Source of the DNA: Sipunculus nudus
Lineage: Eukaryota; Annelida; Sipuncula; Golfingiida; Sipunculidae
Assembly (NCBI GenBank): GCA_026874595.1
Contig: CM049313.1
Coordinates: forward strand, 56,811,159-56,875,158
DNA: 64,000 bases
Direction of reading: 5' to 3'
A program made the translations under genes and the position numbers. Under the pieces are notes generated by a model that worked only from the letters and a program-made list of their open reading frames with translations, made no database searches and was not told the origin of the DNA. Below are positions 1-64,000 of this stretch, in pieces; positions within the stretch are counted from its first letter, which is position 1; the number at the start of each line of letters is the position of its first letter.

Positions 1-2504
1 TGGCACGTTTTGAAACCGTAAGACCTAGGAATCCAAAATTCAGCATAATGTTAGATGTCCCCAAGATCTCCTACCAAGCCGAAAACAGGGTCTTTGCGAC
101 TTCATTCCTTTGAGAAATTAAGGAAAAACCTCAATTTTTTATTAAAAACCTATTTTCACACTTTAGGACTGCCTAATATCAAAACCACTCATCTGTTTTT
201 CCTCATATTTCCTATAAATAATCCTCTATATAATTCCTATGTACATGCCAGAAATTAGGTCTGTATTATTTAATTTAAAAAAGTTATGGGCCCAAACATA
301 ATGCATTTTGTAAATAATCAGGAAAGAAATTTTATCACTTAACACAAAACTTGTTAAAGCTAAGCACTTTTTTTCCAGTAATATTACTTTTATTAATCAA
401 AATTAATTTGTATACCCAAAATTAGATCAAAATCTTTTAAATTTTTAAAAATATTAGCAAAAATAAAAAATTGGTACCTTAAATTTTGCCCAACTTTGAC
501 CATGGCACGTTTTTTTGCTGTAACTGCTGTGGATTTAATTTTCACAGCATGTTTTTGTTAGCATTTCAACTGTTAACACCAAAAATTTGAAACCAGTTGA
601 TCAAAAACTGTAGATTTTATTCAAGTTTTCAAGCACCATGTCACATATTGCTAGTGTTATGCAGTTTGCTAGAGCTCAGCTCCCGAGCTTCAGCTCTTAG
701 TTCCTTAAATTTGGCATACAGTTAGATTTCTCCAAAATCCCCTACCATGCCAAGAATTTGGTCACTAGGACTTAATTCCCTCGAGATATCAATGAAAAAC
801 TTCATTTTTCCATTAAAAACCCAATGTTACACTTTAAGACTGCCTAATATCAAAACCACTGATCTGACTTTGATCATATATAATATACATATTTTTCTAT
901 ACATTCACTATGCACATGCCAGAAATGATGTCAGTATTGTGTATTTTTTTTAAGTTATGGGCCCAAACATAATGCACTTTGTAAAAAAATCAAGAAATAT
1001 ATTTACTCCCTTAACAAGGGCATTGCTGAAGCTAGAGATCTTTTTTGTCAGGGATGTAACATTATTTAATCAAGATTCAATTGAATACCCAAAATTAGTT
1101 CTGAATTTTTCAAATTTTATAAGTTATTAGTATAAATATAAAATTAGTACCTTAAATTTTGCCCAACTGTGACCATGGCACGTTTGTTTCCCGTGAGCAC
1201 TGTTGATATAATTTTCATATCATGCACACATAAGGATTTCAGCTTTTTAGTTTAGAAAGCTGAAAGAAATTTGCCAAATATTGTAGCTTTTATTAATGTT
1301 TTTTATGAGACCCTGTCAGACTTTGGCTCTCTCCAGCCCCTCTTGAGTCACCTGTATGTAGACCTTGTTGACCTTTCATCAAATTATGCACGCTTGAGGG
1401 GAGAATCCAGGCAGCTTATGGCCAGCCACAGTTGATCCAGGTGTTCAACCCAACTCATCTAGTAGTTTTAACCAACAACATAACAATAAACAATAAATTA
1501 ATAAATTTTTATTGGTTTTTAATAACAAATTAAAGAAAAAGAGAAAAGGAATTTGTTAGTTTATAATAACAGGAAATTAACTTGCAGTTACTGATGATAT
1601 AAGAATCTTGTATCGATGGGTAGAATGTCACATATTCCAAATAACACCATGCAGTCACCTATGGCATTTTTCAGTTCATTTTTAATGATAAAGAAGTAAA
1701 TCATATTATTCATTACTAATCATTAAGGATTATATGAAGGAAATTAATGATAGACAAAGATGCAGTTGATAATATTAATCTAGATTCCTACTGTGTCTAG
1801 TGTGTACATTGATGTGAAATTAGTCCAAAATGAATTTTTTACAGTTATTTTTTAATATAAATAAAAGCCATAAAACCAGGTACTTATGATCATTATTTAA
1901 ATGTGTGAATTTTGTATATTCTGGATTCTCAACATCATTGTTTGGTGAAAACTGAATAAATACCAGACATGGTGCGAATACTTTGCAATTGTATTTAAAC
2001 ACGAATATGAATATGTACTCCATTATAAAATTTCTTTCATAAGAATGGGAATTCAGGTAAAAATGAAAGTATATGAATACTTGTGCAAATACTTTCAAAA
2101 TGTATTCATGAATGCATTCATGAATATATTTTTTAATATTATTTTAATAATCATATCAGTTATATTTCATTTTAAAAAATCATATGATTCTCTTATTATT
2201 TTTAATAAAAATTATATTTGGGACAATATTTGTAATTTTTTTAATAAATAGTTAAACTCTTATATTATATGTTCTGCTTATAAGTTATATGGCCAAGTCA
2301 AAATCTGTGTGACAGTAGTACTCCATTTGTTAATAAAATAAATGAAATCAATCCTCTTCCCTGTCTCCAAAGGTACTATCAAAATCATACATAAGCTAAA
2401 CAACAACAACTCATAATACAGCTTATATTTATTACCACTCAAAACCAGCATGTGCCTCATTTCTAAATAATATTTTTTAATTAATAATTAATATATAGGT
2501 CCCT
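1..2504 (-). repeat. Left arm of a 2.5-kb inverted repeat (transposable-element copy)
   Basis: This stretch reads as the reverse complement of 26226-28748 with only scattered substitutions and small indels. Four open frames recur in both arms with nearly the same residues (for example 55-258 against 28489-28692, and 2278-2460 against 26290-26472), but they are shared repeat text, not genes. Inside the arm, two diverged units repeat landmarks such as 'gggcccataactt' and 'gatattaggcagtc'. The arm is cut by the window start. Near 2470-2500 it has lost the terminal segment present in the other copy, keeping only 'aggtcccttgtt'. I infer a non-autonomous mobile element, because no transposase or reverse transcriptase is visible. 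Confidence 0.85.
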
Positions 2505-3060
2505 TGTTAAAATCCTATTTTCACACTTCAGGACTGCCTAATATCAAAACCACTCATCTGTTTGTCCTCATATTTACTATAAATATTCCTCTATATAGTT
2601 CCTATGTACATGCCAGAAATTAAGTCTGTAAAGTATAAATTCTTTAAGTTATGGGCCCAAACATAATGGACTTTGTAAAAAATCAGGAAAAATAATAACT
2701 CACTTAACATGAACAATTTTGAAACAAGAGTCTATTTTCTCAAGTATATAACTATGTTTAATTAAGATTCAATTGTTTACCAAAAATTAGATCTGAATTT
2801 TGTAAATTTTTTAAGTTCTTAGCATAAAAAAAAAATCAGTACCTTAAATTTTGCCCAACTTTGACCATGGCACGTTTTTTTCCTGTAAGCACCATTGATT
2901 TAATTTTCACAGCGTGTAAACATAAATATTTAGTTTGTCTAAATCTGAAATTTGAAAATAAAAGCTTGAAAATTAAGCTGGTTATTGATTTTTTTTCTGT
3001 AGTCACTTGCTTTGATTACAGATGCAGGGTCCCACTCCAGGTCACTGGAAGTCAGCTATG
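2505..3060 (-). repeat. Extra partial unit of the inverted-repeat family
   Basis: Directly after the left arm the text restarts with the 'aggactgcctaatatcaaaaccactcatctg' type of sequence seen at 160-200, and runs through 'gggcccaaacataatg' to 'ttgcccaactttgaccatggcacg' at about 2846-2874. It is therefore a third, diverged copy of the internal unit. Similar units occur at 27540-28750 and 35740-36960. The open frames at 2861-3322 are not coding-like. Confidence 0.7.
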
Positions 3061-3146
3061 CCAGGGTTTCTGATTTGTTACAGTCACTGGGGGAGATCCC
3101 CTGCTGTGACAGGTGTACAGTTATTCTCATATCACCACCCCAATCA

Positions 3147-3165
3147 CCCCCCCCCCCCCCCCCCC
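3147..3165. repeat. Poly-C tract
   Basis: This is an uninterrupted run of C of about 19 bases within a C-rich stretch (3136-3177). Similar runs lie at 4302-4311, 12749-12768 and 21969-21991, and G runs at 18641-18654. They make artefactual proline- and glycine-rich frames. Confidence 0.9.
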
Positions 3166-3179
3166 ACCGGCAAACCCAA

Positions 3180-6100
3180 CCCACCAAGTGTTATGCAGTA
3201 ATTGTTATTGTTTTCACTGTATCTCCTTAATTGTAATGCTGTTTCCACTCCGATATGCAAAAACTTTCCTTGAAAAAATAATTCAAGGTGTAATCCAGAA
3301 GAAGCAATGTTGTGTAATGTAGCATTTTTAAAGAAATCAATTTTCTTTTAAATGATTTTAACAAATATAAATGAACCCATCAGTATGCTTTAATTATTAT
3401 AAAATATGAAGCACATTATGGATAAATAAAGACACAATTAAAAATTGTGAAATCTAAATCAAGTATTATTTTTAGATATTTATTGTTTTGCAGATTTAAA
3501 AGATATATTTTTGTGGTAAAAAGTAAATAAACATTTGTATGCATGATGTGGTGTTATCTGACAAGATTGAGATTTATGATGATGCAATTGAGAATTATGA
3601 ATCAACTTTTATATTCAGATATATATGTTAAATTGGAAATGTATAAAAATGTAAACTTAAATTAGAAAATAATTGATAAAAAAATCAGGATTTAATACAA
3701 ACATTTGTTCATTATTTTCCTGCCTCAGCAAAATTTGAGATCAGGCTTTGTTTGCCCTGTTTTATGTTGTTAATTAGCTATATTTCAACTGTATACATTT
3801 CATAAAAAATACATATATATTTAATAATATATATTATACAAAAATAGATGCAATTGAACAAATGTGTAAACTACTGAAATGTCAACAGTTAATCGAAAAA
3901 CCAACTAATGATCATGGTAATAGTACAGATCATTTGTTCACAAACTGCTCACATGCTTTAGTTTCAACATTAGGAAACACATGGTCAGGTCACAAAATAT
4001 TTTTTGCAACAATTTCTTGCTCATCAATACAAACCAATCATATAAACCAACCATGGCCTTTATTACCTCTTCCTCTTACACTTTATCTCCATTAGATATT
4101 ATTTTAGATTTTTACCTTCAAGGTTAACGTCAGCTGAGCACAGAGACCCATAGGTCCCTTGTTATTAAGTTACTAGCAAATATTTGTAAAATTATTACCT
4201 TAAATTATGCCCAACTTTAGCCAGGGCACTTTTTTCAGGTTTACACTGTTGATTTAATGTTCACAGGTTGACTGCAGTAAGCACCACTGAGAGCTAACTG
4301 CCCCCCCCCCCTCCATCCTCTGTCTCATTCTCTCTTTGTCTGTCTCTCTCTCCACCCCTTTCTGTTGACAGGTTAAATAAACAAGATCAGTCATATAATG
4401 TCATGTTTTATTCAGTACAGTTGATAAATTATGTATTTTTTTTATTACAAAATAAATTATCAGGTCTTGCTACATCGTCAGTCTGTCAATCCCATGCTCT
4501 TTAATTTTAAGTTATTATTTTTAATTAAATTTTATAAAATTTGATAAAACATTGTTATAAGTACTAGTTGACATATTTTGAGGTTTAATAATGGCATTAA
4601 GACACTTATATTCATTAACAATCTTGTGTTTATGTGAAGAATTAATGCAAGTGTTCTGCAATGTATATTTTAAGTATGTATCTGTAAATTATAATATATT
4701 TAGTCTTATAAATGATATATTAAAATCATGATAGGAGGTACTTTTAGCCATGATTAAATTGTTTTGAATCCACCTATGAAAATGTTAAACCTGTCTTCTG
4801 AATAATTAATAACATTAACACTTTTTTTGTTGGTTATATGTATCCTTTCATATAACTCTTAGTCACATATTTTTTTTTCCTTATTGCATTATTAAGTGGT
4901 TTCAGGCCACAATTTTCATGTACTACACAGTACAATATATACTGCGATTTATTTTATGCTCATTTGAAAATGGAAACTTTTTGTTTTGTACAGCATTTTC
5001 TCCACTTTCTTCCTTATTCTATAACTGACAGGTGTTCATACATTCTCATGGTTATTTTATGCACATTGTCACAAACTCAGACATATGTCCTAGATTCACT
5101 TGAAAAGTTCATTGAAGATAAACAACAATGTTCTAATGAAAACATAATTTTTTTCTGGATCAACAAACATATTACAGCATAGCTTGTCAGACTCGCGGTT
5201 TTGGCATTCTCTCCTTACAGTGGACATGGATCTAAATGTATATCAAGTTATACAAATACAGTGTCCTTCATATAAATAATCCAACTTCACCTGTTGGCAG
5301 TATATATTCCAGTGGTTATACAACACTCCAATATCCTCTGTATTCAAAACCGACAGTATTCTATAGTCTCCTGCCTGGGTTACACAACCATAGACGTACT
5401 AACCCCGCCTTGGGCAACACAGCCGTATAAATTACTAAATATATGGTTGATACTACTTCGACGAATTTACCCTCATCTAGGGTAACAATGGGCAACTACA
5501 TGAGTTCCCAGGAGTCGACTAAAATGCATAATATTTTTCTGAGGTTTTAGCACATCATCCTAGCATTCGAACGTAAAATGACGTGACTTTTTTCTAGAAA
5601 TTCTGAATATGTGTCATATGCCTTTTCAGGGCGACCTTGTTTTAATATATATTTCCTGTATTACGTTCTAATTTAATCTGACAACTTGCAGTAAGTATAA
5701 GCCCTATATAATAACTGTTTCATCATAATCTCACCTAGATCATCAGTGATAAACATGAATACATTAACCATTCCTGGTCTATAGCTATGATGTCACTTGT
5801 AAACAAATAATTCTCTTTTGCGAGTTTGTAAATGCAAGTACATATACATCAATACCTTAGCATTCATATAACATTTTATTAGTGAAGATTATAAAATAAG
5901 TTTGTATATTGGTGATGTTCATGAAATAAACATATTACATATATTTCATTTGTCTTTGGTTTTATCTCAACATCATTTAATATTGGCATTCGTGTCACAC
6001 GTATTACTGTGACATAGCTGAAATAATGATACTTCTAGAAATATTTGATCATGAGAGGTTCCTGCATCTTTGATTTAGTCCCAAAAAGTGCACAGTATTA

Positions 6101-6635
6101 CAGTAGTTTGGTAAACATATATTTATTATTTGATTATCACCAGTTAACAGGGCCATTTCCTCTTAGCTTTTCAAATGCTTATGTATAAAAAATAAATAAA
6201 TAAGTGTATTTTGCATTTGCTAAAATTTTTTAAATTTCAGCTGAGCAACCTGACTCATGTGTCCCCTGTTAAATATTACAGTATATTATTGAGAGATAAA
6301 TTTCAAGTTTTCAGATTGCAAGCATCAGAAATGATTTATTTTTCATACTAAACAAATTAAGACACCTGCCCAAGAATATCAAATTATTTACTAACTTTTT
6401 GAAATGACCTTTGAACTTCTAACATTAAACATTTCAAAATTGGTTACTGAATTTGAATTGAATAAAATGATATGAGAGGAGCAGAATTGATGTTTGGTGA
6501 GAGTTAATGAGTTTAACTTGAACTGAAATTGTAAGTTTTGAATATTAATGATTTATTGGCTTTTGTTCAATATATTAATTTTCTGCTTCAGTTTAACAGC
6601 ACTTTTTGATTTTATTATTGTGTGATGTATTTTAG
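3180..6635. other. No gene seen; intergenic or upstream intron of the LDLa gene
   Basis: This 3.4-kb AT-rich stretch holds no open frame with coding character. The only recognisable item is a terminal fragment of the dispersed element family at about 4128-4165, which contains the 'gacccataggtcccttgtt' sequence in minus orientation. An upstream exon of the LDLa gene, perhaps encoding a signal peptide, must lie here or before the window; I could not find one ending in the required phase. Confidence 0.5.
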
Positions 6636-6758
6636 CTGGAGAGTCCTGTCCTGGATTCCGGCACATGGAATGTTCCAATAGCCAAAAATGCTATAGTAGT
6701 TATGAGCAGTGCAATGGTGAGAAATACTGTCCTGATGGCGACGATGAGAAGGGATGCA
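6636..6758 (+). CDS. LDL-receptor class A domain exon of a type I membrane protein (first visible exon)
   Basis: The exon starts after a 'ttttag' acceptor and ends at the donor GTAGGT. It carries two leading bases, 40 codons and one trailing base. It encodes one complete LDLa module with six cysteines (ESC, MEC, QKC, EQC, KYC, KGC). The acidic calcium-binding motif CPDGDDEKGC lies at its end, and CNGEKYC precedes it. LDLa modules are extracellular, disulfide-bonded and calcium-dependent ligand-binding units. The trailing A joins the GT of the exon at 10288 to make serine, so the phase is preserved. A single LDLa followed at once by a membrane segment and a PY-motif tail resembles LDLRAD3/LDLRAD4-type proteins; that assignment is inference. 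The start codon and signal peptide are not visible. Confidence 0.9.
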
Positions 6759-6869
6759 GTAGGTCACTGATTTTTTACTCAAGCACAGGAGAGCACAATA
6801 AATGAAATACCTTTATAAAGACAAGATAAAACATCTCATACAGATGGCAAATATAGTGATATCTGTGAA

Positions 6870-7115
6870 ATATGATATAAACCATAGTTTATAAAAGAAA
6901 TATGATATAAACCATATTTATAAAAGAAATATGATATAATAACCATTTTTATAAAAGAAATATGTTATAAACCATATTTATTAAAGAAATATGATATATT
7001 AAGTATACTTATAAAAGAAATATGATATTACCTACATTTATAAAAGAAATATGATATAACCCACTTTTATAGAAGAAATAGGATGTAAGTCATATTTATA
7101 AAAGAAATAGGATAT
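6870..7115. repeat. AT-rich tandem repeat, about 29-32 bp unit, about 8 copies
   Basis: Degenerate copies of 'tataaaagaaatatgatat' followed by a 'aaccatatt'-like segment run head to tail just downstream of the LDLa exon, inside its intron. Copies diverge toward the right, where 'gatat' becomes 'ggatgt' or 'ggatat'. Confidence 0.85.
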
Positions 7116-7589
7116 TTTGAAAATTTAAAAGCAATAAAACATATGATGAACTTTCAGTAACATGGAAAATATTGCCCTTTGCACATCTAACATTTTGGGA
7201 AGATTTACTTTTCAAATGAAATCAGGTATGGTAGGAATTCATACGACATTTTATTCTCTTATATGCATGATTTGTATAAATTATTTTCTATTTGAATACA
7301 GAAGTTATTTTATGACTAAAAAATAACTAAAGTTGAAGATTCAAGTTGTGGGCTGGGACATCTTGCAGCAAACATAGGAACTACTCTTGTATATGCCATC
7401 TGTAAAATAGAGGTGTATATTAAGGGCAGGCATTAATTTAATTAAGACTAAGATGTTAAGATAATTTGATCTTACTGTGATCCTCTTTATCTTATTTTAT
7501 GTAAACAAAATGATGACTAATTTAAACTAAAAAATTTGAATAGAAAAAAGACTGAGAAAGTTTAAATTTCTTCAAGTATTAACATATAT

Positions 7590-7613
7590 CAAGGAGTTTA
7601 CAGGGATGGAGTA
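7590..7613 (+). repeat. Left half of a 24-bp perfect inverted repeat
   Basis: The 24 bases at 7590-7613 (core 'ggagtttacagggatgga') are the exact reverse complement of 8698-8721. The two copies lie just outside the coding exons of the small nested minus-strand gene, about 1.1 kb apart. They could be terminal repeats of a mobile element or of a captured segment. I see no clear target-site duplication. Confidence 0.85.
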
Positions 7614-7711
7614 TCAAGTGAGAGTCTGGCCGTGACTGGGGTCATAAAACTTGCTGCTCTAAGGCACAAAGAGAAGCTGCTGATAAGCCCGGTGCTAATT
7701 GATACAGAGCG

Positions 7712-7719
7712 TTACAGAC
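7712..7719 (-). CDS. Nested small gene, exon 3 (end of the coding region and stop)
   Basis: On the minus strand an acceptor 'cctgtgtttcag' precedes GT CTG TAA. With the single G carried over from exon 2, this reads Gly-Leu-stop. Only eight coding bases lie in this exon. The rest, down to about 7590, would be 3' untranslated sequence, and the 24-bp inverted repeat lies within or beside it. The phase fit supports the join, but so short a terminal coding exon needs transcript evidence. Confidence 0.5.
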
Positions 7720-8028
7720 CTGAAACACAGGAATAAGCATACCCCCAAAATTTAATTGCTTTAAAAATTTTTCACATATATACATTATTAATAAAAATAA
7801 TAATTTCTCTACTTACCTGTTAGTTATTAATAATATAAATATGATAGCTTTTATAATACTTATCTGATAATAAAATTTAATGGTGAGGTAATATGGGGTT
7901 ATTAAAATATATCCAACCTTTCAAAATAAGAACTGATATGCCATGTTATATCTAATATTTATTGACATGAAATGATAATAAATAACCTATAATAAATTGA
8001 ATGGCATCAAGGCTAAAATAAATCTCAC

Positions 8029-8137
8029 CTGTTACAAGTAAAATTATATCTCTGTAATTTAATTTATCCTGTGGGTACTGCTTATAGATTCTGTCCTGAT
8101 CACACAATCGGCATTTATTGCAGCCCATTCTGGGGTA
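8029..8137 (-). CDS. Nested small gene, exon 2 (cysteine-rich)
   Basis: This minus-strand exon lies between a strong acceptor (an A/T-rich tract ending 'tctcag') and the donor ACAG|GTGAGA. It holds 36 codons plus one base. It begins Tyr-Pro-Arg-Met-Gly and carries closely spaced cysteines in GCNKCRLCDQD, followed by a charged stretch and a hydrophobic end DIILLVT. The three cysteines could belong to a small metal site, but I do not recognise the family. The frame joins exon 1 in phase 0. Confidence 0.6.
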
Positions 8138-8315
8138 CTGAGAAAAAAAAAAAATACTGAAAGTTATAAGTCATCCGGTCATAAGCGTCAAAATTTTTTT
8201 TATCGACGGAATACTATAATACATGGCTAATTATTAATATAAGTCAGAAGTGTAGGAACTGATGGAATTTTTTATAATTCCCAAGTTATTCAGGGAAAGC
8301 AAGGTTTACACTTAC

Positions 8316-8462
8316 CAGTCGCCTGTAATGAATCAAGGCAGAAAATGATGTAGAGTGACCGCATCTATCCCAAAATTGATCAAGTGATTCCTCAACACGA
8401 GACCTCTCTAGATATATTTGTTGCGCATAATTCTTGACAAAACAAATTATTTGCGCATTCAT
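8316..8462 (-). CDS. Nested small gene of unknown family, exon 1 (start codon to donor)
   Basis: The minus strand opens with ATG at 8462 and runs 49 codons to the strong donor CTG|GTAAGT. The frame is open a little further upstream but has no other ATG there. Exons 1, 2 and 3 join in phases 0 and 1 to give about 87 residues. Exon 1 is hydrophilic and mostly helical in character (NYAQQIYLERSRVEESLDQ), then contains WDRCGH and ends HYRRL. There is no signal peptide or membrane segment, so the product is probably intracellular. The gene is nested antisense in the intron between the LDLa exon and the transmembrane exon. Its upstream DNA is richer in CpG than its surroundings, as expected of a promoter. 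I do not recognise the protein. Confidence 0.6.
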
Positions 8463-8479
8463 AATTCCGGTCAATGTTA

Positions 8480-8697
8480 TTCCAGTGATTTACTGCTCAG
8501 TTACTGGATATATCGCTCTCCGCTTCACAAGCTACAGCAGACCGCAGAAGTAACATCTAGCAGGCTCACTTTATCAAAGTCCGTGCTGACCGCTGTGCCT
8601 GACACCGCGGCACAATAGAGTTAATTGGCTAATCATGTCTTAATTGCAATTAGCGCACGACTGACACTCGCGACCTGGCAGGGCTTTTGACAGTTGT
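8480..8697 (-). promoter_or_regulatory. CpG-enriched candidate promoter and 5' untranslated region of the nested gene
   Basis: This stretch has many CpG dinucleotides ('tatatcgctctccgc', 'gacaccgcggcac', 'agcgcacgac', 'actcgcgacc') in an otherwise CpG-poor, AT-rich neighbourhood, directly upstream of the minus-strand ATG at 8462. Enrichment just here suggests a germline-unmethylated start region. No TATA box or initiator can be fixed. Confidence 0.4.
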
Positions 8698-8721
8698 TAC
8701 TCCATCCCTGTAAACTCCTTG
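8698..8721 (-). repeat. Right half of a 24-bp perfect inverted repeat
   Basis: Exact reverse complement of 7590-7613; see that entry. It lies immediately upstream of the CpG-rich region of the nested gene. Confidence 0.85.
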
Positions 8722-10287
8722 CACATAGGTATGGCCAAGATGAAATGTATTGCTGTATTACATATTGTTTGAGCTACACCAAATTATATATATATACATA
8801 TATCTGTGCAACAATTTTAGGAAAGGTGCAGATCAACTATAAGTTTAATCTACTTTATCAAACACCTTTATGGATGATCTTTTTTAGTTGCTTTTACACA
8901 CTGACATATTACTCCCGTATGGTTCACATTTTTTCTGATAGATGCCTCTGCAATCGCCCCTTTTGTGAGAAAATGTCAAATGTGGATTTACAGAAAAGTA
9001 TGTTAAGGCCAAAAATGAATTAAGGTATGGAACTCAGGCAGCACATGCATCAATTTAAAACACCCGCATCAACAATTTTTATTCTGATTTTCAATTGAAA
9101 CTTTCAATTTTTTGGCTGCAGCCCCTCAGACATTTCTTTCAAGAAGATAAATCCATACAATTTCCTTTGTTATGTAGTGCTTTTACTTGTTTAACAAAAT
9201 CAATCTGTTATTATCATGCTTTTTCACTTATCATTTGACATTTTTATCGAAACATTCCTAAAAATTAAAAATATAAAACGCGCCTGCCCACATTGATTTC
9301 TGAAAAAATGTCTGAGAACCATAACTTTTTTATTTTGGTCTAAATTAGACACTGTTTGCCAGACAGATAAAACCTTTGCTGACATGGTCCTACCTGTAGT
9401 AGATTTATAAGATGTGAACCTCAGCAACTCAGACCAACACTTTGACACAACTACCATGGACCAAGACTTGCAGGAAGATTTGGAAAGTCTAAAACACTGC
9501 CAGCTGATCATTTACCTCAAAATTCACATGTGAATTTTGTACATGTATAATGTTTAAGGATTTAAGCTAGCATTCCATATCAGTGTATGCAGTACATGCG
9601 CATTTACAGCACATCTGTATAAAGCTAGAAAACATCTGCCTGTGATTAGGTTAATGCATAATACCATGTGTGAGTGTTAGATATTTGGCAAAACTAGGTG
9701 TATAATAATATTAATATAGAGCTGCATCAGTAGAGATGTCATCTGCCAGTAGAATAATATATTATGGTCATTAAAGTTTGGAATTTAGCCATCAGTTACC
9801 ATGCACATGCATTTTCAAGCACTACCCTGAGCAGTTAAAAAAATGCTGCAGACGCATGTATGGAAACACTTGTACAAGTTTTATTTCAGAATAGTTAATA
9901 GAATACTCCCTTTTTTACATCAACCTAATGATAAATTTAAATTGTTTAGTTTCAAATGAGCCATATAACTATACTACAGCAATAGCTTTCTATGCAAGTG
10001 TCATGTATGTATTCATTCTGTTTAGTAACTATGTATGTCCTGTTGTTTGATTCTGTTGTTACTGTATTACTGTACTGTAACTGTTATCAGTCTCTATATG
10101 TATGATGTATGATATATGTTTGTTACCTTTGATGTTTTCTTTTCAATATAAAAAAAACAAAAAAAAAAAAACACTTGTACAGAAAAGAATGTGTCTGATT
10201 CCTGTAAAAAAGTACTGCATATGTACCACATTTGTACTTCATTACAGATATATGCATCAAATATGCAACCTTTGCTTATCTTTGCAG
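8722..10287. other. Intron sequence, no confident gene
   Basis: This part of the LDLa-gene intron is mostly featureless. At about 9340-9510 the plus strand reads like a decayed coding fragment (TFADMVLPVVDL, a stop, then acidic and glutamine-rich text), with no splice sites or extension that I can support. The minus-strand frame at 9224-9511 overlaps the same segment. Confidence 0.4.
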
Positions 10288-10383
10288 GTTTCATTGAGAA
10301 GTTTTGGTATTTGATCCTGATACTGATACTGGTTGTGCTTATTTTTTTTTTATGTTCCTACAAGTTCTGGAAATCTCGAAGTG
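10288..10383 (+). CDS. Transmembrane exon of the LDLa protein
   Basis: The exon lies between the acceptor 'tctttgcag' and the donor AGTG|GTAAGT, with two leading bases, 31 codons and one trailing base. It encodes FIEKFW, then a hydrophobic run of about 18 residues (YLILILILVVLIFFLCS), then YKFWKSRS. The basic side follows the membrane segment, so the LDLa domain is outside and the tail is cytoplasmic by the positive-inside rule. The A left by exon 6636-6758 makes the first serine, placing the membrane directly after the sixth LDLa cysteine. The trailing G joins CG of the exon at 14315 to make alanine. Confidence 0.9.
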
Positions 10384-11440
10384 GTAAGTCAAGTTAGAAT
10401 TAGGAAGTCAATACATAAACTGCAAATCTGACAGGGTTATGTCCAGCCAGAATTAGAATGTTTCAACAAGTTCTGGCAACCTTGCCAATATAAGGTGTAC
10501 ATCAAGCTGGAATTAGTTAGAAATAATATTGTCAGTGTGTTAACTTGTGCTAACTAAATTGCCATGACTTTCAAGTCACTGACAAAAATTGTCAAAATGG
10601 CAGTAATTGGGTAATAAAATCTTCCTCTATACCTTCAAAGGCTCAAGATTTTTAGCAGGTTAGGATAATGATAGAAGTGCACTATTTATGTGATAAGTTT
10701 TTACACTTTTAAACTTAGTAAATGAGTTTTTAGGTGCAGGAAATGCACTAACTTCTATCCTGAAATTTATGGGAATTTCCACGGAGTTTTGGGGTTTTTA
10801 CTGAATACAGAGTATAAGAAAGATGTCAACACATACACTCTAAATCTTACAGCTGTTATTCCAGCTAGAAATGAAATTTTGATACTGTCATAAAATGCAA
10901 ATCTCACATGGTTCAATGGAGCTAGAGTTAGGACAAATGCAGGGAGTATACTGGTTTATTGAGTTTTAAAAAATATTTTGCACACATGGCCGACTTCTTT
11001 TGAAATTAAATGTTGATTTATTCTCAAATCATTGGTATTATGTTCATGTGATACAGATAACTTTGTTACATGTCCATTCTCATTATCTATCAGTCGGTCA
11101 AGGGCAGCCCATGGAAATTCCTGTGTTCAAAATATGTGTGTATGATACTGATATAGAAATCAGTCCCAAATAATGAAACAATATCTTTCTTAAATATTCT
11201 GTAGAGGTTTATAAAAAAAATTTAACCTATAATTTAAAGCAAAATAAGCTAAGCAATGGATGTAAGTTTGTTGATACTAATTTGATTAAGCTGCCAATAA
11301 AGGGATTTTATATGTTTTAATTTTTTATGCATGTTACATAAAATAACAATTGTCACTGTTGTGCATTTTGTTATATATTTTAGGATCTTTAAAACTTGTG
11401 CAATAATTTAAGCAGGACAAAATGTTTGAAAGGTCACCCA
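10384..11440. other. Intron sequence, nothing recognised
   Basis: AT-rich intron of the LDLa gene with no open frames, tandem repeats or element ends that I can support. Confidence 0.5.
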
Positions 11441-11451
11441 GTGGGCACTTT

Positions 11452-11539
11452 ATGTTGATTCAAGGTTAATTCAACGTTGTCAACTTTGATTTAACGTTGA
11501 AATCATGTTGACAAAGTTGAATTAACATTGAATCAACAT
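11452..11539. mobile_element. Short palindromic MITE-like element
   Basis: The segment folds on itself. 'atgttgattcaa' at the left is matched by 'ttgaatcaacat' at the right, and the interior has further mirrored 'aacgttga' and 'gttgacaa' blocks. Each arm is about 33 bases around a short centre. The flanks 'cagtgggc' and 'cagtgcca' share 'cagtg'. Similar GTTGA/TCAAC palindromic elements are common in marine invertebrate genomes; the family name is not assigned. Confidence 0.6.
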
Positions 11540-12256
11540 CCAGTGCCATCTGAGCAATTGCAGTTTTTATATTATAATATTGATTCCAAAGTTAATAATG
11601 ATAAAAATGAAAAAAAAAGACTTGTGTTCTTAAGCTTATATTACATGTATGGAATGTGGATTAGACATGTGGAATGCGGATGAAAATTGATATTGATCAA
11701 ATAACTTAAGTGAGATTCCATATGTGTGGATCTGGCATGTGGAATGCATATCCAGTAACACAAATCGCTACATGTTGTGATCTTTGATGATATCAAGGGT
11801 CAAGACAGAGTATGCAAAGTGCCATGTTCTGGTACATATGAAATCTCTCAGCATGCATTCCTTGAGCCTCATTCCTTGCATATGGAATCTTAGCTTTATT
11901 CAGGTTCATTTTGATTGTTGATTATTGTTATCAAATTTTTCACTTTAAGATCAATTTTCAGTTACTTGATAGAGGCACTACCATTTGATAGCTTTAGTTC
12001 ACTCTGTGAACTTATGCAGTGTCTGCCATCAACTGTATGCTGTATGTTACCATATATCTCATCAGTTGCTGCAGCTATCATCATGAAACTTTGCAGACTT
12101 TTTTTTCATGTGATGAATATGTGGGAATAAGTATTTGGTGGTGCCACCTATGTTAACCTACTTTCTGTGGGCTGAAATGTTCTTTTCATCTTTTTCCAGT
12201 GTAAGTCATAAAGTATTAACATTTTGGGTTTCATATCATAGCATAGGTGGCGAAAC

Positions 12257-12385
12257 CCGGAGGGGGGGGGGCACGGGGGAGGGGGGGGGCACGGGGGAGG
12301 GGGGGGGGCACAGGGGAGGGGGGGCTTGGCCCCCCCAATTAAATTGTTGGGGGGGAGCTGAGCCCCCCCCTCCTCCCCAACAAAA
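12257..12385. repeat. G-rich minisatellite plus a mirrored G/C block
   Basis: Three copies of a unit of about 20 bases, built on 'gcacgggggagggggggg', are followed by 'ggcttggccccccc', an AT-rich centre, 'gttgggggggagctgagcccccccc'. The second part can fold as an inverted repeat. The first part is an obvious G-quadruplex candidate on the plus strand. The proline- and glycine-rich frames on both strands here are artefacts of this composition. Confidence 0.8.
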
Positions 12386-12748
12386 TGATCGGTAAAAAAC
12401 ATACACTATTTTATTATTGAGTATTTGCACTGTTACATATATATATATATAGCCTCCTTGGCTCGGGCCCTTCGCGCCCTCAGTACTTGGAGTACCATTT
12501 AAACAAGGCTGCAGCCTCTGGGATTAAGATGCAAAAAAAATTTTTGCAAAGTTGATATTCTGTATGAAAATGCATCATTTGCCAGACAAAAAATCTCTTT
12601 ACAAGGAGGTACTGTTTCACTAAATGCTCCAAAAATAACAGCAAAAATGCACCAGAATGCAGTGGCATACATACAGTTTTTCAAAATATTCCACACCTCC
12701 TCACACACCCTCCCCTTTCTGGGATTTCCTCCTCGAATCTGCTTACTG

Positions 12749-12768
12749 CCCCCCCCCCCCCCCCCCCC
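12749..12768. repeat. Poly-C tract
   Basis: Run of about 20 C bases beside the TA microsatellite; simple repeat only. Confidence 0.9.
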
Positions 12769-12794
12769 GCCAATTGGGTCAGGCTACAGCCCAT

Positions 12795-12894
12795 TTATAT
12801 ATATATATATATGTGTGTGTATATAGATGTATATATAAATATATATATGGGTGTTTAGATGTATATATAAATATATATATGGGTGTATATATAA

Positions 12895-12949
<55 letters not shown>
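12795..12949. repeat. TA/GT microsatellite
   Basis: Compound array of (TA)n with GTGTGT blocks and a short higher-order duplication ('gatgtatatataaatatata' type text twice), ending in about 50 bases of pure TA. The tyrosine/isoleucine frames on both strands come from it. Confidence 0.9.
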
Positions 12950-12956
<7 letters not shown>

Positions 12957-13159
12957 ATAACTGGTCTACTATTGGGCCCTCCCAATGAAAATTTTGTTTT
13001 GCCGCCAATGCATAGTGAACAGTTCCTCAAAAGAAGGGTAATAAAATGGGTGTAATACTGTCAAATTATTACCATTATTTGATTTTGACCTGCAGGTGGT
13101 ACCACCTGTCCTACTTTCTGCAGGCTGTACTGGTCTTATGCTCTTTACACAGTCCTTTA

Positions 13160-13860
13160 ACTATAGGCCTACTTCCTATATGGTAAGCGCTGTTTGTTAT
13201 GACCTCGTATCCTGAATCGCTACACCAGAGGGGAGCACTGTATTTTTGTCCAATCAGATGAGACCTTGTGCTTGAAGACATGGCCAAGCGAGGAATACAC
13301 GGAGCCAATCATGTTCATTTTGTTTTGAGTGACAGCTCATAACCACCTTAACTGTATGAACAGGCCACAGGCTCGGAGTGAATTGCCGCAGATGTGGTTT
13401 ACTTAGGGCGTTGGGCACATAGGATGCCCGGTCAGTGAGTTGTAATTCAAACGAAATGTAACAACAAAGGCTGTGTGCACACCTCGCTGGCTGGTTTCAG
13501 TTCTGCAGACACCAGACACATGGCTATGCTAACACAGTCATACTGTCAGAATTGAATCGGTCGATGATGCAAGAATGCAGAGGGAGCAATTAAAATTCGA
13601 ACGTAAACTTGTCTTCAAACGGCGCTTGAAGCGCAGCTATGGGTGGAGCCAGGATGCCTGTCGCATGTTTGTTTATTGGCATCTGGTTGGCTGCTTGTCA
13701 CATCATTCTCACGTTTAGTTCAGGGAACATCGAACCATCATCCGGTGTCTTAATTTTTCATAAACAGTCAAAGCTGGCAGCGTGAAAATCATCTGCATCT
13801 TTAGAAGCGTAAGAACTTCCGCTGCCTCGGGAGCGTATACTGGTCTTTTCTGCTTCTTTA
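13160..13860 (+). promoter_or_regulatory. CpG-enriched island in the intron; possible alternative promoter with a short signal-peptide-like frame
   Basis: This segment is clearly richer in G+C and CpG than its surroundings ('aacgtaaac', 'aaacggcgcttgaagcgcagc', 'atcatccggtgtc'). On the plus strand an ATG at 13639 opens a 48-codon frame (stop 13783-13785). It begins MGGARMPVACLFIGIWLAA and looks like a secretory signal or a single membrane segment. It could be a first exon for an alternative transcript that splices into the exon at 14315, but no good donor with matching phase is evident. It may equally be an unrelated GC-rich repeat. Confidence 0.3.
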
Positions 13861-14157
13861 AGGTTATGTCACAAAATAACTATATTTTGTCTACATCATA
13901 TCAAAGTAAGCAGTTTATTAAAGGAAGGGCAATTAATGAGTGTAAATTCAGTTAAATAATTGCAAGATGGCATCTTTACAGAACTTTGAATTTTCTCTTC
14001 TGATTAATCTATGTACCATTCATCCTTTTCTGTCACATTAATAAATGGTTCACTCTGTACACTTGTGCAATAGCACAGTTTCCACTTGGAAATGCATGAA
14101 TGGTATTTTACATTCACTTTTTTATTTCTTAATAACCCACCATCATGCACAGTAATT

Positions 14158-14190
14158 CACAGAGTGACCCCTGGGTCTCTTGTTATAATT
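14158..14190 (-). repeat. Isolated terminus of the dispersed hairpin-ended element family
   Basis: 'gtgacccctgggtctcttgtt' is the reverse complement of the terminus seen at 26228 ('aacaagggacctatgggtcac'). Nothing else of the element is recognisable here. Confidence 0.5.
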
Positions 14191-14314
14191 AGAAGAATTC
14201 TCGTCCAAAGAATAACTCACTTAACTGAGACTTCCTGCCACAGGTTTTCACCACAAAAGTAGACTAATACTTAGCAATTTCCAGGGTTTATTAAAATATT
14301 ATTTCTGGTTTCAG

Positions 14315-14511
14315 CGAGAAGAGAACGAGCAAGTCAGGTACAGATGCAGCCAACAGAGATATACACACCGACACAAGCAGCTTTGATCAACCAATACAGT
14401 GATAATGCAAACCATGTGGCCCCAAGTGCACCCCCTGACCCTGTGGCTAGTGCCCCTCCAGCCTATGATACAGTGGTTTCTTCAAATAAATATAATACGC
14501 CACAAAACTCG
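14315..14511 (+). CDS. Cytoplasmic-tail exon of the LDLa protein, with PSAP and PPAY motifs
   Basis: The exon runs from the acceptor 'ctggtttcag' to a GTTAGT donor, with two leading bases and 65 codons. It encodes a polar, proline-rich tail beginning ARRERASQVQMQ. It carries PSAP (codons at 14422-14433), the type of motif bound by TSG101 of ESCRT-I. It also carries PPAY (14455-14466), a PPxY motif of the kind bound by WW domains of Nedd4/Itch-family ubiquitin ligases. This combination suggests a receptor or adaptor that recruits ubiquitin ligases and the endosomal sorting machinery; the function is inferred from motifs only. The last 48 coding bases are the first copy of the 68-bp tandem repeat that continues into the intron, so the donor chosen here has downstream competitors. 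Confidence 0.85.
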
Positions 14512-15027
14512 GTTAGTAGGTCTCCTCAGTGTATGATACTGTGGTGTCTTCAGATAATCATAATACCACACAAAACTTGGTTAGTAGGTCTCCCCAGTGT
14601 ACGATACTGTGGTGTCTTCAGATAATCATAATACCACACAAAACTCGGTTAGTAGGTCTCCCCAGTGTACGATACTGTGGTGTCTTCAGATAATCATAAT
14701 ACCACACAAAACTCGGTTAGTAGGTCTCCTCAGTGCATGAAACAGTTCTGTCATCAGATAAATATAAAACAGCTGAAGAAAATAGTTAGTAAGTCTCTTC
14801 AGTGTACTACACAGTTAATAGGTCTCCTCAGTGTGTGATACAGTGGTGTCTTCAGATAAATACAATTTTGGACAAGAACGGGTTATTAGGTCTCCTCAGT
14901 GTGTGATACAGTTGTTACCGGTACATCGAATAAATGTTATATGCCACAAGAACTGGTAAATAGGGCTGCCCAGTCTGCGATACAGTAATGTCATCAAACA
15001 TATAATAAAATGCAACAAGAACTTGTT
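14464..15027 (+). repeat. 68-bp tandem repeat grown from the exon end, about 8 copies
   Basis: The first unit (14464-14531) is the last 48 coding bases of the cytoplasmic exon plus 20 intron bases, including the donor 'ctcggttagtagg'. Donor-like copies start 68 bases apart, at 14512, 14580, 14648 and 14716. Later copies to about 15027 are diverged ('gttagtaagtc', 'ggttattagg', 'ggtaaatagg'). The period is not divisible by three, and the frame that runs past the first donor stops at 14623-14625. Confidence 0.9.
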
Positions 15028-15339
15028 TATCCCAACTGAAGGTGAGGCCCTTGCTATGGGCTGCCTTTATTCGTGCAGGTAGAGCTGACCTGTGATACAA
15101 CTATCAAGTTGGTGAACAGTGATGCCTTTCTCTGAGCATGGATTAATATATTCCTGCACTATGTGTAAGAGTTACGTTAGATCAGGATATTATTAACATT
15201 CCAGATCTTTTTTGGTTGAATGTTGGTGGAGGTGCATTTGTGGTCTCTGACAACTTTCCAGTTGGACTTGGAGTCAGCTTTTCATCTACTCTGTACATTT
15301 TTCTGTAGAATTAAGTGGTTTCTGGCTTACTCTCCATAC

Positions 15340-15905
15340 ATTTTAATTAACTCTACGTGATTCTTATAAAGAAAAGTTCTTATAATAATGCTTCTAGGAT
15401 GGGTGTAGACTATGTTTATCTACAAGCTGTTAGTTAATACAATACATGCATCAAGGTTGACAAAGAGAAAAATCATTTAACCTATAGTGGTTGGTTGCAT
15501 ATGTGTGGAAGTTGAAAGGACACCAGTTGCGAAACAACCTTTTCAGAACTCTGCTTCATCTGACTTGCCACCAGATGTCCTTGTTGAATAGATTTGGATT
15601 ATTTTGGTGGCCCCCATATGTTATAAACACATGGATATAAACAAAATAAAGATTTACAAAATGAAAAGCCTGTCTTTGATGTGATTGGCATTTTCCTTGT
15701 TGAATAGTTTTTGATTATTTTGATGGCCCCCCATGTTATAAACACATGGATATAAACAAAATGAAGATAAACAAAATGAAAAGCCTGTCTTTGATGTGAT
15801 TGACATTTTCTGGCTTATTTTACAAAAGTTTCAAGGGATTATCTCTAGTTAATGTATAACAGATATTAGAAAAGGCCCCTTTGATGTATTTTAACTGTAT
15901 ATCTG
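15340..15905. repeat. Interspersed repeat, related to 25530-25915, with an internal ~115-bp duplication
   Basis: Text such as 'ttaattaactctacgt', 'agttgcgaaacaac' and 'tctagttaatgta...ggcccctttga' recurs in order at 25530-25915. Within this copy the segment 'ccttgttgaatag' to 'gtctttgatgtgattg' is present twice in tandem (about 15575-15690 and 15695-15805). No coding sequence. Confidence 0.65.
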
Positions 15906-15915
15906 TGTTTTGCAG

Positions 15916-15978
15916 GGTTTACCCAGCTATGATGACGTTTCAGACATCCCAGCAGGAACAACCAGCATCAAAGTGTGA
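15916..15978 (+). CDS. Last exon of the LDLa protein, with an LPSY motif and a PDZ-ligand-like C-terminus
   Basis: The exon follows the acceptor 'tgttttgcag' in phase 0 and encodes GLPSYDDVSDIPAGTTSIKV and stop (TGA at 15976-15978). LPSY is a second, LPxY-type WW-binding motif. The end SIKV fits a class II PDZ ligand (hydrophobic at positions -2 and 0). The four visible exons together encode about 159 residues. The 3' end is not fixed: AATAAA-type sequences occur at 17131-17136 and further on, but none can be tied to this gene. Confidence 0.85.
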   Translation, partial: GLPSYDDVSDIPAGTTSIKV

Positions 15979-18900
15979 CATCATAACTATTCAACAAAGC
16001 AAAGGATAACAGGGATACACAGTTTATGCAGGTTTTATATATGTGTGTATGTGTACATCAATATTCACTCATTATGAACATAGTGCTTTTACAAGCATTT
16101 TGGGCTGATATGCATAATAAGATTAATGTCCATTATGTTAAGGGCATGTTTTTACATGTTTGGGCATGTTTTTATGATTTTGCGGTTTAGCTGTGATTAG
16201 TTAGTTACAGAAATCAAGTTTCATCAGTCTGTAAATGAAAGACTATTTTCATCTACATCTATGTCCGGTATAGAGTGGTTTGTATAGATGAAATACTGTC
16301 AAACTGTCAGAAAAGTATGCATGGAACCATCTCCTTGCTGTAACCTCTCCATTACAGATCGAATGAAAATGATATGAAACATATATATTAACGGGTAAGA
16401 GACATTAACCTCTCTAAACAAATACTATGGTTTGCTTTATAATTGCAGGTTTCAGTTTTTCATGAATTTAACTGTCTTACTGTTTTGCGAGAATCAAATA
16501 TCTCTCCAGGAAGTAAATTATACAAAGAGTATACATCGGTGTATGAAGTGTATTTATATGTCCACAAAATCTTAAACATCAAGAACACAAGGGTATTAAG
16601 AGCTGTTGGAAAATTGATAAAGGTCATGAATTTTTTCAAAGCACTTGAAAGAGTCCTTGATTCAATATACATGTTAATATTTAAAAATGGACTACAGTCG
16701 CACAAAGTATATTTGGTGTCAAAATCATATCCTGTGTAAAGCATGTTAGAACAAAACTCCAAACAGGAACAATTTTCACTTGTCATGTGAGACAAGGAAA
16801 ATTCCTGCAAAATGTCATGAATATGTTTGCCTAGGGAATCCTAGAATACAGGTATTATGATAGACAGGTATGCTTACATGGTATTTACATATTTTTCACA
16901 CTATGTTTTAAACTTTTCAATGGTCTATGGACTGTTGGTGGCATTGTCTTAAATTATGAATGTATGGAACCATAAGAAATGAATGAGACATTACTATTAT
17001 ACCTTCTTGCTCTCATGGTTTCATATAAAATCTAGAAGTCATAACCAGTCTCAAAGACATTAAGCCAGCCTCCCATCTTCCAAATAATCGCTAGGATCGG
17101 TAGAGGTCAGGGTGTGCTGCTTTCTCATTTAATAAAATCTTGCAGGGAAATTCAGCTATAAAATTCTTGACATTATCAAAAATTTTCTATCCAAAATGTT
17201 TTCTGATTGGAAACTTCAGTATATATGATGTATCACCAAAAATATCAGCCAAATTTTAGCTTTCTTTCATCATTTATTATGAGAATAACAATCAAGAGGA
17301 CGAAATGACAGTGACCAAAATGGTTGGAAAAATCTGTTGATATGCATGCAAAATAGGCAGTTGTGCAGGCCCTTGCCAGCAGGTGAGACGTGGATTTTTC
17401 AGGCCACTTAAAACAAATCATGTTTCTTATGAATCTCATGTTCTCTTGAGATTTCACCCCTTGGCCTTTGAAGCATAGCAGGGCTTTGGTGGGGGATGAT
17501 GGATGCCAAGGGGATGACCTCACCATTGACCTTCCATCACCAGGCTGGTTCCAATCATGGGTGTTTTACACAATGTGCTGATATGTCTCCTTGGGTTTTT
17601 AACCATTTTTTGGGCAATTTAAATTTTGAATTTTTAATCATTCAGCTGATGTAACACTCATCTGTCTCAGGGCTAAATAGTATTCAGTCAAACAGGTGTG
17701 TTTTCATTGTGGGTTTCATATATCAGGGGTCATCTGTACTTAGTGACCATGTATGTATTTTTAACCCAGTTGAAACTAATGATAAAGGAATACCACTGAG
17801 TTTGAGGCCAATTTGTGATGTTGGATTCAGTGTTTTTAGATTTATTTTTGAGGGGAAAGAGGAAATATTTTATATCATAACAGAAATTTTCACATCAATG
17901 TTCTAACTGCCTTTGTGCCATAAATATGTTAATATGTGACAATGGGATTTGTATGTAACTTTTATATACCGGTAATACTGTTTTAAATTCATGTTAATAT
18001 CTATACAAATATACATGTGTATCTTTTTACACTATTTGTTATCCTGTTGTAGAGATATATTGTTAAACATGATATTTCCTATTACGTGTCAGATAACCTT
18101 GTATACATATGGTGAATGTAATGCACTCTCATAGCATGAACAGTTTCAACTATTTTTGTTTAATGTGTGGTATTTCATATTGATATTAAATACAAAATTA
18201 GCCATTTTCAATTTTAAGAGGTTGATATTCAAGAATTGGCAGCTGTTGTTGCTGGTTAGAGATGATATCTTGATTGTGTAGACAGGTTTGCCTGATTTTG
18301 GTACCAGTAACAACATTCAGCCAGAATCGAGAATCCTCACATGCAAGTTCAGCCACAGCTGATCCTACCTGACACTTGCATAGGTAATGCCTGGTCATAG
18401 AATGTGACCTGTATCAGTCAGGGGCCATTAACTGGACTGAGTTTTGTCTGATCAGCATATCATGTAAAACTGAAAAATAACTAAATCTAAAGAATAATTG
18501 CTGATGTCACACACTGCACATGGGTGAGAAGTATAGCTTACTGCATTTTTGACCTTTGACCTGTTGAACCTGTGTTCTATCCATACACAGCAGTGCTTGT
18601 GCAGTATTAAGGGATTTGGGGTTTGGGAAAGGGGTGTGTCGGGGGGGGGGGGGGCTGGGGTGGCTGTGTTGGCAGGGTTGTAATTAATTTGTCCATGAAC
18701 AGCACATGCTTGATTTCATCAGTGGTTGTGAAATGAACAATTCAGAGACCATGAAAAATACAGTTAAGTTTCTGACCTGCCAGACACATGCAGAATTCCA
18801 AATTTTCATGTTCGAACTCTAGGGGATGCATGAGGACTAGCAAATTAAATTCATGCAGAATCCTCATACCCAGTCCATCATCAGTAATTATTAAATCCTG

Positions 18901-20360
18901 TCTAATAAAATTGAGTTGAAGGATGGATATTATGGTATGGTCCCCACACAAATAATTTAATCCATTTAAGTTATGTATAATGGAATAAGTGGATGTGCAG
19001 GATACCAATTTTTAAGGCCAGATAACCTGTATAGGTAATAAGAAAGTCGGTGAAAGGAATTTCCTATTCTTCATTAAAATAAAAAAAAGTATTAAATATC
19101 AGCTTTCAGTTACAAATTATCAGTTATTAGATATTTAATCAAGCCATAAAATTGGTTATTGTTGTGTTGAAAACATTAGCACAAAAGAAGTCTGCTATAA
19201 TATAAATGCAGGGGTATATGTGACTTTGCATGTGTGATACATTACAATATTTGTTTTATAACTAAGATACTGGATAGATAAATATTATAAATTTGATACA
19301 TTATACAACAAAAACACTCAGTTTATGTAAATGGAGGCCCAATATGAAATGTATACTATTTTAACCTCTGATATTTTCTTAATATATTTTTGTTGGTGAG
19401 GTGTTTTTGATGACTTATCTTATGATGTTGTTTATATCTTTTAGTTTACAGAGTGATGTTTATGAAGTGATACATGAGTTTAATTTGTTTGCTATGAATA
19501 TGTTGATTTGGAGGGTGATTTTATACCTTAGGAAGTGAAGGTACATGCACTGTTAAATATCTATTTATCGTATCAAGTTTAAGGTGTATAGTTATTTGTT
19601 ATTTAATGATTAATATAGAATGGGGTACCTTATAAAGGTAACATACAATGTGTGCCTTTGTTTTAAATCTGCAGCTCCAACTTGATATAACCGTAAATTC
19701 TTCATGATTATCTGAATCTTCAGTTGGACACTTTAGTGCTCTTAAACCAAATTTTCACCATACTCACTCTGTGGCTTTAAGTGGAGATTATCTGGAAGCC
19801 ATAATTTTGTAACCAAGTTCAGGCTACCTTTTTTCATAAATACCAGACTGTGCTATATCCCCACAGGAATTAGGGGAATAGCCAGGGATAGTGGATGGTT
19901 TTAGACTTATCTATATAACCAAACAATGATATTAAACATTAAAACAGCAGCATAAAAGATCTGCCTTTTACTCAGTTCTCTGGTTCTAATTTGAGTTGTA
20001 TTGAATGCTCTAGCTTTAGAAATTAGGGGAAGTAGTTTTGAAAACTCATTTTTATGCAAGACTTTATACATGTAACAACCTACACGAACAAAAACTCTGA
20101 AGAATGTCTTGATATCTAATTACAGATTTCTCAGGTACTTGTTTTTACAATAAATTTGTATCAAAGTTTGCATCATAAAGACAAAATATGTACTTGAAAA
20201 AAATAAATGTATATTCTTATCCTCTTTTTTCACTTGTAGAATATGACAAATGTCAATATGACAAATCTCATAAAAATGTATTGAAAATGTTACTGATATC
20301 AGTGCTAAAAATTTATTTGTTTTATGGACATCACCAATATGGGTTTAGAAATTGTAAAAA
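15979..20360. other. 3' untranslated or intergenic sequence, nothing recognised
   Basis: AT-rich DNA between the stop of the LDLa gene and the 27-bp repeat. Open frames at 16443-16810, 17245-17526 and 18742-19008 overlap on both strands or lack homology and splice context. A G run lies at 18641-18654. Confidence 0.5.
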
Positions 20361-20364
20361 TTGT

Positions 20365-20553
20365 CCCAGTATAATGTTTATCTTAGGATTTCCCACTATC
20401 ATGTTCATCTTAGGATTTCCCTATATTATGTTCATCTTAGGATTTCCCAGTATTATGTTCATCTTAGGATTTCCAAGTATCATGTTCATCTTAGGATTTC
20501 CCATTATCAAGTTTATCTTAGGATTTCCCAGTATCAGGTTTTTCTTAGGATTG
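20365..20553. repeat. 27-bp tandem repeat, about 7 copies
   Basis: Copies of 'atgttcatcttaggatttcc' plus about seven variable bases run head to tail. Because 27 is a multiple of three, two forward frames stay open and give repeating MFILGFPSI or HVHLRISQY peptides inside a 147-codon frame (20188-20631). There is no signal peptide, splice context or recognisable domain, so I treat it as a minisatellite. Confidence 0.8.
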
Positions 20554-21694
20554 ATGGACAGGAGTCAGTCATTTCTGAGAAATGGTTTGATGGTCAATGA
20601 TGAGCAGCTTATGTTGAATTGCATAATTTGACTTTTGAAAGAAAGAGGCTTATTCTGTTCATGAAAGTATATTTCTATTCACTGTAAATGCAAGGCATAA
20701 GTGTTTATTTTGTTATTGTTTGGTGATGCTTTTAATAAAAGAATATAACCACCCAACACATGTTTTTATTGCTTATGTTTATTCTTAATCATCATAATTA
20801 TATACCTACAAAATGTTGTCTGGTACTTGACCCTGACTACACTTTATCTGGTTGACATTTTTAACTAAATTAACAAAGTTAATCCATTTAAAGGAAGAAC
20901 TGAAAATTGTTTTTAATGTATAAGTCTGTTGTGTGATGTCTGTTAAAGGAGCACAAATTACCAGTGATACTGGGAAAAAAAATGGTCAAACATGAAACTA
21001 AGTTAGTGCAGCTCATTACATCTAGAAATTGCCACTTCAGGATTGCCTTGTACCAAAACCACTGTGTTGTATTTTTCATATTTGGAATGAAAGTTCAATA
21101 GGTTTTGTTTACACATTCAGAGAATTATGTGAATATTGTGTCATTTCTAGAAGTTATATATTGGAACAAATAAAATGGATTAACAGAACAGCAGGAAATG
21201 ATTAGTAGACTGTCAGCTTAAAGCTGGCCTTACTGATGGACAAAAGACCACTTAGCTCAGGATGACTCAATTCTGAGCAGGAATGTGGCTAGGTACCAGT
21301 CTATTATTCTAAAACACTTAATATTCAGTTAACTTTGTTTTTAAGTTTCAAGGTGTTTTTTTTTACAGTGAAAACTACACAATTAGTGCAGGCTATGAGT
21401 GGACATCATGGTAGTAAAGTATAAAACAAATAAATTACATTGTATAAAATAGGTTTATTTGTAATACATTTAGTTACACACATGATGGAATTTAATGGGG
21501 TACCTACTTAATCATATGCAAATGAATATTCATGAATTATGAGTGTATAGTTTGAACACATCTTTGTTAAAATGTAGTTTGTTTAAATACATTATACACT
21601 TACATATCAATATCATTTACATAGGAATAATCAAACAAGCATTTCATATTAATATGTACATATATACAAACTTTCTCTTATATTTGGTCTTCAT

Positions 21695-21991
21695 ATATAT
21701 AAATATATATATACATATATATATATTTATTTATATATTTATTTATATATATAAAATTAAATGGAATGAATGAATAATGATGATGATAAATACAACAAAT
21801 GATAACATAGATATTACTTAGGTACAACCTTGTACAGGTTTAAATTATGGTTAGTCAAAAACATTTCATACAAGCATCCTTGGTATATATACACAGTTTA
21901 CGAAAATATATGCCATTCACACTGAGTAGTCTTAAGTGGCAGTTGTCTCGCACAGTGATTACTTATAACCCCCCCCCCCCCCCCCCCCCCC
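21695..21991. repeat. TA microsatellite and poly-C tract
   Basis: TATA/TTTA repeats at about 21695-21752 and an uninterrupted C run at 21969-21991. No gene between them. Confidence 0.85.
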
Positions 21992-23159
21992 AAACCGTCT
22001 CAAAAGGCCAGCTATGCAATCCTGCCATCTGCCGGCAAAAACAGATACTATCACTTGTGTCGGTCTTATAATATTTCATTGTTAATACCAAATCCACAAA
22101 TAGGTGCTCATCACTTTTGCCAATCCTTACACATTATAAATGACCAGCTTTTGGCCAGAAACTGATAGATTTTAATAAAAGCATAAGCATGGGTCTTATT
22201 TTCTAGAAAGAAAGCAAGACAACAACTTTTACAGTAAAAAGTGATGCAATTAAATAGTCTACATGAAGTAAGGATCTTGAAGATTTATGTGTTCAGGAAT
22301 AAAATAAACAGTAGGAATTCCCTAAATGCAAAATGAACATGCAAAAATTGTGTATTATGCCTTAATGGCTATGTTGGGAGGGTTACATCATGGCAGTTTT
22401 AATCTAGAATATATAAATTATTTACATAAGACCCATTTGTAGTTGACTGTCAATATTTTTGTCATTCTATACCATGTTTAATGGAATTCATGGATTAATT
22501 GTGACATTGCGTGTTGTATGCTAAAATGAAACGATGTGTGAAAACATAATTAGCTACTTCATCATGATATAACTATTTTCAGACGCGTTATTATTCCTTA
22601 CCACGAATATGATAGTATTCATACATTTAGGACCTGCATGTGTGGCGGTTGTTCTCTGCAGGTTTACATGACAAGGTCCAGTCTCAACACTCAATTATAA
22701 TAATCACATTTATGTCAGCTAATTTACATGCAGTAGATAAATTGACTGTGAAAATCAGTGTATTTTTTGTGTATTGGGAAATCAACTTTTATATATATAT
22801 TCTTGATTACAGTCTATGAGTCCAGAGTCTCACATTCTTGACTGAACACATAAGTCCCACAACAATATTTAAATGCACATTACTCCCTGTGCATATATAA
22901 ATTCCTGGGTTGTCAAGCTTGAATCTGCAGGTCCTGGTGAGATATATGGTGCATAACATGAGGTATTATCCAGGTCCAGGCAGTATCAATGCACTGCATT
23001 CAGTTCACCAGCTGTCCCACTGAGAGGCTGAACTTTTGAGTGTTGGTGAACTATTTCCCCGTACATGCACACACATAAACCTTTAGGCATGAGATCATTT
23101 GATGAACCATTTCTAACAAGCCACCAAAATGTAGTACCGAAGAATGATGACCTTTGATC
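21992..23159 (-). other. 3' flank of the voltage-sensor gene
   Basis: Sequence downstream (minus strand) of the stop at 23160-23162, probably 3' untranslated in part. Candidate reverse-strand AATAAA signals occur further down (for example 'tttatt' near 21451), but the poly(A) site cannot be placed. Confidence 0.35.
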
Positions 23160-23186
23160 TCAAAGGTCTGTCATTGGAACATCATC
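23160..23186 (-). CDS. HVCN1-like: Voltage-sensor protein, final exon (C-terminus)
   Basis: After the minus-strand acceptor 'tcctttttcag' the exon reads DDVPMTDL and stop (TGA, 23160-23162), in phase 0 with the exon at 23654-23775. The end MTDL fits a class I PDZ ligand (Thr at -2, Leu at 0), which would let a scaffold place the channel. The function of the motif is inference. Confidence 0.75.
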   Translation of the reverse strand, partial: DDVPMTDL

Positions 23187-23653
23187 CTGAAAAAGGAAAG
23201 TATTTCACATGTAAAATTGCGATTACCTCATTCCTTAAATAGTTCTAAAAAATTCTCAAGAATCACATTCACTTTTCCCTGGAATTTTGTCTTGGTTTTA
23301 TTTAAGAAATGTAAATTAATCAATAACATTTGTTTATCAAAATTTGAAAGCTACAAGAATGCTAAGAGTGTCTATGCACTATGGCCTTATGATAAAGATA
23401 ACCAGGTTTAAATAAAAAAACAAAGTTTAATTCATTTAGATTTTAATAATATTTAATTCATGTAAATGGAGAATTAAAACTCAATATATCTCAGGCATTT
23501 AGCTGCAATGAAAGACTGACTGCTACTTTTCACAGCTATGTTATATATTATATTTATCTTGTATTATCAAAGATTATGAGATTAAGAAATGGTGATAGTT
23601 TTATTTTTATTGCTTGATTCTGCAATGAAGCAGATTATGTGGACGATACTTAC

Positions 23654-23775
23654 TTGGTTGTCATAGGATTCATCAAATTTGATCTGAGAGACTCTTTTGA
23701 TTTCAGACAGCTCTTCTTGTGTCAGTTTCTCATCAAATCCCTCATTCATGAAGGCATATTCTTCCTTGAACCTCC
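23654..23775 (-). CDS. HVCN1-like: Voltage-sensor protein, penultimate exon (charged tail)
   Basis: The exon lies between the acceptor 'gttaattcacag' and the donor CAA|GTAAGT, with two leading bases and 40 codons. It begins RFKEEYAFMNEGFDEKL and ends with FDESYDNQ; it is rich in Glu, Asp and Lys and has coding-like composition. The leading GG joins the single G left by the exon at 31627-32184 to give glycine, so the chain runs LLP-G-RFKEE. The join is a phase match across 7.9 kb that includes the right arm of the large inverted repeat. It is supported but not proven to be the same gene. Confidence 0.75.
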
Positions 23776-24729
23776 CTGTGAATTAACAAAATCTAAATAA
23801 ATAATCATACACAGGCCATGGATCAGAGCTAGTGATGTAAAAGTCTGGCCAAGAAAGAGGTGTTTTATGTTTTTTATATATACTGATATTATATCCAGTT
23901 ATAGCAAGCTAAATACTGCCACTATAAATACATTCCTGATGTAGATCCATCTGTGTCAGTGATATGCTTTTTAAGAACCCCCACCCCCCTTTGAAGTAGA
24001 CCTGTTATAAGTTTAGATCAATTAGGGGTTCAAGAAACATATCACATTGATTAATTTCTTGTTTCATGATGAGTATCAGATAAGGACTTTGCCAAAAGTC
24101 TTGGCAATATCTTGTGAAATTTTCTCCACTCGCGCTCTGCACTGGATACTTATTTAAATAATCACAAGAAGGCAGCATATAGCCAATGTCATTTCACTGG
24201 TTTACAAACAGCTGGTTTGACATAATGAATAGTTTAATGGCCCTCGTTATACATACAACATTGAGGGGAATAACTCTGATTACAAATTACACATTCAGCT
24301 ATTTTTAACAAAATTTGTTTAATTTTAACTATATCTCATCAACAATCATACAATCTTTCACTGATTGAAAATGGCAATTTACTCAACAAATCATGCTTTT
24401 TTAATATACCTCAATAATTTTATCTATTTAACAATAATGTATGCATAATGAATGACACTGATAAAAACTTAATTTGTAATGGAGGTGTAGTAATTCTGTG
24501 TGAATTCTCCACATAGTAAGTGATATCAGTAAGTGATGATCACATTTGTACCAGCCTGTCACTTCAGTGGCATGTGGAGACCACACATAAAGAACTAATA
24601 GTTTCTCATCACAAATCATACAATAAATCTGTTAGTTTTTAGGAGACTTTAGGACTTTAGGAGCAAAATTTACAGTAACTTTCTATTGTTAAATGTATTG
24701 TATATAAATGGGAAGTGGCATATATTTTT
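23776..24729. other. Intron sequence, nothing recognised
   Basis: AT-rich intron of the voltage-sensor gene. The open frame at 24428-24619 has no coding character. Confidence 0.5.
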
Positions 24730-25515
24730 ATGACCAGGGAGCCAGATATTCCCCTACCTTTCTTGTAGAATTAACTAGATATTTCTTGGCACTGCAGGTG
24801 CCATAGTATCCCCAAACAATTAATCCCCCCCTTTAAGAATAGGCCCCCCATCTTCAGCAACAATTAATATCTGACCACACCCATAGACCACACATGACAA
24901 TACTATCCAAAATCTTCTGTCAAGTTGATTTTTGGACCAATTCATGCATCCCTTATTGTGTGATTTTCACCATATATGGCAATATTCAAGGCCAAGGCCA
25001 CTCTCATAGGAAAGATCATGACCCCAATTTTAATATACATCATCCCATAACCCATATCTATGTATATGCATAATATAAAAGAAATCTGTCCATTAGTTTT
25101 TGACTTATAATGCTCACAGTACTGTCAAGTGGCAATTTTTGGGGTATTAAAAGGCACGAAAACAAGTAAAAAATAATAGGTGGCATCACCAGTTTCTGGA
25201 ACATGACAACCCTATCCATGATCTTCAATCAACTTGATTTTGGGATCAATCCATGCAAGATTTCTTGAGATATTTGAGAATTTATGTGATTTTCCCCAAA
25301 ATTGGACATATTCAAGGTCAAGGACACTCTCCTAGTAAAGGTCATGACCTCATTTTAAACAGGTGTCGTCCTCTCACCCATATCTATGCATATACCAAGT
25401 TTGGTCAAGATCTGTGAAATAATTTTTGAGTTATTGCGCCAACAAGATTTATATGCGGCGGCGGCAGGACCGGTATGAAAACAGTATCCCCCGACTTTGT
25501 CTGGGGAATAATATA
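24730..25515. repeat. Interspersed repeat with internal duplication
   Basis: Starts near 'accagggagccagatattcccc' and ends near 'gactttgtctggggaataat'. Inside, two diverged copies share 'tttgggatcaatccatgcaag' / 'tttggaccaattcatgcatc', 'aaggtcatgacc' and 'cccatatctatg' in the same order. No protein is encoded; I infer a non-autonomous element. Confidence 0.65.
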
Positions 25516-25529
25516 TATTAATGTGATTC

Positions 25530-25915
25530 CTTGCTTTCTGTCTTACATTTTAATTAACTCTACGTAATTCCTGAACAGAAAAGTTATGCAAGTATATGTG
25601 CCATTATTGTCAAACAGGAAAACAATGTAACCTGAAAATGTTACACACATGTGTGGAAATTTAAAGGTCTCTAGTTGCAAAACACCCTTTGCAAAACTCG
25701 ATTCACCTGACTCAAAACAAGTGTTCCAGTTGAATGTGTTTGGGTTATTTTCGCAGGCTCCCCACATTTTGTATATATGTGGATACATACAGAACCAACA
25801 ACCCGAATGTTTTAGGATTGGTGATTTCTGGCCTCTTTTTATTAAAGGTTAAAGGGATCACCTTTAGTTAATGTACATCATATATGGGAATATATAGGCC
25901 CCTTTAAGAAACAAA
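25530..25915. repeat. Interspersed repeat related to 15340-15905
   Basis: Shares 'cattttaattaactctacgt', 'ctctagttgcaaaacaccc' and 'tttagttaatgtacatcat' with the copy at 15340-15905, in the same order. The overlapping frames at 25543-25852 on both strands are repeat text. Confidence 0.65.
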
Positions 25916-26225
25916 ATGTTCTGTACTCATTACAAATCTTCCTGGTGGCTCGCCAGGTGTCCTACTTGTACAAATCAATAGCCGTCAGGTCAGACAATAG
26001 ACTCTGAATAAGACATTGTGCTCACATGTCCCTGTAATGAATACAAAATGAAGAACCAGGTCCTTATCATACTGAATGCATGAAAACCAGTCAACAGCTT
26101 CTACATGTCTTTTCATGTATGCCCCAGTGCCTACTACCTTTGGTTAACCAGATTCAAGTGTGGAAAGACATACAGAACATCTACATTATCTATATTAATA
26201 TTAATATCTACAATCTTTATTAATC

Positions 26226-28748
26226 ATAACAAGGGACCTATGGGTCACGATGCTCAGCTGTTATATATGATAAAAAATATTATTTAGAAATGAGGCATAT
26301 GCTGGTTTTGTGTGGTAATAAATATAAGCTGTATTATGAGTTGTTGTTGTTTAGCTTATGTATGATTTTGATAGTACCTTTGGAGACAGGGAAGAGGATT
26401 GATTTCATTTATTTTATTAACAAATGGAGTACTATTGTCACACAGATTTTGACTTGGCCATATAACTTATAAGCAGAACATATAATATAAGAGTTTAACT
26501 ATTTATTAAAAAAATTACAAATATTGTCCCAAATATAATTTTTATTAAAAATCATAAGAGAATCATATGATTTTTTAAAATGAAATATAACTGATATGAT
26601 TATTAAAATAATATTAAAGAATATATTCATGAATGCATTCATGAATACATTTTGAAAGTATTTGCACGAGTATTCATATACTTTCATTTTTACCTGAATT
26701 CCCATTCTTTATGCAAGAAATTTTATAATGGAGTACATAATCATATTCGTATTTAAATACAATTACAAAGTATTTGCACCATGTCTGGTATTTATTCAGT
26801 TTTCACCAAACAATGATTTTGAGAATCCAGAATATACAAAATTCACACATTTAAATAATGATCATAAGTACCTGGTATTATGGCTTTTATTTATATTAAA
26901 AAATAACTGTAAAAAATTCATTTTGGACTAATTTCACATCAATGTACACACTAGACACAGTAGGAATCTAGATTAATATTATCAACTGCATCTTTGTCTA
27001 TCATTAATTTCCTTCATATAATCCCTAATGATTAGTAATGAATAATATGATTTACTTCTTTATCATTAAAAATGAACAGAAAAATGCCATAGGTGACTGC
27101 ATGGTGTTATTTATATTATTTGACATTCTACCCATCGATACAAGATTCTTATATCATCAGTAACTGCAAGTTAATTTCCTGTTATTATTAACTAACAAAT
27201 TTCTTTTCTATTTTTCTTTAATTTGTTATTAAAAACCAAGAAAAATTTATTAATTTATTGTTTATTGTTATGTTGTTGGTTAAAACTACTAGATGAGTTG
27301 GGTTGGACACCTGGATCAACTGTGGCTGGCCATAAGCTGCCTGGATTCTCGCCTCAAGCGTGCATAATTTGATGAAAGGTCAACAAGGTCAACATACAGG
27401 TGACTCAAGAGGGGCTGGAGAGAGCCAAAGACTGACAGGGTCTCATAAAAAATATTAATAAAAGCTACAATATTTGGCCAATTTCTTTCAGCTTTCTAAA
27501 TTAAAAGCTGAAATCCTTATGTGTGCATGATATGAAAATTATATCAACAGTGCTCTCAGGAAACAAACGTGCCATGATCACAGTTGGGCAAAATTTAAAG
27601 TACTAATTTTATATTTATACTAATAACTTATAAAATTTGAAAAATTCATAACTAATTTTGGGTATTCAATTGAATCTTGATTAAATAATGTTACATCCCT
27701 GACAATAAAATATCTAGCTTCAGCAATGCCCTTGTTAAGGGAGTAAATATATTTCTTGATTTTTTACAAAGTGCATTATGTTTGGGCCCATAACTTAAAA
27801 AATACACAATACTGACATCATTTCTGGCATGTGCATAGCGAATGTATAGGAAAATATGTATATTATATATGATCAAAGTCAGATCAGTGGTTTTGATATT
27901 AGGCAGTCTTAAAGAGTAACAATGAGTTTTTTATGGAAAAATGAAGTTTTTCATTGATATCTCGAAGGAATTAAGTCCTAGTGACCAAATTCTTGGCATG
28001 ATAGGGGATTTTGGAGAAATCTAACTGTATGCCAAATTTAAGGAACTTAGAGCTGTAGCTCGGGAGTTGAGCTCTAGCAAACTGCATAACACTAGCAATA
28101 TGTGACATGGTGCTTGAAAACTTGAATAAAATCTACAGTTTTTGATCAACTGGTTTCAAATTTTTGGTGTTAACAGTTGAAATGCTAACAAAAACATGCT
28201 GTGAAAATTAAATCCACAGCAGTTACAGCAAAAAAAACGTGCCATGGTCAAAATTGGACAAAATTTAAGGTACCAATTTTTTATTTTTGCTAATATTTTA
28301 AAAAATTTAAAAGATTTTGATCTAATTTTGGGTATACAATTTAATTTTGATTAATAAAAGTAATATTACTGGAAAAAAAGTGCTTAGCTTTAACAAGTTT
28401 TGTGTTAAGTGATAAAATTTCTTTCCTGATTATTTACAAAATGCATTATGTTTGGGCCCATAACTTTTTTAAATTATATAATACAGACCTAATTTCTGGC
28501 ATGTACATAGGAATTATATTGAGGATTATTTATAGGAAATATGAGGAAAAACAGATGAGTGGTTTTGATATTAGGCAGTCCTGAAGTGTGAAAATAGGTT
28601 TTTAATAAAAAATTGAGGTTTTTCCTTAATTTCTCAAAGGAATGAAGTCGCAAAGACCCAGTTTTCGGCTTGGTAGGAGATCTTGGGGACATCTAACATT
28701 ATGCTGAATTTTGGATTCCTAGGTCTTACGGTTTCAAAACATGCCACA
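26226..28748 (+). mobile_element. Right arm of the 2.5-kb inverted repeat; fuller copy of the element
   Basis: Near-identical reverse complement of 1-2504. Here the element keeps its left terminus 'aacaagggacctatgggtcac...gctcagctg' (26228-26262). Its right side runs through two diverged internal units, a (GGAC)n array (28752-28796) and a hairpin terminus (28812-28842), so the complete copy is probably about 2.6 kb (26226 to about 28846). No transposase is encoded. It lies in the intron between exons 31627-32184 and 23654-23775 of the voltage-sensor gene. Confidence 0.8.
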
Positions 28749-28751
28749 TCT

Positions 28752-28796
28752 ACGGACGGACGGACGGACGGACGGACAGACGGACGGACGACGGAC
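28752..28796. repeat. (GGAC)n microsatellite
   Basis: Tandem GGAC tetramers with one GACA interruption, directly before the hairpin terminus. The same arrangement appears at 36956-37000 and, shorter, at 30805-30825. Confidence 0.9.
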
Positions 28797-28811
28797 AATG
28801 GACCACGACTA

Positions 28812-28842
28812 TAGCTCAGATGACTTATAGTCAGCTGAGCTA
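28812..28842. repeat. Hairpin terminus of the dispersed element family (copy 1)
   Basis: The stem TAGCTCAG / CTGAGCTA continues inward with TGACT / AGTCA around a TAT loop. This gives a 14-bp stem with one mismatch, followed by AAA. Near-identical copies lie at 30840-30870 and 37014-37044. Conservation of the hairpin while the interiors differ marks it as a functional end. Confidence 0.8.
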
Positions 28843-29136
28843 AAAATATGACAGAATAACTTAAAAGCTGTTTTCTTATTCTGTAAAACAAATATTTCAA
28901 TCCATAAAATTTAAGGTGGTTCAGGGTCAAGTGTCACAAGCATGCATCAACAACAGGAATAAATGTTTATTAGATATCTTAAGCAGCGTTTATGTAAATC
29001 ATTTATTATGGTCTAATACACAAAAGCACCCTTTCATGAAGCCTGACCTGTGAGTGTGTAAACTTAAGATTTTAAAGACACTTTTTAAAAGATCCCATCA
29101 TGGAATTTATAAATGGTAATGGCCACAATATTTGTA

Positions 29137-30874
29137 TAACAAGTGACCCTTGGTTCATGATGCTCAGACGACTGACATGTTGACAATATATCCTTGCACA
29201 GACAACTAATTAAGATAATGTAGGTGGCATCATTGTTCATGCATATTAGCTTAAGTTCATCAAGACCCATAAGCACAACAAATCTGATGACATACTAACC
29301 GGCCTTTTAATGAGGAATCTGGCAATTTGTGTGTATTTTGCATTATTTCTAGGGTGCTCAAACATACCCCAAAACTCTGAGAATATAGTTCACTGTGACC
29401 AAATTTTAGGTTTCTGGGGAGACATTTTGAGGAACTCTCAGGATGTCAAGTAAGAAGATTCTTGGCCCAAAGGTTATGGTTTGTGCACTACTTTGGTATC
29501 AAATTTTCAATTCATAATATTCTGAGGGTTGCTTATATTTATAAGCCCCATAGCTAAAAAAATATGGGTAACAGAGACCTAAATTAAATACACGTTTCCA
29601 AGGAGATTTTCACAGACCTCCCTGGATTTTAGGTAAGAAGATTCCAGGTCCAATGTTTATGATTTGTGCCCTGCTTTGGTATCAAATTTTTAATTATGAT
29701 GGGGGTGCTTATAAGCCCAATAGCTCAGAGAATATGGGTAACAGAGACATAATTTCAGGTTTCCATGTAGACTTTTATATGTACCTCTCTGGATGTAAAG
29801 TTAGATGATTCTATGTCTAGTTGTTACGATTTGAGCCCTGTTAAAAGATGACCACATCATTTACAGTCTCAAAAATAGTAAAATATCCAATAATAATACA
29901 GGTGGCACCACCAGTCTGCAGAAACTAATGAAAAACTCCATGATCAATATCCATGCAAAGAATCATGGTGATCAATGCATTAGTTATTCAGATACTTGAG
30001 CTTTTATATCAAATTTTTCATTATTCTGGGGGGTACTTCGGAGCCCCATAGCTGGAAGAATACGAGTACCAGAAACCTAATTCCAGGTTTCCAAGGAGAC
30101 CAATCATGATCCTCCCTGCATTTCAAGACAGCAGATTCTTGGTCAGGTGGTTACGATTTGTGCCCTGTTAACAGATGACCACATCTTTTAATGTCTCAAA
30201 AAAAGAGAAAAAAATAGAAAAAATACAGGTGGCACCATCATGGTGATCAATGCATTAGTTGTTCAGATACTTGAGCCTTTTATATCAAATTTTTCATTAT
30301 TCTGGGGGGTACTACTTCAGAGCCCCATAGCTTGAAGAATATAGGTACCAGAGACCTAATTCCAGGTTTCCAAGGAGACTTTTCATGGATCTAACTGGAT
30401 GTAAAGTTAAAAGATTCCAGGTCCAGTGTTTACGATTTGTGCCCTTTAACAAATGAAGGCATCTTTTAAGGTCTCAAAATAGAGAAAAAAAATCGTAAAA
30501 AAATATAAAAAAATACAGGTGGCGCCACCAGTCTGCAGAAACTGATGAATCACTCCATGATCAATATTCATGCAAAGAATCATGGTGATCAACGCATTAG
30601 TTGTTCAGATACTTGAGCCTTTGTATCAAATTTTTCATTATTCTGGGGGGTACTTTGGAGCCCCATAGCTTAAAGAATATGGGCACCAGAGACCTAATTC
30701 CAGGTTTCCAAGGAGATTTTTCATGGACCTCTTTGGATGTAAAGTAAGAAGATTCCAGGTCCAGTGGTTACAATTTGTGCCTTGTTAACAGACAGATGGC
30801 TAGATGGCTGGACGGACGACGGACAAAGAGTGATCGCTATAGCTCAGATGACTTACAGTCAGTTGAGCTAAAAA
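29137..30874 (+). mobile_element. Second element with the same two ends but a different interior
   Basis: The left end 'aacaagtgacccttggttcatgatgctcag' (29138-29168) matches the terminus at 26228, and the right end has the hairpin at 30840-30870. Between them are about five diverged copies of a unit of roughly 300 bases (landmarks 'gacctaattccaggtttccaaggag', 'gattccaggtccag', 'ggtggcaccacc'). The unit is unrelated to the interior of the 26226-28846 copy. No protein is encoded. Confidence 0.7.
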
Positions 30875-30909
30875 GAACTTTAAATTGATATAAAGCAAGC
30901 ACATTCAAA

Positions 30910-31310
30910 GAATTAATATTCCCCGCTTTGGGCTCTTGTTGTCTTTCATGCTTGATAAGCAACCAAAATTATGGCACATTGAGAAAATCTTGAGAGCCCA
31001 TGAAAAACAGATCCAAAATGACATGTGGAGACATCTGCATGCATACACTAAAACTAAAACACACTTGAGAAATTTGACAAAAACTTGAGAATTTTGTTTT
31101 TCAGCTGGAGAGAAATATTTTTTAGATAGACCCTCCAAAACCAATCTGAACCAAGGTATGCATGAGAGCAATCACTGATCCAAATTTGAATGAAATCGGA
31201 TAAAATTTAGGAAAGTTATCAGATGGAAACGAAAAAACCTGACTGACGGACAGAGAGACAGACAAACCCAAATCAATGTCCCCTGCATATGTGGAGCGGG
31301 GGACAAAAGT
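30910..31310. repeat. Interspersed repeat (copy 1 of 3 in the window)
   Basis: Landmarks 'aaccaaggtatgcatgagagcaatca', 'aatttgaatgaaatcgga' and 'cccaaatcaatgtcccctg' recur in the same order at 37520-37935 and 57060-57425. The frames here are repeat text. Confidence 0.7.
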
Positions 31311-31626
31311 GTTCCTAATAGCTTTCTGCATTAAACATTCTATCACCTACAGGGCTTCAAGTCTTTTCAAACAAAAGTAAAGTATACAAAAAATAAGTCA
31401 GGGGAAGCCTCGAACAAGTGAAACAGATATTTTTTATGTAGAGTTGCCTTTATAACATGCCCGTCTTAATTGTTTACAAAATATCCTGGCCTTAATTTTG
31501 AATTTAAATTGTTCATTTTAAAAACTATGATCATTTTGCGGGGATCACCTCTACTCTGCTAGTTTCATAATACCCTTCACCTGGTTATAAATCATTTATT
31601 TTATATTCAGAGATTTCATACATTAC

Positions 31627-32184
31627 CTGGTAATAAATGTGAATCTTCTTTAGACACTAGTTCTTTGGTCGATGAACCACCTGGGCTGACCTTTGACCCC
31701 TGTGGTGAGTTGCGCATAACAAGATTTTGGTCATCATTGGTCCTTATTCTGGCAGGAGGAGAATTCCCTGCCAGTATGGTTTCCCCCGACAGCGTGGTGC
31801 CAAGGTTACCTGATGTGTCTCTGGTGGATTTGGTTTCTTCTTCTTTGGACACTAAGGGGCCCACATCATGCTGAGGGCTGTCAATTTTAATTTGTATATT
31901 AGCACCTGGTTGGCAATGATTTTCTACAAGTACTTGTAGTCTATGAGAGTCAGCCTCGTCTTTATAGTCCACACTGGAGGTGACTGAGTGTTCAGGAGTA
32001 TTCTCCACAATATCGGGAACATGAGGCTCTGTCGTTAACAGAGGAACACTTCCTGCGGAGCTCGCTCCGTTTGGCACTGATCCATTCTGCACAAGTCTGT
32101 CTGTCCTGCTGTGTCCATCTGCTGGTCTGGCAGTTGATTGGTTATTTATGTACATATTCACATTTGGGGAAGAACGGCTGTTTG
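31627..32184 (-). CDS. HVCN1-like: Voltage-sensor protein, long cytoplasmic-tail exon
   Basis: The exon starts after the acceptor 'tttctcattgacag' and ends at CCAG|GTAATG, with two leading bases, 185 codons and one trailing base. The product is low-complexity and polar, rich in Ser, Asn, Asp, Pro and Glu, and probably disordered. It includes SRSSPNVN, EHSVTSSVDYKDE, VSKEEETKST and SPQGSKVSPGGS, with many possible Ser/Thr phosphorylation sites. The GC content is well above its surroundings. If the donor is not used, the frame ends within a few codons at TGA (31616-31618), followed closely by an AATAAA-like sequence, so a shorter protein ending here is a real alternative. I prefer splicing because a phase-matched acidic exon and terminal exon lie downstream. 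Confidence 0.85.
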
Positions 32185-33579
32185 CTGTCAATGAGAAAAT
32201 GAAAAGATCACTTTACAGTGTGCAAGTGTCAAAAAATTCATCAATAAGGTATTTCTGACCGGACAGAATTTAATTTTGTATTTTCAATTATAAAATTATT
32301 AACAGCAAAAAACATAATTTCTAATTTAAAGTTGTTTTTTTTTGTGGCAGTATGTTGGTATAATAAAACTATTATGATATCCAGCCTTTTCTTTTGATTT
32401 CACAGGATTTTACATTGTGAAAACATTTTCATGCCCAAGTAATCATCTCATATAAATTATTTAATTGGGAAAATCATGTTCATTTAATGTCAGACTGTAT
32501 GAGAAGTTTCACATATTCAAATTCATATTCAAAGGAGGCAAGTAAAAATTGCAGAACATGTTTGAACATCAATCCATGTTTGAATGGATTTATACTGGTA
32601 CATTATTGCATTTTTTCGTTTAAGTCAAACTCCCAAACTACCAAGCCACTTTGTGCCTGTCCCCTCTGTTGGTAATGGTGGGCTGGTGGGTCAGACTTAT
32701 AACCAAAAGGACTGAAAAGCACCAAAAAGGACCAAAAAGAACTAAAAGTATTACCTACTTCTACTTTCAAGTGGTCTTAAATAGTACATTTGATTAAATC
32801 TGGTACAAATCAGCTGTGCAAAAATGTGTCAACTCAGATTGTCAATATAACTGAATTACTATAACAGTATATAAAGTGGCCACTAGGTGTCAGCAGTGCA
32901 TACAGGCACTAGATGATGCCAGTGACAGATTATAATGGTGGTGACAGTTGGCAGATTATTTTGACAATTACGTAAATATCTGTACCAAATTTGACAAAAT
33001 ACTTAATTTAAGACCATGAATAAGTAGAAATAGGTGAGAATATTGCAACATTTTTTGGTCCTTTTCGGTGCTTTTTAGTCCTTTTCATTTATCAGTCTGA
33101 CTGCTGGGCTGGTCATCTTTTATAACTGTCGATCATTTGGTTGGTGCAATCTGACTGAATAATTGATTCTGCCAGGCCAAAATCTACTAGTATTACAAAG
33201 TTCTGCACATGACTGATGAGGAAAATCTGCCTATATGAATATTGTGCCAGCAAACCTTATGAAATTATGTGTTTATAAATCACTTCTTATGTAAGTTTTC
33301 TATATATGCATGCAAGCTATAGAATCATTACATGAATTAACAAACATGTGCACCTATATTTAAGATCAGGCTGATGTACAGGTCTTTACATAGTCTGATA
33401 TTTATTTCTCCAAAATAACTGATTATTTCCTAATATTGGTTCTTAGAAGTCAACAAATTTTTACTGATGAATAATCATGAAATTACAACTGATTCTCAAC
33501 ACTAGTTGCTGTTTCTATGATGGTAAGATTTAAGTTAACACAAGGATTGTCTCTTTAACACATGAATATTTAATTATAC
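32185..33579. other. Intron sequence, nothing recognised
   Basis: No gene is visible. The text 'aaaaggactgaaaagcaccaaaaaggacc' (about 32706-32740) is mirrored by 'ttttttggtccttttcggtgctttttagtcc' at about 33050-33080, an imperfect inverted repeat about 375 bases long overall. Confidence 0.5.
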
Positions 33580-33661
33580 CTAGATTAAGTGCTGCAGCAG
33601 GTTCCCTGTAGTTTGGCTGTTCAAGTTCTCTAATTCTGTCCTTTAACACTTCAACTTCTCT
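33580..33661 (-). CDS. HVCN1-like: Voltage-sensor protein, coiled-coil exon 2
   Basis: 27 codons plus one base lie between 'gtttttgtcag' and CTAG|GTATAA. It reads REVEVLKDRIRELEQPNY and then an alanine-rich stretch. Hydrophobic residues at V, L, I and L positions spaced three and four apart continue the coiled coil begun in the previous exon; the helix ends at the QP. The trailing G joins the CA of the exon at 31627-32184 to give alanine. Confidence 0.85.
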
Positions 33662-33840
33662 CTGACAAAAACAAAACAATAAATGTTTTACATATTTATA
33701 AAATAAGTGAATAATAATCAAAAATGGCCGACATTAAAATAACAATCCATGTATCTAAAAAGGAATACCAAATGTTTTCAGTATGAAGCACACTTTGTAA
33801 CATGATATTAAATCCATTTATGGATTCAAAAGTGTTCCTT

Positions 33841-33880
33841 AAACAAGGACCCATGGGTCACGGGGCACAGCTGATCGTGA
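33841..33880 (+). repeat. Isolated terminus of the dispersed element family
   Basis: 'aaacaaggacccatgggtcacggggcacagctg' matches the left end at 26228-26262. The rest of this copy is not recognisable. Confidence 0.55.
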
Positions 33881-33881
33881 T

Positions 33882-35740
33882 TGGACTATAAATGTTTCTC
33901 CACTGTGATACTATATCGAGTCAATAAAGCTTATGAATATCATGGACATGTTGGGCTATTATAAAGGAATGTAATCTAATATGTGAGTAAATGATAAATG
34001 AAATTACCTGACTGATGGATTAATAGAGTCAAATATAGTGGTTTATTTTTTATTTATTTAGGAGGGGTTGAAAATTGTGATATATTTGAGCAAATATGAA
34101 TGCAATGACAGCAGTAATAAGCAGTAGTAGAATGATGATAAGGCTATTTGTTGAAGGATCTAAAGTGTATGGTAGCCTGCAAGCTTTCAATTTGACAGAT
34201 ATGATGTTATGATTAACTATGCTGATGAAGTGATTTATGAATTTGTGACTGTATGACACAATATCTCTTTAGTCTTCACAAGGTTCATTATTGTGATACC
34301 CACTATGTCTACACAATATTGACATAACTTCTGGCATGTACAGAGGTACCTATGGACGAATAGTTATACAAAATATTAAAGTATGAATATATCTGATTCA
34401 TCTTGTTCTTGCTTACTGAGGCTGACTTTGGGATTGGGTTCGGAGAAGAGAAAAGTGAGGGCAGCACGAAGGTGGATGTAGAAATATTCTATTGTAATGT
34501 TTTTCATTTATATAAGAATATGAAAAGCTAAGAGGAAAGGGGCCCTCCTACTTGATTATAGTAAAGTTCTAAATATATGATTGCAAACTAATACTCTGAC
34601 AAGACTGTCATGAAGAAAAACAGTAAAAGTTTTGAGATACTGTGATGCATATGAAAATTTACAGATGGACAGGCAAGTGGACAGAATGGACTAATACCTT
34701 TATTTCACTTTCAAGGGAATAATGCATTTAAGTTTATATATAATCCTATTTTTTTTAAGCATATCCACTTTTTCCATTAAGAAGTTTTTATCTGAATCAT
34801 TTTTTTATTTACAGGTTTTATAAATTTTTAATAAAAAAAACTGAAAATATATGTTAAAATATTAGAATTGTTGCAAAAGTTGCAATCATTATATATACAG
34901 AGTGAAAAACTGAAACTATAAGTTAAAATATTAGAATTGTTGCAAAAGTTGCAATCATCATATATCCAGAGTGTATCTAATATTGGGTCATATTATGCAT
35001 ACACATATATTTTATTATTTTTAAATCATAAATGTTTAAACTGAATTTAAAAGAAAATAATGCCACAACATGGCATCTACAAGAATATTCCTTGAAAAAG
35101 TTTTGCACATTGGAGTTTTCAGTACATGCTTAATTTTATTCACCAAAATAAAATAAAAGATTAAGTAAATTTGATAAAATAAAACATCTTTTCAAATAAA
35201 GTATACACACTGTTGGTTGAATGATGGACAAACAATATCATTGTGCTAATTACTATCCCAGTTTTAATTTATTACTGGAATTAATAGTCAATTTCACACC
35301 TGGTGAAGTTTTTACTCTTCTGAAGTAAGGAATTACTTATCTAATGAACATCCACACTTTCATAGCAATACACAATTAAATGTACACTTTAATCATTGTA
35401 TCCCTGGTGGTACACTACAAAATCTAAAATGTAGCATAGCCTAGAATAAGAATGAATCAAATACAGAAAATAATAACATTCATCTAGTTTATGCACCATC
35501 GGGGGAGGGGGGGGGGGGAGTGCAGGGCAGAGGGGAAGCCTGCTGGTAGTGGCCAAGCTGACCCAAGGCAAGCTGCCTGGGGTGGGTTACATAATGCAAG
35601 TGTAGGCTGTACTACTAGGTGGGCTAGATGCAAACAACACTTGACATGGTGTATGAAAACATGAATAAAAGCTATTCTTTCCAATCAATTTCTTTGAAAT
35701 TTCAGATTTTAAAAGATTAAATCCTTATGTATATAAGCTG
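33882..35740. other. Intron sequence, minor repeats only
   Basis: No exon seen. A short direct duplication occurs at about 34845-34970 ('aactgaaaatatatgttaaaatattagaattgttgcaaaagttgcaatcat', two copies), and a G run at about 35500-35519. Confidence 0.5.
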
Positions 35741-37050
35741 TGAAAATTAAATCAACAGTTGGACAAAATTTAAGGTATTGATTTTTTATTTATGCTAATA
35801 ACTTGAAAAATTTGCAAAATTCAGATCTAATTTTGGGTAAACAATTGAATCTTGATTAAATAAAGTTATATTCCTGAAAAAAAAGTCTCTAGGTTCAGCA
35901 ATTCTCATGTTAGGTGAGTAAATATATTTCCTGATTTTTTTAAAAAATTGCATTATGTTTTGGCCATAACTTCAAAATAATACCCAATACTGACCTAATT
36001 TTTGGTATGTTCATAGAAAATGTATGAAATAAATGTGAATACTAAATACAATCAAAAACAGATCACTGGTTTATATTAGGCAGCCTTGAAGTGTAACAAT
36101 GGCTTCTTTTATGGAATACGGAGTTTTTTTTCCTTAATATCTCGAAGGAACGAAGTCCAAATGACCCAATTTTTGGTATGGTAGGAGATTTTGGGGACAT
36201 CTAAAATTATGCCAACAGCCTGGGGAGCATAGAGATGTGCACTGAATGACCTACAGTCATCAAAGTGGACTGCTTGACAATGTAAGGGAATACAACAAGA
36301 GCCTCCAAAAAATTCAATAACTAGCCTAATTTTGCAGCTTTTATTTTCAAATTTCAGATTTTAACAGATTAAATCCTTATGTATACATGCTGTGAAAATT
36401 AAATCCACAGTACTTACAGGAAAAAAACGTGCCGTGACCAAAGTTGGGCAAAATTTAAGGTACCAATTTTATATTTTAGCCAATATTTAAAAAAATTTAA
36501 CAGATTTTGATCTAATTTTTGGTATACAATTAAATTTTGATTAATTAAAGTTGTATTACTGGAAAAAAATCCCTACCTTTAACACTTTTGGTCTTAAGTG
36601 ACCAAATATCTTCCTGATTTTTTTACAAAATCCAATTATGTATGGGCCCATAACTTTTTTAAATTATATAATACTGACTTAATATCTGGCATATACATAG
36701 GAACTATATAGAGGAATATTTATGGTAAATATGAAGAAAACCAGATGAGTGGTTTTGATATTAGGCAGTCCTGAAGTGTGAAAATAGATTTCTAATAAAA
36801 AATTGAGGTTTTTCCTTAATATCTCGAAGGAACGGAGTCCTATTGACCCAATTTTCGGCATGGTAGGAGATTTTGGGGACATATAACTGTATGCCGAATT
36901 TCAGATTCGTAGGTCCAACGATGTCGAAACGTGCCAGTCTTATGGACTGACATCCAGACGGACGGACGGACAGACAGACAGATGGACGGACGACGGACAA
37001 TGGACCACGACTATAGCTCAGATGACTTATAGTCAGCTGAGCTAAAAATC
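35740..37050 (+). mobile_element. Third copy of the hairpin-ended element, two internal units
   Basis: Two diverged units (35740-36220 and 36420-36960) share landmarks with the large inverted repeat: 'gacctaatttttgg', 'gatattaggcagtc' and 'ggcatggtaggagattttggggacat'. They are followed by a GGAC array (36956-37000) and the hairpin terminus at 37014-37044. The element lies in the intron between exons 37374-37489 and 33580-33661. Confidence 0.75.
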
Positions 37051-37373
37051 ATTCAAAATCAATTTTCTTAAACTTTGCCCAATGAAACTTGTCAAGGAGA
37101 TGTTTATTTAATTTGTATATGCTGGAATCTAAACATAAAACATTTTAAAAAATTACAGAAAAAATCAGAAATTCTACATTTCTTAGTTAAAAATAGTCTC
37201 AGCAATTTATACATGAAACAAATTTATAATTAGAACTAAGGAGCTGAGCAAACTAAACCAGCACCCAAGCACCATCAGTAAATGATATTTCCAGCTTCTG
37301 GAGAGTGTCTGGATAATATTATTATTAAAAGGGCTGTGTGGAAATATTATTGGATGGCACAAAATTATTTCAC

Positions 37374-37489
37374 CTCCTTGCCATCGAGGGCAGCCTTGAC
37401 CTTGTGTAGACGGTCCTCTGCCTTTTTTTGGGCACTGCTGTAAAAGATTTTGGCTCGCAGTGCTTCTTCCTTTATTGGCTCTGTTATAG
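37374..37489 (-). CDS. HVCN1-like: Voltage-sensor protein, S4-to-coiled-coil linker exon
   Basis: Two leading bases and 38 codons lie between 'gtcttttccag' and GAG|GTGAAA. It reads ITEPIKEEALRAKIFYSSAQ and then a lysine/glutamate-rich helix ending LDGKE. The leading CT joins the G of the S4 exon to give alanine. In Hv1 and TMEM266 the S4 helix runs on into a cytoplasmic coiled coil that drives dimerisation; this exon has that position and composition. The donor GTGAAA is weaker than most, but the next exon continues the helix in phase 0. Confidence 0.85.
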
Positions 37490-37519
37490 CTGGAAAAGAC
37501 AAGTGTCAGTATACAACAA

Positions 37520-37935
37520 GCAAATTTGTGGAATTTATGTCACCCTCTTCCACCTCTTGTTTTCCCCTGCTTGCCCTATCAACATATGTTTTAGTTTTTA
37601 TTGTCTCCTGAAGATGTCTCCACATGTAACAGTGGCTGTGTTTTAGTGTTCATTGTCCCCTGAAGATGTCTACACATGTCATAATTTTTGGTTGAGAATT
37701 GGGAACCAAAGGGATATTTTTTGTTTTATTTTTGAGCTGCTGATCATAAATTTTCAGACAGACACTCCTTAACCAATCCCAACCAAGGTATGCATGTGAG
37801 CAATCAATGACCAAATTTGAATGAAATCAGATAATACTTAGGAAAAATTATTGCACAGAAACAAAAACCTGCTGGAGGGACAGACAGAAAAAAAACCCAA
37901 ATCAATGTCGCCTGTTCCAAGGAAGCAGGGGACAA
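37520..37935. repeat. Interspersed repeat (copy 2 of 3)
   Basis: Same ordered landmarks as 30910-31310 and 57060-57425, including 'gaatttatgtc', 'cccctgaagatgtctccaca', 'ccaaccaaggtatgcatg' and 'aaatcaatgtcgcctg'. Confidence 0.7.
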
Positions 37936-40541
37936 TAATTAGACAATAACTTAATTGAAATATTTCAACCTTAACTTCTCAAGTTATAAATTAACCTACC
38001 AGATAGTGATGGGCTGATGATGAGTTATAACTGATACCATTGGTCAGTTGGTGCAAAATACTAACTGATCATTGCTGTTGCCATACCATAATTGTTAACA
38101 AAGTTTTGCACAGGCTCTCTGATGTAGATATGTATAATTTTATATAATTCAAATCACCAAACTTTAGAGAATTTGGTGTTCACTTATAACTCCATACCTA
38201 ACTTTACTCTATATAAACATGTATGCTATATAATTATTACATTTTCTGAGTCAAATCATGGTTTCATCAAGTAATTTGTACATACAAAGGACTGCAGAAG
38301 AGTAACTGAGAAAAGGTTTCAATTTTGCATTGTGTAGGCAGATGATATGTAAAATAAATATAACAATGTAGCATTATTGACAAGGAAAATAATCCTCCCT
38401 CTGAAATATTCCAAAACCATACTTGGTATGACTATATATGAAAATTTTTAGTGCAACCATGAAAACATTTCCCTCTTCAGCTCAGATCAAACGATATTTG
38501 CTTTGGTTGAAAAATGATTTTTATATTGCAATTTTTCCTTGTACAAATGATATCCCTTAGCTTAAGACACATGGTGTGACAAAATAGCTTGTTTTTTTAA
38601 GGTATTAAATTAATTTATTGTTCCACATTCTTTGGTTTCGTTCTTGGTACCTTAATTTCTGACTATACCTGCTTCATTAACTGACAGGAAATGCTTTTTT
38701 TTCATAACACAAATATAACAGATCATTTGAAGCATAGACATCATACATTTAAGTACGTCATTGATACATCAGTCAAAAAATACCATCTGAAGTACCGTAT
38801 ATCTTCTTATTTAAACCAAGAAGATATACAAAGTCCAGGTGCGGGTTTAAATATGTTTGGGGTTTCAAAAAAAGGAAACACAGTACATATGATGATGCAT
38901 AAAGAGTGATGACTGAGATATTATATGTAGTTAAGCAATATGTAGAACTAGAGAACATTCAGGGAGGGGTCATCTGAAACATCCAAAACACTGGTTGTTT
39001 TTGTTTGTTTTTTTTCTGACTAAACACGACAAAACACTCATTTAAATTCAAATCTGAAGCAAAAAAACTGGCACCAATTGATAAATTATCATCTTTTGAA
39101 TATGTCAATGCAGTACGTATCATGCCAATAATTTGTAAAGTAAAAGAAAACAAGAGTGTTTTGTACCCCTGACAGGTGCTCAGCATGATTGCCACTTTGG
39201 CCATTATGTGGCAGCATCATAGCTGGCTGCCATGTCCGTCGGTGAACCAACTGCGACATTAAAGACTCATATATCTTTATTTCATAAAATCATGATACAA
39301 TATTGCACAGATGTGTTTAACATGATGATTATTAATGGATTGTTGTTATGTTTTGGCTTCAGGTCTGAAGTAAAGTGCATGTTTCATGGTGTTTCATCAC
39401 ATCAGTGTTTTGGGTGTTTGGGAGGACTGCTGACTGCACCTCTGCATCCAAATCCCCTTCAAAATCTGCCAAAAATAAAATCAATTCCTCTTTGTCTAAT
39501 GGTTCACCCTTCTAAAATACCAATGAAACTGATTAAGAACTTGGGCTTTGGTTAAAATGTAAGGATGTCCTGACAGACAAATAGGGGAGAAAACACAACC
39601 TCTGCCACAATGACACACAAACAGGGGTAAAAACATAGCCTCCGGCCACCACTTCTTAGTAACACAGACAGGATATGGTTGAGTGCATAATCTTTATTAT
39701 AAGCAGGTCATTAGTGTGGTCTGTTTCTTAATTTTTTTTCTGTCTGTGACCATGTTTTCATTGCTTTTCATTCTTTTTGACATATACATCCTGATTCCTG
39801 GTTTTTGGTACAGAGCCTGGTAGGATGTTCTTCTTACCTCCTTCATCCTGTCTGGTAGGGATGCTATGCAGTGAGACATAATTAGCCTCTATTGTAACAC
39901 TCTTGATCAGGTGTGCCCATCCAGGTCTGACTCATATGCACAAAGACCTTTCAGGAAATCATGTTTTGTGTTTATAGAAGATTTTTCTCTGCTATGATTT
40001 TCTAAAAAAAATCTGTACAAGATATCTTTATCTAAAATTATTTATTGATGTACCATGAAATTATTTATTGATGTACCATGAAATTCATATTAAATTTTCC
40101 TTGGTCACTGGTAATTTTTTTGGATAAAAATGTACAGACAAGTATCACTTATTTAATTATTCTTATAGTCACCTGTCATAATTCACCTTTCCCTGCTAGA
40201 ACCTATATAGAATTTTTACTACATGAAGACAAAATGACCTTTTATTAATGAAGTTTATGCATGTAATAGGGATTCCAGCATCTCTTATAATATAAAAGCA
40301 AAAAACCAATTTCACTTTCCCAGAGATTTGTTGCAATATGATGGGCCCTATATTAACCACACCTCTTTGAAGCATGTTTTGAACTCTGGACCCTCAGCTG
40401 TGGGGTTCTATAAATTCACTTTGAAATTCTAACCCAAACCATTTCTTGAACTTTTGAACCCTTAGACTTTGGATCATGTGACAATTACAGTAGATCACAT
40501 GACTTGAATATTAATTACAGAGAGGTACAGGATCCACTCAC
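37936..40541. other. Intron sequence, nothing recognised
   Basis: No exon or clear element. The frame at 39232-39555 lacks coding character and splice context. A short direct duplication 'aaattatttattgatgtaccatg' lies at about 40036-40081. Confidence 0.5.
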
Positions 40542-40734
40542 CGTAATAAAGACAAGCTATCCTCCACAGACGTAGCACCACAATATAACCAGTGGGATAC
40601 GTTGCACGTTTACCGGCATTCCCAGCAGTCATTGCTATATACACAGTGAATGCAATTCCCACTACAAAACAGTCCAACAGCTGTAACCTGTCAGCCATAA
40701 TGTTCTTTCCTTTCGCAATGATTCTGAGAAGTAT
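40542..40734 (-). CDS. HVCN1-like: Voltage-sensor protein, end of S2, S3 and S4 exon
   Basis: 64 codons plus one base lie between an acceptor 'ttttttttcag' and TACG|GTGAGT. It starts ILLRIIAKGKN, completing S2; the Arg matches human Hv1 K157. S3 is LQLLDCFVVGIAFTVYIAM: its first Asp matches D174 of the charge-transfer centre, but the D185 position is Tyr. S4 is VVLRLWRIACLYY: two arginines match R205 and R208, but the third (R211 in Hv1) is Cys. The loop NAGKRATYPTGY joins S3 and S4. These are features of the Hv1 proton-channel/TMEM266 group. Altered S3 and S4 residues could change voltage sensitivity or abolish conduction. Confidence 0.9.
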
Positions 40735-43700
40735 CTGAAAAAAAAGACAAAACATGCATTAATGGCCTCATCTTTAATAAAAAGCCCTTTTTTTATGTCC
40801 CCCCAAAACTCATAGATATGTGTACTAATCTTATTTGTTTTTATAACAGTGGGGAAATACTATATGAAATAAATGTAAAGGTTAAATTAGGTTCTGTAAA
40901 CGTGCAGATATTTAATTTTTTTGCAGTAGCTCTAACTGGTATGGTCTAAAACTAGTATTGTATTAATTGTAATGGTAGTAATATTATGTTTATTTTTAAC
41001 ATTTTAACAATGATAATTATAATGACAGTTTATATTTTCATTGATAATATTATTACATAAGACTCTTTCTTCTCATTATAACTGGTTTTATTACTCCATT
41101 AAAAAGAGGATGTATGTGCAATAATTCAGGTATATTCATGAACTAAATAAATCAATCTTCATTTAGAAGGCACCAGCATCTCCTGACATTAAGCTCTAAT
41201 GATGAAAATACAGAATCTGCTTGTGTCACAACTTCCTGTTTTTGTGATACATCTGAGGTCACAGCACATGTACATGTATTGATGTTTACAGCAGGTCATT
41301 TAAGGTCAAGGACTTTGATTATGTGTACTTTATGTGCACTAAATGAACCTCTATATGGTTTGAAAGGAAAACCCGCAGTATCTCTTGCTAAACAGTTTTA
41401 TATACCAGTAGAAATACCTGTATTAAATTGTCATGTAATGGACCATGTCTACATAGGTATAGCATTACCTGGAGCCCACAGGGTCATTTAAGTGCAACAC
41501 CTGCATTTATATATTTAATACTGTCACCAAATGTGTTAGTAAATACAATTTAATATAAATATTAAAATATTCACTATAAGTCATGTCCATAGCCTAGATG
41601 GTCATTCACATATAAGACACCACTTTATTATACATCATTTCTAAATTGCAGCTACATGTTTGCTCAGCCTGGATAGTTGTATAATTAATTTTATTCTGTG
41701 ATTTCTCATTTGTGGAGACTCTCTGATCTGTAACCAACATAAAGAAATTATATTTATTTAAGATAAAACAATTCTCTATCAAAACTATTTCTCACATACA
41801 AAGGTGGTAACTTCCTAGAATCTAGAATTCTAGTTTCAATATACATTTTTGTGCCTTCCAGTCTACATCTTCTAATATCAGAGGGTTTTTCATGATTTAA
41901 TAGACTTTCAGGTCACCATGAAGCACATATGGGTGCTTTCCATTCAAGTCACATTACCTGCCTCCCATCAGGGTTCTACCACTACATGTCTTTCTTGAAC
42001 ATCATCTTTTACCTTAGCAGTAAAATAACAGCTGTGGCATGCTGGCCGATCCACCTGCCTGACCTTGTGGCCATCAGGATGACCTGTGATCCAACAAACG
42101 CTAACACAGCCAGGTTAATTACAACCTAACACAGTAACTGATACAATGACTACACTTACCAGACAAAATCTACACTAACAAAGCAGATAAATTTATCTTA
42201 CTTTAAGGTAAACATATTACCTTTGCTAGATCAGCTTGATATAGTTATTGTAACCCAATAGGTTCTGAAGTATTTAATTACACAACAGACCATTCCAAAC
42301 TAAACTATCTGTTGCACTTCCTTACTGATTAAAAAATTAACATTAATATAAATGAACCAGAGAATTACTGCCTAATATTCATTGAATATCAGAATGATCA
42401 ATCAAATAATGGACAGTCGGGTTTAAATGGTTGGAAATACAATTCCTGTACATGGCAGTGCTAATAATAAATTAAACATTGTTATGCATTTCATAATGGT
42501 TATTTAATAGTGCAGATAAGTGATAAATTTGTGCAGTGTATATAGTCTAATTTCAATTAGGAAGCTTATCCCGTCAATCAACATTTATAACACTGGAGCA
42601 CTCTGAGTATGTCAGTGCATCCATCATTTCTATCATGAATCAACTCAGAGATACCACAAGGCCCTCCATAGAAGATTTTGTCATTGTATCTACCCTTATT
42701 GAATATTGATCCTTGCAATGTTCAGAATGATACCATCAAACATCTCATCTCAAACCCAGTCTTTACACAGTAGATTGAATATTGAGTAAGTTCCTATTAA
42801 TGGATGCATTGAGGAAATGCAGTCCTTTTATCATGTTCACCTAACTGATCACTATAAACATGTCACTGGAAATGATTCAACACTTATTTGTGTATTACAT
42901 AATGACTATTGGCATAGAAATGATATGTATGTTACACACAAATATTTAGAGAAAATAAAATACACACTAATGTATTGCTGTCATCTTGCTGCCATCATAT
43001 TCTTTTGTAAAAAGATATACAACCGATATTTATCAAATAACTTCCTTTCATTCATAGACAGCAGAGAATTTTCTTCTTTTTTTTCAAAACAACAGAGAAG
43101 ACAATTATTGATCACAAAGATGTGCTTTATAAAATGATGAAGGATTTCTGCATATGAAGACTCAAAACAGATAAGTCACAGGTCAAGCTATACATGGCAA
43201 GAGCTTTATTCGAGACCCACTGCTGCCACAATACTAGCAGAAAGGCCATTCAAAAGTCTAAGTTCACCAAATAAAGCATTCTGTATCAACATATTTTGTA
43301 ATGAAATCTGGAATCCCGAACAAGGTATATACATTATCTGGATCCTCCTAATTTATACCAATTATTTAACAGGAATCTAATTTCTAGAATTCACAAGGGA
43401 AAAAAATAACTTTATTGTAGTACTCTCTTCACTCCCCAGATGGCAGCTAGGTGAGGGTCTACAGTCTCTGTCTGTCTTCTTTCTTAAATGTACAAACCCC
43501 CAGTGAGAGCACCATGTAGCTATGGTCACTGGTTTAAAATTGCTTGGATCATAAGGAACTGAGGAAGAGGCTAAATGTAAAGGTTGCTTAAAGTTGGAGA
43601 AATTAACTTTCATCTCCAAGGAGATGAAGTGGTAGCCAGCAATTCATGAATAACTACGGAGCACAAGTCAGGTGAACACCAGTCAGATGACTCATTGCCT

Positions 43701-46000
43701 AGTAACCAGACCATGTGTGATATTTGCTGACCCTCCACTGAGCTTACCCAGACTTGTGGATCTATCCTATTAAATTAACCGCTACCATCTGCTGTGCTTA
43801 ATAAGGGCCTTCACTGTAAATGTATATATTCACTAACTACAGGTGACCTTGCCCACAATAAGAAATGAGGGTGGTATTAAAAGGTTATGCCTGTAGAGAG
43901 CATCACCTGTGTGAAGACAGGTGTATATAATGTGATAACAGGTGCAGGTAATTTAAATTTTAAAATTTATGAATGGACAAATTAAATTTCTAAGTGTCAG
44001 TTATAATACAGGAGAAAGTCATATAAGGACATACCTGCATGTGTGTGTATGTGTGTTACTTATAATCTCAACATGTACTCATATACTTGTATGTGCATGC
44101 ATATGTCAGAAGAATGTGAATCTCATAAGATCCAGAATCTTCCCATAAAGAATGAAAATTCCAATTCTCCCTAAGAAAAATGAGAATACCTTTTATTCCC
44201 AGGCGAAAACAGGAATCTATTAATAAAATCTCTAGATTCTCATTTCTGTTTTTATTTTCAGGGAACAACAGGAATTCTTATTGTTTACAGAACTAAATTA
44301 TTTGTAATTATGCAATATGATATTCTTTTACAGGAAGGGTAGGTTTGTTTTACTGACTGTATCTTCAGGGAATAATGAGAATTCCCATTCTTTCCAGGAA
44401 TATTAGAATCATGAGATGGTATGAAATTATGATTCCTGTTTTTCCCAGGATAAATGAGAATTCAAGTCACCCCCACCTGGGGTGATTGAGGATTCTCATT
44501 TTTCTCAGGAGAGACTCAAAATCAGTTTTGGAAGGAACAGGAGTCATTCTATGTCAGCTTTTAATTCATATTTTAATCTATTTCACACATCTATCTTAAT
44601 ATTGAACTTTAAGAGCGTAAGAAAATGAAGCTACACAACAAAAAATCCAATTCTCTTAATTAGATAAGATGCATACCATTACATGCTGGGATAAGTATCA
44701 AATAACCAAATTCCATTTCGTATGTTTTTTGTGCCACAAGTTTAATCATGGCAAATACAGGTTTTTGCCACAAAATAAATATAAAATTTCATTCCATTTT
44801 AAAGGCTAGGAATGGTAACACCTGATGTTACAAACAGTGATAACAATGTGCTGTTTAGATGTTTATTTTTTTTTATGAACCTTCCCTACCTGCAAAATGA
44901 TATCATTTTACAATTAATTTATTTCTGAGAAAAATGAGAATTCCTGTTGTTCCTCAGAAAAACCAGGATTCTCATTTCTCATGAGGATATGAGAATCAAG
45001 AGATTTTATAAATCAATTCCCCTTTTTTACACACAATCCTGTATATTTCACACAGTGGTCTGTAACTAGCAATCTAGCAGCATCAATTTAAGAACACAAC
45101 CAATTAGCTTTGAATGATCCTGTATGATCAGCTTCTATTAAAGATTATTTTGCTAACTAGATAATTACCTATAATAAGTAATCTAACCTGGGCCTTAAGG
45201 CACTGGATGACCTATTAGTAAGATATCATCGCTGTGCAAGTAGTAGTTATTGTGGTTGCTAATGGAATGCACACACCATCGGTCACTGATGCAACATCAT
45301 AAATATAATATCCCAGGAGGCCACTACTGGGAAGCTTATTATAGTAGACCCCGCCCCAGGGGGTGAAATCATATACAGTGTGCCCAGCAGGGGTGGTCCG
45401 TGTGGTGGTCACCTCATAGGGAGATCGTGACTTCCCTTACATCATTGTCGGCTTCCATATGTACCTGCTGACCCACAGATTTTAGTCCTTATAGAAGGTT
45501 ATTTAGTGCAATGGAAAATGTATTTCTGGTGAGTGAAAATAAGAGAGACCTGTTCCCTGCTTTTCCAGTTAAATATGTATGCTAAATCACCATGCATTTG
45601 AATCCAGCCAGAAAATACAGTCAACATCCAGTCCTTTGTTTATGTTTATTGCATCTGATAAGTGCAAGTGAAGTTAATGTTACATGAAGAAATTTCTTAT
45701 TCAACTCAAATGTTATAGTAATTAATTAAGTGTTCAGTGGCTTATCATAGGCCATAAATATCCCAGAAATTAAGAGAGGAAGGGTTAGGGTTAGACAGAC
45801 AAACTGATAAACATTAAAACATATTGTTACCATGGTAACATAAACAGCTTACAAGACTGTGATAAATATTTGCCCACACATTTTTTTTGCTTTTCTTTTA
45901 ATTTAGACAAAACTTTTAATGGTCTTACAGGTTTAAATATAATCCTGAATGTTTTTTTTTTTCATTTGGATAATTTTGTAACAATCTGTTTTTTGTTGCC
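40735..46000. other. Long intron section, weak repeats only
   Basis: No exon of the gene is expected here, because S2 and S3 join directly in phase. At 44100-45010 a degenerate motif of the 'gagaattcc...tttctcagg' kind recurs many times at irregular spacing. At 45215-45430 the minus strand is GC-richer and open (HTVYDFTPWGGVYYNKL) but has no splice context. Confidence 0.5.
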
Positions 46001-46008
46001 ATCATGGG

Positions 46009-46212
46009 CAGAAGCGGATCCAAAAGCAGGGTCCAGGGGGTCCGGGACCCCCTGTTTCAGCCGCTGTAACCTTTTTTTAGGCTTTCAGACCAATTCTATG
46101 GTCTGGGTCCGCCCCCCTTTTTCCAGACCTGGGGACCTTTTTGTAGGGTTTTGTCATTAGTCCTCCTGGCTTGGACCCCTCCTTTTCCTGAACCCTGGAT
46201 CCGCTCCTGATA
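46009..46212. mobile_element. Short MITE-like element with 10-bp inverted ends
   Basis: 'agcggatcca' near the left end and 'tggatccgct' near the right end are exact reverse complements about 190 bases apart. The GC-richer interior contains 'gggtccgggacccc' and 'cttttttaggctttcagacc'-type text. No coding sequence. Confidence 0.65.
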
Positions 46213-46869
46213 GGTATTTGGGTATTGCACTATTTGTGGATTGCCCACATCCCATTTTATATATCCCTATCTTAACTTTTTACTGTAAATAACATATACA
46301 GACTTGCAGTGCAGATAGGAAACATGCACTGTAACATTTGTTCAAGAGTGTCTAAATTTCAGGTTATTTTTATTGAGTAACTTGACCTCTGACCTGGGAA
46401 CAGGTGATGGTAAGTGAGTGGTGGGTTGTAATACTTGTATCTGTGATGCTCTAGTGGTACTTTACAAGTCCTTGTGGAGGCCAATCAACTCCGACCAGAC
46501 TCGCACAGTCAGATTGAGCGTGGTCCCCTTTTTGGTCTGGGAGAGGATTTTGTACCAAATACCATACAACTACCCCCTTAATCCCCAGCTGTACATATGT
46601 AAAGACTATCGTAGGCCTATTGAGTGGGTACAGTGTTGTACATAGTTACATTGGTTAATATGGTTATGTGATACCAGGTACATGTGTCTACTTTAAGCAA
46701 AGGTATAATCACGCAAAAGCTAAATTTTCAGTCTGTGAAAACAGCTTATATGACCTACAATATTTAGTTTAATTTAAGACTGTGTATGTGTGCATGTTTG
46801 TTTATATATTCATTTTAATTTTTTAGTATAAAACTTTTTTTCTCAGTCTACTAAAAGGCATCATTATTG

Positions 46870-48300
46870 GTCCTTAATTTAAATGGGCCTTATCAAGTAT
46901 GTTGAATTAACTGGAAAATAGCACCTTCTCTTTGAATTAAATTGGTACCTGCCAAAATATTGCCCTGAATATTGGCTTAATTACACCCTGTACATGAGTA
47001 TTTAAAAAAAAAACAGTGTGCTGTGATGGTTCTACTGGGAAACTTTCGTATAAAGCAAAAGTGAACTGATAGTGTGAAAGATTAGGCATAACATTGTTCC
47101 TTATTATATCCCTTTAAAAAACAGAAAAGAATATATAGCTAATTTGTAAGAAAAAAAGACCAACACACATACATCTGAAAACATAACAGGTAATTACCTC
47201 ATACATAATGGCACCCTTTTTTACTTAACTGTTTAAATGTCAATTTATATAACTTTACTAGATTAATTAATCTTATTAATATTGACAATAAGGGAGCAGG
47301 AAAATAAGCCATTATTAGAAAGTAGAAATGTGACATGCTAATCCCCTCCCCTTTCAACGACAAAACAAACTTGATCATACACAATAATAAACTTATAGAT
47401 CAACAGAAACATACACACAACTACTCTCCATCAAGTATAGGATACATCAACAGTCCACATACTCAATCACTACCAGTGTATTCATATTGTTAAGCAAGGC
47501 AAGCAGGAATATTTAAGGTCTGGTTGATAAAGCTAGCTACTAACTATAAAAGTGATCTGTTACAGCTGAATGGAGTTTTGATTACATATACAGTATGACG
47601 TCATTAATTTGCCATTTCACCAAATTTGCCTGAAGCAAAATAATGCAGAAGTCCTTTCATGCTGTTTTTCACCTGTTTCACTTGAAAAACTCACTTGCAT
47701 TCAGCCATCATGTCCAGTTCTGTCAATATACTGTGATTGGTTCCACATTTGAGAAATAGAAATTTTGCAATTTTACAGAGATTTAATCTGGAGCAATATA
47801 ATGCCTATCCTTTTACACTATCAGTTCACTTTTGCTTTATACAAAAGTTTCCCAGCAAAGCCATACCATCACACAATCTGAATTATATATGTTGCATACA
47901 GTGTTTAACACCTTGTTATGGCACTGCGTGTTTGTAAACACTGTCCACATGATTATGTTTACCTTAACAAGGCTGCATGACCAGAGGTCTAATGGTGAGC
48001 CACAAATAAAAAACAATGTTTCAGCAAGCAGGTACATGTAATAAATACATTTCTGGGGCCAAGTCAGTTAGGGCATCTCCTGATTGGCCGGTGTTGTGGC
48101 TCAGTGATGCACAGAATCCCAAGTGCTGTGTTCATTTTGACACCTGTGACTGCGCTCAGACCACTGTTTTTAACACTTGTTTACAGGAATAAGCAAACAG
48201 TTTCAGGGCAATGTTTTGGCAGGTACAAATTTATTTTAAAGGGAAGAAGCTATTTTTTGTGTTAATTCAACACACTTTATGGGTGATTTGGCCCCTTTAT
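46870..48300. mobile_element. Fold-back element with long imperfect inverted arms
   Basis: The left arm (about 46870-47090) is mirrored by the right arm (about 47795-48300). For example 'actttcgtataaagcaaaag' at 47043 pairs with 'cttttgctttatacaaaagt' at 47830, and 'ggtacctgccaaaatattgccc' pairs with 'gggcaatgttttggcaggtac'. The right arm contains extra sequence. No protein is encoded. Part of the right arm recurs at 58500-58690. Confidence 0.7.
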
Positions 48301-48487
48301 CCTTTTCAGGGTTTTTATGAAGGTTCTATTTTCATGAACTTGCCGGAGTATCTCCATTAATACATTAGAATACGGGTAGTCGACAAGCAACTAAGTGTAT
48401 CCGCCAAAATCAGAGTGGAATGGGTGAAGTGAGGCATGGATTGAGTGGCAAGGGGAAATAGAGTGAGGTGCACTGCATATTAGCATG

Positions 48488-49330
48488 GATGTCTGCAGCC
48501 AAAATGTGTATGTAGGTTGCGCCACCTACCACAAATCCAGAAAGCTGTCCAAGTTGTATACATATGCAAAATTTCAGGCATAAAAGTCAAACCATTACAG
48601 AGATATGAGTTATTTTAGCCCGCGGCAGACAAACAGACAGACGCTGTGCAAAAATGGTTGCAGGTGCCCCCCCCTGATTTGTGTATGATGAAGAGCTATG
48701 TACGTGAGATCTATACACATGCAAAATTTTGGCAAAATGGGTCAAACGGTTCCCAAGATATGAGCTTGGATGTCTGCAGCGTAAACTAGAATGTAGGTGG
48801 TGCCACCTGTCATAAAATCAAGAAAGCTGTCCATGATGTATAAACCTGCAAAATTTTAGGCAGTTATGTCAAACCAGTACAGAGATATGAGTGATTTTAG
48901 CCCACAGCAGACAAACAGACAGATGCTGAGCAAAAATGTTTGAAAGTGGCCCCTCCAGTTTTGTGTATGATAAAGAGCTATGTGAGATCTATACACATGC
49001 AAAATTTTGGCCCAATCGGTCAAACGGTTCCCAAGGTATGAGCTTGGATGTCTGCAGCATGAACGTAAATGTAGGTGGTGCCACCTGTCATAAAATAAAA
49101 AAAAACTATCCAGGATGTATACGCATGCCGAATTTCAGGTGAATTAGTCAAACCACTGTAGAGATATGAGTAATTTTAACCCAAGGCAGATGAACAGATG
49201 GACACTGTACAATCATTGTTGCAGGTGGCGCCACCATTTTTTGTGTACGTTATTAAGCTATCAAAGGGCTACATTTATACAAATTTTTTTTCCTGATCGG
49301 TCAAATGGTTCCTGAGATATATGGGTTTAT
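48488..49330. repeat. ~280-bp tandem repeat, 3 copies
   Basis: 'ggatgtctgcagc' starts copies at 48488, 48768 and 49045. Each continues with 'gtaggtggtgccacctgtc', a 'aaaatttcaggca' stretch, 'gagatatgagt' and 'gcagacaaacagacag'. The copies differ by about 10-20 % by eye. Non-coding. Confidence 0.8.
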
Positions 49331-49599
49331 GTATGGAAACAGACAAACAAATATACACTGGACAAAGAGAAAAGTTCAGAGGTCAACCCAAATTGGTTAG
49401 GCACCAGTTCATATGTGACCCAATAATTGGTGTAAGTTTTGGAAAAACTGTCCAGCAGTCTCAGAGGAATTCTCAAGAACAGACACGGCGGCTGTGGCGG
49501 CTTATCTCCATTAATACATTAATTATTTTATATATGGGCACAAAATTTTTCCAGTTTGATGGGGACTTCTGGTTCCATCAAACAAGTGTAATATCTTGT

Positions 49600-51180
49600 T
49601 CATAAGATAAGATAAGATAAGATATAGTTTATTGCTATATATATGTAATAAAATCATCACATACAATAGTATTTGGCTTGACTGGCTTGCTTAAACAAAC
49701 ACATTAAACAAGAAATAATAAAATAAAATTGTGTATAAAAAAAAAGACGTATGACTAAGAATGTTTGACTAGATTATTGTGCTGCAAGTGATATATTTAA
49801 TTCTCAAACGGCTGGCGCATAGGTGCTATTTTGAGTTCTTTTGGAATTGCCTGATAGTATCCTATAGCGAACCCCCAATTTCATTTTTTTTAAACAAATA
49901 GTGTGCAGGATGACTATAGTCTTCAATAATGTCGTTTGCTTTCTTCAACAATCGTGTTTGAAATAAGGAGTCAACTGTGGGTTAAGGAACCCCAATGATC
50001 CTCTCAGCTGTTCTAACTATCCTAGAAAGACGGTTCCTTTCCTCGACCGTGATACTGCCTCCCCATACAGTGACTGACAACGTCAGGACTCCCTGAATTA
50101 CCGCCCGATTAAACTTTAATAAAATCGGTTGACTGAGCCCGAAATCTTTTAGGTTCCTTAGAAAGAATAAATGTTTTTGTGCCTTCTTTATGCAGTAATT
50201 AACATTTTTCACCCACTTCAAATCAGAAGAAATAAAAATTCCTAAAATTTAAAACAGTCAACAATTTCAACCTCGGAGCCTTCAATTACAGAGGGTACTA
50301 TTTCAGTTTTCTTCCATCTAAAATCAGTTATCATCTCCTTGGTTTTCTTTACATTTAACTCCAGATTATTTTCAGAGCACCACAAAGTTAAAGTTTTAAT
50401 TTCATTGCGGTAAACACTTTCTTTATTTCACCGGATGAGCCCAAAAACTGTTGTGTCATCTGTACAATTTTGGTGAAAGCACATAACCTTGGGGTGCTCC
50501 AGTGTTTAAGACCAATTTTTCGGAAATAATGTTACCAATCTTAACCACTTGAGGCTGATTTGTTTAAAAGTCTAAGATCCAGTTACACATGTTAATATTA
50601 AGACCCAGTTTTGATAGTTTTCGATTAATTTATGGGGAAGGATAGTGTTAAAGGCTGAGCTGAAATCGATGAATAAAACCCTTGCATAGGTAGATTCTTG
50701 TAAGTCGAGATGTTTTAAAATACGGTAAAGTGTGAATGATACAGCATCATCTGTTGCTCAAAACTCTTGGCGATTACAGAAGTTAATGCAACAGGATGAT
50801 AGTCATTCAAACATGATGCATGAGATTTTTTCGGGACAGGAATAATCACTGATCGTTTGAAGAGCTCTGGCACAGTACACGATCGCAAGGACCAGTTAAA
50901 AAGAAGAGTGAGAACACCAGATATTTCATCGGCGAAAGTTCTTAACAGACACTGTGTGATACCATCAGGACCAGCCGCCTTGCGTATGTTTAAGCAGGCA
51001 AGAATTCTCTTGGTATCTAAAGTTTCTATAACAAATCGAGGCGGACCGTCACATGATGTTTTCTCAGATAGGGTTTCAGGCAAATCAAACCGAGCATAAA
51101 ATTTGTTTAAATTCATCAGGAAGATTCGGATCACCAGAGAGAGGGTTGATAATTTAAAAAATCTGATACATTTAAAACTT
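49600..51180 (-). pseudogene. 5'-truncated, decayed non-LTR retrotransposon (LINE), reverse-transcriptase remnant
   Basis: The minus strand reads as part of a Jockey/CR1/L2-type reverse transcriptase. At 50715-51134 it has KAAGPDGI, a block ending VIIPVPKK, then LNDYHPVALTSVIAKSFE. Around 50440-50475 the catalytic block appears as CTDDTTVFGLI, followed by a stop. At 49982-50221 the C-terminal region has KKAQKHLFFLRNLKDFG and VTVWGGSITVEERNRL. Frameshifts and stops separate these parts, so it is dead. The 3' end (low coordinates) closes with a TTATC pentamer array at 49601-49622, as in CR1/L2-like elements that end in short tandem repeats rather than poly(A). The clade is inferred by eye. Confidence 0.85.
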
Positions 51181-51954
51181 TCAATCTTTAGTTTACAGAT
51201 GTCATAAATGGATATTTTATGATGTAAAGTATCAAACTTTAGACTAATGATGCTAGATGCAATGACCTGTTACATGAAAGAGACACCAACAAGGTAACAG
51301 CACAAATGACTGTTCACTTGTGTGGAGGAGGCATCTTGTTCATTATGGTTTTATTTTTTTTTCAAATTATTTCCTTCCAGTGTATATCATGAATTTTAAA
51401 CCCTCAAGGCCCACAGAATGTCATTCAATTTTGATTACTCATCCAGGCAAGCTGAGAATGTGGGCAGTTAGTTGCATGACTATCAGGGATTCATTATTGC
51501 CAAGTGGTTTTCATATACTATACACTGGCATTATTTATCCTCTTTAACCTTACCCCACAGCAACACTCTCAACCATTAGTTCCTCAACTACCCCCACTGA
51601 TTCCTGTTGTCATGGTAATGGCATTAGAATGGGGTCATACTGTATAAAACATAAGAGTAAAGTTTTGGTCTAGAGATGAAAGGAGTGATCAAGCATTTAA
51701 GTCAGCCTAACCCGGGTAAACCAAACCAAGTAGCTTAGGCCTACTTGAGTCCCGGATTTGGACTTGGGTACTGATGTAGACCTGTATTATGATACATTTA
51801 AGCATTTATTCATGTTATTTTTTTTTAGCAAAATAAACATGTTCTTGCCTATTAAAGTGTCATGGTGCCCTTTCAACTCCATAACCAGATTCAATGTAAA
51901 GCCATAACGCCTTATTGTATAAATGTATGTAAAATAATATGTACCAGTTTCTGT
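51181..51954. other. Intron sequence, nothing recognised
   Basis: No exon, element end or tandem repeat that I can support. Confidence 0.4.
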
Positions 51955-52345
51955 GATTTGGGGGAGAGCACAGGATTAAAAGTTGGGAGTTTAAATCTCA
52001 GCCGAGGCAGTGTGATTTTTCATGGTTGGCCCTAACCAAGGGTAAGTAGTCTGCAGGCTTAATGGGAAGGTTGTGCCCCGAAGTTGTTTTTCACTCACAA
52101 ATGGGTGCAAGTTTCCAGGATTCCTTGGTGGTATGACCCAGTAACAGGGACAGTTACACACCCAAATGTCAACAGGTGAAGTAGTCACTGGGCCTGGTTA
52201 ACACCAGGATATGAAATGACAGGAAGTGTGTGCTACTACCCTGTCACATAGTCTGAAACTGGAATGGAAATCTGCAGTTTAACATACTTAGTTAAGCTAG
52301 CTTTAATTAGTGGTTATGTCCAACAACAAAAAAATAAAAAAAAAA
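51955..52345 (+). mobile_element. tRNA-derived SINE candidate
   Basis: The 5' part, 'gggagagcacaggattaaaagttgggagtttaaatctcagcc', contains a B-box-like block (GGAGTTTAAATCTC). A body without open frames follows, and the element ends in an A-rich tail 'aacaacaaaaaaataaaaaaaaa'. No exact target-site duplication was identified. Confidence 0.5.
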
Positions 52346-52551
52346 TAATATAATCAGACCATAAATTTCCCATTTTATTATTTGTTTCACTTTAAGTATT
52401 CCTGTGCAGATTGTCCTCCCACCCAGAGCCACATGTATAATACCTATCAAGTGCTGCAGTCAAAAAAAAATTAGCTCCCTGTTTCATTTGTATTTTGGTT
52501 TGTAATGTGAAACAAGTAACCACAGTGAATCAAGTATATAAGAACACTCAC

Positions 52552-52661
52552 TTCAAACAGGAAGGCAGAGAGAAGGATGATGTGGGTGACATTGAGGGCA
52601 TTCTCGGCTGTTCCCACACTGGGGTCTCGTGTTGGCCCTGGAGGTCTAGGTGCTGAGGGGT
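52552..52661 (-). CDS. HVCN1-like: Voltage-sensor protein, S1-S2 loop and first part of S2
   Basis: Two leading bases and 36 codons lie between 'gtatgtttcag' and GAA|GTGAGT. After a proline-rich loop (PSAPRPPGPTRDPSVG) it reads NVTHIILLSAFLFE. The last Glu matches E153 of human Hv1, and the Phe three residues before it matches F150, the gating hydrophobic plug. The exon ends in phase 0 and S2 continues with ILLR in the exon at 40542-40734. The S1-S2 loop looks longer and richer in proline than in vertebrate Hv1. The asparagine in NVT is at the membrane edge, so glycosylation is uncertain. Confidence 0.88.
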
Positions 52662-55580
52662 CTGAAACATACAAAGCTACATTAGATCATCAACCAGACA
52701 CTATACATCACATTAACCCATCATACACTACATTAATACATCATACTCCACATTAATACATAAAATCTGTTTGACAAACACAAATCAAATTTACCTTTTA
52801 TACAGTTCCATGGCCTTTTTATTGGACTGTGACTGCACCATTCAGTTACCTTAACTGTATGTAATAAACACTGTATTATACATGTGTAAGTGTACACTGG
52901 AGTGCAATCTGGTTTGGAAACAAGTGTACCATAGAATTCTAATGTATACCAGTAGTTACTGAAATTCAAATAGACACAAAATAATTTCTGGTTCAGATTG
53001 GAATACAAATGTTAAATGCATATACTAGGATACTTGGTGATAAAAGCTTGCTTTGAATAATGATCTTGTTAGTTATTAGAATAATTCTATAAACAAAATA
53101 CATGCAAAAGATAATGACTATTAAAAGACAATTTGTGTGAATATTAGTGTATTGCTTTCTAATTATACAAATACAAATAGTTCATAAAGATTAATATTTG
53201 ATTAGAACCAACCTTCTTTTGGCATTTAACAATAAGCTTTAACCATAGTACTTCCTCTGTCACAAACTGAATGCCAAGAAGATGTCAAGGTTAAATGAAC
53301 TGTCAGAAACACACAAAAGATTAATTTGTGAGTTTATGTGACCTTTTTAAGTATTTCCTGCATGACAATGAAAGACAACAAATGCATACATTTCAGCTCT
53401 GCTTGTAACACAACCATACAATCAAAAGCAGTAAAAAACGCCCAGTCAGCCCAGTACCATTGTATTTTCAACAGATACTTGTCCCATGACAAGTTCAAAG
53501 AATCAACATACAGTCTTGATATGTATCAAGAATACATCTGAGGGACTGCCATCTGTAAGAGCTCTGTGTACAGTCCTCAGCCAGTTCCCTGCTAAGCAAA
53601 GACAGCTATATTGGGCTGTTCTGTGTGAAATGTATCATAATGATGAATCGACACAAAAGTCAATTTGTCAAAGTCACCAGTCTCCTAATCATTAAACCTT
53701 TCAGCCAACAGCTCAACATAAAACAATCTTCACAACTAGCTAAATCTACTACTTGACCTATAACATTTAAGGAAAGCAATGGTGCCCATTTATTGGTTGA
53801 ATTTCTTTTGTAGATAGGTTTTTATTGGAATATATTACATGAACAAAGTTAGTATGTAACTACCTTGAACATTTTACTTGGAAATGTAACAACTTGGACA
53901 ATATCCAGACTAAGCTAACTATTTGAATATACCAAGAAATTAAGACTGATGAGTTATGTGTACAGAGCTCTCCCTATTATAAGGCCATCAATTAATCCAT
54001 ACCTATGTATATCCCAAGCACAAGACATTTAATTCATTATTTAATACACATAATATAAAACCAACCACATCTTACATTAAGATGCCAGATGTATGTTTGA
54101 TCAAATGATTGCTGTAATACTGCAAATGGTTCATTCCTTGTGCTGCTGTATAAATTATATCACAGGCTAACTGATGTATTACCAAATCACTGTCTGTACT
54201 TCCGCCTGCACTCAGACAGGGATATTTACATGTTACTAAACATAGATGTACTAATAGCATGAGTTACTAAATTTAGCTATACTGATCATACCATGGTAAG
54301 TGGTACACCTATCAATTCATCAGCAACAGACATAAACCTCTGCAGTATGAGTTTTAATGACAAAGTGGCCACATTCATGGCTCCATAATACTATAGCCGT
54401 ATACCTAATATTTCAACATGTGAGCTGTGACACCCGGGTTTTAGTATGTATGCAAAATGGCAGCCCCCATGAATGGTTTAGAGAAACTGGTAGAAATAAA
54501 CCTATAAGGGTTGAAATTACTGGTCCAGGGATGCATCAAGGAAGTACTCTGAGGACTGTGAATTAGGAGAAAATCTTAATGGTATGCAGACAGCATTTGG
54601 TGGCAAGGTTAATGGTCAAGTCAAATGCTGTTTTGGACCATGCCCAAATCCTCATATTACAGTAGGATTACCTAAAACATCTGGGTCTGCCTTTACTCAT
54701 ATTATTAATAATTTGAATAACCTTGTAAATTTTTACATTTGGGTTTAAGACAGACTTCTATGGAAGTAATGGCCAAATAAATTAATGGGTGTGCATTTTT
54801 ACCTCTTATATAACATTGAACAATTTCTATATGGGAGCACAGTAAAGTGTATTTGATGATTGCAAATAGACCATGAGGTAGACTGCAAATGTAAACATAA
54901 AGAATTATAAACAGGAGTTTGCAAAATTGTCTAGATTTTAAACAAAATGCATGTCTGCCATGTGATGTAGATCTATGCCTATTGTAAGAATAAAGTAAAA
55001 TAATCATGTTAAACAGGCATGAACTGAAAGGCTGATCTAATTTTAAAACAGCTTGAGTTCATGGAAATGTATTGCCTTTCTTTTATCTGTATCATGTCAC
55101 TACTCATAATTAAAATGATCTTCCAGAAGACTGAAACCATACTTCAGATTTTCAAAAATGTTATTGGGTGGACTCTTTACCCTATAAATCAAGGTAATTT
55201 CTTTGTTTGGCTTTATTTGAATGCTGTTTATGGCAAGGACATATACTGATAAATATGATGTAACAAAATCATTAATCTGAAAGATCAGACAAATCCGTGA
55301 CTAGGATTTGGGGTGGACCAGAAACTGATCTGGGTTATACCTTGAACGTTTCCCAATCAAGATTTGGTCTAGGCCAATCACTGATTGGCCCAGATTTGGA
55401 TCTGAACCTTAATTGACATATATTTTCTGTATCATATATGCACATTTCTCCTTTAGATAATTTCTGTGTCTGCATACATCTGTCAAGAAGGGTGCTAAAA
55501 CTGCAAAAAAAAAAATATAACACTCATTTGTTCTAGGATGGATAGTACAAACATTTTTAATAATCAATGCAAGGCACTCT
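52662..55580. other. Intron sequence, nothing recognised
   Basis: AT-rich intron between S1 and S2 exons. Overlapping frames at 53338-53695 lack coding character. Confidence 0.5.
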
Positions 55581-55589
55581 TCATGGCTA

Positions 55590-55770
55590 AGATGGTGGTG
55601 TTCAGTATAGTCTTTAGAGGTGGAGGAAAACCAGAGGACCCAGAGAAAACATCTACCGGTAACCTTAACAGGCCACTACAACATACACAGCCACACCGGA
55701 GATTGAACCAAGGTTGCCAGTAGAGAGCACAAAGCATTAAACCACTTGACTGTCCAGGCCCCTGGACACA
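55590..55770 (-). mobile_element. tRNA-derived SINE candidate
   Basis: On the minus strand the head reads 'tggacagtcaagtggtttaatgc', which is A-box-like, followed by 'ttggttcaatctccgg', a good B box with the expected spacing. The body contains 'ttttctctgggtcctctggttttcc', a conserved-domain-like stretch seen in several metazoan SINE families. Multiple changes make it unlikely to be a functional tRNA gene. Confidence 0.6.
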
Positions 55771-57059
55771 AGTAATTACATAAGAAATTCCACTTAATAC
55801 AGTATGAGGTATGAATAAATGAAATGATCAGCTTTACTTCTGCTGGGCCTTACCTACATATAAGGACCAGGTGTCTTGAGCTAGTCAGTATGAACAATCT
55901 TCAAGCAGAAGCCCAGCACAGACCACTGTTGTTACTCCATATGGGGCAGATTATGACAATTATGTCATATGATAAAATTATAGGCACTTGGTTGGTTTAA
56001 ATGGTTTCGATTCATACCAGACTGTAAAGGCAAATAAAGTACAGGGCTGGCAAATCTGATTGAACTTTTCATCAACTCAGTTATGAATTGGGTCTCATTA
56101 GATTAGGTGAACTCTCTCTCAAAATGTCTGATAAATTTCCAGTATACATACTTATGCAAACATATATCCTGGATGCTTTTGACAATAACTTTTGTCTGTA
56201 AACAAATATTTATCAGCATTATGATAATACCAACCAACTCAACTATACAAAAAAAAGGTGGCAAACCAAATACAGTAGGCCAATTATTCATAAACATCTA
56301 GTGACCACAGAATGGTGTTGAAGGGGTAGATAATTGAAAATGATCTTGTAGATTCCTACAAGATATATACACTGGGTACTGCCTCTAGTTTACAAAGGCT
56401 CCAGCAACTGTACTTGACTGGAGGAGCCTCTCACAGCTGCTGTCAGTTTACATGTTTGGGTAAAGGTAAGTTTACAAACACTGCTAGTCTGTAGAAATAT
56501 TTATCAGAAATACAAGACCATTCTGCCATAGATGCTACATCCACTGAGCAGCTGATGCTGCATCAGTCTTTTACCTGTACCAAATGTTGGAGACATAACA
56601 GGTTTATCCTGAACAGCACCTTGTGAAATGTGGCTATATCAGTCACCTGGTTAAATTATCTAACCTTACTTTCTTCAAAATGTCATTTTTATGCATATTA
56701 TTGTATGAGTTGTCTTTGATGATCGATAATCCATTATATCTGCATACAAAAATAATGTAAATTACCATACCCACAATGTAAACTATCCTGCTTTTCCCTC
56801 AAAGAACAAAATTCTCCTCTACCATGTATCAAGAACAGATCTGAAGACTTTTTAATATTCATAAGGAAATTTATAATAAATGTCTTCTGCTTGATTCCAT
56901 TATTGAAATTTTGCACTGTCTGGATGGTGTCACTGATTCTTTTTCTTGTTCAAATTCCATATAAAACAAGTGCTGAAATATTTTGCTAATATTATAATTG
57001 AACAAATATATGTATATAAAGCTTAAATGAACATTACCAATTTGAAAAAAAAAACAAGC

Positions 57060-57425
57060 AAATTCAAGGAATTTATGTCCTCTGCTTCCACGTCTTGTTA
57101 CTTTAGCTTCCTGTGATCTCATGTTTAAGTTTATATTTTCCCCTGAAGATGTCTCCACAAGTCATAATTTTAGTTGTTAATTGGGAATGGAAGGGAAATT
57201 TTTTGTTTGTTTTGGAACTTGTGATAATAAATTTTCAGACAGACACTCCAAACCCAATCCCAACCAAGGTATGCATAAGAGCAATCATTGACCCAAATTT
57301 GAATGAAATCAGATAAAATTTATGAAAGTTATTGCACACGAATGAAAACCTGATGGAAGGACAGACAGACAGACAGACAAACTCAAATCAATGTCCCCTG
57401 TTCCAAGGAAGTGGAGGACAAAAAA
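57060..57425. repeat. Interspersed repeat (copy 3 of 3)
   Basis: Same landmarks as 30910-31310 and 37520-37935: 'cccctgaagatgtctccaca', 'cccaaccaaggtatgcata', 'aatttgaatgaaatcaga' and 'caaatcaatgtcccctg'. A short GACA array lies at about 57360-57378. Confidence 0.7.
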
Positions 57426-58499
57426 GAAATAACCTATAGTTTAATCAAAAGAAATGAAATATATCATGAAGAATTGATGTCATATTTTTTTCATGTGTCT
57501 GATCCATGCACTGTATGACATTTTGAAAATGTGTATTATTATTGTGCACTGCAGCCTGAGGTTTTAGACTTTACCTGAGGGCCACAAGGAAAACACAAGA
57601 AAGGAATGTTTTTATACCAAGTGACGGTAATTTAAGGAGTTCCTGACTGCTAGCCATTTATGTCAGATGTTACAAAGGTCTCTCATGCCCGTATTCCCAG
57701 ACTCCCAGGTGGGTTCGCTAATATTACGAGACTGCATGCCAAGTACATCATAAAACAGCCATGTGACATTTCTGTTGCGTGACAGATAGCATCAAACCTT
57801 TGTGACAACAGCAGATTTTTCATAAGCACAACATGAAATATCTTCCAGTCACGAATGAGTGTTTCTTAACATTTTTACATGAACTATATTCTCAGTCTTA
57901 TGTATATTATGAAGCTTGAACAGACATTGATTTGAGTTGTGCAACTTGGTACAAGATTATGAGAGTTTAAGTAGTTTTATCTTTCATAACTCACATAGTT
58001 TTCAGTAACTCTGTCCTGTTACAAACAAGGGCAAAAAATATGTACAATCTGCATGCATGTTACAGACATGAGGCTCTGAGAATGTATTGCTGAATTTTGT
58101 TAAACTACCATGTAAATAACAACATATTTAACAGTTCATATCTGAAACTATGTTTTAGTTTAGGTTAGCTTTATCTAATCTTTAGTTTAGCATTTTAATA
58201 GCATATACCTTGTATAATCTAAAATCATGAAATTTTACATTACATTTGACCGTGTTATTCAATATTCAGGAAATGACCAGAATTTTCCTGTTTATGGATG
58301 CAATTTATAACAAATTTATAACAAATTTATGGTAATGTATTCACATGACTAGTCTATCCGATCATATGATACTGTGTTCATTTAATCAATGTACCAAAAA
58401 AACAATGATAATATAGTTCCTTTGAACTAAGTGTTAACAAATGAATAATCACTGGATATGAATCTGAAAAATATTAAAGCCAATAATCATTTACAATAT

Positions 58500-58700
58500 T
58501 ATGTGTTTTATCTCAGGTTATCAGTTCATTTTTACTAAACACAAAAGTTTTCAAGCAAAACCATCCAAGCCCACAGGCTTACTATCTCCAGTCGGTCATT
58601 GTTATGGTTCTGGGTGCAACTGCAAGTAAACACGATACATGTGTCTGTCTTCTATAACAAGACTGCAGGACCAGAGGTCTGATCCTGAGATTGCATGACA
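58500..58700. repeat. Solo fragment of the fold-back element
   Basis: 'atcagttcatttttactaaac', 'aaaagttttcaagcaaaaccat' and 'gcaggaccagaggtctgat' match, in order, the right arm of the element at 46870-48300 (47820-48000). Confidence 0.6.
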
Positions 58701-59476
58701 ACTCCCAAATAAGGAAAACAAAACATGAAAGAATAAACAAGGGTTGGAAGCTAGAAAAATCTTGATTTGAAAAGTTGCACCATAAATTAAGCTACCTGGT
58801 TGCATGCATGCTATGTTTATGTTCATGTTGTGGATCCCTCCCAGGGAAATATACTTGGTATGTGTTTAGGTCCATTTAACCACCATGTTTTAATATCACT
58901 GCAAACTGTATATGTCCTGAGCACATGTATACCACACACTTGATTTACTCAAGTTATTAAGGCTAAGCTATTCCACTTAAACACCCACACAAAGCCATGT
59001 ATTTACACTATGTGAATGGTTCTAGTACAATACAATGTATTCAACCTGTCATGTGTCTGATGTTAATGTGTGACAGTCAGTAATTACATGCTCAGCCCTA
59101 ACGACAGACAGACAAGGAGAACATAAAGAATGTATGGAACTATATTCGATGTTACCACCAGTCAAAAGAAAAGTTTACGCTCCATTGTACAAAACTACAT
59201 TATAGTATAATTTATAGGTCTGACTGTCTGCTCTGCCAATCATACATATATAGATATGGTTGTCACATGATGTTATTTTGAATTTAGCCAGCTTTATTAT
59301 ATGGTGAAAAAAATGTAAATGTTAATTAATTGTGACAATAATATATGCACATAATAAAGCATTCTATCTGACACTTCGAAACATTGCTTTAAATACTGAT
59401 ACTATCAATATCAAATTAGGTTCATGTAATTAAATAAGCTCCAGGTGAGAGTGAAACAGCTAGCCTAGAAGTTTAA

Positions 59477-60950
59477 CTGGACTAGCTCCAGAGGACAGTG
59501 ACACAGCAGGCCTGGTCCCTGGGCTGGATCAGCTCCAGAGGACAGTGACACAGCAGGTCAGGTCCCTGGGCTGGATCAGCTCCAGAGGACAGTGACACAG
59601 CAGGCCTGGTCCCTGGGCTGGATCAGCTCCAGAGGACAGTGACACAGCAGGTCAGGTCCCTGGGCTGGATCAGCTCCAGAGGACAGTGACACAGCAGGTC
59701 AGGTCCCTGGGCTGGATCAGCTCCAGAGGACAGTGACACAGCAGGTCAGGTCCCTGGGCTGGATCAGCTCCAGAGGACAGTGACACAGCAGGTCAGGTCC
59801 CTGGGCTGGATCAGCTCCAGAGGACAGTGACACAGCAGGTCAGGTCCCTGGGCTGGATCAGCTCCAGAGGACAGTGACACAGCAGGCCTGGTCCCTGGGC
59901 TGGATCAGCTCCAGAGGACAGTGACACAGCAGGTCAGGTCCCTGGGCTGGATCAGCTCCAGAGGACAGTGACACAGCAGGTCAGGTCCCAGGGCTGGATC
60001 AGCTCCAGAGGACAGTGACACAGCAGGCCTGGTCCCTGGGCTGGATCAGCTCCAGAGGACAGTGACACAGCAGGTCAGGTCCCTGGGCTGGATCAGCTCC
60101 AGAGGACAGTGACACAGCAGGCCTGGTCCCTGGGCTGGATCAGCTCCAGAGGACAGTGACACAGCAGGTCAGGTCCCTGGGCTGGATCAGCTCCAGAGGA
60201 CAGTGACACAGCAGGTCAGGTCCCTGGGCTGGATCAGCTCCAGAGGACAGTGACACAGCAGGTCAGGTCCCTGGGCTGGATCAGCTCCAGGGGACAGTGA
60301 CACAGCAGGTCAGGTCCCTGGGCTGGATCAGCTCCAGGGGACAGTGACACAGCAGGTCAGGTCCCTGGGCTGGATCAGCTCCAGGGGACAGTGACACAGC
60401 TGGTCAGGTACCTGGGCTGGATCAGCTCCAGGGGACAGTGACACAGCTGGTCAGGTCCCTGGGCTGGATCAGCTCCAGAGGACAGTGACACAGCAGGTCA
60501 GGTCCCTGGGCTGGATCAGCTCCAGGGGACAGTGACACAGCAGGTCAGGTCCCTGGGCTGGATCAGCTCCAGGGGACAGTGACACAGCTGGTCAGGTACC
60601 TGGGCTGGATTAGCTCCAGAGGACAGTGACACAGCAGGTCAGGTCCCTGGGCTTGATCAGCTCCAGGGGACAGTGACACAGCTGGTCAGGTCCCTGGGCT
60701 GGATCAGCTCCAGGGGACAGTGACACAGCAGGTCAGGTCCCTGGGCTGGATCAGCTCCAGGAGACAGTGACACAGCTGGTCAGGTACCTGGGCTGGATTA
60801 GCTCCAGGGGACAGTGACACAGCTGGCCAGGTACCTTGGCTGGATTAGCTCCAGCGGACAGCGATGCAGCTGGTCAGGTACCTGGGCTGTATTAGCTTCA
60901 GGGGACAGTGACACAGCTGACCTGGTACCAGGGCTTGATTAGCTCCAGGG
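59477..60950. repeat. 47-bp minisatellite, about 31 copies
   Basis: The unit contains 'ctggatcagctccagagg' then 'acagtgacacagcaggtcag' then 'gtccctggg'. Most left copies are nearly identical. Two versions alternate there (GCAGGCCTGG and GCAGGTCAGG) in the order A B A B B B B B A B B A B A B B B. From about 60285 rightward, copies change to 'aggggacag' and 'cagctgg', and the last few decay. The GC content is far above its surroundings. It lies in the intron between the S1 and S2 exons of the voltage-sensor gene. It has no spacers, so it is not a CRISPR array. Confidence 0.95.
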
Positions 60951-61655
60951 TGTACTTACACAGGTGGATTATTCCAAGGGATGACACCAGGATACCTAAT
61001 AGGTTTCACTTCACCTGGATTAGTATCTGATCATTTCTGATGTTGGAACAAGTATACCCCAATGGCAATTTTGTTACAAATGACCTGCATGTAGATTTAA
61101 ACCAGCTGATTTGGAACTTATTGAACTAATTAATGACTAATTATTGACTGTGGCTACCAAATATTTTTCAAATGTTTAAGACTGTGCTCACTTACCTATA
61201 CTTTGCAACAAGTTACTTGCACTAAAGTGGACACCTTACCCAATGAGTATCCTTGTATACAAACTTCACGACAAAAGATTCTCAGACCATTGAGCAATAA
61301 ACTAGATACTGGATAGACTTAAATGAAGAGATCCATAATACAAAAAGTCTGTGTTGTACTTTTATATACTAATTATGCCTGACACATGCAACAATAAACT
61401 GTTGAAACACTTTCATGAATTTGTGTCAATTTCTGTCTTTCTGTCAAACATGACAAGTTTGCAAATAATTTCCAACTGTCAGAAATCAAAATTACAGTAC
61501 ACTTTCATAAAATTTTCTAAAATTTAATGACTTTTTCTATGCTGGAATATATCAGATTCTAAATTATAAATTCATGAATTTCAGAAACCCTTGCAGGGAA
61601 ACCATATTTTGAAATTCAGTAAAGCTGCCTATTCAAGTGAACAAACATTACTTAC

Positions 61656-61780
61656 TTTGAATTATGCCGAATTCTATCAAGATGAGTGTGGTGACAAGTA
61701 ACATGTCGACGATAACAACCACAATTATAAGAGTCTGTGTAGCCACATGGTTCAAATAGGTATCCAAAGATGCCCGCCAT
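61656..61780 (-). CDS. HVCN1-like: Voltage-sensor protein, S1 exon (first visible exon)
   Basis: One leading base, 41 codons and one trailing base lie between 'gattttttttcag' and CAAA|GTAAGT. It begins WRASLDTYLNH, an amphipathic approach to the membrane, and S1 follows as TLIIVVIVDMLLVTTLILIE. The Asp in VIVDMLLV aligns with D112, the selectivity-filter residue of human Hv1. The Glu eleven residues later aligns with D123, while the E119 position is Leu. A conserved D112 argues for a proton channel (Hv1) rather than TMEM266, but I cannot run the alignment. With the other seven exons about 444 residues are visible. The N-terminal exon and promoter lie at higher coordinates, probably outside the window. 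Confidence 0.88.
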
Positions 61781-61943
61781 CTGAAAAAAAATCAACACTT
61801 CACTATATTCACTATAATTTTGTGTAATAATTAGCTTGTGGGAACATTTAAAGGTATAGAGTTTAATTGCAGCCAAAGTGAGTGCATGATTTGTCTTGTT
61901 TATATCTATAATGCATCAATGATTACATTTCTATTAAAATGTG

Positions 61944-61955
61944 TGTGTATATATA

Positions 61956-61998
<43 letters not shown>
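61944..61998. repeat. TA microsatellite
   Basis: GT then TA dinucleotide array, about 50 bases. A shorter CA/TA array lies at about 63276-63300. Confidence 0.9.
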
Positions 61999-61999
<1 letters not shown>

Positions 62000-64000
62000 G
62001 AGTGGAGAATAATAATCCAATTGATTCAGTGACTATAAAATTTCCTGGTATGACCTCTGTGACCCCTGAGCAGGTGCCCCAATTAACTTACATTACCACA
62101 AAGCTGTTTATGGACAAGATTGCTGATCACACATTTACATACTTATTGTAACTTAAGCCAGTGTTGCTATTCAGGATTACACTGTGAGTGTACCTGTGTT
62201 AATCCTTCCATGCTCAGGCTGTTTGCTCGGCTCTCTGGAAAGTGTAATTAGACTGAACAGTTTTTAAAATGCTCATTATAAGCCTGTAATGTAAACTGTA
62301 CACATTGCGATGACCCTACCCATTTATACACATTCACCCTTTCAGGATCACTGTATTTGCACTGCACTCAGGTTTGTTTACAGAGAACACATGTACAGAT
62401 TTCAGAGTATCTACTTTGGACTGAACCCTCATTCACAATACAAGCTGAGTGTCATCTGGCTAAAATGGCCCAGCAGATACTGAGTACAGAGGCATATCAA
62501 TTTAGCAGAGGGAAACCAATGATGACGATTTGCATTTTTTTCAAAAAACAGATGTTTGATATGCCTTGTTATGATTTCTTTTATAATTCATGTATGTCAG
62601 TTGATGACCAGCATTGAGAAGCTGCAGGACTGAGAAATGTTTCTCTGCAACATCAACAGGATGAAATAGGGAAAAATACAATGAATATCTTCTTGTGGGT
62701 TGGCAATATATTTAAAATATTTTTGAATATTTTATATAAATATATTTATTTAATATACATTTGTATATTTTAAATATTAAAAATAATCTATAATTGACTT
62801 AATGACCTTATTAGTATTTTTCATCAGTCCATATAGCAAAGTCCTTACAAAGAATACAGATTTGACCTTAAAGATCAAATTCAAGGTAATCAGTCTTCAA
62901 ACTGCTTGATTTTTAAAGTCTCTGATAACTTGGTTGAAACATTTGGTGTAACATTCGTGAAAAAAAATATGCCATGCTTAAAAAGTTATATATTTTGTAC
63001 AATTATATTGTATTTCGGTCTATTTTGAACTTGATATTAATGTTAAGGTCACCAGTTTGCAACTAGCAAAGAAATTCACAGACATAATTCAAATATAACA
63101 TTTTATGAATGTTGAATGGTACACAGTTATTACCGTCCCAAGAAATGATACAAATGACAACAGATGGCACCAATGACCATATGCATGTCTCCTTTATTGG
63201 AAGGGTGACATAATACACAGAGATGACATCATAGTGCTATTTATGTGTATCACTTTCAGTTGAACTTTGTTACATAACACACACACACATATATATATAT
63301 CTCATATATATCACAGGGATAAACATGTATGGCCACTCATAGAGCTAGTACACAATCATTGTTACAGCCCTTCAGAGATGAAGCAGCACAATGGCAAAGT
63401 AATATAAATAAAGCATTATTGTGTCAAAGCCAAAGAGATAAAACTTGGACATTTCTCAGGTTCCACACTAACAGATTTTTTATGATACATAATAATTGAA
63501 CTTCGAAATTTAAGCTGCTTGACTGAGCTGAGGGTTTACTATATATGTATTTTACTGATTTGAACTACCATATTCCTTCCCTGATAAAAGCTGAATTTTA
63601 GTTGCTAGCAAAGGAAATTTGGAAGAAATGTCATTGAAAAAACATATAGATTAGGCTGGAACAGAATACAGTCTGTTAAAAATGGCTAATGTAAATACTG
63701 AAATAGACCATGTTCCTGGAGTCCTTTAGAGCCATGCTGCCTCGCCCTACTATTTGAGATGATAATTCAGAAGCCAGAGGCAGGTATAAGAAGCTGCTCC
63801 TGGGAATAACAGACCCACAGGACTGGAGGGACACTTGACAACAAAGTACCAGCATGAGCATCGCCATGGCGACTACCACCAAGCACCAGCAGGAGCATCA
63901 CCGTGGCAACCACAGAAACATTCATCTGCCAGCACAATGATTCTGTATGACTGAAAGGTTCATGATGGCAAGATACACATTACAACAGGAACATAATTAG
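62000..64000. other. Upstream intron of the voltage-sensor gene, nothing recognised
   Basis: No exon ending in the phase needed to join 61780 was found. At 63840-63900 a ~36-base unit containing 'gagcatcgccatggcgac' is present twice in diverged form. The frame at 62357-62617 has no coding support. Confidence 0.45.

Follow-up and report, generated by a model that had tools for sequence, protein, structure and literature searches.

A probable internally deleted copy of a P-superfamily transposon, antisense to a putative LDL-receptor class A gene in Sipunculus nudus

Features of the locus

The window analyzed here, a 64-kb stretch of DNA on contig C8 of the 1.43-Gb genome, contains a compact unit at positions 7590-8721 that is bounded by a perfect inverted repeat of 24 nt. 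The two arms, at 7590-7613 and 8698-8721, pair exactly as the first-pass annotation had reported, and when extended to 31 nt they remain 94% identical. The annotation had also held that chance does not explain such a match, and simulation agrees: when 64-kb sequences were generated 40 times from a first-order Markov model, inverted repeats within 1.5 kb reached at most 16 nt, with a mean of the maxima of 13.9. The real window holds one perfect inverted pair longer than 24 nt (28 nt, 47048-47842), plus runs of TA that reach 25 nt. That longer pair has its arms at 47048-47075 and 47815-47842, which extend outwards with one mismatch and are flanked by GGGAAACTTTC and AAAAGTTTCCC, and it is probably a second short element with terminal inverted repeats (TIRs).

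Immediately outside the unit, the left flank CATATAT (7583-7589) and the right flank CACATAG (8722-8728) agree at five of seven positions and form a candidate target duplication of 7 bp, imperfect and possibly eroded. The left terminal region, 7590-7711, is common to the short copies of a dispersed family described below, with 81-87% identity; like the arms and the flanks, it is assigned to neither strand.

Between the ends, the minus strand carries an open frame of 87 residues in three exons, in agreement with the first description of the unit, and its start and splice sites are intact. Exon 1 (8316-8462) has 49 codons and is followed by an intron of 178 nt (8138-8315), exon 2 (8029-8137), a second intron of 309 nt (7720-8028) and an exon 3 of only a few nucleotides (7712-7719). 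The cysteine-rich motif MGCNKCRLCDQD is located in exon 2. Upstream of the frame on the same strand, the segment 8463-8721 is indeed CpG-rich, with an observed/expected ratio of 0.84 compared with 0.24 for the window, a value reached by 3.0% of 259-nt windows. This segment would be the 5' leader of the element and possibly its promoter side, and 249 of 258 aligned bases are the same in a long relative of the unit, L009.

The unit sits downstream of a plus-strand exon at 6638-6760 that matches the LDL-receptor class A domain (PF00057) at 4.6e-5, with 24.0 bits against a cut-off of 24.1. Farther down, the translation read by eye suggests a transmembrane stretch and a tail with PPxY, with no Pfam support. 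Taken with the exon, this possible stretch and tail suggest that the element lies within an intron of an LDL-receptor class A gene, as in the earlier claim of an intron on the opposite strand. Also upstream of the element is a 29-bp AT-rich tandem repeat with about 8 copies (6867-7116).

A dispersed family with 7-bp target duplications

A DNA search of the genome with the whole unit, in which 40 of 753 candidates were scored, returned 77 matches, consisting of the unit itself, 39 other places and further pieces that nearly all lie beside those places. The 39 places match at 91-93% over the right part of the unit, about 8168-8721. When the genome was searched for the element ends, the left-end 42-mer was found 210 times (111 + 99) with up to 3 mismatches, and the reversed control was found 0 times. 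One of the 39 places (L002-L008 and L010-L041), L002, is the same copy as L009 and was handled apart as a long copy. Among the 38 further copies examined, 37 have both ends, the exception being L003, which has no left end under the threshold.

The 37 paired copies span 604-1,312 bp, and 36 of them are flanked by perfect 7-bp target duplications; in L035 six of the seven positions agree. The majority sequence of the duplications is GT-NNN-AC, with G in 21, T in 33, A in 33 and C in 26 of the 36 at positions 1, 2, 6 and 7, respectively; the flanks of the window copy are without the T at position 2. Pairwise divergence among the paired copies is low (mean 3.9%, median 3.2%), from which we infer a recent spread of the short copies. 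The window copy is more distant, with about 92% identity to three short copies in the right part and 83-86% in the left 122 nt, and its internal structure was seen in no other copy among the 40 of 753 candidates scored. With many copies that keep their TIRs and are without a complete transposase, the element classes as a MITE or other non-autonomous derivative, and the earlier suggestion of a mobile cassette is borne out by the TIRs, the many dispersed copies and the target duplications of the family.

Long relatives and assignment to the P superfamily

The long copy L009, on contig C10, is 3,972 bp in length, with matching TIRs and GTTGGAC on both sides. Its minus strand contains exons 1, 2 and 3, followed by a frame that matches PF21788, the GTP-binding insertion domain (4.9e-12), and PF21789, the RNase H C-terminal domain (1e-5). 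Compared with the Drosophila P transposase 6p5a, this 3' frame scores 1e-8 for the whole sequence, with two stretches at 0.0074 and 0.04. PF21787, the TNP-like RNase H N-terminal domain, was not reported among the L009 frames scanned.

A second relative on C12 (L075/L074) is 97.6% identical to L009 over 1,811 nt. It has one family end with 1 mismatch in 16 and the left flank ATATAAC; in the stretch read, no second end was found. This copy contains a 385-codon frame that matches PF21787 at 8.7e-20. For the same frame, phmmer listed no PDB sequence, not even the P transposase, at E<=10. There is a stop in its exon 3, and the stretch read has no substantial match to the 3' frame of L009. PF21787 is thus present in a copy of the same subfamily and absent from the window copy, and none of the copies read has a complete, intact transposase. 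In the genome as a whole there are 34 matches to PF21787, which would be other P-type genes or elements; some of their frames are 600-800 codons long, such as the 798-aa frame at C15:37479673.

On its transposase domains the family is placed in the P superfamily, because PF21787 in the C12 copy and PF21788 and PF21789 in L009 are all represented, spread over two copies. The TIRs, together with target duplications of 7 or 8 bp (7 bp in the paired copies here), are a further characteristic of this superfamily.

The 87-codon frame as the beginning of a transposase gene

In both L009 and the C12 copy, the exons of the window frame run on into the P-superfamily transposase. Identity to L009 is 92% for exon 1 and 94% for exon 2 of the window, and the introns corresponding to 178 and 309 nt in the window measure 499 and 321 nt in L009. 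Exon 3 of the window begins with GTCTG (7715-7719), the first 5 nt of L009 exon 3, and then reads TAA from the left end of the element. From the right, the window tracks L009 as far as 7715, and from the left it tracks the short copies as far as 7711; the deletion junction is at 7714/7715. Since exon 3 consists of the parental GTCTG and a stop codon from the junction, the 87-aa product corresponds to the N-terminus of the transposase, cut at the junction. What had been annotated as a nested antisense micro-gene is therefore the start of the transposase gene that the element itself carries, cut off by an internal deletion.

A comparison of exons 1 and 2 between the window and L009 gives a dN/dS of 0.95 (15 nonsynonymous and 4 synonymous changes). 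With exact anchors, exon 1 measures 147 nt in 23 of 38 short-copy loci, and 138 nt with a stop in one, and none was recovered from 14; two of the 23 copies with a 147-nt exon contain stops. Summed over these 23 copies, which are not independent of each other, there are 11 nonsynonymous changes and 1 synonymous change relative to L009. At these small numbers the frame gives no sign of constraint, as would be expected of a passively moved copy.

A ZAD-like motif at the transposase N-terminus

The spliced N-terminus of L009 matches zf-AD (ZAD) over residues 58-118 with an E value of 2.2e-5 and 25 bits, compared with a Pfam cut-off of 28. The unspliced exon 3 frame matches at 1.3e-3, and the gain on joining exons 1-3 supports the splice model. 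The zinc module, counted by eye, reads CRLC-x41-CPPC. No ZAD structure was found when the spliced N-terminus was compared with PDB sequences at E<=10; the only PDB matches, to L-amino acid deaminase at 0.56 and 0.71, are at chance level. An exon-wise search of the genome with zf-AD did not report the exons of the family. Because the score is below the cut-off, no ZAD is among the PDB matches and the genome search is silent, the cysteine motif is likely, though not proven, to be the first half of a ZAD-like domain. The first-pass annotation had not recognized this cysteine-rich protein, and the 87-aa protein of the window taken alone has no Pfam match at E<=1.

No match to THAP was found at E<=1 in the spliced L009 N-terminus, for which zf-AD was the only family listed (HMMER filters drop most weak matches). 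A study of mosquito P elements describes THAP as carried by all P proteins then known (PMC1562414), and two fly ZAD zinc-finger proteins are described as also bearing THAP (PMC9810180).

The single match of the exon-wise zf-AD search is another transposon-like locus, L076 (G000:C1:26727000-26731500), with a frame resembling the RAG1 N-terminus that contains RAG1_imp_bd (6.1e-9) and zf-AD (27-28 bits), and with a RING and DUF1280. The locus is reminiscent of N-RAG-TP of Aplysia, described as composed of RAG1 N-terminal-like sequence (PMC8355894). The similarity between the L076 module and the ZAD-like module of the family is weak, with 25% identity and an E value of 0.002 for one comparison.

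A convergent second gene

The canonical P element is not known to carry more than one gene. On the plus strand of L009, a frame of 329 codons at 6141-7127 is convergent to the transposase, and searches of Pfam (E<=1) and PDB (E<=10) gave no match for it. A likeness of this second gene to the C-terminus of the P transposase, noticed by eye, was confirmed by no tool and is set aside. We compared ten further loci, of which six match the second gene and four match the transposase 3' frame: L064 and L065 match both, L068-L071 the second gene only, L066 and L067 the transposase only, and L072 and L073 neither. Relics of the second gene are thus present in 6 of 10 loci, 2 of those 6 with transposase matches as well. 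The relic frames scanned in L066 and L067 have no Pfam match at E<=0.1. Among the copies close to the subfamily of the window, both genes are seen in L009 only.

The versions of the second gene in L064 and L065 are broken, about 28-33% identical, and oriented convergently to a transposase relic. A DNA comparison of L064 with L009 gives a match at the exon-1 end only; the second protein can therefore be recognized there in translation but not in the DNA, which speaks for a past coding function of the second gene. In L068 the left end of the family lies upstream of the second gene. The L071 stretch measures 6.8 kb; its ends resemble those of the family, with 3 and 2 mismatches in 16, and it is flanked by ATTTTAT left and right. 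Clean ends are missing from L064, where end-like 16-mers carry 4 mismatches and the flanks do not match. An exon-1-like stretch of L064, at 8106-8243 (minus strand), is on the strand of the second gene and not on that of the transposase, which perhaps reflects rearrangement.

Comparison with known systems

Internally deleted copies are described as typical of P elements (PMC7776569). Deleted Drosophila P elements, including KP, are similar to the window copy in being non-autonomous and TIR-bounded and in keeping the ends and 5' exons of a multi-exon P-type transposase; they differ in their target duplication of 8 bp rather than 7 bp, and the family described here has a ZAD-like N-terminus with no THAP match and a truncation inside the zinc domain. 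The P-derived MITEs of Anopheles gambiae are likewise short and multi-copy and keep P-type ends, but their target duplications are of 8 bp (PMC1562414). Galileo, a member of the P superfamily, has mostly 7-bp target duplications with the consensus GTAGTAC or GTATTAC (PMC2775673, PMC4168063), near to GT-NNN-AC, but is described with long TIRs and a THAP domain, whereas those of the present family measure about 24-31 nt and its N-terminus has no THAP match. RAG-like transposons also carry two convergent genes per element, RAG1L and RAG2L (PMC7204232), and on the RAG-like side L076 too matches zf-AD; unlike them, the present family has P-type catalytic domains and a second protein without a Pfam match.

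The family is not filed as a canonical P element on these sequence features, since the canonical THAP-type element combines an N-terminal THAP domain with an 8-bp target duplication and we find a zf-AD-like match and 7 bp. Among the matches listed from the open-access literature (Repbase being outside the scope of the search), there was no P-type transposase with a ZAD or with a convergent second gene.

Interpretation and alternatives

We consider it about 95% probable that 7590-8721 represents a non-autonomous copy, shortened by internal deletion, of a P-superfamily transposon of the cut-and-paste type, inserted antisense to a host gene. The ends of the element would be the sites cut by the transposase. 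An internal deletion has joined exon 3 to the left end, with loss of the rest of the transposase gene, so that the 87-codon frame is the fossil start of that gene, comprising leader, exon 1 and exon 2. By analogy with known P-element biology, a transposase acting in trans would then have cut at the TIRs of the deleted copy, which would have been inserted antisense to the host gene with a 7-bp duplication. The window copy presumably moved in trans in this way and is probably inert now.

The frame could instead be expressed, its truncated 87-aa protein acting as a repressor in the manner of KP by competing for the element ends or by poisoning the dimer. Repressors such as KP, with 207 aa, are common products of small deleted P elements of Drosophila (PMC7776569), and the frame in the window is undamaged in its start and splice sites. 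We nevertheless regard this role, possible in principle, as unlikely, because the deletion cuts the zinc module in half: the ZAD-like domain ends after its first half and the second CxxC is missing. The lack of a Pfam match for the short protein also argues against it, as do the dN/dS of 0.95 and, in the short copies, the 11 nonsynonymous changes against 1 synonymous and the two exons with stops. A genuine host micro-gene on the antisense strand, captured by a transposon, would likewise account for an open frame whose splice sites are good and whose upstream region is CpG-rich. However, in L009 and the C12 copy these exons are collinear with the transposase gene of the element itself, and therefore no capture is needed; we reject this reading as very improbable. 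Even less probable, and also rejected, is a local inverted duplication whose repeats are not transposon ends. The imperfect target duplication of the window copy and the longer inverted repeat elsewhere in the window could be taken in its favour, but the left end is present 210 times in the genome, and perfect duplications lie outside the same ends in all but one of the paired copies. The element in the window is thus best regarded as an ordinary transposon relic, and annotating it as a gene of the host would be wrong.

The parent family looks unusual because it seemingly is without the usual DNA-binding domain and has a second gene, and it may be a modestly interesting variant, with a ZAD-like module where THAP is expected, 7-bp target duplications like those of Galileo, and a convergent second gene. 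More tentatively, with the balance of our judgement slightly against it, the family may represent a P-superfamily lineage not described before, with a ZAD-like module in place of THAP for end-binding or dimerizing and a conserved convergent second gene in an arrangement like that of RAG1L and RAG2L. If so, N-termini of the RAG1 type and P-type transposases would have the ZAD-like module in common across animal genomes. P-type transposases would also be more modular than the THAP-based picture implies if both the replacement of THAP and the second gene hold, and the second protein would then be a candidate cofactor of transposition.

Other features of the window

Three other features are located at a distance from the element. 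A 47-bp tandem repeat with 31 copies occupies 59477-60948, where GC content in 1-kb windows is 48-61% amid about 33%. The same translated stretches, recognized by eye, occur on opposite strands at about 726-2143 and 26698-27930, forming an inverted dispersed repeat. At 50718-51269, on the minus strand, a frame has by eye a motif that we take to be that of a LINE reverse transcriptase fragment.
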